Part shown: positions 1 to 64,000 of the stretch, one piece after another | Numbering within the stretch: position 1 is the first letter of the stretch | How the letters are laid out: each line of letters opens with the position of its first letter | Assembly: GCF_900115815.1 (NCBI RefSeq) | Contig: NZ_FOXV01000003.1 | Location: forward strand, 1 to 64,000 | Direction of reading: 5' to 3' | Source of the DNA: Roseivivax halotolerans | Lineage (GTDB): Bacteria; Pseudomonadota; Alphaproteobacteria; Rhodobacterales; Rhodobacteraceae | DNA: 64,000 nt | Program-made: the position numbers and the translations under genes | The notes under the pieces: generated by a model | Databases searched by the model: none | Told to the model about the DNA's origin: nothing | Seen by the model: only the letters and a program-made list of their open reading frames with translations

Positions 1-652
1 CGGCGGAGCCGGTCGGTCCAGGCGAAGGACGTGAACTGGCTGCCCTGATCCGTGTTCATGATCTCGGGCGGGCCGAACTTGTGGATGGCCTCGCTCAGCG
101 CTTCGCACCGTTGCCCGGCAGGCGATTTGCTACGCAAATCTGCCGAGAGGGGCAGAAGTCGGCCTCCAGGGTGTTCGAGATCCGCCAGGATAGAACCTTG
201 CGCGTGTGCCAGTCCATGATCGCTATGAGGTATAGGAACCCGCGGCGCATGGGCAGGTAGGTGATGTCCGAGCACCAGACCTGGTTCGGACGATCCACGC
301 GCAGACCTCTCAGCAGGTAGGGATAGGTCTTGTGCCCCTTCGCTGGCCTGCTGGTGTTTGGCTTCTGGTAGATCGGCATGAGCCCCATCAGCCGCATCAA
401 CCGACGTGTCCGCTTTTCGTTCACGAGGTTGCCGTCGTTGCGAAGGTGCCGGGTCATTTGCCGGACACCGAAGAAGGGCGTCTCCAGGAACTGTTCGTCG
501 ATCTGCCGCATCAGGCCGAGGTTCTGTTCGGTCTCTCCCTTCGGCTCGTAGTAATAGGACGAGCGCGCGATCGACAGCAGCTTGCACTGCTGACCGATGG
601 ACAGCTGAGGATGGTCAGGCTCGATCATGCCGCGCCTCACTTCCCGCCCCAA
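1..652 (-). pseudogene. IS3-family transposase OrfB, frameshifted by a palindromic insertion, 3' end outside window
   Basis: OrfB carries the integrase-type DDE catalytic core. The first catalytic Asp is seen in VWCSDITYLPM. The frame then runs into foreign codons after EADFC and stops at 95-97. The proper continuation resumes in another frame from about position 103 down to 1, reading EALSEAIHKFGPPEIM and then NTDQGSQFTSF, which holds the second catalytic Asp. The break is an extra segment of about 44-47 bp (roughly 107-150) with a 17-nt perfect palindrome at 124-140. The third catalytic residue (Glu) lies beyond the window edge. The copy should be unable to transpose on its own. Confidence 0.85.
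107..150. repeat. Short palindromic element inserted in the IS3 orfB
   Basis: Positions 124-140 form a perfect 7-3-7 palindrome (gatttgc-tac-gcaaatc). It is extended on both sides by ggcag/ctgcc-type complementarity with a small bulge, giving a hairpin of about 30 nt. It sits exactly where the OrfB protein similarity is interrupted, so it is an insertion and not part of the IS. It looks like a REP- or mini-MITE-type element. The boundaries are estimated from where the OrfB frame breaks and resumes. Confidence 0.7.
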
Positions 653-930
653 GGCTTCAGCTTTCGTTCCAAAAAAGAGTTGGCCACCGCCAGCTCCCCG
701 ATCTTGGCGTGGAGCTCCTTCACCTGCTCCTCGTCCATCTCGGGTTTCTTACGGCTCCCGCGCTCGAACACGCCGGACGCGCCTTCGAGCAGGGCTCGCT
801 TCCATTGATGGATCATCGTCGGATGCACCCCGAAGCGGCTCGCCAGCTCGGCCGCCGTCTCTTCACCCTTCAGGGCTTCCAGCGCGACCTTCGCCTTGAA
901 CTCAGGCGCGTGCTGCTTGCGTTTCGACAT
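637..930 (-). CDS. IS3-family transposase OrfA (helix-turn-helix subunit)
   Basis: A 97-residue protein beginning MSKRKQHAPEFKAKVALEAL, a typical IS3 OrfA start with a helix-turn-helix (roughly residues 20-45, AAELASRFGVHPTMIHQW) and a leucine-zipper-like tail. In this family OrfA binds the IS ends, and a programmed -1 frameshift near its 3' end joins it to OrfB to make the active OrfAB transposase. The stop overlaps the start of the orfB frame by 16 bases, as expected. OrfA itself looks intact. It is probably without function because orfB is broken. Confidence 0.88.
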   Translation of the reverse strand: MSKRKQHAPEFKAKVALEALKGEETAAELASRFGVHPTMIHQWKRALLEGASGVFERGSRKKPEMDEEQVKELHAKIGELAVANSFLERKLKPWGGK

Positions 931-1011
931 CTCTGATCTCCTTCTCGTCGAAGATCAGCAGACTGCAAATCGTAGCTTATGTCAGTGTCCGAATTTCGGG
1001 GGATAGCTCAA

Positions 1012-1080
1012 GTTGAGGAGTTGGAGTATTTCGAAACCGAAACACAGGCGCTCGCATGGCTTAATGCAGGGGTTAGTTAG
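1012..1080 (+). pseudogene. C-terminal remnant of a STAS/SEC14-like protein, cut by the IS
   Basis: Directly outside the IS terminus a frame encodes VEELEYFETETQALAWLNAG followed by two more residues and a stop at 1078-1080. The pattern with an F-E-T...E/Q-ALAWL ending resembles the C-terminus of small STAS/SEC14 (SpoIIAA-like) proteins, where a final helix carries A..WL. No start or upstream part is present in the window; it would lie on the far side of the IS. The identification rests on only 22 residues and is tentative. Confidence 0.4.
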
Positions 1081-1735
1081 ACTTCCTCAGAAACCTTAAG
1101 CTACCACATGATCGTCGCGAAACTCATTCAAACCAACATTTTGGCGTCAAACGGTCAATTGGCGCAAAGCACCTCGTATATAATGCGAACGACGGTGCCC
1201 GAGCGTCCATCGCTTTAGGTTTGCTCCTTGAACCCGCTTGGATGTCCGCTCTGATGATGCGCTTAGGGTTGTTGTGCACCTGCCGCGTAAGCCCGCAATC
1301 TGCCCTCTCTCACCGATAGCGGTTGGCAGATGTCAGCTACAAGCTGAGCGGCTGCTTATGGTGTTGCCGGTGCGGCATGCGAGTTCCCGGGAAACTATCG
1401 ACGCTATCAAGTTCCGACTTCCAAGGAAGAGAGGACACACCCTTGCAGGGCCATCGCTGAATATTCTCTGAGCGTCCTATCCGACGGTTTTGGCTTCAAA
1501 AGAGTGTGGTCCACATCCTTATTGTTCTCATTCCATTTATTGGGCCCTTGGGTACGCCTCCCGGGCCTACCAGCTTTCATGGGCGTTCTGGGCTGGATCG
1601 GCCCATTTTCTGCGCGGATCAGTCTCGCCGCCCCAAGTTTCCGAGCGAAACATCTCGCCTGCCCTGATGCCACCGCGAGAGCCGGATCGCCGGCCAGCGG
1701 CCTCACTGTTCGGTTCGAACGTGACGACGGGCGTG
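1081..1735. other. Gene-poor stretch, 655 bp
   Basis: No convincing gene was found. The first 150 bases are noticeably more A/T-rich than the surrounding DNA. An open frame of 77 codons at 1238-1471 (+) has no recognisable domain and no clear ribosome binding site. The stretch lies between an IS-disrupted gene and the 3' end of the phosphate transporter gene and looks like decayed accessory DNA. Confidence 0.5.
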
Positions 1736-3217
1736 TCAGATCGACACGAAGGACAGGGCCAGGAAGCAAATCGCGGACAGCCCGGCAGCTGCAGGGACGG
1801 TGATGACCCAGGCTGCGGCAATCGTCAGAAAATGCGAGCGCCGCACCAGCTTGCGACGCCGACGCTCCTCGCTGGGAACGCGTCGTGCCGCCGGACGCGT
1901 GTCTTGGATCATGCGGGCGCGGCGCTCGGCATGCCATTCGCGGAAGAACCCGACACCGAAGACCCCGCCGACCGCGATATGCGTCGAGCTGACGGGAAGG
2001 CCGAGCCATGAGGCCGCGATCACCGTGACGGCCGCCGACAGCGCCACGCAATAGGCGCGCATCGGGTTCAGCTTGGTGATCTGGTTGCCGACCATCTGGA
2101 TCAGCTTCGGACCGAACAGCATCAGTCCGAACGAGATGCCGATTGCGCCGATCAGCATGACCCAGACGGGAATCGCAACCTCGGCGGCCGCTCCACCCGT
2201 CTCCTGCGCGTAGACGATAGCAGCGAGCGGGCCGACCGCATTCGCGACGTCGTTTGCGCCATGCGCGAAAGACAGAAGAGCGGCCGATATGATCAACGGC
2301 ATCCGGAACAGCACCTTGAGAGAGCGGTTCCGGTTCTCGAGCCCATTCGACTGGTGGCGGATCAGGGGCACGGACGCGCTGGCGCAGAGCGTGCCGATGG
2401 CGGCTCCGATCATCAGGGCCGTCGGCATGTCGATCGACATGACGTGCTTCAAGCCCTTCAGCGCAAGATAGCTGGCGAACGCCGCCGCCATCAGTCCGAT
2501 CAGGACCGGCACCCAGATGCGGGCCGCGGCGATCTTGTCCTCGACATAGATCACCTTCCACTTGATGAAGGCGAGCATGGCTGCCGCGATGATGCCGCCG
2601 AGCGCAGGCGAGATGACCCAGCTGGCCGCGATCGCGCTCATCGTGGTCCAACTGACCGCGCCGAGCCCGGCTGCCGCGATACCCGCTCCCATGACGCCGC
2701 CGACGACCGAATGGGTGGTCGAGACCGGTGCGCCGATGAAGGTCGCAAGGTTCACCCAGAGCGCGGCTGAGAGCAGCGCTGCCATCATAGCGGTGACGAA
2801 CACCCGGCTGTCGGCGAGGCTTTCAGGCGCGACGATCCCCTTGGAAATCGTGTCCACGACGTCACCGCCCGCCAGCAGCGCACCCGCGCTCTCGCAAATG
2901 GCCGCAATCGCGATGGCGCCAGCCATGGACAGCGCCCGCGCCCCGACCGCCGGACCCATGTTGTTGGCAACGTCATTCGCGCCGATATTGAGCGCCATGT
3001 AGGCGCCGAACGCTGCCGCTACCACGACGAAGATCGCGCCCGGCGTCTGCCCGACGATCAGGCCGGCGGCGATCGCGGCGACACCGACGAACAGCAGCGA
3101 CAACCCCGCTCCGATAAGCGGCCGCGACGCATACATGGTCGCGGCCTCGAGCCGCGACAGACGGTTGAGGTCGCGGTCGAGGGTTTGCCAGCTATAGGAG
3201 CCGTCCTGCTCGCTCAT
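1736..3217 (-). CDS. pit: Inorganic phosphate transporter, PiT family
   Basis: A 493-residue polytopic membrane protein that should move inorganic phosphate (often as a metal-phosphate complex) across the inner membrane with H+ or Na+. The two inverted PiT signature repeats are both present, GANDVANNMGP at about 79-89 and GANDVANAVGP at about 320-330. The paired APVSTTHS (about 164-170) and LPVSSTHI motifs follow them. Around ten hydrophobic segments are visible, with a hydrophilic loop (KWKVIYVEDK, about 219-228) between the halves and a basic region near residues 415-445. The start at 3217 gives a soluble N-terminal tail of about 30 residues. The downstream nudix gene is on the same strand but after a gap, and no pho-box was identified. 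Confidence 0.93.
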   Translation of the reverse strand: MSEQDGSYSWQTLDRDLNRLSRLEAATMYASRPLIGAGLSLLFVGVAAIAAGLIVGQTPGAIFVVVAAAFGAYMALNIGANDVANNMGPAVGARALSMAGAIAIAAICESAGALLAGGDVVDTISKGIVAPESLADSRVFVTAMMAALLSAALWVNLATFIGAPVSTTHSVVGGVMGAGIAAAGLGAVSWTTMSAIAASWVISPALGGIIAAAMLAFIKWKVIYVEDKIAAARIWVPVLIGLMAAAFASYLALKGLKHVMSIDMPTALMIGAAIGTLCASASVPLIRHQSNGLENRNRSLKVLFRMPLIISAALLSFAHGANDVANAVGPLAAIVYAQETGGAAAEVAIPVWVMLIGAIGISFGLMLFGPKLIQMVGNQITKLNPMRAYCVALSAAVTVIAASWLGLPVSSTHIAVGGVFGVGFFREWHAERRARMIQDTRPAARRVPSEERRRRKLVRRSHFLTIAAAWVITVPAAAGLSAICFLALSFVSI

Positions 3218-3244
3218 GTGTTTTCTCTCTCAGGGGGGCAAGGC

Positions 3245-3721
3245 TTATCGCGAAGGACCAGACAGCAGGGCTTCGGCATCGGACAGGAGCCTTTTCAGCT
3301 CCGGTTCCTCGACCGCGTCCGCAGCATCGCGCGGCGTCATCCAGCGGCGCTCGCGTTTTCCGGCTTCCGGATACACGTCGTAGAGCAACTCGGTTTCGAT
3401 CGAATAGACGTCGACATTGGTCGGAACCGGGATACCGCCCCGAAGGCGCTTGTCGTAGCGATATTGTCCGATCCAGCCCGGTTTTCCGCCGCGCGGCTTC
3501 ACGCCAGCCTCTTCCCATGCTTCCTCCAGCGCGACGCCTCCCGCATCAAAGCCGGTCTTGGGCCAGCCCTTGGGCAGGATCCAGCGGCGCGTCTCGAGAG
3601 AGGTCACGAGCAGGATTTCAAGCTTGTCCCGGTCCCGCCGAAAGCACAGCGCAGCGACCTGATACCGCGACGGGCGCCTCAGGATCGGCTGGATGAACTG
3701 GGACCATATCGTGTTGAACAT
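3245..3721 (-). CDS. NUDIX hydrolase
   Basis: A 158-residue single-domain NUDIX protein, expected to hydrolyse a nucleoside diphosphate linked to another group; the substrate cannot be told from sequence. The NUDIX box is visible as WILPKGWPKTGFD followed by ALEEAWEEAGV. The canonical Arg of the RE.xEE.G core is replaced by Glu, while the metal-binding EE pair is kept. This EAWEEAG variant is common among small alphaproteobacterial NUDIX proteins related to diphosphoinositol-phosphate hydrolases. The start at 3721 (MFNTIW) is chosen because GAGGA lies 6 nt upstream; an in-frame ATG two codons earlier and a longer open frame lack such a site. Confidence 0.85.
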   Translation of the reverse strand: MFNTIWSQFIQPILRRPSRYQVAALCFRRDRDKLEILLVTSLETRRWILPKGWPKTGFDAGGVALEEAWEEAGVKPRGGKPGWIGQYRYDKRLRGGIPVPTNVDVYSIETELLYDVYPEAGKRERRWMTPRDAADAVEEPELKRLLSDAEALLSGPSR

Positions 3722-4054
3722 CGGCATTCCTCGGATTCGATCAGCCGGTATCATCTGTGGCGTTCGGAATTCAACTTGGTGCGGCGACCTTGCGGTCCGG
3801 CGCATGATCACGGCCGGCAGGCCGTCTTGCACGCTCCGAGCGCGATGACGCGCGGAAACTGCGCGCGCCTGCCGAAAGGCGCAAGGCGCGGCTCGACCGT
3901 CGAACTGGTGTCCTGCCCCTGCGGCGCGCCGGAACGCCGCCGAAGCCGGGACTTGCCGACAGGCCGAGCGGGCCAACCACCGAGCACTTGGGGAAAGCAG
4001 CCGCCGCCAAATAGGGCGAGCACGTCAGGCCGACCCGGCCGGCGGCCCTGCCCG
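3722..4054. other. Intergenic stretch, 333 bp
   Basis: Lies between the nudix start and the TRAP permease stop. Open frames here do not resemble known proteins. The sequence is strongly G/C-rich with several short inverted repeats. It may hold the nudix promoter and the 3' end of the TRAP transcript. No clear terminator with a T-run was seen. Confidence 0.4.
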
Positions 4055-5374
4055 TCAGCGCCCGGTGATCCCCGGGAAGGCGATGAGGACGGCAAGCGCG
4101 AGGATCTGCAACGCGATGAAGGGCAGCAGCGACCGGAAGATCTCACCGAGGCTGATATCTGGCGGGGCCACGGATTTCAGGTAGAACGCGGCCGGACCGA
4201 AGGGCGGCGAGAGGAAGCTCACCTGCATGTTCATGCAGAACAGCACCCCGAACCACACAGGGTCATATCCAAGATCTGTGATGATCGGCACGAAGACCGG
4301 CATCGCCAGCAGCGCGATGCCCACCCAGTCTAGGAACATGCCCAGAAGGAACAAGATCCCCATCATGAACAAGAGCACGACCAGCCGGTTGTCCGAGATA
4401 TTGGCAACCAGCGATTGGATGAATTCAAGCCCGCCCATCAGGTTGAAGACACCCACGAGCGCCGAGGCGCCGATCCCGATCCAGACGATCATGCCGACGG
4501 TCTGAAGCGTCTGCAGCGCCGCGCCTTTCATGAGCGCAAGCGTGAATTCCCCGCGCAGCATGGTCGAGATTATGACGCCCAGAACGCCAACCGCGGAGGC
4601 TTCGGTCACGCTGGCGATCCCGCCGTAGATCGAGCCCAGAACGCCGATCACCACGAGAATAGGCAGGATCAGGCCCCGCAGAAGCTTGAGCTTTTCCGAA
4701 AGCGGCGTCTCGTCGTCAGGTGGCATTGCGGGAGCGATGGCTGGGTTCATGTAGGCGCGGATCAGTACGTAGGTGACGTAAAACCCGGCCAGCATCAGCC
4801 CCGGCAGGAAGGATGCGGTGAAGAGATCCCCGATGGAGACGTTCGCGGTCAGCCCGTAGATGATAAGGACGATAGACGGCGGGACCATCGTGCCGAGCGC
4901 CCCGCCCGCGCATACGACGCCGATGGCAAGACCTCGGTCGTAGCCGAGGCGCAGCATCTGCGGCAGCGCGATGAGGCCCAGGAGAACGATCTCGCCGCCG
5001 ATGATGCCGGACATCGCCGCGAGGATCACCGCGACGATGATCGTCTGGATGGCGACGCCGCCGCGCAGCCGTCCGCCCACGAGCTTCATCGCGTCGAAAA
5101 GATCGCGCGCGATGCCGGAGCGGTCGAGGATGGCGGCCATCAGGACGAACATCGGCACGGACACGAAGACGAAGCTCGTGACGAAGGAATAGACCCGGCT
5201 CGTGATAAGCGGCACCGCCATCGGTCCGAACCATCCCAGAGCGAAGATCAGCGCGACGAGCAGCGTCACGAAGGCCAGCGGAATGCCGGTGACGAGCAGC
5301 AGCAGGAGCATGCCGAACATCATGTAGGTGGCGGTCTCGACGCCGAGCCCCTGAAGCGATCCGAAAAGTTCCAT
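4055..5374 (-). CDS. dctM: TRAP transporter large permease subunit (DctM family)
   Basis: A 439-residue protein with about 12 hydrophobic segments, the DctM size and topology. It forms the Na+-driven channel of a tripartite ATP-independent periplasmic transporter. Typical family features are visible: the MMFGMLLLLLVTGIPLAF start, FVFVSVPMFVLMAAI, GALGTMVPPSIVLIIYG and FLSPPFGPAAFYLK. The start at 5374 is preceded by only 2 nt after the dctQ stop, so the two are translationally linked; a longer open frame upstream is only dctQ in another frame. The context with gntK and a LacI-family regulator makes gluconate or a related sugar acid the likely substrate. Confidence 0.92.
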   Translation of the reverse strand: MELFGSLQGLGVETATYMMFGMLLLLLVTGIPLAFVTLLVALIFALGWFGPMAVPLITSRVYSFVTSFVFVSVPMFVLMAAILDRSGIARDLFDAMKLVGGRLRGGVAIQTIIVAVILAAMSGIIGGEIVLLGLIALPQMLRLGYDRGLAIGVVCAGGALGTMVPPSIVLIIYGLTANVSIGDLFTASFLPGLMLAGFYVTYVLIRAYMNPAIAPAMPPDDETPLSEKLKLLRGLILPILVVIGVLGSIYGGIASVTEASAVGVLGVIISTMLRGEFTLALMKGAALQTLQTVGMIVWIGIGASALVGVFNLMGGLEFIQSLVANISDNRLVVLLFMMGILFLLGMFLDWVGIALLAMPVFVPIITDLGYDPVWFGVLFCMNMQVSFLSPPFGPAAFYLKSVAPPDISLGEIFRSLLPFIALQILALAVLIAFPGITGR

Positions 5375-5376
5375 CG

Positions 5377-5949
5377 TTACCGTTTCCCGCGTGCGTAATT
5401 CACGGTGAGCACAAGGAACTGCACCGCCATGACGGTCAGGACCGCCAGAAGGAAGACTTTCATGAGGCCGGGATAGACCGGATCCCAGGCGCTGCCCGAG
5501 CGTTCCAGCCGGAATTCGCCCGACGGCGTGAAGGCGGCACGGCCGACCATGATCCAGGCGGCATAGGTGAACATCGCCGACGAGAGCGCGCAAACTGCCG
5601 AGATGATCACGTCGAAGACGCGCCGCACCTTTGGCGACACCGCATCATAGATCAATACGACGCGGATATGGCTGTTGCGCGCCACGCAATAGAGCCCGCC
5701 ATAGACGAAGGCGATGCCGGACAGGAAGATCGTGGTCTCGTGCGCCCAGGTGGTGGGATTGTTGAAGAAGTAGCGCAGGACCACTTCCTGGATGAGGATC
5801 AGCATCGCCAAGACGATACCGATGGCGAAGACGATCCCGCCTCGGGAGATGAGCCGCCCGAGCAGTCCGGCCTCGGGGATCGGCCCGCCCTCGTCTCTTG
5901 GCGGCTCTTCGCTGCTGCCGTGCTGGATATCGTCCCGTGCCGTGGTCAT
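5377..5949 (-). CDS. dctQ: TRAP transporter small permease subunit (DctQ family)
   Basis: A 190-residue protein with four hydrophobic segments and the DctQ hallmark region around VLRYFFNNPTTWAHETTIFL, where the W-A-E arrangement is conserved. It joins the large permease to the binding-protein cycle. An N-terminal hydrophilic region of about 30 residues precedes the first membrane helix. It lies between dctP (68 nt upstream) and dctM (2 nt downstream) in one operon. Confidence 0.9.
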   Translation of the reverse strand: MTTARDDIQHGSSEEPPRDEGGPIPEAGLLGRLISRGGIVFAIGIVLAMLILIQEVVLRYFFNNPTTWAHETTIFLSGIAFVYGGLYCVARNSHIRVVLIYDAVSPKVRRVFDVIISAVCALSSAMFTYAAWIMVGRAAFTPSGEFRLERSGSAWDPVYPGLMKVFLLAVLTVMAVQFLVLTVNYARGKR

Positions 5950-6017
5950 CGGCTGCCCTCCTCAAGACCGGGGCCGGCCTCGTGACAAGGCCGGCCCCAC
6001 TTACCTTCGAGAGACCC

Positions 6018-7022
6018 TTACATCAGGCCCTGCTCGCTCAGATACGCGGTCAGCGCGTCGTAGACCTTCTGTGCGTTGTCCGAACGCTCGGCGACCTTTT
6101 CCCATTCGCCTTGGGCGATCTGGCGGAACTTGGCGCGCTCCTCGTCGGACCAGTCATGCACGGTCACCTCGCCCGAGGCTTTCGCCTCTTCGACGGCCTG
6201 CTGGTCAGCTTCGTTCAGCGTTTCGATCTGCATCTGCGCGAAGTCCTGGACGGACGTTTCGAGCATGGTCTGCTGCTCTTCGCTCAAGCTGTCCCACTTG
6301 GACTTGTTCATCGAGATCTCGACGAGCGGCATGGAGTGGAAACCGGGATAGACCGGGTGCGGGGCGACGTCGTGCATGCCCTGCGCCTGGTTTGTCGAGA
6401 AGACGGTGTAATCCGCCGCGTCGATCACGCCCTTGTCGAGCGAGGTGAAGACCTCGGAGCCGGGCAGGTTCACAGGAGCCGCACCTGCCGCCGCGAAGAC
6501 CTGCTGCACGAGGCCTTCGGGCGCGCGCACCTTGAGGCCCTCCAGATCGTCGACACCTTTAAGCGGCACCTTGGAGACGAACGCCTCGAGGCCCGGCGTG
6601 GTCGCGCCGATGAATTGCAGGCCATAGGGGTTCACGAGCTCGTTCATCAGCTCCTTGCCGCCGCCTTCATACATGAAGTCGAGCATTTCCTGCGGGTCGC
6701 CATAAGCGCCAACGGGGTTCGCGATCAGGCCGAAGGCCGGATCCTTGCCCGCAAAATACGAGGTGTCGGTCACGTGACCGTCGAGAATGCCCGCCGCGAT
6801 GGCGTCCTGTGTCTCGTTATGGGCGACGATGGACTCGACCGGCAGAAGCTCGATCTCGATCGCGCCGTCGCTCATATCGGAGACGCTCTCGGCCCATTGC
6901 TGCTGAAGCTGGAAATTCGGGTTGCCCGCCGGATCGGACGACTGGAAGCGCAGGGTCATGTCCTGCGCGAAGGCCGGGCCAGCAACGCTGGCCATGAGGG
7001 CTGCTATGGTCAGATGTTTCAT
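6018..7022 (-). CDS. dctP: TRAP transporter periplasmic solute-binding protein (DctP family)
   Basis: A 334-residue secreted protein with a clear Sec signal peptide (MKHLTIAALMASVAGPAFAQ, cleavage after AFA). The mature part follows the DctP/TAXI-like extracytoplasmic receptor pattern, with LKVRAPEGLVQQVFAAAGA holding the conserved Arg that normally binds the ligand carboxylate. AGAGGA precedes the ATG by a good spacing. The gene is 38 nt downstream of gntK. The neighbours suggest it binds gluconate or another aldonic acid; binding specificity itself is not readable from the sequence. Confidence 0.9.
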   Translation of the reverse strand: MKHLTIAALMASVAGPAFAQDMTLRFQSSDPAGNPNFQLQQQWAESVSDMSDGAIEIELLPVESIVAHNETQDAIAAGILDGHVTDTSYFAGKDPAFGLIANPVGAYGDPQEMLDFMYEGGGKELMNELVNPYGLQFIGATTPGLEAFVSKVPLKGVDDLEGLKVRAPEGLVQQVFAAAGAAPVNLPGSEVFTSLDKGVIDAADYTVFSTNQAQGMHDVAPHPVYPGFHSMPLVEISMNKSKWDSLSEEQQTMLETSVQDFAQMQIETLNEADQQAVEEAKASGEVTVHDWSDEERAKFRQIAQGEWEKVAERSDNAQKVYDALTAYLSEQGLM

Positions 7023-7060
7023 GATTTGGGTCCTCTTCCCTTGGTGAAATCAATGCCGGG

Positions 7061-7561
7061 TCAGGCTGTGGGCCTGACGCGGCTCGCGAAGGCCTCTGCG
7101 GCATCCACGATGTCGGTGACAGGCCGAACGATATCGATGGTCAGAACGTCCGGCCCGTCCGGCGCTTCGAGAAGCGCGAACTGGCTGTCGATCAGGCTGG
7201 CGGGCATGAAGTGGTCGCTACGCCCGGCCATACGTTCGGCGACGAGAGACCGTGACCCCGACAGGTGCACGATCCGCAGGTCGCTGAGCGCCGATGCCAG
7301 CCGGTCCCGATAGGAGCGCTTCAAGGCGGAACACGCGATGACGGTGTCCTTCCCCGAGCTCAGCGCCGCCTCTGCGATCCGGTCAAGCCAGCTCCAGCGA
7401 TCCTCGTCAGTCAGCGGATCGCCACGGCTCATCCGGGCGACTGCCGAGTCCGAATGGTAGCTGTCGGCCTCGATGAACTGCGTGCCTAGACGGTCGGCCA
7501 GCCTGCTGGCGACGGACGACTTACCCGTTCCGCACACCCCCATGACCAGCACGTGTGTCAC
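7061..7561 (-). CDS. gntK: Gluconokinase
   Basis: A 166-residue P-loop kinase that phosphorylates D-gluconate to 6-phosphogluconate with ATP, feeding the Entner-Doudoroff and pentose phosphate routes. The Walker A motif GVCGTGKS is at residues 8-15. Family-typical segments follow: IEADSYHSD, RGDPLTDEDRWSWLD, ACSALKRSYRD and GRSDHFMPASLIDSQF. The start is a GTG at 7561 with GGGAGGAA upstream. It is the first gene of the gntK-dctP-dctQ-dctM operon and is divergent from a LacI-family regulator across two operator palindromes. Confidence 0.94.
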   Translation of the reverse strand: MTHVLVMGVCGTGKSSVASRLADRLGTQFIEADSYHSDSAVARMSRGDPLTDEDRWSWLDRIAEAALSSGKDTVIACSALKRSYRDRLASALSDLRIVHLSGSRSLVAERMAGRSDHFMPASLIDSQFALLEAPDGPDVLTIDIVRPVTDIVDAAEAFASRVRPTA

Positions 7562-7594
7562 GCAAATTCCTCCCGAAATGCAGCTTTCCGCCGA

Positions 7595-7629
7595 ATGACA
7601 GCGCTATCATTAGTTGACAGCGCTGTCAT
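7595..7629. promoter_or_regulatory. Two tandem LacI/GntR-type operators between gntK and its regulator
   Basis: Two 16-bp palindromes lie 19 bp apart centre to centre. ATGACAGCGCTATCAT is at 7595-7610 with one imperfect position, and TTGACAGCGCTGTCAT is at 7614-7629. A central CG-type dyad flanked by GACAG/CTGTC is a LacI-family operator design. Both sit in the 100-bp divergent region. The second also contains a TTGACA that could be the -35 element of the regulator's own promoter, with AGGATA 16 nt later, implying autorepression. Confidence 0.8.
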
Positions 7630-7661
7630 TGGTCAAGGATAGACTCAGCAAGGAGCAAAGA

Positions 7662-8690
7662 ATGACGCAAGCGCCAAGAAAAAGCCCGCCACGCGTGACC
7701 TTGGAGGATGTGGCACGCCGCGCGCAGACCTCGACGATCACCGTCAGTCGGGCATTACGCCGCCCCGGAATGGTGTCGGAGAAGCTGCGCGAGCGAATCG
7801 CGAAAGCGGTGACCGAACTCGGTTACGTTCCCGATCCTGCGGCGAGCGCGCTTGCCTCGCGCCGCTCGAACGTCATCGGTGTTCTGATCCCGTCCGTCAC
7901 CAATTCCGTCTTCGCTGAGGTTCTGTCGGGGCTCTACGACACGATCGCGGGCAAGCCGTTCAACGCCCAGCTCGGGAACACGCGCTATGCGCCTGAGACC
8001 GAGGACGAGCTTATCCGCGTCTTCCTCAGCCAGCGGCCCGCAGGGCTCGTCGTGACGGGAATTGACCAGTCGCCCGTCTCTCGCGCCCTGCTCGCCGCCG
8101 CGGATTGCCCCGTCGTGCAAATCATGGAACTCGGCGAGACGCCCACCGACATGATGGTCGGCTTCTCGCACAGGGATGCCGCACGAACGGCAACGGATCA
8201 TCTGATAGAACGCGGCTACAAATTCCCCGCCTTTATCGGGGCCCGCATGGACCCTCGGTCGGAGCGACGATTGCAAGGCTTCCGCGATGCCATCGCGGCC
8301 GCAGATATCGCTGAGGGGGATCGCGTCGTGACCACGCCGACCCCGTCGAGCGTCACCCTCGGCGAGACCCTGCTGGCTGAGCTTCTGGCGCAAGCGCCCG
8401 AAACCGATGCGATCCTTTGCAACAACGACGACCTTGCCCTCGGCGTGCAGTTCGCCGCCCATCGCAGGGGCATCGCTATCGGTCCTGAACTTGGCCTCTG
8501 CGGGTTCAACGACATCGAGGTCATGGAAGCCGCGCATCCGTCCATCACCAGTGTGCGGACTTTCCGGCGCGAGATGGGCCGGCTGGCCATTGATATGCTG
8601 ATGGCGCGTATCGAAGGCAAAGACGTGGACGAGAACGTGCGCGACCTCGGCTACGCACTGATGCCGCGGGACAGCACGATGAGAGAATGA
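7662..8690 (+). CDS. gntR: LacI-family transcriptional regulator of gluconate uptake (GntR-like)
   Basis: A 342-residue LacI-family repressor. The DNA-binding helix-turn-helix is at residues 12-31 (VTLEDVARRAQTSTITVSRA), followed by the hinge helix (DPAASALASRRSNVIGVLIP) and a periplasmic-binding-protein-like effector domain. ATG at 7662 is chosen because AGGAG precedes it; an upstream in-frame TTG overlaps an operator and is unlikely. It is divergent from gntK and the TRAP genes. By analogy with E. coli GntR it should release its operators when gluconate or 6-phosphogluconate is present. The effector is inferred. Confidence 0.88.
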   Translation: MTQAPRKSPPRVTLEDVARRAQTSTITVSRALRRPGMVSEKLRERIAKAVTELGYVPDPAASALASRRSNVIGVLIPSVTNSVFAEVLSGLYDTIAGKPFNAQLGNTRYAPETEDELIRVFLSQRPAGLVVTGIDQSPVSRALLAAADCPVVQIMELGETPTDMMVGFSHRDAARTATDHLIERGYKFPAFIGARMDPRSERRLQGFRDAIAAADIAEGDRVVTTPTPSSVTLGETLLAELLAQAPETDAILCNNDDLALGVQFAAHRRGIAIGPELGLCGFNDIEVMEAAHPSITSVRTFRREMGRLAIDMLMARIEGKDVDENVRDLGYALMPRDSTMRE

Positions 8691-8842
8691 GGATCGGTCC
8701 CGCGAAGCGAAGAGCGCCGGACAAGCGCGACGTTTGGCTATGCGCGCCCTCCCATGCCAGAGAGATCGTCATCCAATGCCGGCGAGGACATCCTGACCGG
8801 ATCCGCATTGGAACCCTCCTCCGACGCATTCGGTCTTAATGC

Positions 8843-9424
8843 TCAGAACGTGTTGAATGACACGCCCACGAAGACGTCTTCTGACAGGAACCGATACCCT
8901 GCCCTCAAGCTCAGGCGCGTGTCCGGAATACGTTTTGAAACGGCCAAGGCGGCGTCGTCGTATGTGTCGCTTCCCCCACGGCTGACCTCGATCGCGAGCC
9001 CGGCGGACGAGATGTTGGCCTGTGCCAGCACGAACCAAGCCGAGTCGATCGTGTCATATTCAACCTGCCCGTAGAGCCCGCCGAAACCCGTGGCCCTGTA
9101 GTGATCCGCGACAAGCTTGAGCCCAATCTCGCCGTTGTCGAACCCATCTCCTGCCTCGTGTTCGATTTTGGCAGACGGTCCGATCTTGAGGCTTGTGCCG
9201 TCGGCCGAGTAAAGGGTGTAGCCAGTCGAAACGGCAAGCTGCGCCTCGTCGCCGGCAGACGAGAGAACCGAGCCGAAGGTCAGCCGATCCCGCGTCACCG
9301 ATCCCACCGCCACCGCCGTCTCGGTCGAGAAATCCGCTTGCAGGAAGGTGCCGTCCGCTTTGGCGGCTGGGGCCACGATTGTCGCCAACAGGGCTCCGGT
9401 CGCGATAGCTCCGTTCATACGCAT
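8843..9424 (-). CDS. Small outer-membrane beta-barrel-like protein, end of exopolysaccharide cluster
   Basis: A 193-residue protein with a Sec signal peptide (MRMNGAIATGALLATIVAPA, then AKA). Alternating hydrophobic/polar stretches are rich in Gly, Ser and aromatic residues, and it ends in ...VGVSFNTF. A C-terminal Phe preceded by alternating residues is the usual outer-membrane barrel signature. The length would suit an 8- to 10-stranded barrel. No specific family was recognised. It is 57 nt downstream of the Cache-HAMP gene, and as the last gene of the cluster it may help the polymer cross the outer membrane, though it is too small for a BcsC-type pore. Confidence 0.65.
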   Translation of the reverse strand: MRMNGAIATGALLATIVAPAAKADGTFLQADFSTETAVAVGSVTRDRLTFGSVLSSAGDEAQLAVSTGYTLYSADGTSLKIGPSAKIEHEAGDGFDNGEIGLKLVADHYRATGFGGLYGQVEYDTIDSAWFVLAQANISSAGLAIEVSRGGSDTYDDAALAVSKRIPDTRLSLRAGYRFLSEDVFVGVSFNTF

Positions 9425-9481
9425 TGCGATCCTCGTTATTGCATTGGAATTGCGGGCGCACGGCGTCGCAGAATTGATCGC

Positions 9482-10564
9482 CTAGTCACGCGAGAAGTTG
9501 CCGGCAGATTGCAGACGCGTCTGCAGCTTAGCCAATGTCGACGACAAGCTCGCCGCTTCGGCGGAGGAGGCATTCTCGCGCGGATAGACTTCCTCGCCGT
9601 TCGCGATGCCTTCGGCCACCCGGACAAGCTCTGCAATGGGGCGCAGCACGAGCCCGCTGATGAGCGCATAGACAAGCGAGAGTGCCGCGATCAGAAGCCC
9701 CATACCCCAGGTCGAACGCAGCTCGTCGAGGAAGCCGGGAGCATCGGGGTCGCTGGCAGGCACGCGCACGATTAGGTTCCAGCCGAGGTCGGGCACGACG
9801 AGACCGCCGACATTGCTCGCGAACGCGGAGACGAACTCTGTCGACGAGGTATCGGTGAGCACACTGGCGGGACGGCGCGGTCCGGTTGCCTGGTTCCTCT
9901 CCTCCTCCAGCAATTCATTGCCGAACAGGTTCGTGTCGCTGGCAACGACGCGGCCGTCGCGATCGACGATAAAGGCGTCGAGCCCGAACGTGTCGGCAAC
10001 GTTTTGAACGTAGCCGCGCACCCATCCGAGGCTCACCCTGTAGACGACCACCGCTTGCGGCAGCCCGTCCGGCCCCAGAACGGGTCGCGAGAAATTCAGG
10101 AACGTCTGGTCGAGTTCGTCGCTCTGGTCCGATGCGAAGACATCACCGACGCTTTTCCCGCGCAATCCATCGCGGAACCACTCTGCGTTGGAGACATCCT
10201 CCCCGACGCGCCAGTCTCTCGAGCCCGCGATGATCGTGCCTCCCGGATCCGCGATACCGGCCCAGGTGACCGCGTAGCTTGCATCGGCCGCGGCGTTGAC
10301 GAATTGATCGCGCGTGTCGGCTTGCGAGATGTCGACGTTGCGGACGACAGCCCCGAGGCTGTTCCATTCCCGCTCGATCGCCTCTGTGAACGTGGTGCGC
10401 ATCGCTTCAGCCCCACGCAGGGCACTCGCTCTTTGTGCATCGGTTTTCACTTCCTGCGTCTGGAGAAACAGCCACAGGATGGAACAGGCGAAAATCAGGA
10501 TCGCGAAAAGAATATTCCCGCCGATCACGACGACCGCGAGCCTTGGTGCAGTCATGTCTTTCAT
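9482..10564 (-). CDS. Membrane sensor with periplasmic Cache-like domain and HAMP, no output domain
   Basis: A 360-residue protein with TM1 at about residues 10-32, a periplasmic region of about 250 residues and TM2 at about 286-307. A HAMP-like segment follows (RPIAELVRVAEGIANGEE) and then a short coiled-coil tail. The periplasmic part has Cache features: EWFRDGLRGKSVGDVF, FLNFSRPV, FIVDRDGRVVASD and WNLIVRVP. No kinase, GGDEF/EAL or methyl-accepting output domain is present, so it must signal through a partner or act as a scaffold. The start at 10564 follows GAGAAG by 6 nt; longer frames upstream look non-coding. The position inside the polysaccharide cluster suggests control of the synthase. 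Confidence 0.75.
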   Translation of the reverse strand: MKDMTAPRLAVVVIGGNILFAILIFACSILWLFLQTQEVKTDAQRASALRGAEAMRTTFTEAIEREWNSLGAVVRNVDISQADTRDQFVNAAADASYAVTWAGIADPGGTIIAGSRDWRVGEDVSNAEWFRDGLRGKSVGDVFASDQSDELDQTFLNFSRPVLGPDGLPQAVVVYRVSLGWVRGYVQNVADTFGLDAFIVDRDGRVVASDTNLFGNELLEEERNQATGPRRPASVLTDTSSTEFVSAFASNVGGLVVPDLGWNLIVRVPASDPDAPGFLDELRSTWGMGLLIAALSLVYALISGLVLRPIAELVRVAEGIANGEEVYPRENASSAEAASLSSTLAKLQTRLQSAGNFSRD

Positions 10565-10871
10565 TTTCAGCTTCTCAAACAATCTCGTTTCAGGCGTCAC
10601 GCTTTGTGACCGTTGGACAGCGTCATTTTGGAGCCGCAATCCGGCTGAACTTGGGCCCGAGCGACATGCGGGCATCACGAGTATATTATCTGCTTACCAC
10701 GCTGCAAAATATTGAAACGTCTTGGAAAACCGGGACATCGAGTGACAGCTGGACGAGCCCTGCACCCGTGGGTTAACCAATGCGCCCTCAAGATGTCGGC
10801 ATGGCCCTCTCTCGCCGCGCTTTGATCGCACGCGGTCGCCTTGGAGCAGGTCTTCCAAGCGCAGCTTGGCG
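10565..10871. other. Intergenic stretch inside exopolysaccharide cluster, 307 bp
   Basis: Between the HlyD-type gene and the Cache sensor gene, with no credible coding frame. The part around 10675-10730 is much more A/T-rich than its surroundings and carries a promoter-like pair on the minus strand. This suggests the last two genes of the cluster can be transcribed separately. Confidence 0.5.
10680..10707 (-). promoter_or_regulatory. Candidate sigma-70 promoter for the Cache sensor and barrel genes
   Basis: On the minus strand TTGCAG (10707-10702) and TATACT (10685-10680) are separated by 16 nt within a local A/T-rich patch, about 115 nt upstream of the sensor start. The -10 is a good match and the -35 a fair one. 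No start-site data are available. Confidence 0.35.
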
Positions 10872-12062
10872 TTACCCGAAGACGCTTCGCACCCAATCGA
10901 GCGGACGGCGCTCGAAAAATGCACGGCCCGTTCTCCCTACCACGCAGCCCAATTCCGAATCCTGGTTCAAGGCCGGGACGCGCAGCGTGACATCGAACCG
11001 CTCGAGGTGTTGCTGGGACGGCGCGACGGCGAGGTTCCCGTAAATCCTCTCGGCGCCACTTCCCGCAAGACGGGTCACCGTCGCATCATAGATGTCGGAC
11101 TGTCCCGACATCCTGAATTCGGCGGATTGTCCGAGTGTCAGGTCGTTGTAAATCCGCTCGGTTACCGACAACGTCACGATCAAAGACTCGCAATCGAGGA
11201 TCCGCAACAGCGGATCGCCGCGCTGGACGATGACGCCGTCGGCCTGAAGCACCTCCCAGAAAAGGCCCGAGACCGGGGAAGAGAGCTGTCCCCCGCCTGC
11301 CAGTGTGGCACGCACGCGCGATTGATCGACGCGCGCCGACACAGCGTCCAAGCGCTCCTGTGCCCGCACGAGATCGGCTTCGAGCGCGGCGATGTCCGTT
11401 TCGAGCTGCATCGACAGCTGCTCCGAGACCGGCGCATCGTTGTAGCCATCTCCGAGATACACACCGGCACGCGCGGCCGCGAGTTCGATCTCCAGAACGG
11501 CCACCCGTTCCCGTGCCGAGGTGAGCGTCAAGCCTCCTTCGTCCGGGCTTTGCGTGTCAGATCCGTCCTCCGCCGGTGATCCGCCGGTTTCTGTATCCGC
11601 TTCGCCCGGCACGCTCCCCGCTTCGAGACGCTCGACGCGCTCGCGGGCGAATTCGAAGCGGGTGGCAAGCTCCTCCACTCGCCTGTCCTGGTAAGATGCA
11701 CTCCGTTCAGCAAGACGGTCGCGAGCCTGTTTCGCGGCCTCCAGGCGCTCGGTGGCATGGGTCAGTTCGGTCTCGGCGAAGGATTGCTCCATCTGCAAAT
11801 CGGACAGCCGGACGTTGTCGACGAGGCGATCCTCAACCCGCGCCAGCACTTCACCTTGTTCGACACGCGCGCCGAGAACACGGTCTTCAACGGTGAGATC
11901 GCCTGCCACCGGCGCGCGCAGCGTGACGACTTCCGCATTCACGACCGCGTTCGCGCTCGCGCCCGACATCTGCTCACCAATGATGACCCACAACGCGGCA
12001 ACAACGATCGAACCGCCGATAACAGGACGCAAATACCTCAAGGTCTGCCCTCTCTTCTTCAT
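10872..12062 (-). CDS. HlyD-family membrane fusion protein, BgsB-like
   Basis: A 396-residue periplasmic adaptor with one N-terminal membrane anchor (about residues 10-29), a split biotinyl/lipoyl-like fold and a long alpha-helical hairpin (about 85-260, heptad-rich, with an acidic Gly/Glu/Asp/Ser insert around 155-180). A beta-barrel region follows, with SPVSGLFWEVLQADGVIVQ and GDPLLRILDC. HlyD proteins normally bridge an inner-membrane exporter to the outer membrane. Here no ABC or RND pump is present and the nearest partner is a GT2 polysaccharide synthase. That pairing matches BgsB/BgsA of the Sinorhizobium meliloti mixed-linkage beta-glucan system. The shared role is an inference from gene order and domain type. 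Confidence 0.82.
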   Translation of the reverse strand: MKKRGQTLRYLRPVIGGSIVVAALWVIIGEQMSGASANAVVNAEVVTLRAPVAGDLTVEDRVLGARVEQGEVLARVEDRLVDNVRLSDLQMEQSFAETELTHATERLEAAKQARDRLAERSASYQDRRVEELATRFEFARERVERLEAGSVPGEADTETGGSPAEDGSDTQSPDEGGLTLTSARERVAVLEIELAAARAGVYLGDGYNDAPVSEQLSMQLETDIAALEADLVRAQERLDAVSARVDQSRVRATLAGGGQLSSPVSGLFWEVLQADGVIVQRGDPLLRILDCESLIVTLSVTERIYNDLTLGQSAEFRMSGQSDIYDATVTRLAGSGAERIYGNLAVAPSQQHLERFDVTLRVPALNQDSELGCVVGRTGRAFFERRPLDWVRSVFG

Positions 12063-12131
12063 CCACGCCCAGAGACAAAGGCGCGGCGTTTACCAAGATC
12101 ACCCCAGGCAAATCGAAGAAACTTGGCAACC

Positions 12132-13163
12132 TTATGGCGGTGAGCACGCCTCACCTTCCCGCTTAGCAAGATCAACAAACATGTGAAGCGTGCTCGGGAA
12201 ATATGCCTCGGAGAACGCATGTGCAGGATTGCGTGGTTCGGAAACGCACTGCGTCAAACCGGCCATCGCGAGATATCCCGGCAGGTCGCTGGTCTGAATC
12301 GGCCTGCCAGTCTCGTCTCGCGCCACGATCACGCGGCCCGTCTCGGGCGGTCCGAAAAAGTCCTGCATACGCGACAGGGCCGGATGGTCCGAGACGCCGG
12401 ACCACCGCAGGAACAGGCCCGCCCGCATGGCATCATAACTCGCGGCAGTTTCGCGATCCGCAGGAACGGCATACCCCTGCGATGTGACGTCGATCCAATC
12501 CGGCACGAAACCGCGGATCGCAAGTTCCGCGAGACAGGTTTGCCCATGATCGGCTGCCTGGATCAAACGCGGCCGGGACGCGGCCTCGCCCAATTCGCGC
12601 AATGCGCGGGGCATGATATAGGACGGGTTGAACAGAACCCTGCGTTCCGTGACGCGCGATTCCGCCGACGGTTTCAGCAGCGGCTCACTCGGGGCACGCG
12701 GATCATTGGCGAGGCAGAGATCCTCAATCGCTCCGCAGATCTCTTGCCAGGATCCCGCGTCGATCGGCCATCCTGAGTCGCGGGACGCCCGCAGCAAGGC
12801 CCAGGCGCGAAACAGATCGCCATCGGTGGCCGTGATCCAGTCTTCGCCGACAATGCCTGCATCCGGCGTCCAACGCCATGCCATGAGCGGATCCCGCCGC
12901 ACCAGCAAATGCCGGATCGTCCACCGCTCGATGCTCTCGAACGCGACGCGATCGCCGGCGGCCTGCGCGAGGAGCAAACCATATCCCTGCCCTTCGGAGT
13001 GGGAGATGCCACCCTGCTCCGGATCACTCACTCGTCCATCGTCTCTAAGGAACCGGGATTTCCAGGCATCCCAGCGCCCCGCAAACGCGCCCGCGGCCCG
13101 CACCGGCCGGGAGGCGAGGCAGGCAAGCGCTCCAGCCACGAAACTGCGGCGATTCACGGGCAT
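12132..13163 (-). CDS. Glycoside hydrolase family 8 (BcsZ-like endoglucanase), exported
   Basis: A 343-residue enzyme starting MPVNRRSFVAGALACLASRP, a twin-arginine-like export signal (N-R-R-S-F). GH8 motifs follow: SEGQGYG at about 56-62 with the probable acid Glu57, then ATDGDLF (about 112-118) and a later FNPSYIMP region. GH8 enzymes cut beta-1,4-glucans with inversion and often accompany cellulose synthases as BcsZ, where they trim nascent chains. The ATG at 13163 is 13 nt after the synthase stop and follows GAGGA. A longer open frame runs into the synthase and is rejected. The natural substrate here could be cellulose or a mixed-linkage beta-glucan. Confidence 0.85.
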   Translation of the reverse strand: MPVNRRSFVAGALACLASRPVRAAGAFAGRWDAWKSRFLRDDGRVSDPEQGGISHSEGQGYGLLLAQAAGDRVAFESIERWTIRHLLVRRDPLMAWRWTPDAGIVGEDWITATDGDLFRAWALLRASRDSGWPIDAGSWQEICGAIEDLCLANDPRAPSEPLLKPSAESRVTERRVLFNPSYIMPRALRELGEAASRPRLIQAADHGQTCLAELAIRGFVPDWIDVTSQGYAVPADRETAASYDAMRAGLFLRWSGVSDHPALSRMQDFFGPPETGRVIVARDETGRPIQTSDLPGYLAMAGLTQCVSEPRNPAHAFSEAYFPSTLHMFVDLAKREGEACSPP

Positions 13164-13176
13164 GGGGCGATGTTCC

Positions 13177-15147
13177 TCAGCTTCTGAATTGCAAGCGGCG
13201 GGCCACGTCTCCGAGTATCGCGGTGATCCGCACGTTAGACACACCCGGTGCCGTGCCATCGGCATAAAAACGCAGAAACAGCGCTTCGCGTTGCTCAGGC
13301 GTCGGGGACAATTGCAGGCGTGCACCGTCGCGTGTGGGCGCGATCACGTAGCTCTCGACATCGCCGACCCCTTCGATCCGCAGCATGCCTCGGTCGTCGG
13401 GAGCGAAGGCATGTCCGCGGATCCGCGCGGTGTCGCTCGTCAGGGAGACGAGCCAGACGCTGTGTGCCGCCGCCCCGCTCTGAAAGACTGCGCGTTCCGG
13501 CGCATCGGCGACGTGCCGCTCCCGGCGCGGCAGCTCCACGCAAGCAAGGCAGGTGATGCTGAGAACGACAAGGTTGTAGACCGTCCAGAACAGAACCACC
13601 CATTTGCCGTCACCGGCGTCGTTATAGGCGAAGCCATCGAAGAAAATGCCGAGGCAAAGCCCGATAAAGGTCAATGCAAGCAGGATCGCGAAAGGCGCCA
13701 TGATCCGCCACTGGATCACGATGCGCGACCGATCCCCGCCCTTGGCCGTGACGGAAAACGGATGCCCTTTGGGTTTCAACAGACCCACGATCGCGGCTCG
13801 GCTGATCGGGATCGCGGCGATCAGCTGGCTCACATCATGGAGCAGCGGCAACACCATCCTCGGTGCCAGGAGGTTCATCGCGAACTGCACCCAGATGTAG
13901 AATACGCCGAAGTAGATGAGGACATCCTCAAGGCGGGCATCGACGACGATGATGTTGAAATACCAATAGAGCAGCGGAAAGGTGATCGCGGCGATGCGGA
14001 AGACGAAGCTCGGCAACCAGTAGAAGACCGAGTCGATCACGCTCCACCGGTTGCGCAGACGCAGGTTGTTCTTCGCGAAAGGACCGACCGAGGATCTGGC
14101 GATCTGCATGAGCCCCAGGCACCACCTTGCCCGCTGGGTGACGTATTCCTTGAGCCCTTCCGGCGCGAGTCCTTCGGTCAGCGGCTCGTTCAGGTAGACC
14201 GTCTTGTAACCTTTCTCCTGCATCTTGAGCGACAGGAGAAAGTCCTCGGTCACGCTTTCGGTCGGCATCTTGCCGATCTTCATCAAGGCGTCGTAGCGCG
14301 CGATCGACGAGGTGCCGCAGCAGATCGTGATCCCCCACGCATCGCGCGAGGATTGCATGTAGTCGAAGAAGAAACGCTGCTCGTCGGGATAGGACCGCGA
14401 GATGTTGAGATTGTGCTGGATCGGATCGGCATTGAAGAAATGCTGCGGCGTCTGCACAACGCCCACATCCGGGTCGTGGAACAATGCCAGCGAGCGCGAG
14501 ACAAAGCCCCGGTGCGGCACGAAATCGGCGTCGAGGACGGCGACGAATTCGGGCGGCTCGGCATCCTCGGCGAGCCGCTCGAGCGCATGGTTGATATTGC
14601 CGGCCTTGGAACCTTTGTTGTCCGGTCGGCGCATGTAGCGCACACCTTGGCCCGCGCAATAGTCCTGCAACCAGTCGCGGCGACCGTCATCTAGGACAAG
14701 GATTTCCTTGTTCTGGTAGCGCAGCGATTTCGCGCCGACGATGGTGCGTTCCAGCACCTCGAGTTCCTCGTTATAGGTCGCGATAAGGATCGCGACCCGC
14801 GGCGCTTCGTTTCCCCACCATCCTGCGTGCTGATCGGCCTCGGTGCTGCGGTCGCGATACCGCGACAGGATGACGAAGGCGGAAAGCGAGCCGACGAGTG
14901 CGCACAGCTCGAGTGCCAAGAGCGCGCTGCTGGCGGCGAAATCCAGCGTCAGCCCGACCGGGGCGAGCGTCTCGGTCGCCCTCCACCAAGCGTATCGCAG
15001 GGCCAGCAAGAACGCGATGCCGAACAGAAAGCTGCGATGCCACACGTTCTTTCGGTCGACAAACGCGCTGAAGACGAGGCCGAGCCCCACGACCAGCATC
15101 ATCTGCATGAATGCCGATCCAAGCGATCCCAGTTGCGGGAAGTACAT
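13177..15147 (-). CDS. Processive GT2 beta-glucan synthase (cellulose synthase-like, BgsA-like)
   Basis: A 656-residue inner-membrane glycosyltransferase with three N-terminal hydrophobic segments. The cytosolic GT2 domain has DDG (153-155), DAD (206-208), TED (300-302, catalytic Asp) and QRARW (338-342, binds the acceptor chain), and several membrane helices follow. The C-terminal tail (about 536-656) is soluble. It has arginines at 541, 542 and 544 but no clear RxxxR...DxSxxG PilZ signature. The length and missing PilZ match BgsA of S. meliloti (mixed-linkage 1,3/1,4-glucan) more than BcsA, which is longer and partnered by BcsB. GAAGGAA precedes the ATG. It is the first gene of the cluster and uses UDP-glucose if the family role holds. 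Confidence 0.88.
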   Translation of the reverse strand: MYFPQLGSLGSAFMQMMLVVGLGLVFSAFVDRKNVWHRSFLFGIAFLLALRYAWWRATETLAPVGLTLDFAASSALLALELCALVGSLSAFVILSRYRDRSTEADQHAGWWGNEAPRVAILIATYNEELEVLERTIVGAKSLRYQNKEILVLDDGRRDWLQDYCAGQGVRYMRRPDNKGSKAGNINHALERLAEDAEPPEFVAVLDADFVPHRGFVSRSLALFHDPDVGVVQTPQHFFNADPIQHNLNISRSYPDEQRFFFDYMQSSRDAWGITICCGTSSIARYDALMKIGKMPTESVTEDFLLSLKMQEKGYKTVYLNEPLTEGLAPEGLKEYVTQRARWCLGLMQIARSSVGPFAKNNLRLRNRWSVIDSVFYWLPSFVFRIAAITFPLLYWYFNIIVVDARLEDVLIYFGVFYIWVQFAMNLLAPRMVLPLLHDVSQLIAAIPISRAAIVGLLKPKGHPFSVTAKGGDRSRIVIQWRIMAPFAILLALTFIGLCLGIFFDGFAYNDAGDGKWVVLFWTVYNLVVLSITCLACVELPRRERHVADAPERAVFQSGAAAHSVWLVSLTSDTARIRGHAFAPDDRGMLRIEGVGDVESYVIAPTRDGARLQLSPTPEQREALFLRFYADGTAPGVSNVRITAILGDVARRLQFRS

Positions 15148-15479
15148 GACGTCGTGTTCCTTCGCGTTTCAGGTCCGGCTCTTGGCGCCCTGCCCTCGTT
15201 TTCGGATGCGATACCGGCCTGACCAGGAGACCTGCAACCGTTGGGCATGGCTCATCCCATAGCCAACCGAAGGAATTCGTTGATTTTGTGACGGACGAAG
15301 GCTTACGCGCCGTAGCTGACCTTGATGATCCGCGGCAGGCAGACGCCTCTGCCATCGCGATTGAGGGTTCCGCGAGCAACGCAGGCTCCCGATGCGAAAT
15401 TGAGGCGAAACGTTCGGCGCGCTCTACGTCTCGGTCCGGTGCGCTCGTCGCGCAAACTGTTTCAAACTGGAGACCCGCC
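15148..15479. other. Divergent intergenic stretch, 332 bp
   Basis: Between the start of the polysaccharide synthase gene (minus) and the start of the CoA-transferase gene (plus). No coding frame here has a recognisable product. It should hold the promoter of the exopolysaccharide cluster on one strand and of the CoA-transferase/GST pair on the other. No specific operator could be identified by eye. Confidence 0.45.
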
Positions 15480-16694
15480 ATGCCCGGACCGCTTGAGGGA
15501 TTTCGGATCATCGATCTGACCACGATGATCTCGGGCCCCCTCGCCACGATGACGCTCGCCGACCAAGGCGCGGAGGTCATCAAGATCGAGCACCCGAACG
15601 GGGGTGATCACAGCCGGCAGGTGACCGGCCGGCGCGGTGGGATGTCTGCATCCTTCCTCAACAACAACCGGGGCAAGAAATCGGTCACGTTGAACCTCAA
15701 GGACCCGCGCGGGATCGAGGCTGCGCTGAAGCTTTGCGAGACCGCCGATGTCGTCGTGCAGAACTTCAGACCAGGCGTGATTGATCGCATCGGGCTCGGT
15801 GAAGAGGCGATACGCGCCGTGCGGCCCGATGTGATCTATACCTCCATCGCCGGTTTCGGCTTCACCGGAGACTGGGCGCGCCGTCCTGTCTATGACCCGC
15901 TCATCCAGGCCCTTTCAGGGCTGGCGAGCGTGCAAGGCGGCGCCGATGCCGCGCGGCCCCGGCTCGTCCGCACGATTCTCCCCGACAAGCTGACCGCGAT
16001 CCAGACGGCGCAGGCCATCACTGCCGCGCTCCTGGCGCGTAGCCGCACCGGCAAAGGCAGCCACGTCCAGATTTCCATGCTCGACACGGTGTTGGCGTTC
16101 CTCTGGAGCTCGGACATGTCAGGCTACACCTTCGTGGGGGACGAGCTGGAGCCTGCGGCGGACGCGGATGCCCAGACTTTCGTGGAACTCATCTACCGGA
16201 CGGCGGATGGATGGATGGCGGTCTCGGCTCATACCGACAGCACGTGGAAGGGGCTGTCGGCCGCCGTCGGCCGACCTGACTGGCTCGAGGATCCGCGATT
16301 TGCCAGCGTCGCCGCCCGAGAGGAAAACAAGCCTGCCCGGCTCGAGCTGACACAAGAGGCCTTGCTCGAGGACACGACGGAGAACTGGATGCGCCGCCTG
16401 ACCGACCATGATGTGCCCTGCGCGCCGGTGCTCACCCGCGCCGAGGTTTGGTCGCATCCGCAGGTGGAAGCGAACAGCGCGATCCTCGAACAGGATCACC
16501 CGCAGGCGGGCCGTATACGACAAGCCAGGAGCCCGGCCCGGTTCTCGGCCACTCCGCCCGGAGACCCGGCGCCGGCACATCTGCTCGGGCAGGACACGCG
16601 CTCAGTGCTCGAAGACGCCGGCTACGATCCGGCTACGATCGACGAGATGATTGCGAGCGGCATCGCGACGGAAAAACAGGAGAGCAATCCGTGA
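15480..16694 (+). CDS. CaiB/BaiF family (class III) CoA-transferase
   Basis: A 404-residue family III acyl-CoA transferase, which moves CoA between carboxylic acids through an enzyme-bound anhydride. The N-terminus GPLEGFRIIDLTTMISGPLA is typical, and Asp139 in VYDPLIQALSG fits the active-site Asp. Other family stretches are VVVQNFRPGVIDRIGLG and TGKGSHVQISMLDT. The substrate is not deducible. The start ATG at 15480 opens the conserved domain; the frame extends upstream but without similarity. The stop overlaps the GTG of the following gst gene, so the two are coupled. Confidence 0.9.
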   Translation: MPGPLEGFRIIDLTTMISGPLATMTLADQGAEVIKIEHPNGGDHSRQVTGRRGGMSASFLNNNRGKKSVTLNLKDPRGIEAALKLCETADVVVQNFRPGVIDRIGLGEEAIRAVRPDVIYTSIAGFGFTGDWARRPVYDPLIQALSGLASVQGGADAARPRLVRTILPDKLTAIQTAQAITAALLARSRTGKGSHVQISMLDTVLAFLWSSDMSGYTFVGDELEPAADADAQTFVELIYRTADGWMAVSAHTDSTWKGLSAAVGRPDWLEDPRFASVAAREENKPARLELTQEALLEDTTENWMRRLTDHDVPCAPVLTRAEVWSHPQVEANSAILEQDHPQAGRIRQARSPARFSATPPGDPAPAHLLGQDTRSVLEDAGYDPATIDEMIASGIATEKQESNP

Positions 16695-17425
16695 TCGATC
16701 TCTACTTCGCGCCAACACCCAATGGATGGAAGGCGGCCATCATGCTCGAGGAGACGGGGCTCGACTATCGTCTCAATCTCATGCGCCTCGCCGAGGGCGA
16801 CCAGTTTGCGCCCGAGTTCCTCAAGATCAGTCCCAACGCGAAGATGCCCGCCATCGTCGATCACGCCCCTGCTTCTGCTTGGGGCGAAAACCCAGTTTCC
16901 GTTTTCGAGTCCGGCGCGATCCTCCTTTATCTCGCGGACAAGACGGGCGTGTTCGCACCGCCGCCGGAAGATCTGCGCGGGCGCAAGGAATTGATGGAAT
17001 GGCTGTTCTGGCAGGTCGGCAACCAGGGACCAATGGGCGGCCAGCTCAGTCATTTTCGCAATTACGCGCCCGAAGACGAGCGCGCCTATGGCTTCAAGCG
17101 GTATCTTGGCGAATACGACCGTAACCTCGGCGTTCTCGAGAACCGTCTCGATGGGCGCGACTACCTTCTCGGGGCGTATTCCATAGCGGATATGCTGGCA
17201 TTCACTTGGGCCTTCATCGCCAAGCCTCTTGGCGCTTCGCTCGAAGACTTCCCGCGCGTGGCTGAGTGGCGCCGCCGGATCAAGGAACGCCCAGCCGTGC
17301 AGCGTGCAATCGACCTGCACAAGTCGGACCAGAACCGCGGCCGGCACAGGGCCGACAACAACAGGGTGTTGTTCAATCAATCCGCCAGCTCGCTTCGTCA
17401 GAAGTCAGCGCCAGGCAAAGAATGA
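16691..17425 (+). CDS. Glutathione S-transferase family protein
   Basis: A 244-residue protein with an N-terminal thioredoxin-like GST domain (IDLYFAPTPNGWKAAIMLEE, NAKMPAIVD, VFESGAILLYLAD) and a helical C-terminal domain (YLLGAYSIADMLAF). The pattern resembles the Ure2p/YghU/YfcG group, which act as glutathione-dependent disulfide reductases or peroxidases. The GTG start at 16691 overlaps the CoA-transferase stop. The last 35 residues or so are hydrophilic and of low similarity to the family, so the true C-terminus may be an extension. Confidence 0.85.
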   Translation: MIDLYFAPTPNGWKAAIMLEETGLDYRLNLMRLAEGDQFAPEFLKISPNAKMPAIVDHAPASAWGENPVSVFESGAILLYLADKTGVFAPPPEDLRGRKELMEWLFWQVGNQGPMGGQLSHFRNYAPEDERAYGFKRYLGEYDRNLGVLENRLDGRDYLLGAYSIADMLAFTWAFIAKPLGASLEDFPRVAEWRRRIKERPAVQRAIDLHKSDQNRGRHRADNNRVLFNQSASSLRQKSAPGKE

Positions 17426-17564
17426 CCGGCGTTTTGACTGCCTCATACAGCTTGAGGGCATCCGTTGACCGGCAGGCGCCATCATCGGAGAACGGCAGGC
17501 CGGCAGAGCGTTGCAAACCCGTCTTGCGTGGGTAACGTCGCCTCGATGGCAAAAAGGGACGATC

Positions 17565-18314
17565 ATGACGATCACGAACCAGGGCGAATTGGACGGCATG
17601 AAGGCTATCGGGCGGATCGTCGCGAATACCTTGCGCGACATGGCGGCAGCGATGGAGCCCGGCATGACCACTCGGGAGCTAGACGAAATCGGGCGAGATC
17701 TCCTGGCGCAGGAAGGCGCGGTTTCCGCACCTAAAGCGACCTACGGTTTCCCGGGCACCACCTGCATCAGCGTGAACGAGGAAATCGCCCACGGGATACC
17801 GGGCGAACGCGTGATCGCGCGCGGGGATCTCGTGAATATCGACGTCTCGGCGTCGAAGAACGGGTATTTCGCGGATACCGGCGCGACCTGCATCGTGCCC
17901 CCGCCCGATCCCGCGAAAGAGCGTCTCTGCCGTGACGGCAGACGCGCCATGGAGATCGGGATCGCAAAGGTCGGCGCCGGCAAGCCCCTCGCCGGGATAG
18001 GCCAGGCAATCGGGCGGTTCGCATCGGCACGGGGCTACACGCTCATTCGGAACCTCGCGAGCCACGGCGTCGGTCGGTCCCTGCACGAATATCCGGGCGA
18101 GATCGCCACCTGGCCGGACCGCCGGGAGCGCCGCCGGATGACGGCAGGGCTCGTCTTCACGATTGAGCCGTTTCTTTCCACCGGCGGCGTGATGGCGACG
18201 GACGGGAAGGACGGTTGGACATTGTACTGCGAGCCGAGAGCGCCGGTCGTGCAGTACGAACACACCGTGATCGCCACGAAACGCGGTGCGATGGTCGTGA
18301 CCGTCCCGAGCTGA
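17565..18314 (+). CDS. map: Type I methionine aminopeptidase
   Basis: A 249-residue cytoplasmic metalloprotease removing the initiator Met from new proteins. The five metal ligands can be placed: Asp in VNIDVSASKNGYFAD, Asp in FADTGATC, His in SHGVGRSLHEYP, Glu in FTIEPFLS and Glu in QYEHTVIA. It reads cleanly from MTITNQGELDGMKAIGR. The ATG at 17565 is used; an upstream in-frame Met adds non-homologous residues. It is divergent in style from essential map genes (for example ASKNGYFAD) and may be a second, accessory copy, which cannot be decided from this window. Confidence 0.9.
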   Translation: MTITNQGELDGMKAIGRIVANTLRDMAAAMEPGMTTRELDEIGRDLLAQEGAVSAPKATYGFPGTTCISVNEEIAHGIPGERVIARGDLVNIDVSASKNGYFADTGATCIVPPPDPAKERLCRDGRRAMEIGIAKVGAGKPLAGIGQAIGRFASARGYTLIRNLASHGVGRSLHEYPGEIATWPDRRERRRMTAGLVFTIEPFLSTGGVMATDGKDGWTLYCEPRAPVVQYEHTVIATKRGAMVVTVPS

Positions 18315-18430
18315 GGGCCGCGCGGTGCTTGCCCCCCCGAGGGGTGCGACCGGACCCGGCCAGTCAGGGGCCTGTTAGGCAGGACAAGTCCACAACTCTT
18401 GTGCTCCTTTTATTGCTGTGACAGCCTCGG

Positions 18431-18518
18431 TCTCGCAACAGGGGCGTCCGCCATGCGCGGGCTGAGAAGCACCCTTCGAACCTGAACCGGATCATGCCGG
18501 CGGAGGAAGTTGCGGAGA
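18431..18518 (+). promoter_or_regulatory. TPP riboswitch aptamer (THI element)
   Basis: The conserved thi-box core is present: GGGG at about 18441, GCTGAGA at 18461-18467, ACCCTT then CGAACCTGAACCGG, and ATGCCGGCGGAGGAAG. The closing P1 helix can be drawn between GCAAC (18435-18439) and GTTGC (18509-18513), extended by CTC/GAG. Binding of thiamine pyrophosphate should shut the downstream thiM-thiE-thiD operon. The sequence between the aptamer and thiM offers a Shine-Dalgarno switch, annotated separately. Confidence 0.95.
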
Positions 18519-18547
18519 TGGCCCCGAAAGGTGAATGCCGTCTGCCG

Positions 18548-18570
18548 TGCCTCCGCCCGACAAGGAGGCA
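18548..18570 (+). promoter_or_regulatory. Shine-Dalgarno sequestering hairpin, riboswitch expression platform
   Basis: TGCCTCC (18548-18554) can pair with GGAGGCA (18564-18570), the ribosome binding site of thiM, closing a 9-nt loop. The same anti-SD segment (CCTCCGCC, 18550-18557) is perfectly complementary to GGCGGAGG (18499-18506) in the 3' strand of the aptamer. The two pairings exclude each other, which predicts translational control: ligand-bound aptamer frees the anti-SD to block thiM. Confidence 0.8.
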
Positions 18571-18572
18571 CC

Positions 18573-19364
18573 ATGCACAATCCCGGAACAACCCTGAGCG
18601 CCATGCGCGCCTCGGCTCCTCTCGTTCACAACATAACAAATTTCGTCGCCATGAACGTCATGGCCAATGTCCTTCTGGCCATAGGCGCGTCGCCCGCGAT
18701 GGTCCATGCGCGCGAGGAAGCGGCTGAATTCGCCGGATTGGCACAGGCACTCACCGTGAATATCGGCACGGCGGATCCCGCATGGGGCACCGCGATGCAG
18801 GAGGCCGCGGCCGTCATGTCCGAGGCCGACCGCCCCTGGGTCTTCGATCCGGTCGGCGTGGCCGCCACGCGGTTTAGGCAGGACCTGTCCGATCGGCTAC
18901 TCGATTTGAAACCGACAGTGGTGCGCGGCAATGCCTCCGAGATCCTCACCTTGGCGGGTCTTGGCGGCTCTGCACGCGGCGTGGATACCGGCGACAGCGT
19001 CGCCTCGGCCGAGGATGCGGCGCGCGCCCTGGCCCAACGAACCGGCGGTGTGGTCGCCGTTTCCGGCCCGGTCGACTACATCACGGACGGTGCACGCGTT
19101 GCGCGCGTCTCCAACGGTCACCCGATGATGGCGCGGATCACGGTCATGGGCTGCTCGCTCAACGGGGTGATCGCGGCTTTTTGTGCCGATCATCCGACGT
19201 TCGATGCGACTGTCGCGGCGCTTGCGGCCTATGGTGCCGCTGGCGAAATGGCGGGCGCGGCGGCGCAGGGACCGGGCAGCTTCCAGGTGGCGTTTCTCGA
19301 TGCGCTCCATGCCCTCACACCCGAGGCACTGAACGCCGCCGCGCAGATCGAGCTCGCGACATGA
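18573..19364 (+). CDS. thiM: Hydroxyethylthiazole kinase
   Basis: A 263-residue ribokinase-fold enzyme that phosphorylates 4-methyl-5-(2-hydroxyethyl)thiazole in thiamine salvage. Family stretches are visible: PLVHNITNFVAMNVMANVLL, ALTVNIGT, PWVFDPVGVAAT and VRGNASEILTLAG. The ATG at 18573 follows AAGGAGGC, the site controlled by the TPP riboswitch. A residue that is often Gly-Thr-Gly-Cys in this fold reads ITVMGCSLNGVIAAF. Its stop overlaps the thiE start as ATGA, so thiM and thiE are translationally coupled. Confidence 0.94.
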   Translation: MHNPGTTLSAMRASAPLVHNITNFVAMNVMANVLLAIGASPAMVHAREEAAEFAGLAQALTVNIGTADPAWGTAMQEAAAVMSEADRPWVFDPVGVAATRFRQDLSDRLLDLKPTVVRGNASEILTLAGLGGSARGVDTGDSVASAEDAARALAQRTGGVVAVSGPVDYITDGARVARVSNGHPMMARITVMGCSLNGVIAAFCADHPTFDATVAALAAYGAAGEMAGAAAQGPGSFQVAFLDALHALTPEALNAAAQIELAT

Positions 19365-19969
19365 TCGGGCCGGTCTACGTCGTGACGGATCCGGGCGCAC
19401 CTATCCCAGTGGCCGATCAGGCGATGGCCGCCGCCCGCGGCGGGGCCTGGGCTGTGCAGATCCGCGACAAGACCATGCCCGACACGGACCTTGCACGCCT
19501 GACCGAAGCACTGATGGAAGCGCTCGCCCCGATGGACGTACGCGTCTTCGTCAATGACCGGATCGAGGTGGCACGCAGCACGGGCGCCGACCTCCATATC
19601 GGCCAGGGCGATGGCGAGCCGGAGCGCGCACGCGCGCGGATCGCACCAGGCGCTCTGCTCGGCCTGTCGATCGAGACGATAGCGCAATGCAGGCGCATTC
19701 CATCGGGCGTCGACTATATCGGCGCCGGTCCCTTTCGCGCCACACCGACCAAGCCCGACGCGGCAGAGCCCATCGGGAGCGAAGGGCTGGCCCGCATCGT
19801 CCGAGCCGCGCCGGTGCCGACCATCGCGATTGGCGGGCTGACCGCGCGGGACATCCCCACCCTGAAACACGCGGGGGCGTCCGGAATGGCCGTCGTTTCG
19901 GCCGTCACACGCGCCGCGGACCCCGAAGGAGCAACCCGCGCCCTCGTCGATACATGGAGACAGGCATGA
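19361..19969 (+). CDS. thiE: Thiamine phosphate synthase
   Basis: A 202-residue TIM-barrel enzyme that joins HMP-PP and the thiazole phosphate to give thiamine phosphate. Family signatures include WAVQIRDKTM, VFVNDRIEVARSTGADLHIG, DYIGAGPFRATPTKPDA and PTIAIGGLTARDIP. It overlaps thiM by ATGA and is overlapped by thiD in the same way, so the three proteins should be made in step. Confidence 0.94.
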   Translation: MIGPVYVVTDPGAPIPVADQAMAAARGGAWAVQIRDKTMPDTDLARLTEALMEALAPMDVRVFVNDRIEVARSTGADLHIGQGDGEPERARARIAPGALLGLSIETIAQCRRIPSGVDYIGAGPFRATPTKPDAAEPIGSEGLARIVRAAPVPTIAIGGLTARDIPTLKHAGASGMAVVSAVTRAADPEGATRALVDTWRQA

Positions 19970-20772
19970 TACCGAACATCCTCTCTATCGCCGGATCAGA
20001 CCCGTCGGGAGGCGCCGGCATCCAGGCAGACCTCAAGGCGATCTCGGCCAATGGCGGCTATGGCATGGCCGCGATCACGGCGCTGACAGCACAAAACACA
20101 CATGCCGTGCGTGCGGTGCTGCTGACCGAACCGGGCATGGTCACCGAGCAGATCGCAGCCATCCGCGAGGATATCCGCATCGATGCCGTGAAGATCGGCA
20201 TGCTGGGCAGCGCGGCTATCATCGAGGCCGTGGCCGTCGCGCTTTCGGACCTTGCCGCGCCTGTGGTGCTGGACCCGGTCATGGTGGCCAAGGGCGGCGA
20301 CCGCTTGTTGGCGGAAGAGGCCATGAGCGCTCTTCGCGACCGGCTCCTGCCGATTGCCACGGTTATCACGCCGAACCTGCCCGAGGCCGCTGACCTCTTG
20401 GGCGAGGACATGGCAACGAACCGGCCCGGCATGGAGGCACAGGCAAAGGCCTTGCTGGCCCTCGGGCCATCAGCGATCCTGATGAAGGGCGGACACCTCT
20501 CCGGAGACCAGAGCCCCGACCTTCTGCGAACTCGGGATGAGAGTCTCTGGCTCGAAGGCATTCGTCATGTCACGCGCAACACGCACGGAACGGGCTGCAC
20601 TCTGTCTTCGGCCCTCGCCGCGCATCTTGGCCACGGCCTCGCTTTGCCGGAGGCGGTGGCGCGAGCGAAGTCCTACACCGCCGCTGCGATCGCGCAGGCA
20701 GACGAGCTCGCCGTCGGCTCCGGTCACGGTCCGGTTAATCATTTTCATTCGAAAAGCCCGGAGGCCAATTGA
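19966..20772 (+). CDS. thiD: Bifunctional hydroxymethylpyrimidine kinase / phosphomethylpyrimidine kinase
   Basis: A 268-residue ribokinase-fold enzyme that phosphorylates HMP and HMP-P to HMP-PP. Visible motifs are IAGSDPSGGAGIQADLKAI near the N-terminus, ALTAQNTHAV, VLDPVMVAKGGDRLL, ITPNLPEAADLLG and NTHGTGCTLSSALAAHL with the catalytic GTGC Cys/Asp-type region. It is the last gene of the riboswitch-controlled operon. With thiM and thiE it makes a salvage module; no de novo thiC or thiG is in the window. Confidence 0.95.
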   Translation: MIPNILSIAGSDPSGGAGIQADLKAISANGGYGMAAITALTAQNTHAVRAVLLTEPGMVTEQIAAIREDIRIDAVKIGMLGSAAIIEAVAVALSDLAAPVVLDPVMVAKGGDRLLAEEAMSALRDRLLPIATVITPNLPEAADLLGEDMATNRPGMEAQAKALLALGPSAILMKGGHLSGDQSPDLLRTRDESLWLEGIRHVTRNTHGTGCTLSSALAAHLGHGLALPEAVARAKSYTAAAIAQADELAVGSGHGPVNHFHSKSPEAN

Positions 20773-20898
20773 CCACGCCTGGCATGCTGGACCAGTCCAC
20801 CATCCCCACCAATCGCAAGGGACTTTCCTGACCAGCGTAAGGAGGATCGTGGCCGTGCTCACACCCGGCTTTCTTCTCACACCGGGCCTGCCGGCGGA

Positions 20899-21573
20899 TC
20901 AGGTCAGCGTCAGCCGAACCGGCTCCAGCCCTTCGCAAGTGCCAACAAGAACGTCACCGCGCGCGACGGCCCCGACGCCAGAGGGCGTGCCGGTCATCAC
21001 GATATCCCCGGCACCGAGCGCGTAGAGCGTGTTGAGATCGTTCAGAATTTCGGGCACCGACCAGACCATGTCCGCAAGCGCACCCTCCTGCCGGAGCGTG
21101 TCGTTGACGGTAAGCGAGAGCACCTGTGCGCCGATCCCGCCGAATTCGGAAGCCGCTGTCAGAGGGCCGATGACAGCGCTCGCCTCGACGTCCTTGGCGG
21201 TCGACCACGGCCGGCCTTTCGCTTTCGAGGCCGCTTGCAGATCGCGCCGCGTCATGTCGAGCCCGACCGCATAGCCGAAGACCGCGCTCATCGGATCTGC
21301 CGCATCGACCGGCCCGTGAAGCGCAACCACGAATTCGACCTCGTGGTGATAATCCTCCGTGCGTGGCGGCATCGGATGGCTGCCAGACCCCACGGCATGA
21401 TGCGGGGACTTGGTGAAATAGAACGGCGCTTCGCGGTCGACCTCGTTGCCCATCTCGGCGGCGTGGGCTGCGTAATTCCGTCCGACGCAGAAGATCCGGC
21501 GCAGCGGAAAGCGCGCCGCCTGCCCGTGGATCTCAAGGCTCGGTTGGCGTTCGGGGTCGAAAATGTAGGACAT
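20899..21573 (-). CDS. Fumarylacetoacetate hydrolase family protein
   Basis: A 224-residue FAH-domain protein of FAHD1-like size. The metal-binding Glu-x-Glu is in HHEVEFVVAL, with the third acidic ligand in VGLDMTRRDLQ. IFCVGRNYAAHAAEM and IVMTGTPSGVGAV are typical. Members hydrolyse or decarboxylate acylpyruvates and oxaloacetate; the substrate here is unknown. The ATG at 21573 follows GAGGC. Two longer in-frame starts lack similarity. It lies 3' of the cox-like operon with a 102-bp gap and could be transcribed with it. Confidence 0.88.
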   Translation of the reverse strand: MSYIFDPERQPSLEIHGQAARFPLRRIFCVGRNYAAHAAEMGNEVDREAPFYFTKSPHHAVGSGSHPMPPRTEDYHHEVEFVVALHGPVDAADPMSAVFGYAVGLDMTRRDLQAASKAKGRPWSTAKDVEASAVIGPLTAASEFGGIGAQVLSLTVNDTLRQEGALADMVWSVPEILNDLNTLYALGAGDIVMTGTPSGVGAVARGDVLVGTCEGLEPVRLTLT

Positions 21574-21675
21574 GAGGCGCCTCAGCTTGATTTTTCGCGA
21601 CATTGCCACGCGGCCCCGCAAAGAGAAACCCCGGCACCTTGCGGCACCGGGGGTCACTTGCACACAGGTGGGCTA

Positions 21676-22470
21676 TCAGCTCGCCGCTGCGACGGCCCGT
21701 TTGGTCATCACCTTCACGATATGCGCGCGGTAATCGCCGGAGCCGTGAAGGTCCGAGATCATGTTCGAGCCATCCGGAGCCGACAGGCTGTCGATCGCCT
21801 CCGCCGAGAAGTTCGACGAGAGCGCGCTCTCGGCCTCGCTCCAGCGGAACACGCCTTCGTTCGAAGCGCCGGTGACCGCCACGCGGACACCATCGGCGTA
21901 TTTCGCCACGAAGACCCCGACCAGCGCGAAGCGCGAGGCCTGCTGCTCGAACTTCTGGTAGTTCGATTTCTCCGGGATCGGGAAGCGGACCTCGGTGATG
22001 ATCTCCGCCTCTTCGAGCGCGGTTGCGAACATGCCCTGGAAGTAATCGTCCGCGGCGATCTCGCGCTTGTTGGTTTTGATCGTCGCGCCCGTGCCGAGCG
22101 CTGCGGCCGGGTAGCAGGCCGAGGGGTCGTTGTTGGCCAGACTGCCGCCGATGGTGCCACGGTTACGCACCGCGGGATCACCGACATTGGCGGCGAGGTT
22201 GGCGAGGCCCGGGAAATCCGCCATCGCCTCTTTCGCGACCGTGCCATGCGTCGTACCGCCGCCGATGGCGAGCTGGCCGTCATCGGTCTTACAGACACCC
22301 TTGATGTCCGCGATGCCCGTGAGGCTCACGAGCTTTGTCGGCATGGCAAGGCGCTGCTTCAGCGTCGGAATGAGAGTCTGACCGCCTGCAAGCGGCTGCG
22401 CGTCCTCCTCGCCGAGGGCTTTGACCGCCTCGTCGATGGATGTGGGCCGCACCAGATCGAAATTGTACAT
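21676..22470 (-). CDS. coxM: FAD-binding medium subunit of a xanthine/CO dehydrogenase-like molybdenum hydroxylase
   Basis: A 264-residue flavoprotein subunit. The FAD-binding N-terminal segments AGGQTLIPTLKQRLA and TIGGSLANNDPSA are present, with the usual GGG-type loop as AIGGGTTHG. It passes electrons from the 2Fe-2S subunit to the acceptor. GAAGGAGG stands before the ATG. It is the last gene of the coxG-coxS-coxL-coxM run. The gene name reflects family membership only; the active-site type of the partner large subunit argues against true CO oxidation. Confidence 0.9.
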   Translation of the reverse strand: MYNFDLVRPTSIDEAVKALGEEDAQPLAGGQTLIPTLKQRLAMPTKLVSLTGIADIKGVCKTDDGQLAIGGGTTHGTVAKEAMADFPGLANLAANVGDPAVRNRGTIGGSLANNDPSACYPAAALGTGATIKTNKREIAADDYFQGMFATALEEAEIITEVRFPIPEKSNYQKFEQQASRFALVGVFVAKYADGVRVAVTGASNEGVFRWSEAESALSSNFSAEAIDSLSAPDGSNMISDLHGSGDYRAHIVKVMTKRAVAAAS

Positions 22471-22534
22471 CTTGTCCTCCTTCTGGCCGCGTCTGGGGCT
22501 CTGCCCTCACGATCCGGCCGAAAATAGATGGGTG

Positions 22535-22559
22535 GGTCCGGGAGGCCGCGCCCCCCGGA
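22535..22559. repeat. G/C-rich intergenic palindrome between coxL and coxM
   Basis: The sequence gtccggg...ccccggac forms an inverted repeat around a GC-rich loop in the 95-bp gap between coxL and coxM. It resembles the intergenic palindrome near 41613 and the CCGGGGGCGCTGCCCCCGGAC-type repeats common in Rhodobacteraceae. It could stabilise mRNA segments or attenuate transcription between subunits. Confidence 0.55.
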
Positions 22560-22565
22560 CTGGCC

Positions 22566-24932
22566 TCACTTCTGCATCGCAGCCCAGACGCGCGCCGGTG
22601 TCGCGGGCATGTTGATGTGCTCAACATGGGTGTGGCCACCCGAATGCAGCGCATCGATCACGGCGTTGATGACCGCGGGCGGCGAACCGATGGCTCCGGC
22701 CTCCCCGCAGCCCTTCACCCCGAGCGGGTTGTGAGTGCAGGGCGTCTGGCAGGAATGGTCCACCTGGTAGAACGGCACATCATCGGCGCGCGGCATGGCG
22801 TAATCCATGTAGGACGCGCTCAGAAGCTGGCCGTTCTCGTCATAGGCGCAATTTTCCAGAAGCGCTTGGCCGACACCTTGGGCGATCCCGCCATGAACCT
22901 GGCCGGAGACGATCATCGGATTGATGATGTTGCCGAAATCATCGGCGGCCGCGAACCGCTCCACCGTGACCTTGCCGGTCTCGGGGTCCACCTCGACCTC
23001 GCAGGCATAAGCGCCAGAGGGATAGGTGAAGTTCGCCGGATCGTAGAAGGCCGTCTCCTCGAGCCCCGGCTCGATATCCTCGAGCGGATAGTTGTGCGGC
23101 ACGTAGGCTGCCAGCGTCACGTCCCCCCAGGCGACCGACTTGTCAGTGCCCGCGACGGTGAACTGGCCGTCCTTCAGCTCGATATCGGCCTCGGAGGCTT
23201 CGAGAAGGTGCGAGGCGATCTTCTTGGCCTTGTTGATGATCTTTTCGGTCGCCCGGACCATGGCCGAGCCGCCCACCGCGATAGAGCGCGAGCCGTAGGT
23301 GCCCATGCCCATCGGCGTGTTTGCAGTGTCGCCATGGACGATCTCGACCATCGAGGCATCAATGCCCAGCATCTCTGCCACGACCTGCGGGAAGGAGGTC
23401 TCGTGCCCCTGCCCGTGGCTGTGGCTGCCGGTCATCACCGTGATGCCGCCCGTGGCGTTCACACGCACCGTCGCGCTTTCATAAAGACCCGCACGTGCAC
23501 CAAGCTGTCCGACAAGGTTCGACGGCGCGATGCCGCAGGCCTCGATATAGCAGTTGATGCCGAGCCCGCGCAGCTTGCCGCGCTTCTCGCTTTCCTTGCG
23601 ACGTGCCTCGAAGCCCGCGAAATCCGCGATCTCCTGCAGCTTGTCCATCGTCGCGTCGTAATCGCCGGTGTCGTATTCCACGGCGACCGGAGTCGAATAG
23701 GGGAACTCGGTGATGAAGTTCTGCCGGCGCAATGCGACCGGATCGACGCCAAGCTCGCGCGCCGCCTTGTCAACGACCCGCTCGAGCTGGAACGTCGCCT
23801 CGGGACGACCCGCCCCGCGATAGGCATCGACCGGAACGGTATTGGTGAAGACCGCCTTCACGTTCACGTAGATGAGCGGGGTCTTGTAATTGCCCGCCAT
23901 CAGCGTGCCGTGCAGCCAGGTCGGCACGGAAGGTGCGAAAGTGGACAGATACGCGCCCATGTTGGCGTAAGTCTCGGTCCGGATCGCCGTGAAGTTGTTG
24001 TCCTTGTCGAGCGCGAGCTCGATCTTGGTGACGTGGTCCCGCCCATGTGCGTCCGACATGAAGGCTTCGGAGCGCGAGGAGGTCCACTTCACGGCCCGCT
24101 TCAGCTGGCGCGCGGCGAAGGTGCAGAACGCCTCTTCGGCATAGTGGAAGATCTTCGTGCCGAAGCCGCCGCCCACATCGGGCGCGACGACACGCAGCTT
24201 GTGCTCGGGGATGCCGAGAACGAAGGCGCCCATCAGAAGACGGATCACGTGGGGGTTCTGCGAGGTGGTGTAGAGCGTCGACATATCGTCGGCGCGGTTG
24301 TAATCGCCGACGGCAACGCGCGGCTCCATCGGGTTGGCGACGAGACGGTTGTTCACCAGCTCGAGCGTGGTGACATGCGCCGCTTCCTTGATCGCCTTGT
24401 CGACCGCCTCGCGGTTCTCCTCGACGAAGCCCCAGTCGTAGCAGAGGTTGTTTTCGAGATCGTCGTGCACCTTCGTGGCCCCGTCCGCGACGGCGGCCTT
24501 CATGTCCACGACCGCGGGCAGTTCCTCGATGTCGAGCTCGATCGCCTCGGCGGCGTCGCGCGCCTCTTCGAGCGTCTCGGCGACGATGGCCGCGATCGGA
24601 TCGCCCACATGGCGCACCTTGCCTTGCGCGAGGACGGGATGCGCGGGCTCCTGCATCGGATTGCCGTGCCGGTCCGTGATCTGCCAGCCGCAGGGAATGC
24701 CGCCGACGCCTTCGAAATCAGCGCCGGTGAAGATGCGCACGACGCCCGGCATACCGGATGCGGCGCTGGTGTCGATGTTCTTGATCCGGCCATGCGCCAC
24801 ATCCGAGCGCAGGAAATGCACATAGGCCTGACCATAGATGTTCACGTCGTCGGTATAGTTTCCGACGCCAGTCAGAAAGCGGACGTCCTCGCGCCGCTTG
24901 GTGCTGGCTCCGATGCCTGTGTCCTTCGGCAT
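22566..24932 (-). CDS. coxL: Molybdopterin-binding large subunit, form II CO dehydrogenase-like
   Basis: A 788-residue catalytic subunit of the xanthine oxidase family that binds the Mo-cofactor. The N-terminal a/b hammerhead domain starts [16 protein letters not shown]. The active-site loop reads [14 protein letters not shown]. The AYRGAGR motif marks form II (putative) CO dehydrogenases; authentic form I enzymes have AYXCSFR with the Cu-binding Cys. The conserved C-terminal Glu region is [17 protein letters not shown]. The likely role is hydroxylation of an unidentified aldehyde or heterocycle. GGGAGGA precedes the start. It sits between coxS and coxM. Confidence 0.92.
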
Positions 24933-25017
24933 GTCTTATCCTCCCTTGGGTCGATGCGGGTCATGCCGCATCTGGAATGCTCACAGGGTGCGCCCGAAGG
25001 CACACCGCCCGTTCAGA

Positions 25018-25503
25018 TCATTCGGCCGCGATCTGTTCGACGTCCTGTCCGGATGCCGCCATGATCGCCTTGATGATGTTGTGGTAGCCCGTGCAGCGGC
25101 AGATATTGCCTTGCAGGTAGGAGCGGATCTCGTGCTCGCTGGGCTTGGGGTTTTCCTTCAACAGCGCCGCCGCCGACATCACCATGCCCGGCGTGCAGAA
25201 GCCGCATTGGAGGCCGTGATGGTCCTGGAATGCCTGCTGGATCGCGTTGAGCGAGCCGTCGGGATTGGCCGCGCCTTCGATGGTCGACACCTCGGCCCCG
25301 TCCGCCTCGGCGGCGAACATCGTGCATGCCTTCACCGCCTCGCCGTTCACATGCACGACGCAGGCACCGCATTGCGACGTGTCACAGCCGACATGGGTGC
25401 CGGTCAGGCGCAGATCATTGCGCAGAAAATTGACGAGGAGCGTGCGCCCCTCGACCTCACCGGAAACGGACTTGCCGTTCACCGTCATCGAAACCTTGGT
25501 CAT
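25018..25503 (-). CDS. coxS: 2Fe-2S small subunit of the molybdenum hydroxylase
   Basis: A 161-residue protein with two 2Fe-2S clusters. The plant-ferredoxin-type cluster ligands are in [14 protein letters not shown] with a later Cys in VKACTMFA. The second, all-helical domain has [10 protein letters not shown] and [10 protein letters not shown]. It transfers electrons from the Mo-cofactor in coxL to the FAD in coxM. AGGGAGGA precedes the ATG. The gene lies between coxG and coxL. Confidence 0.94.
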
Positions 25504-25579
25504 AAAATCCTCCCTTGGATCTTTGTCTCTTGTGCCTTTTCCGGTCGCGCCCTTCCGCGACCGGTCTGTCCCGCCCCGG

Positions 25580-26101
25580 TCAGGAGACGAGACGCTTGAA
25601 CCAACCTTTTTTCTTGTCGCCGGGCGTCTGTTCGGCCTCTGGGGCCTCCTCGGGATCGGCCGGGCCTTCGATCGCCTCTTGCAGGCGGGTGAAGAACTGG
25701 TCCGCCATCTTCTTGGCGAACCCGTCGATCACGCGGCTGCCAAGCTGCGCGAGCTTGCCGCCGACATTGGCGTCCACGTCGTATTTCAGAAGCGTGCCTT
25801 CGCCGTTCTCCTCGAGGTGCACCGTGGCGCTGCCCTTGGCGAAGCCCGCGGCGCCGCCCTTGCCCTCGCCCGAAAGCTTCAGCGAATTGGGCTCGTCGCG
25901 CTCCGATACGTTGACCTGTCCCTTGAACGTCGCCTTCACCGGGCCGACCTTCTGAACGACCGTGGCCTCGAACCCGTCTTCGGCGTTGCCGGTCATCTCG
26001 GTACAACCTGGCACGCATTCCTTCAGAACGTCGGGATTCAGGATCGCCGCCCAGACCACCTCTCGGGGGGCGGCCACTTCGCGGGAATCGCTCATCTGCA
26101 T
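25580..26101 (-). CDS. coxG: CoxG/SRPBCC-type protein with basic C-terminal tail
   Basis: A 173-residue protein with a START/SRPBCC fold (CoxG family: [45 protein letters not shown]). A Pro/Glu-rich linker (about 145-160) leads to a cationic tail ending [12 protein letters not shown]. Such tails anchor CoxG to the membrane. In mycobacterial CO dehydrogenase, CoxG has been linked to quinone delivery. First gene of the coxG-S-L-M operon, which suggests the enzyme passes electrons to the quinone pool. The quinone role here is by analogy. Confidence 0.85.
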
Positions 26102-26247
26102 GGAATGTCCTCTCCTTTTGCGGCGAGGTTAGGGATCAACCTATCGCCGGGGTATTAGACCTTTTGCCGAGTGGCCCGGTCGCTGCCGGCCTTTCGCCGC
26201 CGCCCCGCCCCGGCTAGGTTTTCCCGGATCGGAAGGGGAGCCGCGGA

Positions 26248-26979
26248 ATGCGAGCCGGTATCGCAACAGAGGGTGTAAGCTTTCGCTACGGACGTAAAGA
26301 GGTGCTGAACGATGTCGGCTTCTCCGTGGAGCGCGGACGCTTCGCCGCGCTTCTGGGTCCGAACGGCGCGGGCAAGTCGACGCTCTTCGGCCTGCTCACC
26401 CGTCTGTTCACCACGCCCGAAGGCCGGATCGAGATCGCCGGGCAAGACATGCGCAAAACGCCCCGCGCGGCGCTGGCGCGGATGGGTGTGGTCTTCCAGT
26501 CGACGACGCTCGATCTCGACCTGACGATCCGCCAGAACCTGCGCTATTTCGCGGCGCTGCACGGGCTTTCTGGCCGCGCGGCGGAAGCCCGGATCGACGC
26601 CGCGCTGGAGAGGCTGGCCATCGCCGACCGTGCAGGAGAGAGAGCGCGCGGTCTCAATGGCGGACACAGGCGGCGGACGGAAATCGCCCGCGCCCTCATC
26701 CACGATCCCGAGGTGCTGCTGCTCGACGAGCCGACCGTCGGCCTCGATGCCGCCGCGCGGGCGGGGATCACCGACCATGTGCACCGCCTCTGCGCTGACG
26801 AAGGTCTGACCGTTCTCTGGGCGACGCACCTGACCGACGAGGTTGCCGATACCGACCGGCTCATCGTCCTGCATGAAGGGCGCATCCATGCCGATGGCGA
26901 AGCGCGCGAGATCCGGGGCGCGCAGGATCTGAGAACCTGCTTTCTTAAGATGACCGGCGCCGACGAGGCCAGCGCATGA
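26248..26979 (+). CDS. ABC transporter ATP-binding protein, PQQ-associated type
   Basis: A 243-residue ATPase. Walker A GPNGAGKS is at residues 37-44 and Walker B is VLLLDEP. The signature is LNGGHRRR in place of LSGGQ. This NGGHRRR variant is characteristic of the ABC subunit found with PQQ-dependent alcohol catabolism systems. The next gene is its permease and overlaps by 4 nt. No PQQ synthesis or quinoprotein dehydrogenase gene is in the window, so the transported substrate is unknown. Divergent from the cox-like operon, with 146 bp between starts. Confidence 0.88.
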   Translation: MRAGIATEGVSFRYGRKEVLNDVGFSVERGRFAALLGPNGAGKSTLFGLLTRLFTTPEGRIEIAGQDMRKTPRAALARMGVVFQSTTLDLDLTIRQNLRYFAALHGLSGRAAEARIDAALERLAIADRAGERARGLNGGHRRRTEIARALIHDPEVLLLDEPTVGLDAAARAGITDHVHRLCADEGLTVLWATHLTDEVADTDRLIVLHEGRIHADGEAREIRGAQDLRTCFLKMTGADEASA

Positions 26980-27767
26980 GCGGCTACTGGACGGCCCTGC
27001 GCGCCATCGTCCTGCGCGAGGCGCTGCGCTTCGTCCATCAGCGCGAGCGGTTCCTCGCCGCCCTGGTGCGCCCGCTCGTCTGGCTTCTGGTCTTTGCGGC
27101 GGGCTTCCGGGCGGCGCTTGGCCTCTCGATCATCCCGCCCTACCAGACCTACATCACCTATGAGACGTATATCGTGCCCGGCCTCTGCGGCATGATCCTG
27201 CTGTTCAACGGGATGCAAAGCTCGCTCAGCCTCGTCTATGACCGCGAGACCGGCTCCATGCGGCTTCTGCTGACCGCGCCCCTGCCCCGCTCATGGCTCT
27301 TGTTCTGCAAACTGCTAGGCGCGACGCTGGTCGGCATCCTGCAGGTTTACGCCTTCCTCGCCATTTCCTGGGCTTTCGACATCACGATGCCGCCGGCGGG
27401 CTATGTTGCCGTCCTGCCCGCGCTGTTGATCGCAGGGCTGATGCTCGGCGCGCTGGGACTCGCGCTCTCCTCGCTCATCAAGCAGCTGGAGAATTTCGCG
27501 GGCGTGATGAACTTCGTGATCTTCCCGATGTTCTTCCTGTCGACCGCGCTTTATCCGCTCTGGAAGATGGCCGAGAGCTCCACGCTGTTGCGCGACATCT
27601 GCGCGGCGAACCCCTTCACCCATGCGGTCGAACTGATCCGCTTCGCGCTTTACGCCGAGGCGAACCTGCCCGCGCTCGGCTGGACCGGGCTGGCCTTCGC
27701 GGCCTTCTGGGGCCTTGCCCTCTGGGGCTACGATCCGGCGCGCGGGTTGGTCCGCCGGAAGGGCTGA
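26976..27767 (+). CDS. ABC transporter permease (ABC-2 type), PQQ-associated
   Basis: A 263-residue membrane protein with six hydrophobic segments and an ABC-2 pattern. DRETGSMRLLLTAPLPRSWL is the typical cytoplasmic coupling stretch, and LENFAGVMNFVIFPMFFLST precedes the last helices. It starts inside the stop of the ATPase gene (ATGA), so the two form one exporter. Members of this pair are repeatedly found near PQQ-alcohol dehydrogenases; export of a toxic intermediate is plausible but unproven. Confidence 0.88.
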   Translation: MSGYWTALRAIVLREALRFVHQRERFLAALVRPLVWLLVFAAGFRAALGLSIIPPYQTYITYETYIVPGLCGMILLFNGMQSSLSLVYDRETGSMRLLLTAPLPRSWLLFCKLLGATLVGILQVYAFLAISWAFDITMPPAGYVAVLPALLIAGLMLGALGLALSSLIKQLENFAGVMNFVIFPMFFLSTALYPLWKMAESSTLLRDICAANPFTHAVELIRFALYAEANLPALGWTGLAFAAFWGLALWGYDPARGLVRRKG

Positions 27768-27776
27768 ACCCGCACG

Positions 27777-28901
27777 TCACAAAGCCCGGTCGAGCGCCGC
27801 GTCGAGCCGGGCAACGGTTGCGTCAACGTCCTTGAGCTTGTCGAGCCCAAAAAGACCCAGCCGAAAGGTCGAAAACCCCTCGGGCTCGTCGCAGGCCAGA
27901 GGCACGCCTGCCGCGATCTGCACGCCGTTTTTCGCGAAAGCCCGGCCGGACTGCACCTCGGGATCGCTCGTGTAACTCACGACGACGCCCGGCGCGCCAT
28001 AGCCTTCCGCGGCGACGGACCGGATGCCTCGCGCGGCGAGGCTCTCCCGCACCCGCGCGCCCAGCTCGAACTGCGCCGCGCGCATCGCGTCGAACCCCTC
28101 GCTCTGCGTCTCGCGCATCGCATCGCGGAACGCGCGCAGCCCGTCCGTCGGCATAGTCGCGTGATAGGCATGACCTCCATTCTCGTAGGCCGCCATGATC
28201 GCGCGCCATTTCTTGAGATCGGCGGCAAAACTGTCCGAGGTCGTTTCTTCCATCCGCTGCGCCGCGCGCTCGGACAGCATCACGAGACCCGCCGAAGGGG
28301 TCGCAGACCAGCCCTTCTGCGGAGCGGAGATCAGCACGTCGACGCCCGTCGACGCCATATCCACCCAGGCGCAGCCCGACGCGATGCAATCGAGGACCAT
28401 GAGCGCGCCGACCTCATGCGCGGCCTCGCTCAGCCCCGTGAGGTAGTCATCGGGCAGGATGATTCCCGCCGAGGTCTCCACATGCGGGGCGAAGACGATG
28501 TCGGGCCGTGTCTCACGGATCTTGGCCTGAACCTCCTCGATCGGCGCAGGTGCGAAGGGCGCGTCGATCTCGTTGCCGGTGCGGCGGGCTTTCACGACAT
28601 GGGCCTCTCCGCCGAAGCCGCCCGCTTCGAAGATCTGGCTCCAGCGATAGGAGAACCAGCCGTTGCGGACGATCACGGCTTCAGCCTCCTGACCGAATTG
28701 CCGCGCGACCGCCTCCATCGCGAAGGTGCCGCCGCCGGGAACGATGGCGACCGCATGGGCCTTGTAGACCTCGCGCAGCATCTCCGAGATGTCCCGCATC
28801 ACGTCCTGGAAGTTCTGGCTCATGTGATTGAGCGAACGGTCGGTGAAGACGACCGAGAATTCCTCGAGCCCGCCGGCGTCGATATCCTGATTGAGTGCCA
28901 T
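27777..28901 (-). CDS. Class V aminotransferase (alanine/serine-glyoxylate type)
   Basis: A 374-residue PLP enzyme. The Schiff-base Lys is in VLISAPQKGW, and the cofactor phosphate and ring are held by regions around VPGGGTFAMEAVA, HVETSAGIILPDD and VLDCIASGCAWVD. The length and order fit alanine-glyoxylate or serine-pyruvate aminotransferases, and in Rhodobacteraceae related proteins are also annotated 2-aminoethylphosphonate or phosphoserine-like transaminases, so the substrate is open. Convergent with the ABC permease (9 bp between stops). Confidence 0.85.
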   Translation of the reverse strand: MALNQDIDAGGLEEFSVVFTDRSLNHMSQNFQDVMRDISEMLREVYKAHAVAIVPGGGTFAMEAVARQFGQEAEAVIVRNGWFSYRWSQIFEAGGFGGEAHVVKARRTGNEIDAPFAPAPIEEVQAKIRETRPDIVFAPHVETSAGIILPDDYLTGLSEAAHEVGALMVLDCIASGCAWVDMASTGVDVLISAPQKGWSATPSAGLVMLSERAAQRMEETTSDSFAADLKKWRAIMAAYENGGHAYHATMPTDGLRAFRDAMRETQSEGFDAMRAAQFELGARVRESLAARGIRSVAAEGYGAPGVVVSYTSDPEVQSGRAFAKNGVQIAAGVPLACDEPEGFSTFRLGLFGLDKLKDVDATVARLDAALDRAL

Positions 28902-28983
28902 TCTGCGGTCTCCTTCCCGTCACCTGTCGATGTGCTACGCTGTCCCGGCGCGGCTGGCAAAGCCTATCTCGGCATACCGGGGC

Positions 28984-29438
28984 TCACCCGATCGGGCCCG
29001 GCCGCCGCTCCTCGGACAGAAGCACATTGGCATCGAGGCTCGCCACGCCCGGTAGCGTCATGATCCTCCGCCGAAGCACGCGCTCGAAATCGGGCAGATC
29101 GCGCGCCACGACTCGCAGGCGGTAATCGTACATCCCGAGAATATGCTCGACCGTCTGCACCTCGGGAATGGCCGAAACGGCCCGCTCGAAATCCCCAAGA
29201 CTCGCCTGCCCCTTGGTGCCGAGCTTCACGCCAAGAAAGACGGTCACGCCGAAGCCGAGCTTTTCCGCGTCGAGATCGAGCCGCGTGCCGCGAATGACGC
29301 CCGCCTCGCGAAGCCGCCTGATCCGCCGCCACGCGGCCGGCTGCGAGAGCCCGAGCGCGCGGCCGATCTCGCCGGCGGAAGCATCCGCATTGTCCACGAG
29401 CGCCCTCAGGATCGCGCGATCGGTCTCGTCGGTCTCGA

Positions 29439-29442
<4 letters not shown>
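28984..29442 (-). CDS. Lrp/AsnC family regulator (second of a pair)
   Basis: A 152-residue Lrp-family protein with an N-terminal winged helix (DETDRAILRALVDNADASAG, LGLSQPAAWRRIRRLREAG) and a C-terminal RAM ligand domain (VEHILGMYDYRLRVVARDL). It overlaps the upstream lrp-like gene by ATGA. Together they could form hetero-oligomers. The ligand is unknown. It is close to an aminotransferase and to ilvC, so branched-chain or other amino acids are reasonable guesses. Confidence 0.9.
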
Positions 29443-31052
<1,610 letters not shown>

Positions 31053-31062
31053 TCGAAGATCC

Positions 31063-31084
31063 GGGGCGGCGTTCGCGCCGTCCC
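31063..31084 (+). terminator. GC-rich hairpin after ilvC
   Basis: CGGCG-TTCG-CGCCG (31067-31080) with extra GGG/CCC pairing outside a mismatch gives a stable stem with a UUCG loop 15 nt after the ilvC stop. There is no T-run, so it may end transcription only weakly or protect the mRNA. Confidence 0.35.
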
Positions 31085-31111
31085 GCCCCATGGGCGCCAT
31101 GTTTTGGAGAG

Positions 31112-31188
<77 letters not shown>

Positions 31189-31257
31189 CTGAGCGCGTTG
31201 CTAACCGCTCCGCCTCTCGGACGCAAGCAGGCTCGAAAGCCTACCGGCAAAATCCCA

Positions 31258-32280
31258 TCACTCCGGTTTCCGCGCAGTCGCGAGCATCGTCATCTCGGGG
31301 ATCATCGTGTCGATCTCGGTATCGGTGAACCCGGCTTCTGCCAAAAGCGCCGCGAGGCTCGTCGTATCGTTGGACCGTGCCTCGGGCGTGAAGGCCGTGT
31401 GCTGCAATTGCCAGAGCGCCGCAAGGCGCGGGCCATCGCGGCTGTCGCTCACAATAAAGTCGTGGATCATGACGCAGCCGCCGGGGCGCAGCACATGCAT
31501 CGCTTTTTCCAGAAGTCCCGGCTGCGCGTCACCCGGCACGCCTGAGAAGAGATAAGACATCAGCACAGCATCGACACCGTCCGGCCAGTCCGCCTCGATG
31601 GCATTGCCCTCGGCATAAGTGATGCGGTCCGAGAGTCCCGCCTCCTCCACGTAAGACCGCCCAAGCGTTGCGACGTTCGGGAAATCGAGGATCGTGACCT
31701 TAAGCTCGGGATAGGCTTTGCAAAGCCCGATGGCGAAAGCGCCGGTGCCGCCGCCGACATCCAGCACGTGCCGCGCATCGGCGAGGTCGACCTTCTTGGC
31801 CAATTGCCGCGCCGGTCCGGACGATCCGGCATGCTGGCTTTCGGAATAAAGCCGCGCCTCCTCAGCATCGCTAAACCAGGTCTCGTAACTGTCGGTGGCG
31901 CCAGGCGGCAATTCGCCCGTCAGTGCGGGGCCGAGCTGGTCGAGCAAGCGGTACATCTGCTTGCCGACCTGCAGCCGCAGGTAATCACCGAAATCGTATT
32001 TTGCGCCTTTCACGAGGAAAGCTTCCGCCGCGGGCGAGTTCGAAAAACGCCCCTCGTCGACCGTCACGAGGCCAAGTCCCGCGAGCGCCGTCAGCAGGGT
32101 CGCTGCACGATCGCCATGGACACCTGCCGCCTGCCCGATCTCCTCAGCGGTCTTCGGGCCACCTTGAAGGGTCGAGAACACCCCCAAATCGAGCGCTACG
32201 AACAGCGCTTTCGAGCCCATGAAGCCGAACGCGATGTCTGAGATCTGGTCGGCATCTTTCAACGGCTCGGGTGTCGGCAT
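31258..32280 (-). CDS. SAM-dependent methyltransferase, acetylserotonin O-methyltransferase-like (possible DsyB)
   Basis: A 340-residue methyltransferase with an N-terminal winged-helix dimer domain ([19 protein letters not shown]) and a Rossmann methyltransferase domain with motif [17 protein letters not shown] and acidic TILDFPNVA. The stretch [19 protein letters not shown] precedes motif I. The overall family is PF00891. Length and family match DsyB, the methylthiohydroxybutyrate S-methyltransferase of bacterial DMSP synthesis found in some marine Rhodobacterales, but no direct comparison was possible. It follows sufS on the same strand with a 65-bp gap. An ordinary O-methyltransferase of unknown substrate is the alternative. 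Confidence 0.75.
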
Positions 32281-32345
32281 GGGGTGTCCTCGGATGGTTG
32301 CTGAGTGGCCCCCATCCTACGGCCTCCCCCCCGAGGCGCAACCGG

Positions 32346-33566
32346 CTAGCCGAAAAGGTCGTGGGCGAGCTCGAGCGCATCGATCAGCGTATCGACTTCG
32401 GCCTCGGTGTTGTAGAGTCCGAAAGAGGCGCGACAGGTGCCGGTGACGCCCAGGAAATCCATGAGCGGGCCCGCGCAATGGTGACCGGCCCGGACCGCGA
32501 CACCCTTCTTGTCAAGAATGGTAGAAATATCATGGGCATGCGCCGCGGAGTTCATCGTGAACGAGAAGATCGCGGCCTTGTCCTCGGTCGTGCCCTGCAC
32601 GCTCAGCCAATTGAGCCCGTCGAGCCGCTCGCGGGCGTAGTCGCGCAGCCGCGCCTCGTGCGCCGCGACATTCTCCATGCCGAGATCCATGAGGTATTCG
32701 AGCGCCACGCCGAGCCCGATCGTCTGCACGATGCCGGGCGTGCCCGCCTCGAACTTCATCGGCGGATCGGCATAGGTCACCTCGTCCTTGTGAACCTCGC
32801 GGATCATGTCGCCGCCGCCGATGAACGGTCGCATCTCGGCCAACCGATCCTTCTTGATGAAGATCGCGCCCGAGCCGCTCGGACCGTAAAGCTTGTGCCC
32901 GGTGATGGCGTAGAAATCCGCGCCAAGCGCGTCGAGGTTGACCGGCATGTGCACCGCCGATTGCGAGCCGTCAACGAGGACGGCCACCCCTTTTTCATGT
33001 GCCGCGTCGATGATCGTCTTCACGTCAACGACAGTTCCCAAAACATTGGAAAGATGTGTGATTGCGACAAGCTTGGTCTTGGGTCCGATGGCGTCGATGA
33101 CCGCTTGCGGATCGAGTGCGCCGCGACTGTCGATATCCACCCATTTCAGCTGCACACCCTGCCGCTCGCGCAGGAAATGCCAAGGGACGATATTGGCGTG
33201 ATGCTCCATCACCGACAGCACGATCTCGTCGCCAGCCTCCATGCGCGGCATGGCCCAGCCATAGGCGACGGTGTTGATGCCCTCGGTCGTGCCGGAATTC
33301 AGCACGATCTGTTCCTCGTCGGCGACGCCGAGAAACCGCGCGATAATCCCACGCACGCCTTCGTACTTCTCGGTCGCGAGATTAGACAAGTAGTGCAAGC
33401 CACGGTGAACGTTGGCATATTCCTCGGCATAGCCACGCGTGACCGCGTCGATCACGGCCTGCGGCTTCTGCGCCGAGGCGCCGTTATCGAGATAGACCAG
33501 TGGCTTGCCGTTCACTTCGCGGCTGAGAATTGGAAAGTCCTTCCGGACTTCTGTGACGTCATACAT
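32346..33566 (-). CDS. sufS: Cysteine desulfurase SufS
   Basis: A 406-residue class V PLP enzyme that takes sulfur from cysteine for Fe-S cluster assembly. The start DVTEVRKDFPILSREVNGKP and VYLDNGASAQKPQAVIDA are typical of SufS. The PLP Lys is in AITGHKLYGPSGSG and the persulfide Cys in VRAGHHCAGPLMD, matching the group II loop. It overlaps the upstream YIP1 gene by 8 bp. It is the second desulfurase in this operon; a NifS-like one stands next to iscR. Confidence 0.95.
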   Translation of the reverse strand: MYDVTEVRKDFPILSREVNGKPLVYLDNGASAQKPQAVIDAVTRGYAEEYANVHRGLHYLSNLATEKYEGVRGIIARFLGVADEEQIVLNSGTTEGINTVAYGWAMPRMEAGDEIVLSVMEHHANIVPWHFLRERQGVQLKWVDIDSRGALDPQAVIDAIGPKTKLVAITHLSNVLGTVVDVKTIIDAAHEKGVAVLVDGSQSAVHMPVNLDALGADFYAITGHKLYGPSGSGAIFIKKDRLAEMRPFIGGGDMIREVHKDEVTYADPPMKFEAGTPGIVQTIGLGVALEYLMDLGMENVAAHEARLRDYARERLDGLNWLSVQGTTEDKAAIFSFTMNSAAHAHDISTILDKKGVAVRAGHHCAGPLMDFLGVTGTCRASFGLYNTEAEVDTLIDALELAHDLFG

Positions 33567-34149
33567 TCGCGTTCATCCCGGATGCTGTCGCTCCGATGAG
33601 CGTGAGAAAGAAGGATAGCCCGACCGCCATCCCTGCGAGCGCCAGAAGCAGCACGAAGGCCGCCTTGCCGAGAGATGGAAAATCATGGGCTTCCGCGAGG
33701 AAGTTAATGAGGATCCAGAGCCCGACAAGCGAGGCTCCGAATGACAAGAGCAAGGCCAATGCCGGTGCGATCGGTGTGATCAGCAGCATCGCGGCCTGCA
33801 CGAGCGCCCGCAGGGCCTGGAGCCAGATCAGCGTGAGCGCGATATCCTCGAGCCGGCCCGTTCCGCCGACAGCACGTCCCGACCAGGTCAGAACGAAGGC
33901 CGCTAGGACCAGCGTTCCTGCAAGACCGGCGAAGAAGAGGACCGGCTGCTCGACGAATGGCGCGATGCTCGGATCCGGCGGCGTGAGGATGGCCGACGCG
34001 CGCACGAACGCGGTGTTCAACACAAGCACAAGTGCCGCCGAGAGAAGCAGCGCCTCGCGCCCAAGCCCCAAGGACAAAAGAAGCCGAGCGACCTCCCTAG
34101 GGGCCGTCACGCTCTGCCAGGCGAGGCTCAGGAAAGCGGCTGGGGTCAT
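33559..34149 (-). CDS. YIP1-family membrane protein
   Basis: A 196-residue protein with about five hydrophobic segments and the YIP1-like opening MTPAAFLSLAWQSVTAPREV. In Rhodobacteraceae a YIP1-like gene regularly sits between sufD and sufS, with no known role. ATG at 34149 overlaps the stop of the preceding gene as ATGA. The 3' end overlaps the sufS start, so all are one transcript. Confidence 0.82.
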   Translation of the reverse strand: MTPAAFLSLAWQSVTAPREVARLLLSLGLGREALLLSAALVLVLNTAFVRASAILTPPDPSIAPFVEQPVLFFAGLAGTLVLAAFVLTWSGRAVGGTGRLEDIALTLIWLQALRALVQAAMLLITPIAPALALLLSFGASLVGLWILINFLAEAHDFPSLGKAAFVLLLALAGMAVGLSFFLTLIGATASGMNANV

Positions 34150-34634
34150 CGAACGGCCTCGTATTCGGCGACCTTGAGGCCGGAGATCCAGAACCAGGTA
34201 AAAGCCGCGAACCAGGCCGCACCGACGATCGTCAACTCGATCCCCGCCCCGATGAAGCCCGCGACAAGCCCGTTCAGCAGCAAGAGAGGGCTGGAAGCGA
34301 GCAGCGCCCAGAAGAGCGCAAGCCGCGCGCCGTACCAGTCCCCTTTGCCGCCGAGCGCCTTCAGCACGATGTGGCTGAGACCGGCAAGCCCGTAAAAGAA
34401 CAGCGGCGCGACGAAAATCCAGCCGAACAGTGCACCGGCCATCAACTGGTCGAGCGGTTCGTCCTGCAGGTGCGACTGCCGTGCGAGGGCCGGCAGACGC
34501 GAGACGAAAAACAACACGCACGCGCCCATCAGCATTGCCAACGCGCGATCTTCACGACGGCCCGCAGACAGGAGGCGGCGGATCACCGCCCCCGGTCCGC
34601 GATAGCTCGCCAGGATGTCCGTCGAAACCGCCAC
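34146..34634 (-). CDS. Second YIP1-family membrane protein
   Basis: A 162-residue protein with four hydrophobic segments (MLMGACVLFFVSRLP, GALFGWIFVAPLFFYGLAGL, LFWALLASSPLLLLNGLVAG, IVGAAWFAAFTWFWISGL). Its size and the F-Y-G-L-A-G-L-S-H pattern resemble its YIP1 neighbour. It is 4 nt downstream of sufD and overlaps the next gene by 4 nt. Function unknown. Confidence 0.75.
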   Translation of the reverse strand: MAVSTDILASYRGPGAVIRRLLSAGRREDRALAMLMGACVLFFVSRLPALARQSHLQDEPLDQLMAGALFGWIFVAPLFFYGLAGLSHIVLKALGGKGDWYGARLALFWALLASSPLLLLNGLVAGFIGAGIELTIVGAAWFAAFTWFWISGLKVAEYEAVR

Positions 34635-34638
34635 GAGT

Positions 34639-35922
34639 TCAGGCGGTCCGGCGTCTCATCAGCCAGGCTTCGATCCGGCTGTTGATCTCGTCTTGAAGCG
34701 CCTGATCTTCGACTTCGAGCACTGCCTCGGCAAGGAAGGCGAGCGTCAGAAGGTCTTCGGCATGGCCCTGCGGCACCCCGCGCGAACGCAGGTAAAAGAG
34801 CGCCTCCTCGTCGATCGCGCCCGAGGTGGAGCCGTGCGAACAAGCCACGTCGTCGGCGTAGATCTCAAGCTCCGGCTTGGCGTCGAACTCGCTGCTGCCG
34901 TCCAGAAGAAGCGACTGGCTGATCTGGTAGCCGTCGGTCTTCTGCGCGCCTTTCTTCACCAGGATCTTACCCTGGAAGACACCGCGCGCACCGTTCCGCA
35001 GAACCTTCTTGAACACTTGCCTGCTTTCGCAATTCACCGCGTCATGCGTCACGAACACCGTATCGTCGTGGTGGAAATCGCCGTCGCCCATACAGGCCCC
35101 GGCCACATGCGCGACGGCGTTGTCGCCGGTCAGCTCCACGATGACCTCGTTGCGGGTCAGCATCCCGTTCGCGGTCAGGGTGAAGGATTTGAAGACCGAT
35201 TCCTCGCCAAGCCGCGCAAAGATATGCGTCGCAGCGCGGCGTTCGTGATCGCGCCCTTGCATGCGGATATGATGGAAGGTCGCACCGTCGGCGACATCCA
35301 CCTCCATGACCTTGTTGAACCGCGCAGCCGCCGGCCCGTTTTCGAGCACGGTCAGTTCCGCGCCCTTCTCCACCTTGACGCAGTGATGCAGCATCGCATC
35401 GGATGTCTCTGATTTATGGTGATAAATCAGGCTCACCGGCTTCGATGCCTTGCCGGTGACACGGATCAGGACACCGTCGGTCGCGAACGCCGCGTTGAGC
35501 GCCGCGAGAGGCCGCTCCACGGGGGTCTGCCCTGCAATCTCAAGCTGGCCGTAGATGTCCTTGGCCCAATGGATGTCGGCACTGCTTTCGGACAGCCGTT
35601 CGATCTCGATCCCTTCGAGGGAAAGATCGTCCGAGGCTTCGGCATCGAAGACACCGTCGACGAAGACGACCTTCAGACGGTCGACATCTTCGAAAATCGG
35701 CGTCTCACCGGACTCGAACAACGCTGCTTTCGGGGGCTCGGGCTGAACAAGGCTCTCCGGCCGCGTGTATTTCCAGTACTCGTCGCGAGCATGCGGCAGG
35801 CCCATCGCCCGGACCCGCGCAAGCGCGTCGCGGCGCGCGGAGGCGGACCAGCCGCCCTCGGGCAGGCTGAGCGTCGCCAGCCGCTCTTCGGTTGCGTCAA
35901 ACTTGATCTGCGGTGCAGCCAT
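34639..35922 (-). CDS. sufD: Fe-S cluster scaffold subunit SufD
   Basis: A 427-residue protein of the SufB/SufD family. The C-terminal beta-helix shows AKPELEIYADDVACSHGSTS, with the conserved Cys and His that lie at the SufB-SufD interface, and EALFYLRSRGVPQGHAEDLL. The N-terminus EYWKYTRPESL is typical. It partners SufB and SufC in cluster assembly. The ATG overlaps the sufC stop by one base. Confidence 0.95.
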   Translation of the reverse strand: MAAPQIKFDATEERLATLSLPEGGWSASARRDALARVRAMGLPHARDEYWKYTRPESLVQPEPPKAALFESGETPIFEDVDRLKVVFVDGVFDAEASDDLSLEGIEIERLSESSADIHWAKDIYGQLEIAGQTPVERPLAALNAAFATDGVLIRVTGKASKPVSLIYHHKSETSDAMLHHCVKVEKGAELTVLENGPAAARFNKVMEVDVADGATFHHIRMQGRDHERRAATHIFARLGEESVFKSFTLTANGMLTRNEVIVELTGDNAVAHVAGACMGDGDFHHDDTVFVTHDAVNCESRQVFKKVLRNGARGVFQGKILVKKGAQKTDGYQISQSLLLDGSSEFDAKPELEIYADDVACSHGSTSGAIDEEALFYLRSRGVPQGHAEDLLTLAFLAEAVLEVEDQALQDEINSRIEAWLMRRRTA

Positions 35923-36677
35923 TACGCGTTCTCCGACAGAATGTCGCCGTAGCCGTTCTCTTCGACCTCGAGCGCCAGCTCGGGGCCGCCGGTCTTCACG
36001 ATCCGGCCGTCGGACATGATGTGCACGACATCGGGCTGGATGTGGTTCAGAAGACGCTGATAGTGCGTGATGACGAGGAAGCCGCGATCGGGCGCGCGCA
36101 GCTTGTTCACGCCGTCCGCCACGAGCTTCATCGCGTCCACGTCGAGGCCGGAATCCGTCTCGTCGAGGATGCAGAGCTTGGGCTCGAGCATCGCCATCTG
36201 CAGGATTTCGTTGCGCTTCTTCTCACCGCCCGAGAAACCGACATTGACCGGACGCTTCAGCATCTCGGCGTCGATGTCGAGTTCCTTCGCCTTGGCGCGG
36301 ATCTCTTTCAGGAAATCGGTAGAAGACATTTCCTCCTCGCCGCGTGCGACGCGCTGCGCGTTCACGGCGGTGCGGAGGAAGGTCATGTTGCCGACGCCCG
36401 GGATCTCGACCGGGTACTGGAACGCCAGGAACATGCCGGCCGCGGCACGCTCTTCGGGCTCCATATCGAGGATGTCCTCCCCCAGAAGATGCGCCGAGCC
36501 ACCGGTAACCTCGTAGCCGTCGCGGCCCGACAAAACGTAGGACAGGGTCGATTTGCCCGACCCGTTCGGCCCCATGATCGCATGCACCTTTCCGGCCTCG
36601 ACCTCGAGGTCGACACCCTTGAGGATCTGCTTGTCCTCTTCCTCGAGCTTCACCTGAAGGTTTTCGATTTTCAGCAT
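35922..36677 (-). CDS. sufC: Fe-S cluster assembly ATPase SufC
   Basis: A 251-residue ABC-type ATPase. Walker A is IMGPNGSGKSTL, the signature is VGFSGGEKKRNEI and Walker B is CILDETDSGLD. The S-D-S-G-L-D and FSGGEKKRNE variants are diagnostic of SufC. It drives the SufBCD scaffold. It is separated from sufB by six small or unusual genes rather than being adjacent. Confidence 0.97.
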   Translation of the reverse strand: MLKIENLQVKLEEEDKQILKGVDLEVEAGKVHAIMGPNGSGKSTLSYVLSGRDGYEVTGGSAHLLGEDILDMEPEERAAAGMFLAFQYPVEIPGVGNMTFLRTAVNAQRVARGEEEMSSTDFLKEIRAKAKELDIDAEMLKRPVNVGFSGGEKKRNEILQMAMLEPKLCILDETDSGLDVDAMKLVADGVNKLRAPDRGFLVITHYQRLLNHIQPDVVHIMSDGRIVKTGGPELALEVEENGYGDILSENA

Positions 36678-36710
36678 GTTATCATCCTTTCCTGTCTCAT
36701 CTCGATGCGT

Positions 36711-37313
36711 TCAGGGACGCATCATGAATTGCATGATCCGAAGCAGGCGATCCGGCGGGATCGGCTCCGGCGTGATGTCGAACCGGGCCATGCGCCCGGT
36801 GATCTCGGGACGGCCGAGGTAGTCCTCGACCTTGTGGTAATGCTCACGCTGCACGTAATCATCAAAGAGCAGTGTGACAGGCCCCTTGGAGAGGTATTTC
36901 GCCGCAAGCGCGCAGCCTTGGCGGAAGCGGCCATCGACCAGCACCACGTCGGGCTGGCGAAACTCGCTGAGGCCCCAGACCTCGAGCGGGTAGCGGGGAT
37001 AGCGTTTCCATTCACTGTCATCTGCCGGATGGCCCCACTCTTTCGTCGGGCCGATATCGGACCAGATCACGTCGACCTCGGTGGATTTCGCGGGCGGATT
37101 TGCCGCGAGCCATCCCCGCATCATCTCGGCCCAGTCCTTGTCGGATTCGACCGAGAAGACCTGCTTGCCCGGCATCTCGGACGCCATCACGGTCGAGCCG
37201 CCCGAGCCATATTCGAGGATCACGGACGCGCGCGCGTATTCCGCACGCACCAGCGCCGCCTCGGCTTCGGGGAGCGTCAGCTCCGGTCGAGATATGATGG
37301 TGCCATCCCTCAC
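36711..37313 (-). CDS. Putative class I SAM-dependent methyltransferase inside the suf operon
   Basis: A 200-residue protein with a methyltransferase-like motif I (ILEYGSGGSTVMASEM) and an acidic end to the next strand (VFSVESDKDWAEMM), followed by VVLVDGRFRQGCAL and LLFDDYVQREHYHKV. The GTG at 37313 overlaps the stop of the fkbM-like gene (GTGA) and is preferred over an ATG nine codons upstream. The substrate is unknown. With the FkbM-type neighbour it forms a methyltransferase pair between sufB and sufC. Confidence 0.65.
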   Translation of the reverse strand: MRDGTIISRPELTLPEAEAALVRAEYARASVILEYGSGGSTVMASEMPGKQVFSVESDKDWAEMMRGWLAANPPAKSTEVDVIWSDIGPTKEWGHPADDSEWKRYPRYPLEVWGLSEFRQPDVVLVDGRFRQGCALAAKYLSKGPVTLLFDDYVQREHYHKVEDYLGRPEITGRMARFDITPEPIPPDRLLRIMQFMMRP

Positions 37314-38203
37314 GTGGCGCGCGCTCCTAGCGTCTCGCAATAGGCGGCGAACGCGCTTTCCGGTAGCACGTCGCGGCGGATCAGTTCCTTCAGGCAGCGC
37401 GCGACCAGATCCGGCAGGCGAAGCGCTCCGGACGCAATCAGCGCGTAATGCTTAAGTGCTTCGTCGGAGAAGCCGTCCATCCGCCGTGGATCGCGCAGGA
37501 AGACGGCATCGCCGTCGATGAGTTGCTGGTTCGGGAGGCGCGTTTTCGAAGAGAGCGATGCAGCTTCGTTGATATGCCCACCCACCAGCGTTTGAAAGCT
37601 GTGCAGGAGAAATCCCTGCCCACGCAGTTCGCGAACCTGATCCTCGACAAGCGGCTGATGCTCGTAGATTGGAAGAAAGCCGACCTCCGTGATTACGACC
37701 AGCGCTTCGGAAAGCTTCGATCGCCCGTTCTCGAATACGGCAAGCTCGCCCCCCTGGATATCGATCTTGAGCAGGTCGATCGCGACGATCTCTGAAAGTT
37801 CGTCCAGTCGCTTGGTCTCGAGAGGAACGGTTTCGCGAATTTCCATGAACTTCCGCCAACGCGGTTTGTTCAAATATTCCCGCGTGAGTGCATCGGGACG
37901 GTAAAGTGAGGTGAAGCCGCCTGACTGACAGACGTTGAGAGAGCCCATGCGGCCATCACCCACTGCGTAAGGAAGATATCTTTCGTGCGCGCTCTCGCGA
38001 TTTGCCAAAGCCTCAAAGACGGAAGCTTGCGGCTCGAACCCGGTGACCCGAGCAACCTTCGCATCCAGCAGCGGCTGGTACACCGGCGCCTCGGTTGGAT
38101 TCGCGCCGACATCCACGATTTCCGTGAGGCGCGCAGGCTCCAGAAGCTCGCGCAGCCGAATCAGCGCGGGGTCGAGGTCAGCGCCCTGTTCGTCCTTCGC
38201 CAT
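37310..38203 (-). CDS. FkbM-family methyltransferase inside the suf operon
   Basis: A 297-residue protein of the FkbM group: EIVDVGANPTEAPVYQPLL is motif I, VTGFEPQASVFEAL follows, and LLKIDIQGGELAVFENG is the usual FkbM D-x-Q/E-G motif. These enzymes often methylate sugars or polyketides. The ATG at 38203 overlaps the stop of the ybjQ-like gene (TGATG). It is not a standard suf gene, and its tight coupling to neighbours is unexpected. Confidence 0.82.
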   Translation of the reverse strand: MAKDEQGADLDPALIRLRELLEPARLTEIVDVGANPTEAPVYQPLLDAKVARVTGFEPQASVFEALANRESAHERYLPYAVGDGRMGSLNVCQSGGFTSLYRPDALTREYLNKPRWRKFMEIRETVPLETKRLDELSEIVAIDLLKIDIQGGELAVFENGRSKLSEALVVITEVGFLPIYEHQPLVEDQVRELRGQGFLLHSFQTLVGGHINEAASLSSKTRLPNQQLIDGDAVFLRDPRRMDGFSDEALKHYALIASGALRLPDLVARCLKELIRRDVLPESAFAAYCETLGARAT

Positions 38204-38517
38204 CACTCGATCACCACCGCTGTTCCAGACACCGACACCATCAACATCGACTCGCCGACGACTTCGTAGTCGATATCCACACCAACCACCGCGTTGCCGC
38301 CGAGCTGTCGCGCCCGCGCCTCGAGTTCGCGCATCGCGGTCTCCCTCGCATCTGCGAGCTTGGTCTCGTAAGCCCCCGAGCGACCGCCGACGATGTCGGT
38401 GATCTGGGCAAAGAAGTCCCGAAAGACATTCGCACCCATGATCGCCTCGCCGACGACGATGCCCCGGTATTCGGTGATCCGGTGGCCCTCGAGCGTGTTC
38501 GTGGTCGAGACGATCAT
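38203..38517 (-). CDS. YbjQ/UPF0145 family protein
   Basis: A 104-residue protein of the YbjQ (DUF74) family, recognised by [37 protein letters not shown] and [19 protein letters not shown]. Members form pentamers; the proposed heavy-metal binding is uncertain. The start overlaps the end of the 70-residue membrane protein gene by ATGA. Confidence 0.92.
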
Positions 38518-38726
38518 GCGACAAGCCTCACATAGTTGAAGACCATCATGGCCAGGAGCGCGACGCCGCCGACAATCATGGAGGTCAGCGTCACCGACCC
38601 GCGGATCAGCCCTTGCGTGTTGCCGTTCCGCGCCCGCACCACGAGACCGATGAAGGCCCCGATAGCTACACCGATGCCGGCCCCTGCGCTTTTCACCAAT
38701 AGAAATGCCAAAAGCTCTGCGCTCAT
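38514..38726 (-). CDS. Small two-helix membrane protein
   Basis: A 70-residue protein with two hydrophobic helices, [18 protein letters not shown] and [18 protein letters not shown], separated by a basic loop ([13 protein letters not shown]). No family recognised. It overlaps ybjQ by 4 nt, and its ATG overlaps the stop of a 59-residue frame, so all appear to be co-translated. Confidence 0.7.
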
Positions 38727-38902
38727 CGCCGTCCCCTGCCCGTCACTGCCTGCGCGAAAAGGTTTCCCGAAACTCCCGAGGCGAAAGAGACGCCTGGAAA
38801 GACGATCATGTCCCGAGCGCGCGCGACAGCACTGACCACAACGGAGAAGAGACCACGGAACGCGCCCGTCAGAACCGCCGGGAATAGGGCCAGCTTGATC
38901 AT
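38723..38902 (-). CDS. Predicted small protein, 59 residues
   Basis: A short frame fills the gap after sufB: it begins [20 protein letters not shown], and its TGA overlaps the ATG of the next gene. GGAG lies 11-14 nt before the ATG, which is a weak but acceptable site. The first 30 residues are moderately hydrophobic. The perfect junction with its neighbour and the tight packing of the whole operon support it. There is no homology evidence. Confidence 0.45.
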
Positions 38903-38930
38903 GACGCGCGCGCTCCGTCTTAGTCGCCCG

Positions 38931-40475
38931 TTAGCCTACCGAGCCTTCGAGCGAGATCGCCACGAGCTGTTGAGCTTCCATCGCGAATTCCATCGGCAGT
39001 GCCTGCAGCACTTCCTTGGCAAATCCGTTCACGATGAGCGCGACCGCCTCTTCCTCGTCCATGCCGCGCTGGCGGCAATAGAACATCTGGTCGTCATCGA
39101 CCTTGGACGTCGTCGCCTCGTGCTCCACCCGGCTCGAGTTGTTCTTCACCTCGATATACGGAACCGTGTGAGCGCCGCACTTGTCGCCGATCAGGAGGCT
39201 GTCGCACTGCGTGTAGTTGCGCGAGTTGGTCGCCTTGGGATGCATCGAGACCAGACCGCGATAGGTGTTCTGCGCCTGCCCGGCCGAGATCCCCTTGGAG
39301 ACGATTCGGCTCCGGGTGTTCTTGCCCAGATGCACCATCTTCGTGCCGGTATCGGCCTGCTGGTGATTATTGGTGATCGCGATCGAGTAGAACTCGCCCT
39401 GGCTTTCATTGCCGCGCAAGATGCAGGACGGATACTTCCATGTCACCGCAGAGCCAGTCTCGACCTGCGTCCACATCACCTTGGAGCGGTCGCCCCGGCA
39501 ATCGGCACGCTTTGTGACGAAGTTGTAGATGCCGCCCTTGCCGTTCTCGTCGCCCGGGAACCAGTTCTGGACGGTGGAATACTTCACCTCGGCATCTTCC
39601 TCGGCGATGATTTCCACGACAGCCGCGTGCAGCTGAGCCTGGTCGCGCTGCGGCGCGGTGCAGCCTTCGAGGTAGCTTACATAAGAGCCCTTGTCGGCGA
39701 TGATCAGCGTCCGCTCGAACTGGCCGGTATTCTCGGCGTTGATGCGGAAATAGGTCGAAAGCTCCATCGGGCAGCGCACGCCCGGCGGCACGTAGACGAA
39801 CGAGCCGTCCGAGAAGACCGCCGAGTTCAACGTCGAATAGAAATTATCGGAGATCGGCACGACCGAACCCAGATATTTCTGCACAAGCTCGGGATGCTCG
39901 CGGATCGCCTCGGAGATGGAACAGAAGATGACGCCGGCCTTCTTCAGCTCCGCCTGGAAAGTCGTGCCGACCGACACGGAATCGAACACCGCGTCGACCG
40001 CGACGCGCCGTTCTTCCCCGCCGCCGACGCGGCCCTCTGCAGGCGCTTCGTCCGCGCCTTCGACACCGGCGAGGATCATCTGCTCTTTCAGCGGAATACC
40101 GAGCTTCTCATAGGTCTCCAGGAGCTTGGGATCGACCTCGTCGAGCGATTTCGGCTTCTCGGCCATGCTCTTGGGTCGGGCGTAGTAATACTGCTCCTGG
40201 AAGTCGATATTGGGATACTCGACCATCGCCCAGTTCGGCTCCTCGAGGCCGACCCAGCGATCATACGCCTTCATCCGCCACTCGGTCATCCATTCGGGCT
40301 CTTCGTTCTTCTCGGAGATGAGACGCACGATGTCGGGCGTCAGGCCCTTCGGCGCGTATTCCATCTCGATGTCGGTTTCCCAGCCGTACTTGTAGGTGCC
40401 ACCGAGATTGCGGACCTTGTCCACCGTTTCCTGGTCGACGCCGTCTTTCACTTCGGGAGTGTCGAGAGCTGTCAT
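38931..40475 (-). CDS. sufB: Fe-S cluster scaffold SufB
   Basis: A 514-residue SufB. Family blocks are [79 protein letters not shown] and [20 protein letters not shown]. An insert rich in Glu, Gly and Arg (about 146-162, [17 protein letters not shown]) separates the N-terminal helical part from the core. It assembles Fe-S clusters with SufC and SufD. It follows the nifS-like gene after 47 nt. Confidence 0.97.
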
Positions 40476-40522
40476 TGTCCGACCTTTCCTTGTCCTGTCT
40501 GCATCCTCGCGCGGGTTCAGCC

Positions 40523-41566
40523 TCAGGCGGCCTTCGCGCGGTGTCGTTCAAGATGGCGCAGCCACGTTTCGGCAAAGCGCATCACATCGTCTTCCGTCGT
40601 CTCGAGACCAAGGCTCACCCGGATCGCGCCCGAGGCCACCTCGCCCGTCTCGCCCATGGCGCGCAAGACGCGGCTCTCGCGGACCTTGCCCGATGAACAG
40701 GCCGAGCCTGCGCTGATCGCAAAACCGGCAAGGTCCATCTGCATGACCTGCGTCTCGCCTTTCCAGCCCGGCACCGCGAAACACGACGTGTTCGGCAGCC
40801 GCCGCACGGCCTTGCCCATGAATTTAGTCTCTGGCGCGGCCTGTGCAACGGCATTCTCTAGAACGTTTCTAAGTTTTTCCACCCCGTTCCAGAGCCCGGC
40901 ATCGAGATCGCGCATCGCAGCCTCTGCCGCGGCGCCGAAGCCCGCGATGCCGATCACGTTCTCCGTGCCCGAGCGGCGGCCCATTTCCTGCCCGCCGCCG
41001 CGGATCTGCGCGGCAAGGTCCGTGCCGCGCCGCATCACCAGCGCGCCGACCCCCTTGGGCCCGCCAAGCTTGTGCGCCGAGACGATCGCCATCTCCGCGC
41101 CGCTCCAGTTGAAGGCGAAGGGCAGCTTGCCGAACACCTGCGTCGCATCCGTCAGTGCAAGGCCTTGCGGCAGATCCTGCACGATCCCCGTCTCGCTGTT
41201 GGCCGCCTGCAGGACGCTCTCGCCCGGCACAGCCACCGCGACCTTGCCATCGCGGTCCACCGGCAGATCCGCATCGATCCAGGCCGCAACCGCGTCATGC
41301 TCTATGTCGCCGCCGCGCAGGCCCCGCCCCACAAGCGCCAAAGCTGCCGCCTCGGTCGCGCCGGAGACGAAGACCACGTCCGCGCTATCGGCGCCAAGGG
41401 CGGTGGCCACTTGCCGCCGCGCCTTCTCGACGAGCCCCTTGGCCGTGCGCCCCTCGCCATGCACTGAGGACGGATTGCCCGCGACATCCATCGCGGCGAT
41501 CATGGCCTCGCGCGCCTCGGCCCTCAGCGGCGCCGTCGCGTTATGATCGAGATACACGCGTCTCAT
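40523..41566 (-). CDS. Cysteine desulfurase, NifS/IscS type
   Basis: A 347-residue class V PLP enzyme starting [20 protein letters not shown]. The PLP Lys is in [16 protein letters not shown] and the catalytic Cys loop is [13 protein letters not shown], the group I type. It is shorter than E. coli IscS. It stands between iscR and sufB, so the operon carries two desulfurases of different groups. The start is just after a G/C-rich intergenic palindrome. Confidence 0.92.
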
Positions 41567-41585
41567 GCGCGCCCGCGCCCGCTCT

Positions 41586-41640
41586 TTGGGTTGGCGAAAA
41601 TACCGCGGGGGTCCGGGGGCAGCGCCCCCGGCCGGCATCC
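41586..41640. repeat. Intergenic G/C palindromic repeat of Rhodobacteraceae type
   Basis: Contains CCGGGGGCAGCGCCCCCGG (41613-41631), a near-perfect palindrome, preceded by tttgggttggcgaaaataccgcggg. This matches the family of CCGGGGGC-GCTGCCCCCGGACCCCCG...TATTTTC-type elements seen between genes in many roseobacters. Here it lies between iscR and the desulfurase gene. It could attenuate transcription after iscR. Confidence 0.7.
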
Positions 41641-41672
41641 GCTTGCGCGCCGCGTGGAGTGCACTCCTGCCG

Positions 41673-42137
41673 TCATGACGCGTCGTCGACCACGTCGAAG
41701 AGCGACGGGACGGCCGGGCACGGGACAAGCCCGTTGCCGGCCACATCCGACAGCCGCGTCTGGTGCAGGAAGACATAGACATGCGCCGATAGGCCCTGCC
41801 AGAGCCGGTTGGTCATGGATTGCGCCTTGGATCCCGACAATCCGCCCGAGGCGCCGGCTCCGGTATGCATCGCCGACACGGTCTCATCGACCGCTGAGAG
41901 CACATCGACCACGCGAATTTCCGTGGCCGGCCGCGCCAGCTTGTATCCGCCGCCCGGCCCCCGCACGGACGCCACGAGATCCGCCCGGCGCAGCTTCACG
42001 AAAAGCTGCTCGAGATACGCCAAGGATATATCCTGCCGCTTCGAGATCCCGGCCAAGGTGACCAGGTCGCCGTCGGGCTGCATCGCGAGATCCACGAGCG
42101 CAACCATGGCGTAGCGGCCTTTCGTGCTGAGTTTCAT
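41673..42137 (-). CDS. iscR: IscR-type Rrf2 regulator lacking the three cluster cysteines
   Basis: A 154-residue Rrf2 protein with a clear winged helix (MKLSTKGRYAMVALVDLAMQ, ISLAYLEQLFVKLRRADLVA, VRGPGGGYKLARP). In E. coli IscR three Cys around 92-104 hold the 2Fe-2S cluster; here that region (SAVDETVSAMHTGAGASGG) has none, and the only Cys is near residue 140. This single-Cys form has been described for Rhodobacter sphaeroides, where it still senses Fe-S status. It heads the suf operon and should repress it when iron is ample. Confidence 0.92.
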   Translation of the reverse strand: MKLSTKGRYAMVALVDLAMQPDGDLVTLAGISKRQDISLAYLEQLFVKLRRADLVASVRGPGGGYKLARPATEIRVVDVLSAVDETVSAMHTGAGASGGLSGSKAQSMTNRLWQGLSAHVYVFLHQTRLSDVAGNGLVPCPAVPSLFDVVDDAS

Positions 42138-42230
42138 CGCGTCCTCCCGGCGTCATCCGAGCCCGTGGCGATTGACCTCGTCTCAGGCTTTGCATATTTG
42201 CGACCAAGCCCGATAGGACCGTTCTCGCTG

Positions 42231-42247
42231 ATTAGAATAGTTCTAAA
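42231..42247. promoter_or_regulatory. Irr/ICE-like palindrome upstream of iscR
   Basis: TTAGAA-TAG-TTCTAA (42232-42246) is a perfect 6-3-6 inverted repeat, with A and A outside. It matches the iron control element (TTTAGAA-N3-TTCTAAA) bound by Irr in alphaproteobacteria except for one outer base. It is 95 nt upstream of the iscR start and 59 nt upstream of the divergent hydrolase gene. It suggests iron control of the suf operon by Irr. Confidence 0.7.
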
Positions 42248-42304
42248 TTGCTTGAGGAAAGTCGTCAAGATTTTCCGCCACCCGTTAAGGAGCCCTGTCG
42301 CCCC

Positions 42305-42958
42305 ATGCCCGAGGTGATTTTCCCCGGACCCGAAGGCCGCCTCGAAGGCCGCTATCATCCGCAGAAGGATCGCGACGCGCCGATCGCGATCGTCTTGCAT
42401 CCGCACCCGCAATTCGGCGGGACCATGAACAACAAGGTCGTCTACAACCTGCATTATGCCTTCTACAACATGGGCTTCACCGTGATGCGGTTCAACTTCC
42501 GCGGCGTCGGCCGGAGCCAGGGCGAATACGACCAGGGCGTCGGCGAATTGTCCGATGCGGCCTCGGCCCTCGACTACCTGCAATCGCTGAATTCCAATTC
42601 CAAGCATTGCTGGGTCGCGGGCTTCTCGTTCGGCGCATGGATCGGGATGCAGCTGCTCATGCGGCGACCGGAAATCACCGGCTTCATCTCGGCATCGCCG
42701 CCGGCGAACATGTACGACTTTTCCTTCCTCGCGCCCTGCCCCTCCTCGGGCCTCGTCATCAACGGCACCGCCGACCGGGTGGCACCGCCTGCGGACACGC
42801 GCTCGCTGGTAGGCAAGCTGAAGGACCAGAAGGGCATCACCATCACCCACGAAGAGATCGAGGGAGCCGGGCACTTCTTCGAGGAGCCGCACATGGACAC
42901 GATGATCGGCACCGTCACCGATTACGTGAAGCGCCGCCTCACCGAGACGACGCGCTGA
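42305..42958 (+). CDS. Alpha/beta hydrolase (dienelactone-hydrolase-like)
   Basis: A 217-residue serine hydrolase-fold protein. HPHPQFGGTMNNKVV is the oxyanion-region block seen in this subgroup, GFSFGAWIG holds the nucleophile Ser, and GTADRVAPP and GAGHFFEE hold the Asp and His. It lacks a signal peptide and acts in the cytoplasm on an unknown ester. AAGGAG stands 11 nt before the ATG. Divergent from iscR and followed after 2 nt by a small gene. Confidence 0.85.
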   Translation: MPEVIFPGPEGRLEGRYHPQKDRDAPIAIVLHPHPQFGGTMNNKVVYNLHYAFYNMGFTVMRFNFRGVGRSQGEYDQGVGELSDAASALDYLQSLNSNSKHCWVAGFSFGAWIGMQLLMRRPEITGFISASPPANMYDFSFLAPCPSSGLVINGTADRVAPPADTRSLVGKLKDQKGITITHEEIEGAGHFFEEPHMDTMIGTVTDYVKRRLTETTR

Positions 42959-42960
42959 TC

Positions 42961-43218
42961 ATGGCCGGGTTCGCAACCGACATCGCTGACCGCCTCGCGC
43001 AAGACACGATGGAGGTCATGGATGCGAGCGGCGAGGATCGTCTCTATGTCGAGGTCGCGGCGGTTTTGGCCGCAGCCTCGACCACGCTCGAGGAAGAATA
43101 TCTGACCTGTATCCGCGTGCGCCTCGCCGAACGGCGCGCCCGCGAATTCCTGAAGATGAAGACCGGTGCGATGGCGACCGATCCCGCACAAGCGGCCCGG
43201 CAGACACCCGACAGCTGA
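42961..43218 (+). CDS. Small hypothetical protein
   Basis: An 85-residue soluble, helix-rich protein (MAGFATDIADRLAQDTMEVM..., with YVEVAAVLAAASTTLEEEYL and RRAREFLKM). Charged and amphipathic, with no recognised motif. It follows the hydrolase by 2 nt, so they are co-transcribed and probably co-translated. Similar short genes are found beside this hydrolase in related bacteria, but the role is unknown. Confidence 0.7.
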   Translation: MAGFATDIADRLAQDTMEVMDASGEDRLYVEVAAVLAAASTTLEEEYLTCIRVRLAERRAREFLKMKTGAMATDPAQAARQTPDS

Positions 43219-43234
43219 TCCGGAGGGCGGCCTG

Positions 43235-43822
43235 TCAGGCCGCCTTCGACGCCTCCTGGAAGTCGCGCAGGATCGCACCGTAACCGCCGTTATCCGCAAA
43301 TTCCCGCTCCTGGTCCGTCGACCGACGGCCAAGCGCCTCGTTGCGATAGGGAAACCGTCCGAAGCGGCGGATGACCTCGCGATGCACGCGGGCATGCAAG
43401 AGATTGTCTTCCCCGCCCGGCAGACGCTCCTTCATCAGCCGCACGCATTGCTCCTGGTCGCACAGGTTCTCCGCATGCATCATCGGGAGGTAGAAAAACT
43501 GTCGCGCCGGGGCGTCGATCTTCTGGTCCCACCCGCGATGGACGGCCTGCTTGGCCGCAGCGAGCGCCACCTTGTCGGAGGCGAACGCCTTCGCCTCTCC
43601 CCGGAACATGTTCCGCGAGAATTGGTCGAGAAGGATCACGTAGGCCAGAACGCCCGAGGGATAGGTGAGCCACAGCGCGAACTGCCCATCCATTGCGGCC
43701 TCGTAGCTCGGCAGGAACCGCTCGCGGATGTCCGCATCGAGCGCCTCGTCCTGTTTGTACCAGCCTTCGGCACCAACCTCGTCGAGCCAAAAGCTCAGGA
43801 TCTCTTCCGGTGTCTTCAGCAC
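43235..43822 (-). CDS. DUF924 family protein
   Basis: A 195-residue protein of the DUF924 (UPF0121-like TPR) group: PEEILSFWLDEVG, GWYKQDEALDADIRERF, VILLDQFSRNMFRGEAKAFA, FYLPMMHAENLCDQEQCVRL and RFGRFPYRNEALGR. The conserved LDQFxRN and F-P-R-N-x-x-L-G-R motifs are clear. Helical, cytoplasmic, unknown function. GTG at 43822 is chosen because GGGAG stands 9 nt upstream. Confidence 0.9.
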   Translation of the reverse strand: MLKTPEEILSFWLDEVGAEGWYKQDEALDADIRERFLPSYEAAMDGQFALWLTYPSGVLAYVILLDQFSRNMFRGEAKAFASDKVALAAAKQAVHRGWDQKIDAPARQFFYLPMMHAENLCDQEQCVRLMKERLPGGEDNLLHARVHREVIRRFGRFPYRNEALGRRSTDQEREFADNGGYGAILRDFQEASKAA

Positions 43823-43904
43823 GGCCTCACTCCCTTCAGACCAATCCACTCACCCGAGTTCAGGGTAAACATGCGGCTTTTCGCACGAAAAATCACCTTT
43901 TATG

Positions 43905-45203
43905 TCAGGAAGGTGACAAAGCGCTTTCGTTCTCACGCGCCTCCTCCTCCTGGGCATTGTCCGCCTCCGCGGTCTCGATCGCCCAGTCCTGAGCCGCGCC
44001 GACCGCGACAACCGAAGCGTTGGGCATGACCGGAATGTAATCGTAGGTGTCGTCCGAGGCCGGCCGTCGCGTCGAGCGATAGAGTGCGTAAGCCGTCAGC
44101 AGCAGCATCGGAATCGCGATCAGCACGAAGAACGCATAGGCCCCGACCTCGGTCATCAGGTAGCCTGTCAGGATCGGGCCCGCGACCGCGAAGATGCCGT
44201 TGAGGAACTGCAGCCCCGCCGAGGCCGCGGCCATGTCGTCATAGTCGAGAAAGTCGTTCGTGTGGGCGATGAGCAGTGAATACAGCGGGTTGGCCGCCCC
44301 GCCGATCAGCACGGCGGAGATCGTGAGGATCGTGAAATTGTCGCTCATCACCGCGGCCAGCACCGCCGCGCCGCCGCCCATCGCCGCCACGAGCGAGATC
44401 AGGAGCCGGCGGTCCATACGGTCCGAGATCCAGCCGAGTGGATACTGGAAAAGCACTGCGCCTACGTAGAAGGCCGCAACGAAGATCGACGTCTGCGCCA
44501 GCGTCAGCCCCGCCTCCACCGCGAAGACCGCCGCCATGCCGTATTGCGCGGCGTAGACCGTGCCCATGAGCGCCATGCCCACGCAGCCGAGAGGCGATGA
44601 CTTGAAAAGCGTCTTCAAAGTCATCCGCTTGGTCGTCTCGAAAGCAGGTGTCGGCGAGACCGTCAGAAGGATCGGAGCGAAGGCGAGCGAAACCAGCACC
44701 GAGGGGATCACGAAGAGCAGGAACCCGGTCGCGTCGGGCAGGTTCAGAATCGCCTGCGCGGCGATGATCCCGGCCATCTGCACGATCATATAGAGCGAGA
44801 GCGCCTGCCCCCGCGTCTCGTTCGTCGCCGAATTGTTGAGCCAGCTCTCCGCCGTCACGTAGAGGCTGCAGAACGCGAAACCGAGCACGATCCGACCCGC
44901 GATCCAGAACGGCGCATAGGGCAGCGCCGGGAACAGGATCAGCACCGCGGAGATGATCGAGCCGAGCGCGGCGAAGACCCGCACATGACCCACCCTCTGG
45001 ATCATGCGCGGCGCGGTTTGCGAGGCGATGATGAAGCCGAGGAAATAGGCCGCCATGATGATCGACATCATGAAGGGCGAGAACCCTTCGGCCGCGCCGC
45101 GCACACCCAGAAGCGAGCCCTGGAGCCCGTTGCCGACCATCACGAGCGTCATGCCCAGAAGAAGCGCCCAGGACGAATTCAGAACCTGGATCATCGCGAT
45201 CAT
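43905..45203 (-). CDS. MFS transporter
   Basis: A 432-residue 12-helix permease of the major facilitator family. The cytoplasmic loop between helices 8 and 9 has GWISDRMDRRLLI, the usual G-x-x-x-D-R-x-x-R motif, and helix 3-4 has QTAPRMIQRVGHVRVFA. The last 60 residues or so form an acidic tail (ETAEADNAQEEEAREN). The substrate is unknown. Related proteins in roseobacters are annotated YcaD-like. Confidence 0.85.
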   Translation of the reverse strand: MIAMIQVLNSSWALLLGMTLVMVGNGLQGSLLGVRGAAEGFSPFMMSIIMAAYFLGFIIASQTAPRMIQRVGHVRVFAALGSIISAVLILFPALPYAPFWIAGRIVLGFAFCSLYVTAESWLNNSATNETRGQALSLYMIVQMAGIIAAQAILNLPDATGFLLFVIPSVLVSLAFAPILLTVSPTPAFETTKRMTLKTLFKSSPLGCVGMALMGTVYAAQYGMAAVFAVEAGLTLAQTSIFVAAFYVGAVLFQYPLGWISDRMDRRLLISLVAAMGGGAAVLAAVMSDNFTILTISAVLIGGAANPLYSLLIAHTNDFLDYDDMAAASAGLQFLNGIFAVAGPILTGYLMTEVGAYAFFVLIAIPMLLLTAYALYRSTRRPASDDTYDYIPVMPNASVVAVGAAQDWAIETAEADNAQEEEARENESALSPS

Positions 45204-45251
45204 CCCAGTATCGGAGTTATGCCGCGCCTTACCGTGATTCTGCCGGGCGGC

Positions 45252-46343
45252 TCAACGCGATAGGCGTCCATCCGTGGTCGCATTGCGACCCTGCATGTCG
45301 GGAATGAGCAGCGACGCGTCTCCGTAGGAAAAGAATCGATACCCCTCCGCGATGGCGTGATCGTAGATGCGCAGGATCCGCTCGCGTCCCATAAGCGCCG
45401 CGACCAGCATCATCAGCGTCGATTTCGGCAGGTGGAAATTCGTCATCAGCGCATCGGTGACGCGGAACTCGAAGCCGGGATAGATGAAGATGTCGGTATC
45501 GCCCTCGAAAGGCGCGATCACTCCGCTTTGCGCCGCCGTCTCGATCAGCCGCAAGGCCGTGGTGCCGACCGGGATGACACGGCCACCCGACGCTTTGGTC
45601 GCAGCGATCTCGGCCGCGGCCTCGGCGCTGACCTCTCCCCATTCGGCATGCATCCGGTGCGTGGTCACGTCCTCCACCTTCACCGGCAGGAAGGTGCCGG
45701 CACCGACATGTAAGGTGACATGCGTGAAGGTGACGCCGCGCGCCATGAGCGCCTCGAGAAGCGGCGCATCGAAATGCAGCGAGGCCGTGGGCGCGGCAAC
45801 CGCGCCGGACCGCGCCGCCCATACCGTCTGGTAATCGTTCTTGTCTCGCGCATCGGCAGGGCGGCGCGCCGCGATATAGGGCGGCAGCGGCATGGCGCCG
45901 GCCTCGGACAGCGCCGCATCGAACGCCTCGCCCGCGAGATTGAACCTCAGCCGCCCCTGTCCGTCCGCTTTCGCTTCGAGAACGGCCGAAAGGTCGGACG
46001 AGAAGACGACCGTTTCGCCTTCGCGCAGCTTCTTCAGCGGCTTGACGAGCGCCGACCACGTCCCGTCCGCTTGCGGCTCGAGGAGCGTCGCCTCGATCCG
46101 CGCGCTGCTCTCGCCCTCCGCGCCCATGCGCCGCCGCTCCCCCGACAGGCGCGCCGGGATGACCTTGGTATCGTTCAGCACAAGCCGATCGCCGGGCCGA
46201 AGCCAGTCCGGCAGGTCCGAGACGACGGAATCGCTGATCCGGTCGCCCTCGGCCACAAGAAGCTTTGCCGACGAGCGCGGGCGCGCCGGCCGCGTCGCGA
46301 TCCGGTCTTCGGGCAGGTCGAAATCGAAATCGGACAGTTTCAT
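45252..46343 (-). CDS. queA: S-adenosylmethionine:tRNA ribosyltransferase-isomerase
   Basis: A 363-residue enzyme that adds the epoxycyclopentanediol to preQ1 in tRNA, making epoxyqueuosine. It starts [20 protein letters not shown]. Typical blocks are [49 protein letters not shown] and [16 protein letters not shown]. It follows the YhdP-like gene after 25 nt on the same strand. Confidence 0.96.
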
Positions 46344-46368
46344 TGCGGCGGTCGCATCCCGGCGAAGA

Positions 46369-49300
46369 TCAATTGCCCGCGGAGGCGTTCGGCGGCGGCC
46401 GCCGGAAGATCTCGCGGAACATGCCGGGTGTGAACACCGAAAGCGGATTGACCGCAACCCGAGGCTGCGCCGCGCTGCCCGTGACGTTGAAGTTGAACCC
46501 GAAGAGCCCCTCGCCCCGGCGCGTCAGCACTTCTCCAACGCCGTTCAGGAAGTAGATCGGCGAGAACACACCCTGCAGATCGAGCCGCCGGTTCGCAAGC
46601 CCGATATAGCCGTCGACCGAGATTCCCATGGAGGGGCCGACAGCCGACGCGCGCTCCACCACGACCTGCGAGGGTGTGAGGCGAAATGCCGAGGAAATGT
46701 CCGAGAAATAGATCCCGGGCCCTTCGAGCTGGTCGAGAATCCCGACTATGGACACCGCGTCGAGAAGCGCGCCGAGGGCGGGCGCGTTCCTCAGGCGCGC
46801 ATCGGTCACGCTCAACCGTCCGTCGTATGTGCCCGCGGCCCCGCGCACCGGCACCAGCGTCAGGTCGAGCGCGCCATCGTCGATCTGTCCGAAGAGGCCC
46901 GTCGCCTCGAGAACGGCCCCGGCATTGTCCGATTGCAGGCGGATCGCCGTGCCGCCGTTCCGGGGCACCGCCGCGCCAGAGAGCCGTACGCCATCGCCGA
47001 CAAGTCCCGAGGTGAAGGAGCCGTTGAGCCCGCCCGCCGCTTGAAACTCGCCGCGCAGATCGCTGAGGACGATTCCCTCGGTCACCGTCAGCCGATCGAG
47101 CGCCACCGAAAGCGGAACCCCCGCGCCTCCTCCGCCGCCGCCAGCACCGCCGAAGGTCGCGCGGCGCAGATCGAGCGAGCCGCCCCTTATTGCGATCGCC
47201 GGCGGCCGTCCGGCCCCGCGATTGGTCACCGCGACATTGCCCGAGAACCATCCTCCGACCGAAACCTGTGGAAGATCGAGCCGCTCGAAACCGCCAGACG
47301 GTGCAAGCGCGACGGCACCTTCTGCAGAGAGCCCCGCCCCCGAAAGCGCCAGTCGGTCGATGCTGATCTGGTCGCCAAGACGCCCCGACAGCGCAAACCG
47401 TCCTTGCTGACCTGTCCCGAGCGACCAGCCGATTGCCGGGATGGACAAGCCCACGCCCGCGAGGTTCGAGGTCAAGTCGAAGGACGGGGCCACGCCGTCC
47501 GACAGCGTCAGCTCGAACCGGCCCGGTCCTTCGCCTCGCAGAAATCCCTCTGGCAAGGTCACGCCGAACGCGCGCGCTGCGCTGTCCGACAAGCGCAGAT
47601 CCGCAGTCACGGTGGCGGGCTGACCGGCCTCCGCGCCAAACGGCAGGCGGAACGTCCCTGAAAGCGGCACGCCCGACAGCGACGCCTGCCCAGACACGGT
47701 GAGCCCCGTCTCCGTCAACGCAACGTCGAGGCGCTCCGACGCCAGTATCCGGTTCGGCACGACAAGTCCGCTCTCGGCATTGGCGACGCTGCCCGCAAGA
47801 TCGATGTCCATATCGGGCAGCCGGATGCCATCCCGGAGCGGCAGGCGAAGGGTGCCCGAGGCTGTCATGTCCCCTTCAACGAGCGCGACGGGACGGTTCG
47901 CTCGCTGCATGACGCGCAAGGGGTCGGCATCGAGAAAAGAGAGAAGCGCCGTCACAGATGAAGACGCGTTCAAGCGGACTTCCCCGGTCGCGGGCTTCTG
48001 CGACGCGTCGGCAATCACGAATTCGGTTCCGGCAAGGTCGATCCGCCCGCCCTGTTCGGGATTGGCGACCCCCGTCACCACGCTGACCGCGAGACGGTCG
48101 TCATGGATCACGAGTTGTCCGGTCGCGTCTTCCACAGGCGGCAGCGTGTCGGCAAACCGCACCCGCGCCTCTTCGAAACGCAGATCGAAATACCGCATCG
48201 GTGCGTCCATGCCGGGTGTGAAGCGCAGCGCCACCCTGGCGTCGCGCAACACCCCGTCCTCGACGTTCTGCGACACCCAGTTCCGTGTGCCCGGCGCGAT
48301 CCGTCCGGGCCAATAGGTAATGATCTTGTCTGGCCGCGCATTGTCGAGCTGGGCATCGAGCGCAACTTCCCAGCCGTTGCCGCCGGCGCTGGCGCGTCCC
48401 GACGCTCGCAGCGGCATGTCCTCGTCGAAGACACGCAAACGCCCAAGGTCGAGCCGGAACGGATCGACGGACAGCCGCAGGTCCGCTTCCGCCCGCCCGA
48501 CCTCGAGGGGCGCCTCGAATACGCCGTCGGGGTTGGTGACAAGATCGCTCAGTTCGAACTGTCCGACGAAGTCGCCATCCTCTGCAATGGTGACGCGGCC
48601 CTCCGCCTCGGCCCGGCCGAAGGCGCTATCGACGGCGATCTCGGTAAAGCGCAGGCTGCGGGTCTGCGGGATATATCCGAAGGCCGTCCGCGCGCCGGAG
48701 AAGCGGACGGGCTTGGCGCCGGGTGTCGGCTGGAGCGCACCCTCACCCATTGCCAGCGTGACGTCGAGACCACCGAGCGCTCCGGTCTCGGTCAGGTAGC
48801 CGCGCAGATCGCCGGTGATCGGCGCGCGGATCGCATCGAGCCAGGCTAGCGCGGGACTTTGCGTCGCGATATCGCCCGCGGCGAGGTTGTCGAGCGCCAG
48901 GCCGAAGCTCAGATCGCGGTCGCCGATGCCGCTTTCGGCGCTGATCTCGACCTGCCCGAGGCCGGTCTCACCGCCAAGAAGCGTCACGTCGCCGTCAATC
49001 CGAAGGGTTCCCAGACTGCGCTCGGCGACCAGCGCGCCGCCATCGGCGGTCCAGGTCCGTCCGGCGCGCGCATCGCTGTAAGACAACGTGATCGCATCGA
49101 TCTCGACCCGGTCCAGCCCGGAAAGTAGCGGCGTGCCGAGCGCCTCGTCGATCCGGCCGATCACGGTGGGCAGGTCCGGACGCTCTTCCCCCGGCGTGAT
49201 CCCGAAGCCGAGCGAGAACGCCCCGCCCGTGTCCCGCTCGAGCGTCAGAAGAAGCCCCGAGGCATCCGCCTCGCGCAGCGCCAGCCGCCGCTGCAGAAGA

Positions 49301-49650
49301 TCCGGAACCGAGAGGCCCGCCCGAAGCGATCCGAGGCTGGCGATTTCCTGTCCCGTTCCCGGGTCGCTGAGACGCGCATTGATGAGACCCACCCGCAACA
49401 GCCCGTCGCTCAGCACCTGCAGGCGCAGATCGCTGAAGTCGAGGTCGATGCCCGGCAGCGCCGCTTCGGCGCGCGTCTCGATCTCTTCGCGCAGCCAGCC
49501 CGGCGCATCGATCGGCTTGCCCAGAAGCATCCAGCCGATCAGCAAAAGCATCGCGGCGAAAGACATCAACAGCCCGAGCGTCCATCCGCCGACACGGCGT
49601 GCACGCGACAGGATCGCGCGGGATCTGGGAGGATTTTGCGTCTCGCTCAC
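46369..49650 (-). CDS. YhdP/AsmA-like envelope protein
   Basis: A 1093-residue protein with one N-terminal membrane helix ([20 protein letters not shown], about 25-44) and a long periplasmic beta-rich body. The N-terminal part has DUF3971-like stretches and the C-terminus an AsmA-like C-terminal domain ([39 protein letters not shown]). Proteins of this group form long hydrophobic grooves bridging inner and outer membrane for phospholipid traffic. It ends in a Pro-rich tail. It lies upstream of queA and divergent from the peroxiredoxin gene. Confidence 0.85.
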
Positions 49651-49757
49651 TGGAAGGGTTGCCCCGGCGCCTTATTCTGCCTCACCTGTCAGGATAGAGC
49701 CCGTCGGCCCCGTTTGGAAACGGGGCATGGCGATCACAAGTTACAGGAGTAGATAAA

Positions 49758-50219
49758 ATGCCAGAGATCGGCGACACGGCCCCCGACTTCACGCTCCCCG
49801 TCACCGGCGGCGGAGAGACGACGCTCTCGGATCTCAAGGGCGCGCCGGTGGTATTGTTTTTCTACCCACGCGACGACACGTCGGGCTGCACCAAGGAGAA
49901 CGAGGACTTCACGCGCCTGATGCCCGAATTCGAGGCGGCAGGCGTCAAGGTCTTCGGCATATCGAAGGACAGTATCGCGAGCCACGACAAGTTCATGGAG
50001 AAGAAGTCGCTCGGCGTCCCGCTTCTGTCGGACGAGAATTCGGATGTCTGCGAAAGCTATGATGTCTGGAAGGAAAAGAAGATGTACGGCAAGACCTTCA
50101 TGGGGATCGAACGGTCGACTTTCCTCATCGATGCCGAAGGCCGCATCGCCGAGATCTGGCCGAAGGTGAAGGTGCCCGGCCATGCCGAAGCGGTGCTGGA
50201 GCGCATCCAGACGCTCTGA
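49758..50219 (+). CDS. bcp: Thioredoxin-dependent peroxiredoxin (BCP family)
   Basis: A 153-residue Prx5/BCP-type thiol peroxidase. The peroxidatic Cys is at residue 44 in YPRDDTSGCTKENEDF. The E. coli BCP resolving Cys five residues later is missing, but another Cys occurs near 96 (SDVCESYD). It reduces hydroperoxides with thioredoxin. The ATG follows GGAG. Divergent from the YhdP-like gene with 107 bp between. Confidence 0.93.
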   Translation: MPEIGDTAPDFTLPVTGGGETTLSDLKGAPVVLFFYPRDDTSGCTKENEDFTRLMPEFEAAGVKVFGISKDSIASHDKFMEKKSLGVPLLSDENSDVCESYDVWKEKKMYGKTFMGIERSTFLIDAEGRIAEIWPKVKVPGHAEAVLERIQTL

Positions 50220-50255
50220 TAGGCGCGCGCCCGGCACGACAAGGGGACCGATCAC

Positions 50256-51062
50256 ATGGCGCTGACGCTTTCTGAAATGGCGGTGGATGTTTTGACCACC
50301 GCAGACGGACGCGAAAAGACTGCGAAATCTCGTAGTTACGCAGCCAGATGGTTCACGGCCCGTGCCGAGGGGGCGGAGATTCCCGTCGGGACGGCCGATC
50401 CGCCTCTGCGCCCCTCGCGTCCGTCCCGACCGGAGCTTCTCGATCCGCGCGATGTGCCCAAGCGCAAGCCTGGCAGCCCCGCGGGTCGGATCGCGCTTCT
50501 GCACGCGGTGGCGCATATCGAGCTGAACGCGGTCGATCTGCATTGGGACATCATTCCGCGCTTCGCAGGCACAGCGATGCCGCCGGGCTTCTACGATGAC
50601 TGGGTCAAGGCTGCGGACGAGGAATCCAAGCATTTCAACCTGATGTGCGATTGCCTCGAAGCCGAGGGCAGCCATTATGGCGCCCTGCCCGCTCATGCGG
50701 GGATGTGGCGCGCAGCCGAGGATACGGCAGAGGATCTCTTCGGTCGTCTCGCGGTCGTTCCGATGGTGCTGGAGGCGCGCGGGCTCGACGTCACGCCAGG
50801 CATGATCGAGATCTTTCGGAAAGCTGGCGCGCATGATGCTGTTTCCGCGCTCGAGACGATCTACGCCGAGGAAGTCAGCCATGTCGCCTACGGCTCGAAG
50901 TGGTTTCACTATCTCTGCGGACGGCAGGAACTCGATCCGACGCCTCAATTCCACAGCCTTGTGCGGCGCTACTTCAAAGGCGCGCTGAAGCCTCCATTCA
51001 ACGAGGAAAAGCGCGCAGAAGCGGGCCTGGCCCCCGACTTCTACTGGCCGCTTGCGCAGTAA
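50256..51062 (+). CDS. DUF455 ferritin-like protein
   Basis: A 268-residue protein of the DUF455 family, a ferritin-like four-helix fold. Probable di-iron ligands are in HAVAHIELNAVDLHWD, AADEESKHFNLMCD, VLEARGLDV and YAEEVSHVAYG, giving the E...ExxH pairs. The start MALTLSEMAVDVLTTADGRE and RPSRPELLDPRDVP are family-typical. The substrate is unknown. It is 36 nt after bcp, so the pair may share a transcript and an oxidative theme. Confidence 0.88.
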   Translation: MALTLSEMAVDVLTTADGREKTAKSRSYAARWFTARAEGAEIPVGTADPPLRPSRPSRPELLDPRDVPKRKPGSPAGRIALLHAVAHIELNAVDLHWDIIPRFAGTAMPPGFYDDWVKAADEESKHFNLMCDCLEAEGSHYGALPAHAGMWRAAEDTAEDLFGRLAVVPMVLEARGLDVTPGMIEIFRKAGAHDAVSALETIYAEEVSHVAYGSKWFHYLCGRQELDPTPQFHSLVRRYFKGALKPPFNEEKRAEAGLAPDFYWPLAQ

Positions 51063-51269
51063 TTCGGCAGCGCGTTTCGACCTAAGTCTTAGGCCAAGCC
51101 CCGGAGGAATCGGCGGATTTTCGCCATTATGGCGCATTTCCGCCCGTTCTGGGGCGGCGAGCGCCCGAAAAAGTTGCGCCATCGGGAATGTGTGGGTAAC
51201 CCCCTTTCCCAAGGTGCCGAGTTTGGGGAAACGAGCACTGCGATTGGGACGGGATAAGGACACGGACAC

Positions 51270-52580
51270 GTGCGAACGAAGCTCGCGATCAAGCTCCACT
51301 CACTTCTGGAGCGTCATTTGCCGGAGCGTCGGCTCTTCCTGAAATCAGAAACGGATACTCGTTTCATCCGGTTACGCCCCGAGACGCAGGCCATTGCCGC
51401 GCTTGGAGGCACCGCCATCGTCGCCTGGACGATCATCGCCACCGCAGTTCTTCTGATGGACTCCATCGGCGCCGGAAGTTTCCGTGACCAGGCCCTCCGC
51501 GATCAGGTTACCTACCAGCAGCGCCTCAATGCTCTCTCCGACGAGCGCGACGCCCGCGCCGCCGAGGCGGTTGCGGCACAAGAGCGGTTCAATGCCGCGC
51601 TTGAACAGGTCTCTATCATGCAATCGGACCTGCTGGAGGCCCAGAACCGGGTCCGCGAGCTCGAGACCGGGCTCGATATCGTGCAGGCAACGCTCGGCAA
51701 GACGATGAAAGAGCGCGAAGCCGCACGCCAACAATATGCCGCGCTGAAAAGCGATCTCGACGACGATGGCGTTGCCACGGGCGGCGGCTCGGGCGAGAAC
51801 GAGACCGTTGCGCTTTTGACCGACGCTCTGTCCCGCACCGCCGCCGAGCGCGATCAGGTCGTCGCCGATGCCGAGGACGCGCTCGTGCGCGCCGACGAGA
51901 TGGCGACCGAAATCCGCCTCATGGAAGAGAAGAACGACATGATCTTCCGCCAGCTCGAAGAGGCGATGTCCGTGTCCGTGAAGCCGCTCGACAAGATGTT
52001 CGAAGCGGCCGGCATGGACCCCGACACGATCATCGGGCAGGTCCGCCGGGGATATTCCGGCCAAGGCGGCCCGCTGACGCCGCTCTCCTTCTCGACCCGT
52101 GGCGATGACCTCGGCGCGGACGCAGAGCGCGCCAACCGCATCCTCAACCAGATGGACCGGCTGAACCTCTACCGGATCGCGGCCCAGAAGGCCCCCTTCG
52201 CATCGCCGCTCAAGGATCCGTTCCGCTTCACGTCCGGTTTCGGCCGCCGTTGGGGGCGCCTCCATGCCGGCACGGATTTCGCCGCACCGCACGGAACCGC
52301 GATCTACGCCACCGCCGACGGCGTCGTCATCCACGCTGGCTGGCAGTCCGGCTATGGCCAACTGGTGAAGATCAAGCACGAGTTCGGCATCGAGACGCGC
52401 TACGCCCATAACTCGAAACTGTTCGTGTCCGAAGGCCAAAGGGTCTCGCGCGGGCAGAAGATTGCTGCTATGGGGAACACTGGACGGTCGACCGGTACCC
52501 ACCTGCACTACGAAGTGCGCGTTGGCGGAACCCCCGTGAACCCCATGACCTACATCAAGGCTGCGAACGATGTTTTCTAA
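51270..52580 (+). CDS. M23 family metallopeptidase (LytM-type, membrane anchored)
   Basis: A 436-residue protein. A basic N-terminus is followed by a membrane helix (IAALGGTAIVAWTIIATAVL, about 43-65), a long coiled coil (about 80-235) and a C-terminal LytM domain with Zn ligands in LHAGTDFAAPHG and THLHYEVRVGG. It should trim or cross-link-edit peptidoglycan. GTG start at 51270 follows AAGGA. It overlaps the bactofilin gene by 11 nt. M23-bactofilin pairs control cell shape or stalk formation in other bacteria, for example in Helicobacter and Hyphomonas. Confidence 0.92.
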   Translation: MRTKLAIKLHSLLERHLPERRLFLKSETDTRFIRLRPETQAIAALGGTAIVAWTIIATAVLLMDSIGAGSFRDQALRDQVTYQQRLNALSDERDARAAEAVAAQERFNAALEQVSIMQSDLLEAQNRVRELETGLDIVQATLGKTMKEREAARQQYAALKSDLDDDGVATGGGSGENETVALLTDALSRTAAERDQVVADAEDALVRADEMATEIRLMEEKNDMIFRQLEEAMSVSVKPLDKMFEAAGMDPDTIIGQVRRGYSGQGGPLTPLSFSTRGDDLGADAERANRILNQMDRLNLYRIAAQKAPFASPLKDPFRFTSGFGRRWGRLHAGTDFAAPHGTAIYATADGVVIHAGWQSGYGQLVKIKHEFGIETRYAHNSKLFVSEGQRVSRGQKIAAMGNTGRSTGTHLHYEVRVGGTPVNPMTYIKAANDVF

Positions 52581-53121
52581 GAGCAAGATCAACGACCCGG
52601 CACCGAAGTCGGACGACCAGCGGTCGCCCGCGCAGGCCGAGACACCGAAACCCGCCGCGCCCGACTACAAGTCGGACTTCAAACCCTCCACCACGCCCAA
52701 GGCCAAGCCGCCCGCATCGGTCCTGTCCTCGGATCTGCACGTCCAGGGCAACCTCAAGACCTCTGGCGACATCCAGGTCGAGGGGACGGTCGAGGGCGAC
52801 ATCCGCGCGCATCTTCTGACCATCGGCGAGAGCGCCACGATCAAGGGCGAGGTCATCGCCGACGACGTGGTCATCAACGGCCGCATCGTGGGCCGTGTGC
52901 GCGGCCTCAAGGTCCGCCTGACCGCCACGGCGCGCGTCGAGGGCGACATTATCCACAAGACGATCGCGATCGAATCCGGCGCCCATTTCGAAGGCTCGGT
53001 CCAGCGCCAGGACGACCCGCTCTCGACCAAGGGCAAGTCGGGCGGCGCAGGTGCCGCGCCTGCGCAATCCGCACCTCAGCAGCCCGCCGCCGCCTCGAAG
53101 GCAGAGCAGCAGCCCAGCTGA
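52570..53121 (+). CDS. bacA: Bactofilin
   Basis: A 183-residue cytoskeletal protein with a central beta-helix (SSDLHVQGNLKTSGDIQVEG, TIKGEVIADDVVINGRIVGR) flanked by disordered Pro/Ala/Lys-rich tails. The N-terminal tail lies before residue 48 and the C-terminal one after about 150. It polymerises without nucleotide. Its start lies inside the end of the M23 peptidase gene, so the two are coupled, and it should position that enzyme at the membrane. Confidence 0.94.
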   Translation: MFSKSKINDPAPKSDDQRSPAQAETPKPAAPDYKSDFKPSTTPKAKPPASVLSSDLHVQGNLKTSGDIQVEGTVEGDIRAHLLTIGESATIKGEVIADDVVINGRIVGRVRGLKVRLTATARVEGDIIHKTIAIESGAHFEGSVQRQDDPLSTKGKSGGAGAAPAQSAPQQPAAASKAEQQPS

Positions 53122-53131
53122 GCCAATCGAC

Positions 53132-54628
53132 ATGACCGATCAAACGGCCCCTTCGCAGCCCGAAGGGGCCGTTTTCGATTCCACCCTCTGTGCCGCGCGC
53201 TCCCGCAAATACCTGCTTGTTGCAGCGATCCTTGCCTCGGCGCTCGGCTTCATCGACGGGTCGGTCGTGGCCATCGCCCTGCCAGCCATGCGTGAGACCC
53301 TGTCCGCCTCGCTGAGCCAGGCGCAATGGATGGCGAACGCATATCTTCTGACGCTGTCGTCGCTGATCCTCGTCGGTGGGGCGCTTGGCGACCGTTTCGG
53401 TATCGCGCGAATCTTCGGCGGCGGCATCGCGCTCTTCGTGCTGGCCTCGATCGGCTGCGCTCTCGCACCAAGCCCCGACGCACTGATCGGCGCGCGGAGC
53501 GTTCAAGGGATAGGCGCGGCGCTGATGGTGCCAGGCTCGCTCGCGCTTATCTCCGCCGCCTACCCCGCCGAGGACCGGGGCCGCGCGATCGGCGTCTGGG
53601 CCGCAGCCTCGGCGCTGACAACGGCCCTCGGGCCCGCCATCGGCGGCGCGGTGCTCAGTCTCTTCGGCGACACCGCGTGGAGGCTGATCTTCGCGGTGAA
53701 CCTGCCGCTCGGCGGCGGCGCGCTCTGGCTTTTGTGGCGTTATGCGAGCGACGGACGACGGGAGCAAGGCAAACGCATCGACTGGCTCGGTGCAGGCCTC
53801 GCAACCGCCGGCCTTCTGTTCATCGCCTGGGGCCTGTCCGGTTCTGAACACGAGACCGGGACCAGGATCCGTTGGCCTCTCGCCGGTTTTGGGCTTCTCC
53901 TGTTTGCAAGCTTCATCGCCTCGCAGCGCTATCTGAGCCAGCCGATGGTTCCGCTCGGGCTTTTCCGCAACCCGGTTTTCAGTGCGGCGAACCTTCTGTC
54001 GTTCTTCCTCTACTACGCGCTGACTGCCATGCTTTTTTTCCTTCCAATGCTGATAATCGGAATCTGGCAGGTGCCGGAGGTGCTGACGGCACTCGCTTTC
54101 GTACCTCTGTCAATCTTCATCTCGACGCTCTCGCCACGCATGGGCAGGCTGGCGGGCCAGATCGGGCCGCGTCGCCCTATCGCGACGGGCTCGGCTCTGG
54201 TCGCGCTGGCCTATGGCGTCCTCGCGTTCGCGGCACCGCTCCAGGCATTCTGGTCGGCGGTGATCCCGGCGATGGCGCTCGCCGGTCTCGGAATGGCTTG
54301 CGTCGTCGCGCCCCTGTCGACGGCAGTGATGGGGGCGGTTCCGGGCGATCAGACAGGTACGGCCTCTGGGATCAACAACGCCGTGACCCGCGTCGCGGGC
54401 CTCGTCGCCGTGGCGCTCTCCGGCGCGGTCGCGGCCACGGTTTACAAGGGCACAGGCGGCGCGTTCAGCTTCGCGGAAGCGTCAGAGGCCGGCGATCCAG
54501 CCCATGTCGCCGCATCGAATGCCGGCTTTCAGGCGGTCGCGGGCTCGGCGGCGCTCCTTGCGCTCGCCAGCGCCGTCGTCGCCTGGTTCGGGCTGGAAGA
54601 TCAGGCCTCGAGCTCCGCGTCCCAGTAG
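53132..54628 (+). CDS. MFS drug efflux transporter, DHA2 (14-helix) type
   Basis: A 498-residue permease of the EmrB/QacA group. The N-terminal helix has ALGFIDGSVVAIALPAM with the acidic residue and motif C as VPGSLALISAAYP; GDRFGIARIF is motif A. The export substrate is unknown. The start at 53132 is 10 nt after the bactofilin stop. An intrinsic terminator lies inside codons 4-15, so read-through from bacA would be reduced. It overlaps the convergent HNH gene by 28 bp. Confidence 0.88.
   Translation: MTDQTAPSQPEGAVFDSTLCAARSRKYLLVAAILASALGFIDGSVVAIALPAMRETLSASLSQAQWMANAYLLTLSSLILVGGALGDRFGIARIFGGGIALFVLASIGCALAPSPDALIGARSVQGIGAALMVPGSLALISAAYPAEDRGRAIGVWAAASALTTALGPAIGGAVLSLFGDTAWRLIFAVNLPLGGGALWLLWRYASDGRREQGKRIDWLGAGLATAGLLFIAWGLSGSEHETGTRIRWPLAGFGLLLFASFIASQRYLSQPMVPLGLFRNPVFSAANLLSFFLYYALTAMLFFLPMLIIGIWQVPEVLTALAFVPLSIFISTLSPRMGRLAGQIGPRRPIATGSALVALAYGVLAFAAPLQAFWSAVIPAMALAGLGMACVVAPLSTAVMGAVPGDQTGTASGINNAVTRVAGLVAVALSGAVAATVYKGTGGAFSFAEASEAGDPAHVAASNAGFQAVAGSAALLALASAVVAWFGLEDQASSSASQ
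53142..53176 (+). terminator. Strong intrinsic terminator within the start of the MFS gene
   Basis: A perfect 14-bp stem (aaacggccccttcg / cgaaggggccgttt) with a cagcc loop at 53142-53174, followed by a short T-run. It lies 21 nt after the bactofilin stop and begins at nucleotide 11 of the annotated MFS coding sequence. It should end the M23-bacA transcript. Ribosomes starting the MFS gene would cover it, so coupled antitermination is possible. Confidence 0.88.
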
Positions 54629-55185
54629 AGGAAATCGAGCCAGCTGTCATGCAGGTGGTTCGGCGGAAACTTCCGGCCCATGTTCCGCAGCTCCTCCGCG
54701 CCCGGCTGGCGGGGCGGCTTCTGCAACGACAGGCCCGAACGGTGCAGGCTTTTGGAGCCCTTCCGCAGGTTGCAGGGCGCGCAGGCGGCGACCACGTTCT
54801 CCCAGCTTGTGATACCGCCCGAGGCGCGCGGCACGACGTGATCGAAGGTCAGCTCGCCCTTCGATCCGCAATACTGGCAGCGGAATTCGTCCCTCAGAAA
54901 AAGATTGAAGCGCGTGAAGGCCACGCGCTTCTGAGGTTTGACGAAATCTTTCAGGACCACGACGCTCGGTATCCTGAGACTCATCGAGGGGCTTCGCACC
55001 ACCTCGTCGTATTCCGCGATGATATCGACCCTGTCGAGGAAGGCTGCCTTCACCGCCTCCTGCCAGGGCCAGAGGCTCAGCGGATAATAGGAAAGCGGCC
55101 TGTAATCCGCGTTCAGCACAAGCGCGGGATGCTGCCTGAGGCTACCCGGCTCGCGCACGAAATGTGTTCTGAAATCGCCATCCAT
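54601..55185 (-). CDS. HNH endonuclease family protein
   Basis: A 194-residue protein with an HNH motif: CQYCGSKGELTFDHVVPRAS, then GGITSWENVVAACAPCNLRK holding the Asn and the second Cys pair. The flanking region (ALVLNADYRPLSYYPLSLWP) is the usual opening of this housekeeping HNH subgroup. The Zn-binding CxxC pairs are complete. Function is unknown; probably not a selfish element. Its 3' end overlaps the MFS gene by 28 bp on the opposite strand. Confidence 0.92.
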   Translation of the reverse strand: MDGDFRTHFVREPGSLRQHPALVLNADYRPLSYYPLSLWPWQEAVKAAFLDRVDIIAEYDEVVRSPSMSLRIPSVVVLKDFVKPQKRVAFTRFNLFLRDEFRCQYCGSKGELTFDHVVPRASGGITSWENVVAACAPCNLRKGSKSLHRSGLSLQKPPRQPGAEELRNMGRKFPPNHLHDSWLDFLYWDAELEA

Positions 55186-55369
55186 CGGAGGACTCGTCCT
55201 TCGCCCTGTCTGCTCGTCTCAAGCACCAGAGCGGGGAGCCCCGCCCCAGCCACATCATCACTATATATCGCGGGTCGCCTCTGGCAAGCCTCGCTAGATA
55301 CAGTGTTACTGCGGAGAACTAAGGCGATTCCGTAACGCCTCTGTAACAGGCAAGGACCGCGCGCGCTGT

Positions 55370-56035
55370 TCAGAAGTTGCACTTGTCCCGCAGGAAGGCC
55401 AGCGCGACGCCGAGGCCTTCGGGGTCGATGCCATGCGCGGTGCCCTTCATGACGTGACCGTAGACCTCGCTCCAGCCTGCGCTTTGCAGCGCCTCGGCGG
55501 CTTCGGGCATGGATTGCGGCGGCACGACATCGTCCTGATCGCCGTGGACGAGCAGGACCGGCGGGCGTGAGACGGCCTCGTCGGCCAGAAGATCGGGCTC
55601 GAGCAGACGGCCCGAGAAGCCGACGATCCCGGCGACCGCGTCTTCTCGGCGCGGCGCGACCTGAAGCGCCATCATCGTGCCCTGGCTGAAGCCGAAGAGC
55701 GCGACCTGTTCGGGCATCACGTCCTCGTCGACCATCAGGGAATCGAGAAACGCATCGAGGTCTGCAGCCGCGGCGCGCATCCCGGCCTCGCTGTCTTCCT
55801 GGCTCGACCCGTCGATCCACGGGATCGGAAACCACTGGAAGCCGAACGGCGCACCGGCGCAGGCTTCGGGCGCGTCTGGCGCAAGGAACAGCGTGTCCGG
55901 CAGATGCTCGGCCAGGGGATCGGCCAAACCCAGCAGGTCCGCGCCATTTGCGCCATAGCCATGCAGGAACACGACGACCGACCGTGTTTCCCCAGAGGCT
56001 GGCTCTTTCCGTCCGGCTTGCAGAACCCGTGTCAT
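55370..56035 (-). CDS. Phospholipase/carboxylesterase family protein
   Basis: A 221-residue serine hydrolase of the YpfH/carboxylesterase group: VVFLHGYGANGADLLGL, GFSQGTMMAL with the nucleophile Ser, VHGDQDDVVPP with Asp and KGTAHGIDPEG with His. No signal peptide, so cytoplasmic. It overlaps the DNA glycosylase gene by ATGA at its start. Confidence 0.92.
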   Translation of the reverse strand: MTRVLQAGRKEPASGETRSVVVFLHGYGANGADLLGLADPLAEHLPDTLFLAPDAPEACAGAPFGFQWFPIPWIDGSSQEDSEAGMRAAAADLDAFLDSLMVDEDVMPEQVALFGFSQGTMMALQVAPRREDAVAGIVGFSGRLLEPDLLADEAVSRPPVLLVHGDQDDVVPPQSMPEAAEALQSAGWSEVYGHVMKGTAHGIDPEGLGVALAFLRDKCNF

Positions 56036-56667
56036 GCGATGCCCTCTCTATCCTTTGCAACATGGTAGTAGGCCCAGAGCGCGCGGGCCGCAACCGATCG
56101 CCAGGGCGACCAGGCCTCGGCCATCTGCCGCAAGTCCTTCTCGCGCGGACGGGTCTCGAGCCCGAATAGAACGCGCGCGGCTTCCTGAAGCGCAAGATCG
56201 CCTGGCGCAAAGACATCCGCGCGCCCGAGCGAGAACATCGCGTAGATCTCGGCGGTCCAGACGCCGATCCCTTTCACTTCGGTCAGCGTCGCGACCACCT
56301 CGTCGGTGGGCGCCGTTCGGAGGGAGGCGTAGTCGATCCGCGCATCGGCCAGCGCCTTGGCATAGCGCGCCTTTTGCCGCGACAGTCCAATCGCGCGCAG
56401 GTCGTCCTCGCTTGCAGCGCGGATCCGGGCCTCATCGACGAAGCCCGCCTCCTCGACGCGGCCCCGGATCGCGCGCGCGGAGGCGACAGAGACCTGCTGA
56501 CTGATGATCGCGTTCAAGAGCTGGTCGAACCCGTCCGGGTTGCGGCGAAGCGGCAATGGACCCGTGGCCTCGAGCGCCTCGGCGAAGCGCGGCTCGTTCG
56601 CGGCAAGCCAGTCCGCGCCTTCCGCGACGCAGGCGTCGGTTTCTATGATCCGGCCGATACGAGCCAT
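56032..56667 (-). CDS. DNA-3-methyladenine glycosylase II-like (AlkA/HhH-GPD)
   Basis: A 211-residue base-excision enzyme. The helix-hairpin-helix is at VKGIGVWTAEIYAMF, followed by the catalytic Asp in FAPGDLALQEA. The N-terminal block NAIISQQVSVASARAIRGRV is the AlkA signature. It has no Fe-S cluster Cys, unlike EndoIII. It removes alkylated bases. It overlaps the cobK gene by 25 bp and the esterase by 4 bp. Confidence 0.93.
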   Translation of the reverse strand: MARIGRIIETDACVAEGADWLAANEPRFAEALEATGPLPLRRNPDGFDQLLNAIISQQVSVASARAIRGRVEEAGFVDEARIRAASEDDLRAIGLSRQKARYAKALADARIDYASLRTAPTDEVVATLTEVKGIGVWTAEIYAMFSLGRADVFAPGDLALQEAARVLFGLETRPREKDLRQMAEAWSPWRSVAARALWAYYHVAKDREGIA

Positions 56668-57293
56668 GAGGCGGCCTCCTGCACTGTACGCACGCGCCTT
56701 CCCGGCGGTGCCGGAGCGCGCGCAATCAGGATGACGGGAATGTTGAGGCGGCGCGCGGCTGCGAGCTTGGGATACGACCCTTCACCACCAGCGTCGCGGG
56801 TGATGAGCAGATCGATTCCGAGCCGCCGCATCAGCGCCATCTCGGAGCCGATGGTGAACGGCCCTTCACCGGGCAGCATCACCGCGCCTTGCACCGGAGG
56901 GCGGGCGCGTCCGCTGCGCCGACGAATGAAGAGCCGCGCATGGGCGAAGCGGCTGAGCGCGGCGTAATCCTCGCCACCGGTCGTCGCCAAGACGCGCGCG
57001 CCGCGCGGAACCAATGCCGACGCCGCACGCAGATGGCGCAGGCGGATCCACCGATCTCCGGGCCGTGGCGCGTAGCCGGGCCGTTCGAGACGCAGATAGG
57101 GCAGCCCGCGCGCGTTCGCCGCCCGCCAGCTCCGCCAGTGCCCGGCACGGTCCATCGGGTGGCGTGCATCGACAAGCGCGCGGATACCATGCGGCACAGC
57201 ATCCTCGGGATAAAGCCTTACCGCGTCCGGGCAGAGGCGCAGCAGCGCCGTTCCCTCGGCACTTCCGACAATGATCGCGGCAGGATCGTTCAT
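56643..57293 (-). CDS. cobK: Precorrin-6A reductase
   Basis: A 216-residue NADPH-dependent enzyme of cobalamin synthesis. Family stretches are LVDARHPM, LPYLRLERPGY, VLATTGGEDYAAL, LPGEGPFTIGSEMALM and LLITRDAGGEGSYPKLAAA. It is the only cob gene in the window and shares a transcript with alkA and an esterase, an odd grouping. Divergent from an MFS gene with 75 bp between starts. Confidence 0.93.
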   Translation of the reverse strand: MNDPAAIIVGSAEGTALLRLCPDAVRLYPEDAVPHGIRALVDARHPMDRAGHWRSWRAANARGLPYLRLERPGYAPRPGDRWIRLRHLRAASALVPRGARVLATTGGEDYAALSRFAHARLFIRRRSGRARPPVQGAVMLPGEGPFTIGSEMALMRRLGIDLLITRDAGGEGSYPKLAAARRLNIPVILIARAPAPPGRRVRTVQEAASWLVSAGS

Positions 57294-57368
57294 GCCGAAG
57301 ATCTATCGCGGCACGGATCGGAACGCCATGACTTGCCGCCGCTCGCACGGAGGTCTAGCAACAGGGCC

Positions 57369-58574
57369 ATGAGTGAGACCCGCGCCAAGAGAAACGTCGC
57401 CGTCCTCGTCGCTGCACAGGCGATCCTCGGGGCGCAGATGCCGATGATCTTCATCGTCGGCGGCCTGGCGGGCCAGTCGCTCGCCTCGAATGTCTGTTTC
57501 GCGACGCTGCCGATTTCTCTCATCATCGTGGGCTCGATGGTCTCGGCCTCGCCCCTGGCAAGCTTCATGCAGGTCTTCGGCCGCCGCGCGGGCTTTTTCG
57601 TCGGCGCCGCAGGCGGCGCGCTTGGCGGGGCGATCGGAGCGCTCGGCCTCTGGCTTGCCTCCTTTCCGATCTTCCTCGCGGGCTCCTTCCTGACGGGCGT
57701 CTATTTCGCGGCGCATAACTTCTATCGTTTCGCCGCCGCCGACACGGCTTCCGAGGCGTTCCGGCCCAAGGCAATCTCCTACGTGCTCGCAGGCGGTCTG
57801 ATCTCGGCTCTGATCGGCCCTCAGATCGTGAAACTGACCTCCGAAGCCTATGTCATCCCGTTCCTCGGCACCTATGCGGCGGTGATCGCGGTGAACGTGC
57901 TGGGCTCGGGATTGTTCTTCTTTCTCGATATCCCGAAACCCGCGAAACCCGCCGAGGATGCACCGGTCGGTCGGACGCGGCGCGAGCTGGTGCAAAGCCC
58001 TCGCATCGCGGTTGCGATGATCTGCGCGATGGTTTCTTACGCGCTGATGAACCTCGTGATGACGTCGACCCCGCTTGCGGTCGTGGGGTGCGGCTTCGCG
58101 CAGGCGGATGCCGCGAACATCGTCTCGGCACACGTGCTGGCCATGTACGTGCCGTCCTTCTTCACCGGCCATGTCATCGCGCGGCTCGGTGTCGAGAAGG
58201 TCATGGGCCTCGGCCTTGCAATCCTCGCGGCGGCGGGCGTCGTGGCACTCTCGGGCGTCGAGCTTGCGAATTTCTACGTGGCGCTGATCCTGCTTGGGAT
58301 CGGCTGGAATTTCGGCTTCATCGGCGCAACGACGATGCTCTCGGGCGCACATCGCCCCGAAGAGCGCGGCCGCGTGCAGGGCCTCAACGACGTCGTGGTC
58401 TTCGGCGGCGTAACGGTGGCGTCGCTCGCCTCGGGCGGCTTGATGAATTGTTCGGGCGGCACGGCAGAGGCCGGATGGGCAGCGGTAAATATCGCGATGC
58501 TGCCGCTTCTGACGCTGGCCGGTGCGGCGCTCATCTGGCTCGCGCTCCGTCCGCGCCGCCAGCCCGCCGAATAG
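57369..58574 (+). CDS. MFS transporter
   Basis: A 401-residue 12-helix permease. Visible family features are SFMQVFGRRAGFFVGAAGGA (motif A-like), LTGVYFAAHNFYRFAAADTA and HRPEERGRVQGLNDVVVFGG. The subgroup is often found in roseobacters; the substrate is unknown. The ATG at 57369 starts the conserved domain; a longer open frame through the cobK region is antisense. Its stop is 1 nt from the stop of the convergent NDUFAF6-like gene. Confidence 0.88.
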   Translation: MSETRAKRNVAVLVAAQAILGAQMPMIFIVGGLAGQSLASNVCFATLPISLIIVGSMVSASPLASFMQVFGRRAGFFVGAAGGALGGAIGALGLWLASFPIFLAGSFLTGVYFAAHNFYRFAAADTASEAFRPKAISYVLAGGLISALIGPQIVKLTSEAYVIPFLGTYAAVIAVNVLGSGLFFFLDIPKPAKPAEDAPVGRTRRELVQSPRIAVAMICAMVSYALMNLVMTSTPLAVVGCGFAQADAANIVSAHVLAMYVPSFFTGHVIARLGVEKVMGLGLAILAAAGVVALSGVELANFYVALILLGIGWNFGFIGATTMLSGAHRPEERGRVQGLNDVVVFGGVTVASLASGGLMNCSGGTAEAGWAAVNIAMLPLLTLAGAALIWLALRPRRQPAE

Positions 58575-58575
58575 G

Positions 58576-59346
58576 CTAGAACCGGCCCGTTGCCTTCATC
58601 AGCGCGAGCCGCGCCGCGCTTTTCGCAGGGCCAGGCGCGAGCGTGCCGTCCTTGACGCGCTCCGGCGCGCGGGCCGCGGCTTTCAAGACGGGCTCTGCCT
58701 CCCATGTCGCGAGAAAGGCAGGCCGCGCCTCTTTCGAGATGCGGCCATGCCGTGCCTGGCGCAACCGCTCCAGCCCGCCTCTGGCCAGGGCCGCGACGGC
58801 TTCGGGGCGGCCGTCCACCATCGGCTGGCGCCCCTTCGATTCGAGTTCGGGGATCGCGCGGAAGAAGGCCGCGAGGCCCGCCGCATAACCCGCATCAAGG
58901 GCAGCGGCCTCGTCCACCGGCCCCAGACTCGATGCGGCAGCCAGCAGGAGGAGCCCACCCGTCTCCTCGATATAGCGATGGAAATGAGCGTCGTCCTCGA
59001 ACGGCTCCGGGTAGAGATCCCAGCGCCGGGCACCGACGAGGCGATCGAGACGCGCCGCCATACCCGGGGCGAGCGACAGTGCCAGCGGCGTGACGACGTC
59101 GTGCCGCCGGACCATGCCGCCCTCGGCAATCTCGGCCAGCGCATCGCGCCACCATTGCAGGCGCATTTCGCCGATCATCGCCTCGGAGGTGACCCAGGGC
59201 GCGCGCGCGACCTCGAGGTTGAAGGCATAGATCGGGAACAGCACGGCACGCGCCGCCACCGGCGCGGCCATGACCGCGCGGAAACGGCCGGGATCGCCAC
59301 GCTCCACCGCGGCGGCGCAGGATGTCAGATCGTCATCGAAGTCCAT
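58576..59346 (-). CDS. Squalene/phytoene synthase-fold protein, NDUFAF6-like
   Basis: A 256-residue protein with the trans-isoprenyl synthase fold (RAVLFPIYAFNLEVARAP, EMRLQWWRDALAEI, FHRYIEETGGLLLL). The two DxxxD Mg-binding motifs needed for squalene or phytoene synthesis are not clear (the second region reads IEETGG). The size and RLQWWRDAL motif fit the NDUFAF6-like group tied to complex I assembly in mitochondria and alphaproteobacteria. A catalytic isoprenoid role is unlikely. No carotenoid genes are nearby. Confidence 0.8.
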   Translation of the reverse strand: MDFDDDLTSCAAAVERGDPGRFRAVMAAPVAARAVLFPIYAFNLEVARAPWVTSEAMIGEMRLQWWRDALAEIAEGGMVRRHDVVTPLALSLAPGMAARLDRLVGARRWDLYPEPFEDDAHFHRYIEETGGLLLLAAASSLGPVDEAAALDAGYAAGLAAFFRAIPELESKGRQPMVDGRPEAVAALARGGLERLRQARHGRISKEARPAFLATWEAEPVLKAAARAPERVKDGTLAPGPAKSAARLALMKATGRF

Positions 59347-59356
59347 GAGGGCTCAG

Positions 59357-60997
59357 CTAGGCCCGCACGGCGCTCTGGGAAGGTGCGTCAACGACATCGC
59401 GGCAGAGCTTCCAGTTCACCGCGTCGATCAGCGCCGAAAACGAGGCATCGACGATATTGGCCGAGACGCCCACGGTCGACCAGCGCCGCCCCGCCCCGTC
59501 CTCGCTATCGATGATGACGCGGGTCACGGCCTCGGTGCCGCCTTGAGTGATCCGCACCTTGAAGTCGACGAGGCGCATATCCTCGATCATCTCCTGATAC
59601 GGGCCCAGATCCTTAGCCAGCGCCTTGGCGAGCGCGTTCACCGGCCCGCGATCACCGCCGGTCTCATCCATCGACTCGCTGACCGAAAGCTTCTTCTCGC
59701 CGTCGATCTTCACGACGACCACGGCCTCCGAAAGCGAGACCATCTTGTTGTATTTGTTTTTCCGCCGCTCGACCGAGACACGGTAACGCTTGACCTCGAA
59801 GAAGTCCGGCACGAGGCCGAGCTCTTCGCGCGCCAGCATCTCGAAGGAGGCTTGCGCGGTGTCATAGGCGTATCCCTCGTCCTCCCGCGCCTTCACCGTG
59901 TCGAGGATGCGGCCAAGCGCCGGATCGTCCTCGGCGACTGCAATTCCCGCCTCGGCCAGCCGCCGCTTGAGGTTCGAGCGCCCCGCCTGGTTCGACATCG
60001 GCACGACGCGGGCATTGCCGACGCTCTCGGGCGGGACGTGTTCGTAAAGGTCGGGTGCCTTCACAACGGCGGATGCATGCAGCCCCGCCTTGTGCGCGAA
60101 GGCAGAGGCCCCGACGTAAGGAAGTTGTTTCATCGGCACGCGGTTCAGCACGTCGTCGAGCATCCGGCTCACCCGCGTCAGCCCCGCGAGCGCCTCGCGG
60201 GTGACACCGGTCTCGAAACGGCTGGCATAAGGTTCTTTCAACAGCAGCGTTGGCAGAAGCGAGACGAGATTAGCATTGCCGCAGCGCTCCCCGAGCCCGT
60301 TGAGCGTTCCTTGGATCTGCCGCGCGCCTGCATCGATGGCGGCGAGCGATCCTGCGACCGCCATCTCGGTGTCGTTGTGGGTGTGGATGCCGAGACGATC
60401 CCCCGGAAGACCGGTCGCGACGAGATCGGAGACGACCTCCCCGATCCGCACCGGCAGCGTGCCGCCATTGGTGTCGCACAGAACCGCCCAACGCGCTCCG
60501 CCTTCGAGCGCCGCCTCTAGGCAGGCCCGCGCATAACCGGGATCGGCGGCATATCCGTCGAAGAAATGCTCCGCGTCGAACAGCGCCTCGCGCCCCTCGG
60601 CCACGCAATGGGCGATGGAGGCGCGAATATTCTCGAGATTTTCCTCGCGGCTTATCCCGAGCGCGGCCTCGACATGGTAGGGATGCGACTTGCCGACAAG
60701 GCACACGGCGGGCGTGCGCGCGTTGAGGACGGCGGCGAGCACGTCGTCATTCGCCGCCGACCGCCCTGCCCGCTTGGTCATCCCGAAAGCGGTCATGGTG
60801 GCACGCTCGGTGCGCGCCGTCTCGAAGAAGGCGCTGTCCGTGGGGTTCGCACCGGGCCAGCCGCCCTCGATATAGTCGAGCCCCAGCCCGTCGAGCGCGG
60901 CGGCGATCTTGAGCTTTTCGGGGGTGGAGAATTGCACCCCTTGCGTCTGCTGCCCGTCGCGGAGCGTGGTGTCGAAAAGGGAGAGGCGTTCGGTCAT
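59357..60997 (-). CDS. cimA: (R)-citramalate synthase
   Basis: A 546-residue enzyme that joins pyruvate and acetyl-CoA to citramalate, opening the threonine-independent route to isoleucine. The catalytic TIM barrel begins [18 protein letters not shown], with [14 protein letters not shown] holding the metal-binding His pair and [12 protein letters not shown]. The C-terminal LeuA-type regulatory domain is about residues 410-540 ([19 protein letters not shown]). It overlaps the cysS stop by ATGA, so the two genes are coupled. ilvC elsewhere in the window serves the same pathway. Confidence 0.95.
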
Positions 60998-62436
60998 TGG
61001 AGAGCCTCCAGCTTGGCCGGGTCGAAGTCGGGGCCGGGCACGAGTTCAACGCCTTCTTTCGACATGCGGACCTCGACGCCGGCGTCGATGAGCATCGCTT
61101 TCAGGCGGTCGACCTCGGAGAAATCTTTGGTTTCCTTGGCTTCGATGCGTTCTTGGACCAAACGCAATTCCCAATGATCTAAATTACTTACCACGGGTTG
61201 TGCCGCCTTCGCATTTGCCATTTTGACCAAATCAAAACCCAATGCTTGAGCGCTCGCCACGAACACTTGGCGTTCTTTAAATTGCTTCTCATAGGAAAGG
61301 CTAAGAAATTCTGGGCTATTATCCACAAAACGCGCTATTCGCTTCAAATTAGTTAATGCGAATGAGGTGTTGAGATCATCGGACAATGCTTCAAGGATTT
61401 GTTCGTCACATTTCGACTGATCTGTTTCGGAGTTCATTAACTCAGGATCAGACAATACGATATTAATCCACGCACTAGTTTCACGGTCCGCCTCGCGCCG
61501 CTTCTCCGCCGTCCAATCCATCGGCTTGCGATAATGCGTCGAGAGGAACACGAAGCGGATCACCTCGCCCGGCACGCCCTGATCGAGCAGATCCCGCACC
61601 GTGAAGAAATTGCCCAAGGACTTGGACATCTTCTTGCCCTCGACCTGCAGCATCTCGTTGTGCACCCAGAAATTCGCAAAATGGCCCTCGGGATGCGCGC
61701 AGGAGCTTTGCGCGATCTCGTTCTCGTGGTGGGGAAACATCAGATCGTTGCCGCCGCCGTGAATGTCGAAGCTTTTTCCAAGGAGCGCATCGGCCATCGC
61801 GGAGCACTCGATATGCCAGCCTGGCCGGCCCCGGCCCCAAGGGCTCTCCCATCCGGGCGTGCCCTCTTCGGCGGGCTTCCAAAGGACGAAATCCATCGGG
61901 TTCTCTTTGTAGGGCGCCACCTCGACCCGCGCGCCCGCGATCATGTCGTCGATGCTGCGGCCCGAGAGCTTTCCGTAAGCCTTGTAGCTTTCCACCTTGA
62001 ACAGCACGTGCCCCTCGGCGGCGTAGGCATGACCCTTCGCGATCAGATCCTCGATCATCGCGATCATCTCGCCGATATAGCCTGTCGCGCGCGGCGCATG
62101 GGTCGGCTGGAGCGCGCCGAGTGCGCCCATATCCTCAAGGAACCAGCCGATCGTCTCTTCGGTGATCTCGCCGATCTCGCGGCCGGTCGCGGCGGCCCGC
62201 GCGTTGATCTTGTCGTCGACATCGGTGAAATTTCGCACATAGGTCACGTGCTCTTCACCGTAGACATGCCGCAAAAGCCGGTAGAGCACGTCGAACACCA
62301 CGACGGGGCGCGCATTGCCCAAATGAGCACGGTCGTAAACCGTCGGCCCGCAGACATACATACGCACGTTCTCGGGGTCGATCGGCTCGAACCGCTCTTT
62401 CCGGCGCGTCTTGGTGTTGTGAAATGTCAGGTCCAT
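60994..62436 (-). CDS. cysS: Cysteinyl-tRNA synthetase
   Basis: A 480-residue class I synthetase. The HIGH-type signature is [11 protein letters not shown], the Zn Cys is in YVCGPTVYD and the KMSKS loop is [10 protein letters not shown]. The part encoding about residues 320-420 (DALR domain, around [20 protein letters not shown]) is built from DNA of about 40% GC, against over 60% on both sides, yet the frame is intact. This looks like replacement by a foreign allele. It overlaps cimA by 4 nt. Confidence 0.96.
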
Positions 62437-62523
62437 GCGAGCCTCAAACCTCGGGCGTCCTCTCGGAGGCGGGCTCTAGCAGCTTCGTTTTGGAAGTCGA
62501 ACGAAAGACGGCCCGCCGGTGGA

Positions 62524-62568
62524 TCAGCGGATAATGCAACAGATGATGGTGATGCGCGCCGTGTTCAT
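62524..62568 (-). CDS. Candidate leader peptide before cysS-cimA (MNTARITIICCIIR)
   Basis: A 14-codon frame begins ATG at 62568 and stops at 62524, 88 nt before cysS. It is very rich in Ile (six) and has two adjacent Cys codons, the two amino acids linked to the downstream genes cimA (isoleucine) and cysS (cysteine). The ribosome binding site is weak and no clear terminator/antiterminator pair was found. It could be an attenuation leader or chance. Confidence 0.3.
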   Translation of the reverse strand: MNTARITIICCIIR

Positions 62569-62667
62569 GGGGCGGGCTTAGCGCTCGCGAAGGAGTGAGG
62601 CAAGGGAATTGTCGCGGGCACTGCGCCGGGGCAAGATCATTGGACGACACGCGAGGGCAGCTGCGCC

Positions 62668-63012
62668 ATGACCGCCATTTCCTCCATCCGCAATCTCGGC
62701 CCCGCCGTCGAGCGGGACTGCGCCCGCGCGGGCATCCATGATGCGGAAACCTTGCGGGCAATCGGGGCGCATGAAGCTTACGGCCGGATGATCGAGGCCG
62801 GGATCCGCCCGCATTTCATCGGCTACTACGTGCTTGTCATGGCGCTGCAGGGACGGCCCTGGAATGATTGCAAAGGGGCGGAGAAAGAGGCACTTCGGAT
62901 AGAGTTCGACAGGCTCAAGGCCGAGCGGCGGGGCAGCGGCTCGGGACTGCCCGACGCGCTGGCAGAGGCGCTCGACCGGATCGGGGTACGGCCCGCCCGA
63001 ACGCAGCGGTAG
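62668..63012 (+). CDS. TfoX C-terminal domain protein
   Basis: A 114-residue protein made almost wholly of the TfoX/Sxy C-terminal helical domain: SIRNLGPAVERDCARAGIHD, AETLRAIGAHEAYGRMI and FIGYYVLVMALQGRPWND. Such stand-alone domains are common in Rhodobacteraceae and lack the N-terminal part of competence regulators. The role is unknown. Divergent from cysS. Confidence 0.85.
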   Translation: MTAISSIRNLGPAVERDCARAGIHDAETLRAIGAHEAYGRMIEAGIRPHFIGYYVLVMALQGRPWNDCKGAEKEALRIEFDRLKAERRGSGSGLPDALAEALDRIGVRPARTQR

Positions 63013-63075
63013 CGCGGAACTGGCACTGTGCAAGCGACGTTAATTCCCAAACGCAGCCATTATCCGGAGTTCGAC

Positions 63076-63249
63076 ATGGACCTTGTCCGCATCATTCTCG
63101 CAATCATCCTCCCGCCGCTCGGCGTCTTCCTGCAGGTGGGCCTCGGCAAGCATTTCTGGATCAATATTCTTCTGACGCTTCTGGGCTACATCCCAGGCAT
63201 CGTGCACGCCGTCTGGATCATCGCACGGACGGGCCCCCGCTCCGTATGA
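63076..63249 (+). CDS. YqaE/Pmp3 family small membrane protein
   Basis: A 57-residue protein with two membrane helices (IILAIILPPLGVFLQVGLG, FWINILLTLLGYIPGIVHAV), the Pmp3/UPF0057 signature with PPLGVFLQVG. In other organisms members affect membrane potential under salt or cold stress. ATG at 63076 follows a GGAG. Overlaps the next gene by 4 nt. Confidence 0.93.
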   Translation: MDLVRIILAIILPPLGVFLQVGLGKHFWINILLTLLGYIPGIVHAVWIIARTGPRSV

Positions 63250-63623
63250 GCCGAGAGAGTGACTTCCGCGCGCTGGAGAAGGTGGAACGTTGGGCCAACC
63301 GAATGGACCGAGCCTTCCGCATTCCCGGCACGCGCATCAGGTTCGGCTGGGATTCGATCGTCGGTCTGATCCCGGGTCTCGGCGACACAGCAGCGGTCGC
63401 GCCTGCCGCGTACATTATCTCGACTGCACACCGTGTCGGTGCGCCATCGCACCTACTCGTGCGCATGGGCGCGAATGTCGGTGTCGACTGGCTCGTCGGG
63501 CTTGTGCCGCTGGCAGGTGACATCCTCGACGTCGGCTACAAGTCCAACACCCGCAATGCGCGGCTTTTGCGCGCCCATCTTGAAGAGCGGCACGGACCTG
63601 CAGGCATGAAAACGGTCAACTGA
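63246..63623 (+). CDS. DUF4112 family protein
   Basis: A 125-residue protein of the DUF4112 group, recognised by WDSIVGLIPGLGDTAAVA, HLLVRMGANVGVDWLVGLVP and GDILDVGYKSNTRNARLL. It has two hydrophobic segments and the repeated P-x-x-GD motif. Its function is unknown. It starts within the end of the YqaE gene (ATGA), so the two are made together. Confidence 0.92.
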   Translation: MSRESDFRALEKVERWANRMDRAFRIPGTRIRFGWDSIVGLIPGLGDTAAVAPAAYIISTAHRVGAPSHLLVRMGANVGVDWLVGLVPLAGDILDVGYKSNTRNARLLRAHLEERHGPAGMKTVN

Positions 63624-63643
63624 CCGGCGCAGCCACGACAAAG

Positions 63644-63673
63644 AGAAAGGGGCGCCCCGCAAGGCGCCCCTTT
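63644..63673. terminator. Convergent terminator between DUF4112 and ndk
   Basis: A perfect 12-bp stem (gaaaggggcgcc / ggcgcccctttc) with a 6-nt loop, 20 nt after the DUF4112 stop and 27 nt after the ndk stop on the other strand. The stem has T-rich and A-rich edges, so it can end both transcripts. Confidence 0.85.
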
Positions 63674-63700
63674 CCCATTTCCTGTCCCTCGGAAGCTTGT

Positions 63701-64000
63701 TCAGCCGACGATCTCGAGACCCGAGAAGAAGAAGCTGATTTCTTCTTTCGCCGTATCGGGCGCGTCCGAGCCGTGGACGGAGTTTTCACCGACGCTCTCT
63801 GCGAATTCTGCGCGGATCGTGCCGGCATCAGCGTCGGCCGGGTTGGTCGCACCCATCACTTCGCGGTTCTTCGCGATGGCATTATCGCCTTCGAGCACCT
63901 GCACCACGACCGGCGCGGAGGCCATGAATTCGCACAGCTCGTCGTAGAAGGGGCGCTCCTTGTGGACGGCATAGAAGGCACCGGCCTGCGCCTTGGAAAG
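63701..64000 (-). CDS. ndk: Nucleoside diphosphate kinase, 3' part
   Basis: The C-terminal 99 residues of Ndk, starting outside the window ([20 protein letters not shown]...). The phosphate-accepting His is in [20 protein letters not shown]. It balances nucleoside triphosphate pools. The 5' part lies beyond position 64000. Confidence 0.97.

Follow-up and report, generated by a model that had tools for sequence, protein, structure and literature searches.

Within the window, the 64,000-nucleotide stretch of Roseivivax halotolerans DNA analysed here, all five open reading frames (5/5) expected between positions 8843 and 15147 were confirmed, each on the minus strand. They encode, in the direction of transcription, a processive GT2 polysaccharide synthase (13177–15147; 656 aa), a GH8 glycanase (12132–13163; 343 aa) with an RR, Tat-like signal, a HlyD-type periplasmic adaptor (10872–12062; 396 aa) with a membrane helix at its N-terminus, a Cache-HAMP membrane protein without an output domain (9482–10564; 360 aa) and a predicted small outer-membrane barrel (8843–9424; 193 aa) with a signal-like N-terminus and a C-terminal F. 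The GH8 frame as listed, from 13325, overlaps the GT2 gene; its likelier start is the ATG at 13163, 13 nt past the GT2 stop, and the Cache frame, open from 10678, likely starts at the ATG at 10564. Since HlyD and Cache are about 300 bp apart (10565–10871, minus strand), the genes probably form two transcription units, GT2-GH8-HlyD and Cache-barrel. The single promoter-like match in this gap (10708–10680) is no evidence of function, because two such matches were found in the scanned region against 1.1 expected. The preliminary description spoke of five same-strand genes; this holds in the window, but the arrangement is local to it, as Cache lies opposite to GT2 in 26 of the 29 core loci with Cache nearby.

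The synthase matches the GT2 Pfam family with 77 bits and keeps the catalytic D and the DAD, TED, QRARW and FSVTAK motifs. Its best NCBIfam name is CelA, at 365.9 bits far from the cut-off of 699.1. No second close GT2 was found in its own genome, where the next match is 28% identical and covers residues 199–347 only. In a tree of 69 rows, the GT2 belongs to a clade of its own (39 rows, 100/98), apart from the separate groups of BgsA (100/100) and CrdS (100/100) and outside the BcsA clade (100/100). This tree excludes the Leptolyngbya row (L061, the sole cyanobacterial GT2 in the sample; end branch 8.1) and two long rows, L117 and L118; L050, whose GT2 is split over two frames, was kept out of trees, and L079 duplicates L039 and L056 the window. 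With 34–37% identity to BgsA and a clade of its own, the GT2 is not a member of the BgsA group, and the initial label "Bgs type" had to be given up. Membership of BcsA was likewise rejected, since the GT2 lies outside that clade and no BcsB was found; the grouping with BcsA considered in the preliminary description did not occur.

Three channel-entrance positions (372, 438 and 441) further set the clade apart: they read D (or E), D and Q in 39/39 rows (D372, D438 and Q441 in the window), a combination absent from the other GT2 groups compared, with P, S/T and G in BgsA and H/E/H(Q) in CrdS. These positions, equivalent to H374, E439 and H442 of CrdS, are proposed to set the linkage; we took L090 as the CrdS reference because it has all 7 CrdS residues named in PMC6821405 at the same numbers. 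CrdS membership was rejected on these residues and on the separate clade. The GT2 also lacks the BcsA residues at every compared channel-entrance position that is uniform within a group, and its Q235, Q257 and R268 agree with BgsA. Judged by sequence, the synthase fits none of the cellulose, curdlan and mixed-linkage glucan types.

The adaptor matches HlyD_3 with 44.5 bits, and no BcsB was matched at the locus or in the genome (99.79% complete), as initially described and with no bcsB locus found elsewhere; the sensitivity of this search is modest, because the same model scores only 30.5–41.6 bits with the BcsB of four relatives of the same family. TolC-type proteins are encoded in all 21 genomes searched (21/21), which, TolC being common in such genomes, lends weak support to coupling, and in none of the 21 does a TolC-type gene lie near the GT2, so that the suggestion of a self-contained system finds no support. 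The GH8 assignment stands (Pfam, 145.6 bits). In its tree the enzyme groups next to Rhodobacterales BcsZ (98/97), and the catalytic Glu in the HSEGQ region is kept in 25/25 rows; only this residue is called intact, because the YDA position varies among bcs GH8s (D, E or N).

Weaker domain signals mark the fourth protein: dCache_1 scores 39.6 bits in the window, just below the curated 45, and passes the cut-off in the Agrobacterium C58 orthologue (45.6), and HAMP scores 15.5 bits in the window and 30.2 in the Azospirillum orthologue. Past the last helix, the tail measures 42–65 residues in 26 of 28 rows and 97 and 98 in the other two; such lengths (42–98 residues, 28/28) leave too little space for any known output domain, and Pfam scans of three Cache-HAMP proteins found none. 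The description as a sensor without output domain is thus upheld, and identity as a Cache chemoreceptor or histidine kinase was rejected. At E≤1e-20, a Cache profile, built from proteins mostly beside GT2 and scored against only the best five candidates per genome, matched 21 of the 394 family genomes (weakest match 9.6e-52). The GT2, at ≥56% identity, is carried by precisely these 21, and the profile matched none of the others (0/373). The co-occurrence has few independent origins, and its chance figure, 2.7e-35, ignores ancestry. In one of them (G149), Cache lies on another replicon or contig than GT2 and is adjoined by the barrel.

Pfam gave no match for the small protein up to E 10, nor one for any of the barrels tried (5/5). 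Its AlphaFold2 model, from a 3-row alignment (mean pLDDT 82), has 12 strands and bears out a predicted barrel. The nearest Foldseek matches are KdgM/NanC porins (KdgM: E 7.7e-6, TM 0.55/0.60), and other barrels match as well, including a designed 12-strand one. The barrel is encoded in 12 of the 394 family genomes, 11 of them among the 21 with GT2 and Cache; in the twelfth (G291) it lies beside a different CelA-like GT2.

Across 30 core loci from marine and soil bacteria, GT2 is accompanied by HlyD in 30/30, which supports the described pairing of a processive GT2 with a HlyD partner, by Cache-HAMP in 29/30, by GH8 in 15/30 and by the barrel in 13/30. Joint conservation therefore holds for HlyD-GT2-Cache (29/30) but not for all five genes, which occur together in only 10/30; a fixed five-gene operon was rejected on this count and on Cache lying mostly on the other strand. 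Species with the complete set include Sulfitobacter indolifex DSM 14862 and Loktanella atrilutea DSM 29326. Both GH8 and barrel are found in 10 core loci, GH8 only in 5, the barrel only in 3 and neither in 12 (Fisher p 0.025, uncorrected for ancestry). Clustering of neighbouring frames recovered the same five families, antisense shadows and generic neighbours (ABC ATPases, TRAP permeases), with no further conserved partner. A link to the adjoining LacI, gluconate-kinase-like, TRAP and CoA-transferase genes was rejected, as phmmer kin of the adjoining genes are rare in 29 loci (LacI 2, GntK 1, DctP 1, CaiB 1, GST 0). CtrA-like sites precede the GT2 unit in 8/30 loci, where plain shuffles predict 3.0, with none in the window; this signal is too weak to build on.

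The C-terminal domain of the GT2 (residues 541–656; 13177–13527, minus strand) models as a PilZ fold; Foldseek of the model gave no PilZ match below E 0.001. In hhalign, core tails align with those of PilZ-bearing relatives at 96.8% and with the CrdS tail at 95.7%, the values being 3.5% against BcsA tails directly and 9.0% against BgsA tails. The c-di-GMP motifs RxxxR and DxSxxG are absent in 30/30 core members and present in 8/9 early relatives, and two Azospirillum-type loci have Cache and intact PilZ motifs together. Loss of the motifs is no proof of independence from c-di-GMP, because BgsA is described as binding it without them, via R599 and H615 (PMC5567048). As a side observation, the c-di-GMP domain of BgsA that was described as "novel" resembles a PilZ that has diverged.

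The locus shares features with several known systems. BgsBA of Sinorhizobium meliloti and Rhizobium etli also has GT2 and a HlyD-type adaptor in tandem, no BcsB and a tail without PilZ motifs, but differs in clade and channel-entrance residues, and no Cache, GH8 or barrel was matched in the BgsA loci compared. In curdlan CrdASC, HlyD-like CrdA lies beside the GT2 (L090: 83 bits with the HlyD profile built here) and the tail similarly lacks PilZ motifs, whereas CrdC stands where GH8 stands here and CrdS has SED instead of TED. Cyanobacterial XcsABC, likened here by description and not by sequence, is a BcsB-free set of GT2, HlyD and endoglucanase whose proposed model has TolC encoded elsewhere; XcsA, as described, carries a canonical PilZ, and the passages compared make no mention of a Cache protein or barrel (PMC12430437). 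The view that the composition had not been described thus holds only in part: these three gene types are already described together, and CrdA beside CrdS is also HlyD-like. BcsAB(Z)C shares the GT2 fold, the catalytic motifs and a related GH8, but has BcsB and PilZ motifs. The barrel resembles KdgM/NanC porins in its modelled 12 strands and has no sequence family match.

We consider it reasonably probable that the locus represents a BcsB-free system for beta-glucan synthesis and secretion, with a synthase clade of its own and Cache-HAMP as dedicated regulator. Based on the gene content, clade, motif loss, co-occurrence and modelled folds established here, we infer a product, an exit route with TolC coupling, direct gating and a barrel cargo in the following hypothetical scheme, in which (i) GT2 would polymerise a glucan, probably from UDP-glucose, threading the chain through its own membrane channel; (ii) HlyD would replace BcsB and couple to a TolC-type pore encoded elsewhere; (iii) in roughly half of the species GH8, presumably recruited from Rhodobacterales BcsZ, would trim the chain in the periplasm; (iv) the periplasmic Cache domain would read a ligand, and HAMP, ending without an output domain, would act on synthase or adaptor by direct contact, taking the role of a PilZ domain whose canonical c-di-GMP motifs were lost; (v) the barrel would belong with the Cache protein and pass glucan or fragments through the outer membrane. 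According to this scenario, the synthase may be under direct control of an external signal, read by a sensor without a known output part.

The product could instead be plain beta-1,4-glucan, with HlyD and GH8 in the roles of XcsB and XcsC. The same three gene types in cyanobacteria (PMC12430437), the kinship of the GH8 to BcsZ, which would need beta-1,4 bonds, and the best name CelA, though far below its cut-off, favour such a cellulose system; the position of the GT2 outside the BcsA clade, the missing BcsA residues at the channel entrance and the absence of GH8 from 15/30 core loci speak against it, and we regard it as possible but doubtful. A distant Bgs system making mixed-linkage (1,3;1,4) glucan appears improbable: although the HlyD-GT2 pair resembles bgsBA, the three residues Q235, Q257 and R268 are shared and an AU test does not reject a sister placement of the two clades (p 0.528), positions 372, 438 and 441 differ from BgsA in 39/39 rows and BgsA is a separate, fully supported group.

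As to regulation, the tail may bind c-di-GMP by another site, as BgsA does, with Cache as an added layer or in another role, e.g. placing the synthase in the membrane. The R599/H615 precedent in the BgsA source (PMC5567048), the c-di-GMP enzymes of the genome (4 GGDEF and 2 EAL matches) and the conserved residues that core tails carry of their own make this a serious contender, if somewhat short of even chances; the BgsA site itself is not transferable, because core and BgsA tails align at only 9.0%. That Cache and barrel have no part in controlling synthesis and form a module for uptake and sensing of the glucan fragments that GH8 sets free we consider unlikely. Their joint location apart from GT2 in G149, the oligogalacturonate porin as nearest match of the barrel model and the co-occurrence of GH8 and barrel, uncorrected for ancestry, are consistent with it, but Cache is present in 14/15 core loci without GH8 nearby and, being found in 29/30 overall, is independent of GH8 or barrel; moreover, the conserved neighbours of Cache include neither an uptake transporter nor a catabolic gene. 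A bolder version of the preferred secretion system is a tentative suggestion at best: the Cache-HAMP stub, as obligate partner of the GT2 clade, would sense a periplasmic ligand, perhaps glucan or its fragments, and gate the synthase by contact in place of the PilZ/c-di-GMP switch, and the polymer would be a fourth bacterial beta-glucan class with its own linkage, leaving via HlyD and TolC or the 12-strand barrel.

In summary, our analysis extends the BcsB-free, HlyD-coupled synthases by a separate branch, together with a testable candidate regulator, a sensor without output domain whose distribution among the sampled family genomes coincides exactly with that of the synthase. Tests are feasible, since Agrobacterium C58 carries one member on its plasmid pAt and further members are found in marine type strains that can be cultured. 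The clade bears on how GT2 synthases are switched without canonical c-di-GMP motifs and, because it varies positions proposed to set linkage, on what determines linkage in beta-glucan synthases.

The preliminary description placed five genes on one strand, and all five positions were confirmed, on the minus strand: the GT2 synthase at 15147-13177, the GH8 glycanase (likely start 13163, to 12132), the HlyD-type adaptor at 12062-10872, the Cache-HAMP membrane protein (likely start 10564, to 9482) and the small barrel at 9424-8843. The first four have Pfam and NCBIfam support; the Pfam search with the barrel gave no match. The HlyD and Cache genes lie about 300 bp apart, which suggests that the cluster consists of two units. 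The preliminary description noted no BcsB in the cluster, and none was detected elsewhere in the organism's genome (99.79% complete, 3.77 Mb in 45 contigs). This genome encodes two TolC-type proteins, both on contigs other than that of the cluster; by our reading of the frames, one is solitary and the other is with an ABC exporter, another HlyD protein and a large repeat protein; it also gave four GGDEF and two EAL matches. Genes for a LacI regulator, a gluconate-kinase-like protein and a TRAP DctP protein (6018-8690) adjoin the barrel gene and are not kept beside the cluster in relatives. A TPP riboswitch (18430-18525, plus strand, 65.7 bits) and a tRNA-Arg(CCG) gene (31112-31188, minus strand) in the window are unrelated to the cluster.

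The assignment to the Bgs type did not hold. A maximum-likelihood tree of 69 rows places the window GT2 in a 39-row clade of its own (100/98), apart from separate 100/100 groups of BcsA (12 rows), BgsA (6) and CrdS (5). Named plasmids supplied the references, namely the BgsA proteins of S. meliloti 1021 and R. etli, the BcsA proteins of Paracoccus yeei and E. coli and the GT2 of a crdASC-like set on pTiS7/73; for R. sphaeroides, BcsA was taken from a PDB alignment. The pTiS7/73 protein was used as CrdS because it has all seven CrdS residues named in PMC6821405, at the same numbers. The clade may be sister to the BgsA clade: p was 0.528, and the tree holding both together was better by 1.23 log units. 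The clade comprises 30 core rows from Rhodobacterales, Agrobacterium and other Rhizobiaceae, and nine early-branching rows from Azospirillum, Bradyrhizobium, Phyllobacterium and kin. Among 299 sampled genomes of the phylum, all clade-joining matches came from the window's own class; of five matches in other classes, four were compared, and all four group with BcsA.

The window GT2 has the catalytic motifs DAD, TED, QRARW and FSVTAK. From modelling, Oehme et al. (PMC6821405) proposed that channel-entrance residues set linkage. At CrdS positions 374/439/442, the clade carries D (36 rows) or E (3), D (39) and Q (39), in contrast to H/E/H (one Q) in CrdS, P/S,T/G in BgsA, N,S/E/E in BcsA and E/D/E in the f93 relatives of CrdS. 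The D(E)/D/Q combination, as aligned, is thus specific to the clade among the groups compared. Clade 4 of Oehme et al., which has no assigned function, may or may not be the same clade. The CrdA proteins are HlyD-like (L090, 4408-9341; L062; L063; L123; L124), and therefore a GT2 paired with a HlyD-type adaptor is common to the curdlan, mixed-linkage and window-type systems.

The C-terminal tail of the GT2 (residues 541-656) is best read as a PilZ domain without its canonical c-di-GMP motifs, a reading based on profile links, motif loss and modelled fold. Both PilZ motifs are kept in 8/9 early rows, two of which score 47.5 and 48.0 bits with Pfam PilZ. In the core rows, DxSxxG is found in 0/30, and an RxxxR string occurs in four, but downstream of the expected site. 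Motif loss is likewise seen in BgsA (0/6; BgsA-like relatives keep DxSxxG, 6/6) and CrdS (0/5; f93 relatives keep both motifs, 3/3). In hhalign profile comparisons, the core tail matched the PilZ-bearing early tail at 96.8%, CrdS at 95.7% and f93 at 91.0%, against 0.1-1.5% for four unrelated control profiles; direct comparison with BgsA (9.0%) and BcsA (3.5%) tails gave no link, and the BgsA tail matched f93 at 96.5% and the early tail at 94.9%. Modelled with AlphaFold2 from a 3-row alignment, the window tail shows six strands and one helix (mean pLDDT 77.8, rising to about 93 across most of residues 11-80); the model's top Foldseek matches are PilZ proteins including PlzA, BcsA and Alg44 (probability 0.99-1.00, TM about 0.5-0.6), none of them reaching E 0.001. 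Since BgsA, according to PMC5567048, binds c-di-GMP without PilZ motifs, the window tail may bind it too. The c-di-GMP domain of BgsA itself (L057, L065), published as not PilZ, aligns with the PilZ tails of near relatives (96.5% with L114-L116, 93.4% with L046-L049; hhalign) and is therefore probably also a diverged PilZ.

The five genes had been taken as a possible conserved set, which proved true only in part. Across 30 non-redundant core loci, the window among them, HlyD (30/30) and Cache (29/30) accompany the GT2, GH8 is near it in 15 and the barrel in 13, and all five occur together in 10. Clustering all frames of these loci returned the five families, their antisense shadows and generic neighbours (ABC ATPases, TRAP permeases), with no sixth dedicated partner.

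A Cache profile built from 11 proteins was searched against 394 family genomes, with five candidates scored per genome. It found Cache at E<=1e-20 in 21 (weakest 9.6e-52), exactly those with a GT2 at >=56% identity; the chance figure of 2.7e-35 is unstructured and ignores shared ancestry, and so overstates the association. In one genome (G149) the GT2 has no Cache gene nearby: Cache is on a 3.31-Mb contig and GH8-HlyD-GT2 on one of 174,678 bp, so the link is more than positional. Extra Cache copies occur in G144 (three), G159 and G229 (two each), and two copies adjoin the GT2 in Mesobaculum (L008). After the last helix, 42-65 residues follow in 26/28 Cache rows and 97-98 in two, which by length leaves room for HAMP without a known output domain; two prolines and one glutamate (P347, P366, E374, numbered from the frame at 10678) are invariant in 28/28.

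The GH8 may be a recruited BcsZ: the 15 cluster GH8s form a single group without strong support (80/91), and together with four Rhodobacterales BcsZ they make up a group supported at 98/97, as expected from such recruitment. In 25/25 rows the HSEGQ region keeps its Glu; assignment of the second catalytic residue is uncertain. The barrel model (3 rows, mean pLDDT 82) has 12 strands and matches KdgM porins best (Foldseek E 7.7e-6, TM 0.55/0.60); a designed 12-strand barrel, NanC and OmpG are matched as well. Barrel genes occur in 12/394 family genomes, 11 of them within the 21 positive for Cache and GT2; in G149 the barrel adjoins Cache and in G321 it is unlinked. In G291, which has neither Cache nor core GT2, it adjoins a different, CelA-like GT2 (L133, 7398-10038). 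The barrel thus tracks glucan-type synthases.

Related systems are covered in print: bgsBA and crdASC (PMC9495663, PMC10819609) and the cyanobacterial GT2, HlyD and endoglucanase set XcsABC (PMC12430437). No published description of the HlyD-GT2-Cache set was found in the literature searched, which lay mostly outside subscription journals. On pAt of Agrobacterium fabrum C58 (L038, record 92157-96448) there is an orthologous set of Cache, GT2 and HlyD genes, probably Atu5089 to Atu5091; Atu5091 has been published under the name rcdB. The numbers were derived by stepping back through the protein accessions from phoB (Atu5119): if phoB is ATU_RS24530, HlyD is Atu5091 ('rcdB, curdlan synthesis protein') and Cache Atu5089; if it is ATU_RS24520, both are two numbers off. 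Only under the former is HlyD the Atu5091 that is reported to be lowered in a pdhS2 mutant (log2 -1.32) and to have a putative CtrA site (PMC7003649), and are HlyD and Cache the Atu5091 and Atu5089 listed among detergent-resistant membrane proteins (PMC8656257).

The analysis itself shows the gene content, clade, motifs, co-occurrence and modelled folds; for the glucan, its exit and its gating we propose the following hypothetical scheme. The GT2 would make a glucan and thread the chain, with HlyD in the place of BcsB, as proposed for XcsB. The likely exit would be a TolC-type pore encoded elsewhere; TolC-type proteins occur in 21/21 genomes searched, the nearest about 33 kb from the GT2. The barrel could be an alternative exit, or a pore for GH8-made fragments, and the Cache-HAMP stub would be the probable gate. 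BcsB is also present in six of those 21 genomes, so the window-type system is not simply a cellulose replacement. Six of nine early loci keep the PilZ motifs and have no nearby Cache match, two Azospirillum-type loci have both, and the Bradyrhizobium barranii locus and 29/30 core loci have Cache and no PilZ motifs. This distribution, though based on few events, fits the replacement of c-di-GMP by a periplasmic ligand as the input.
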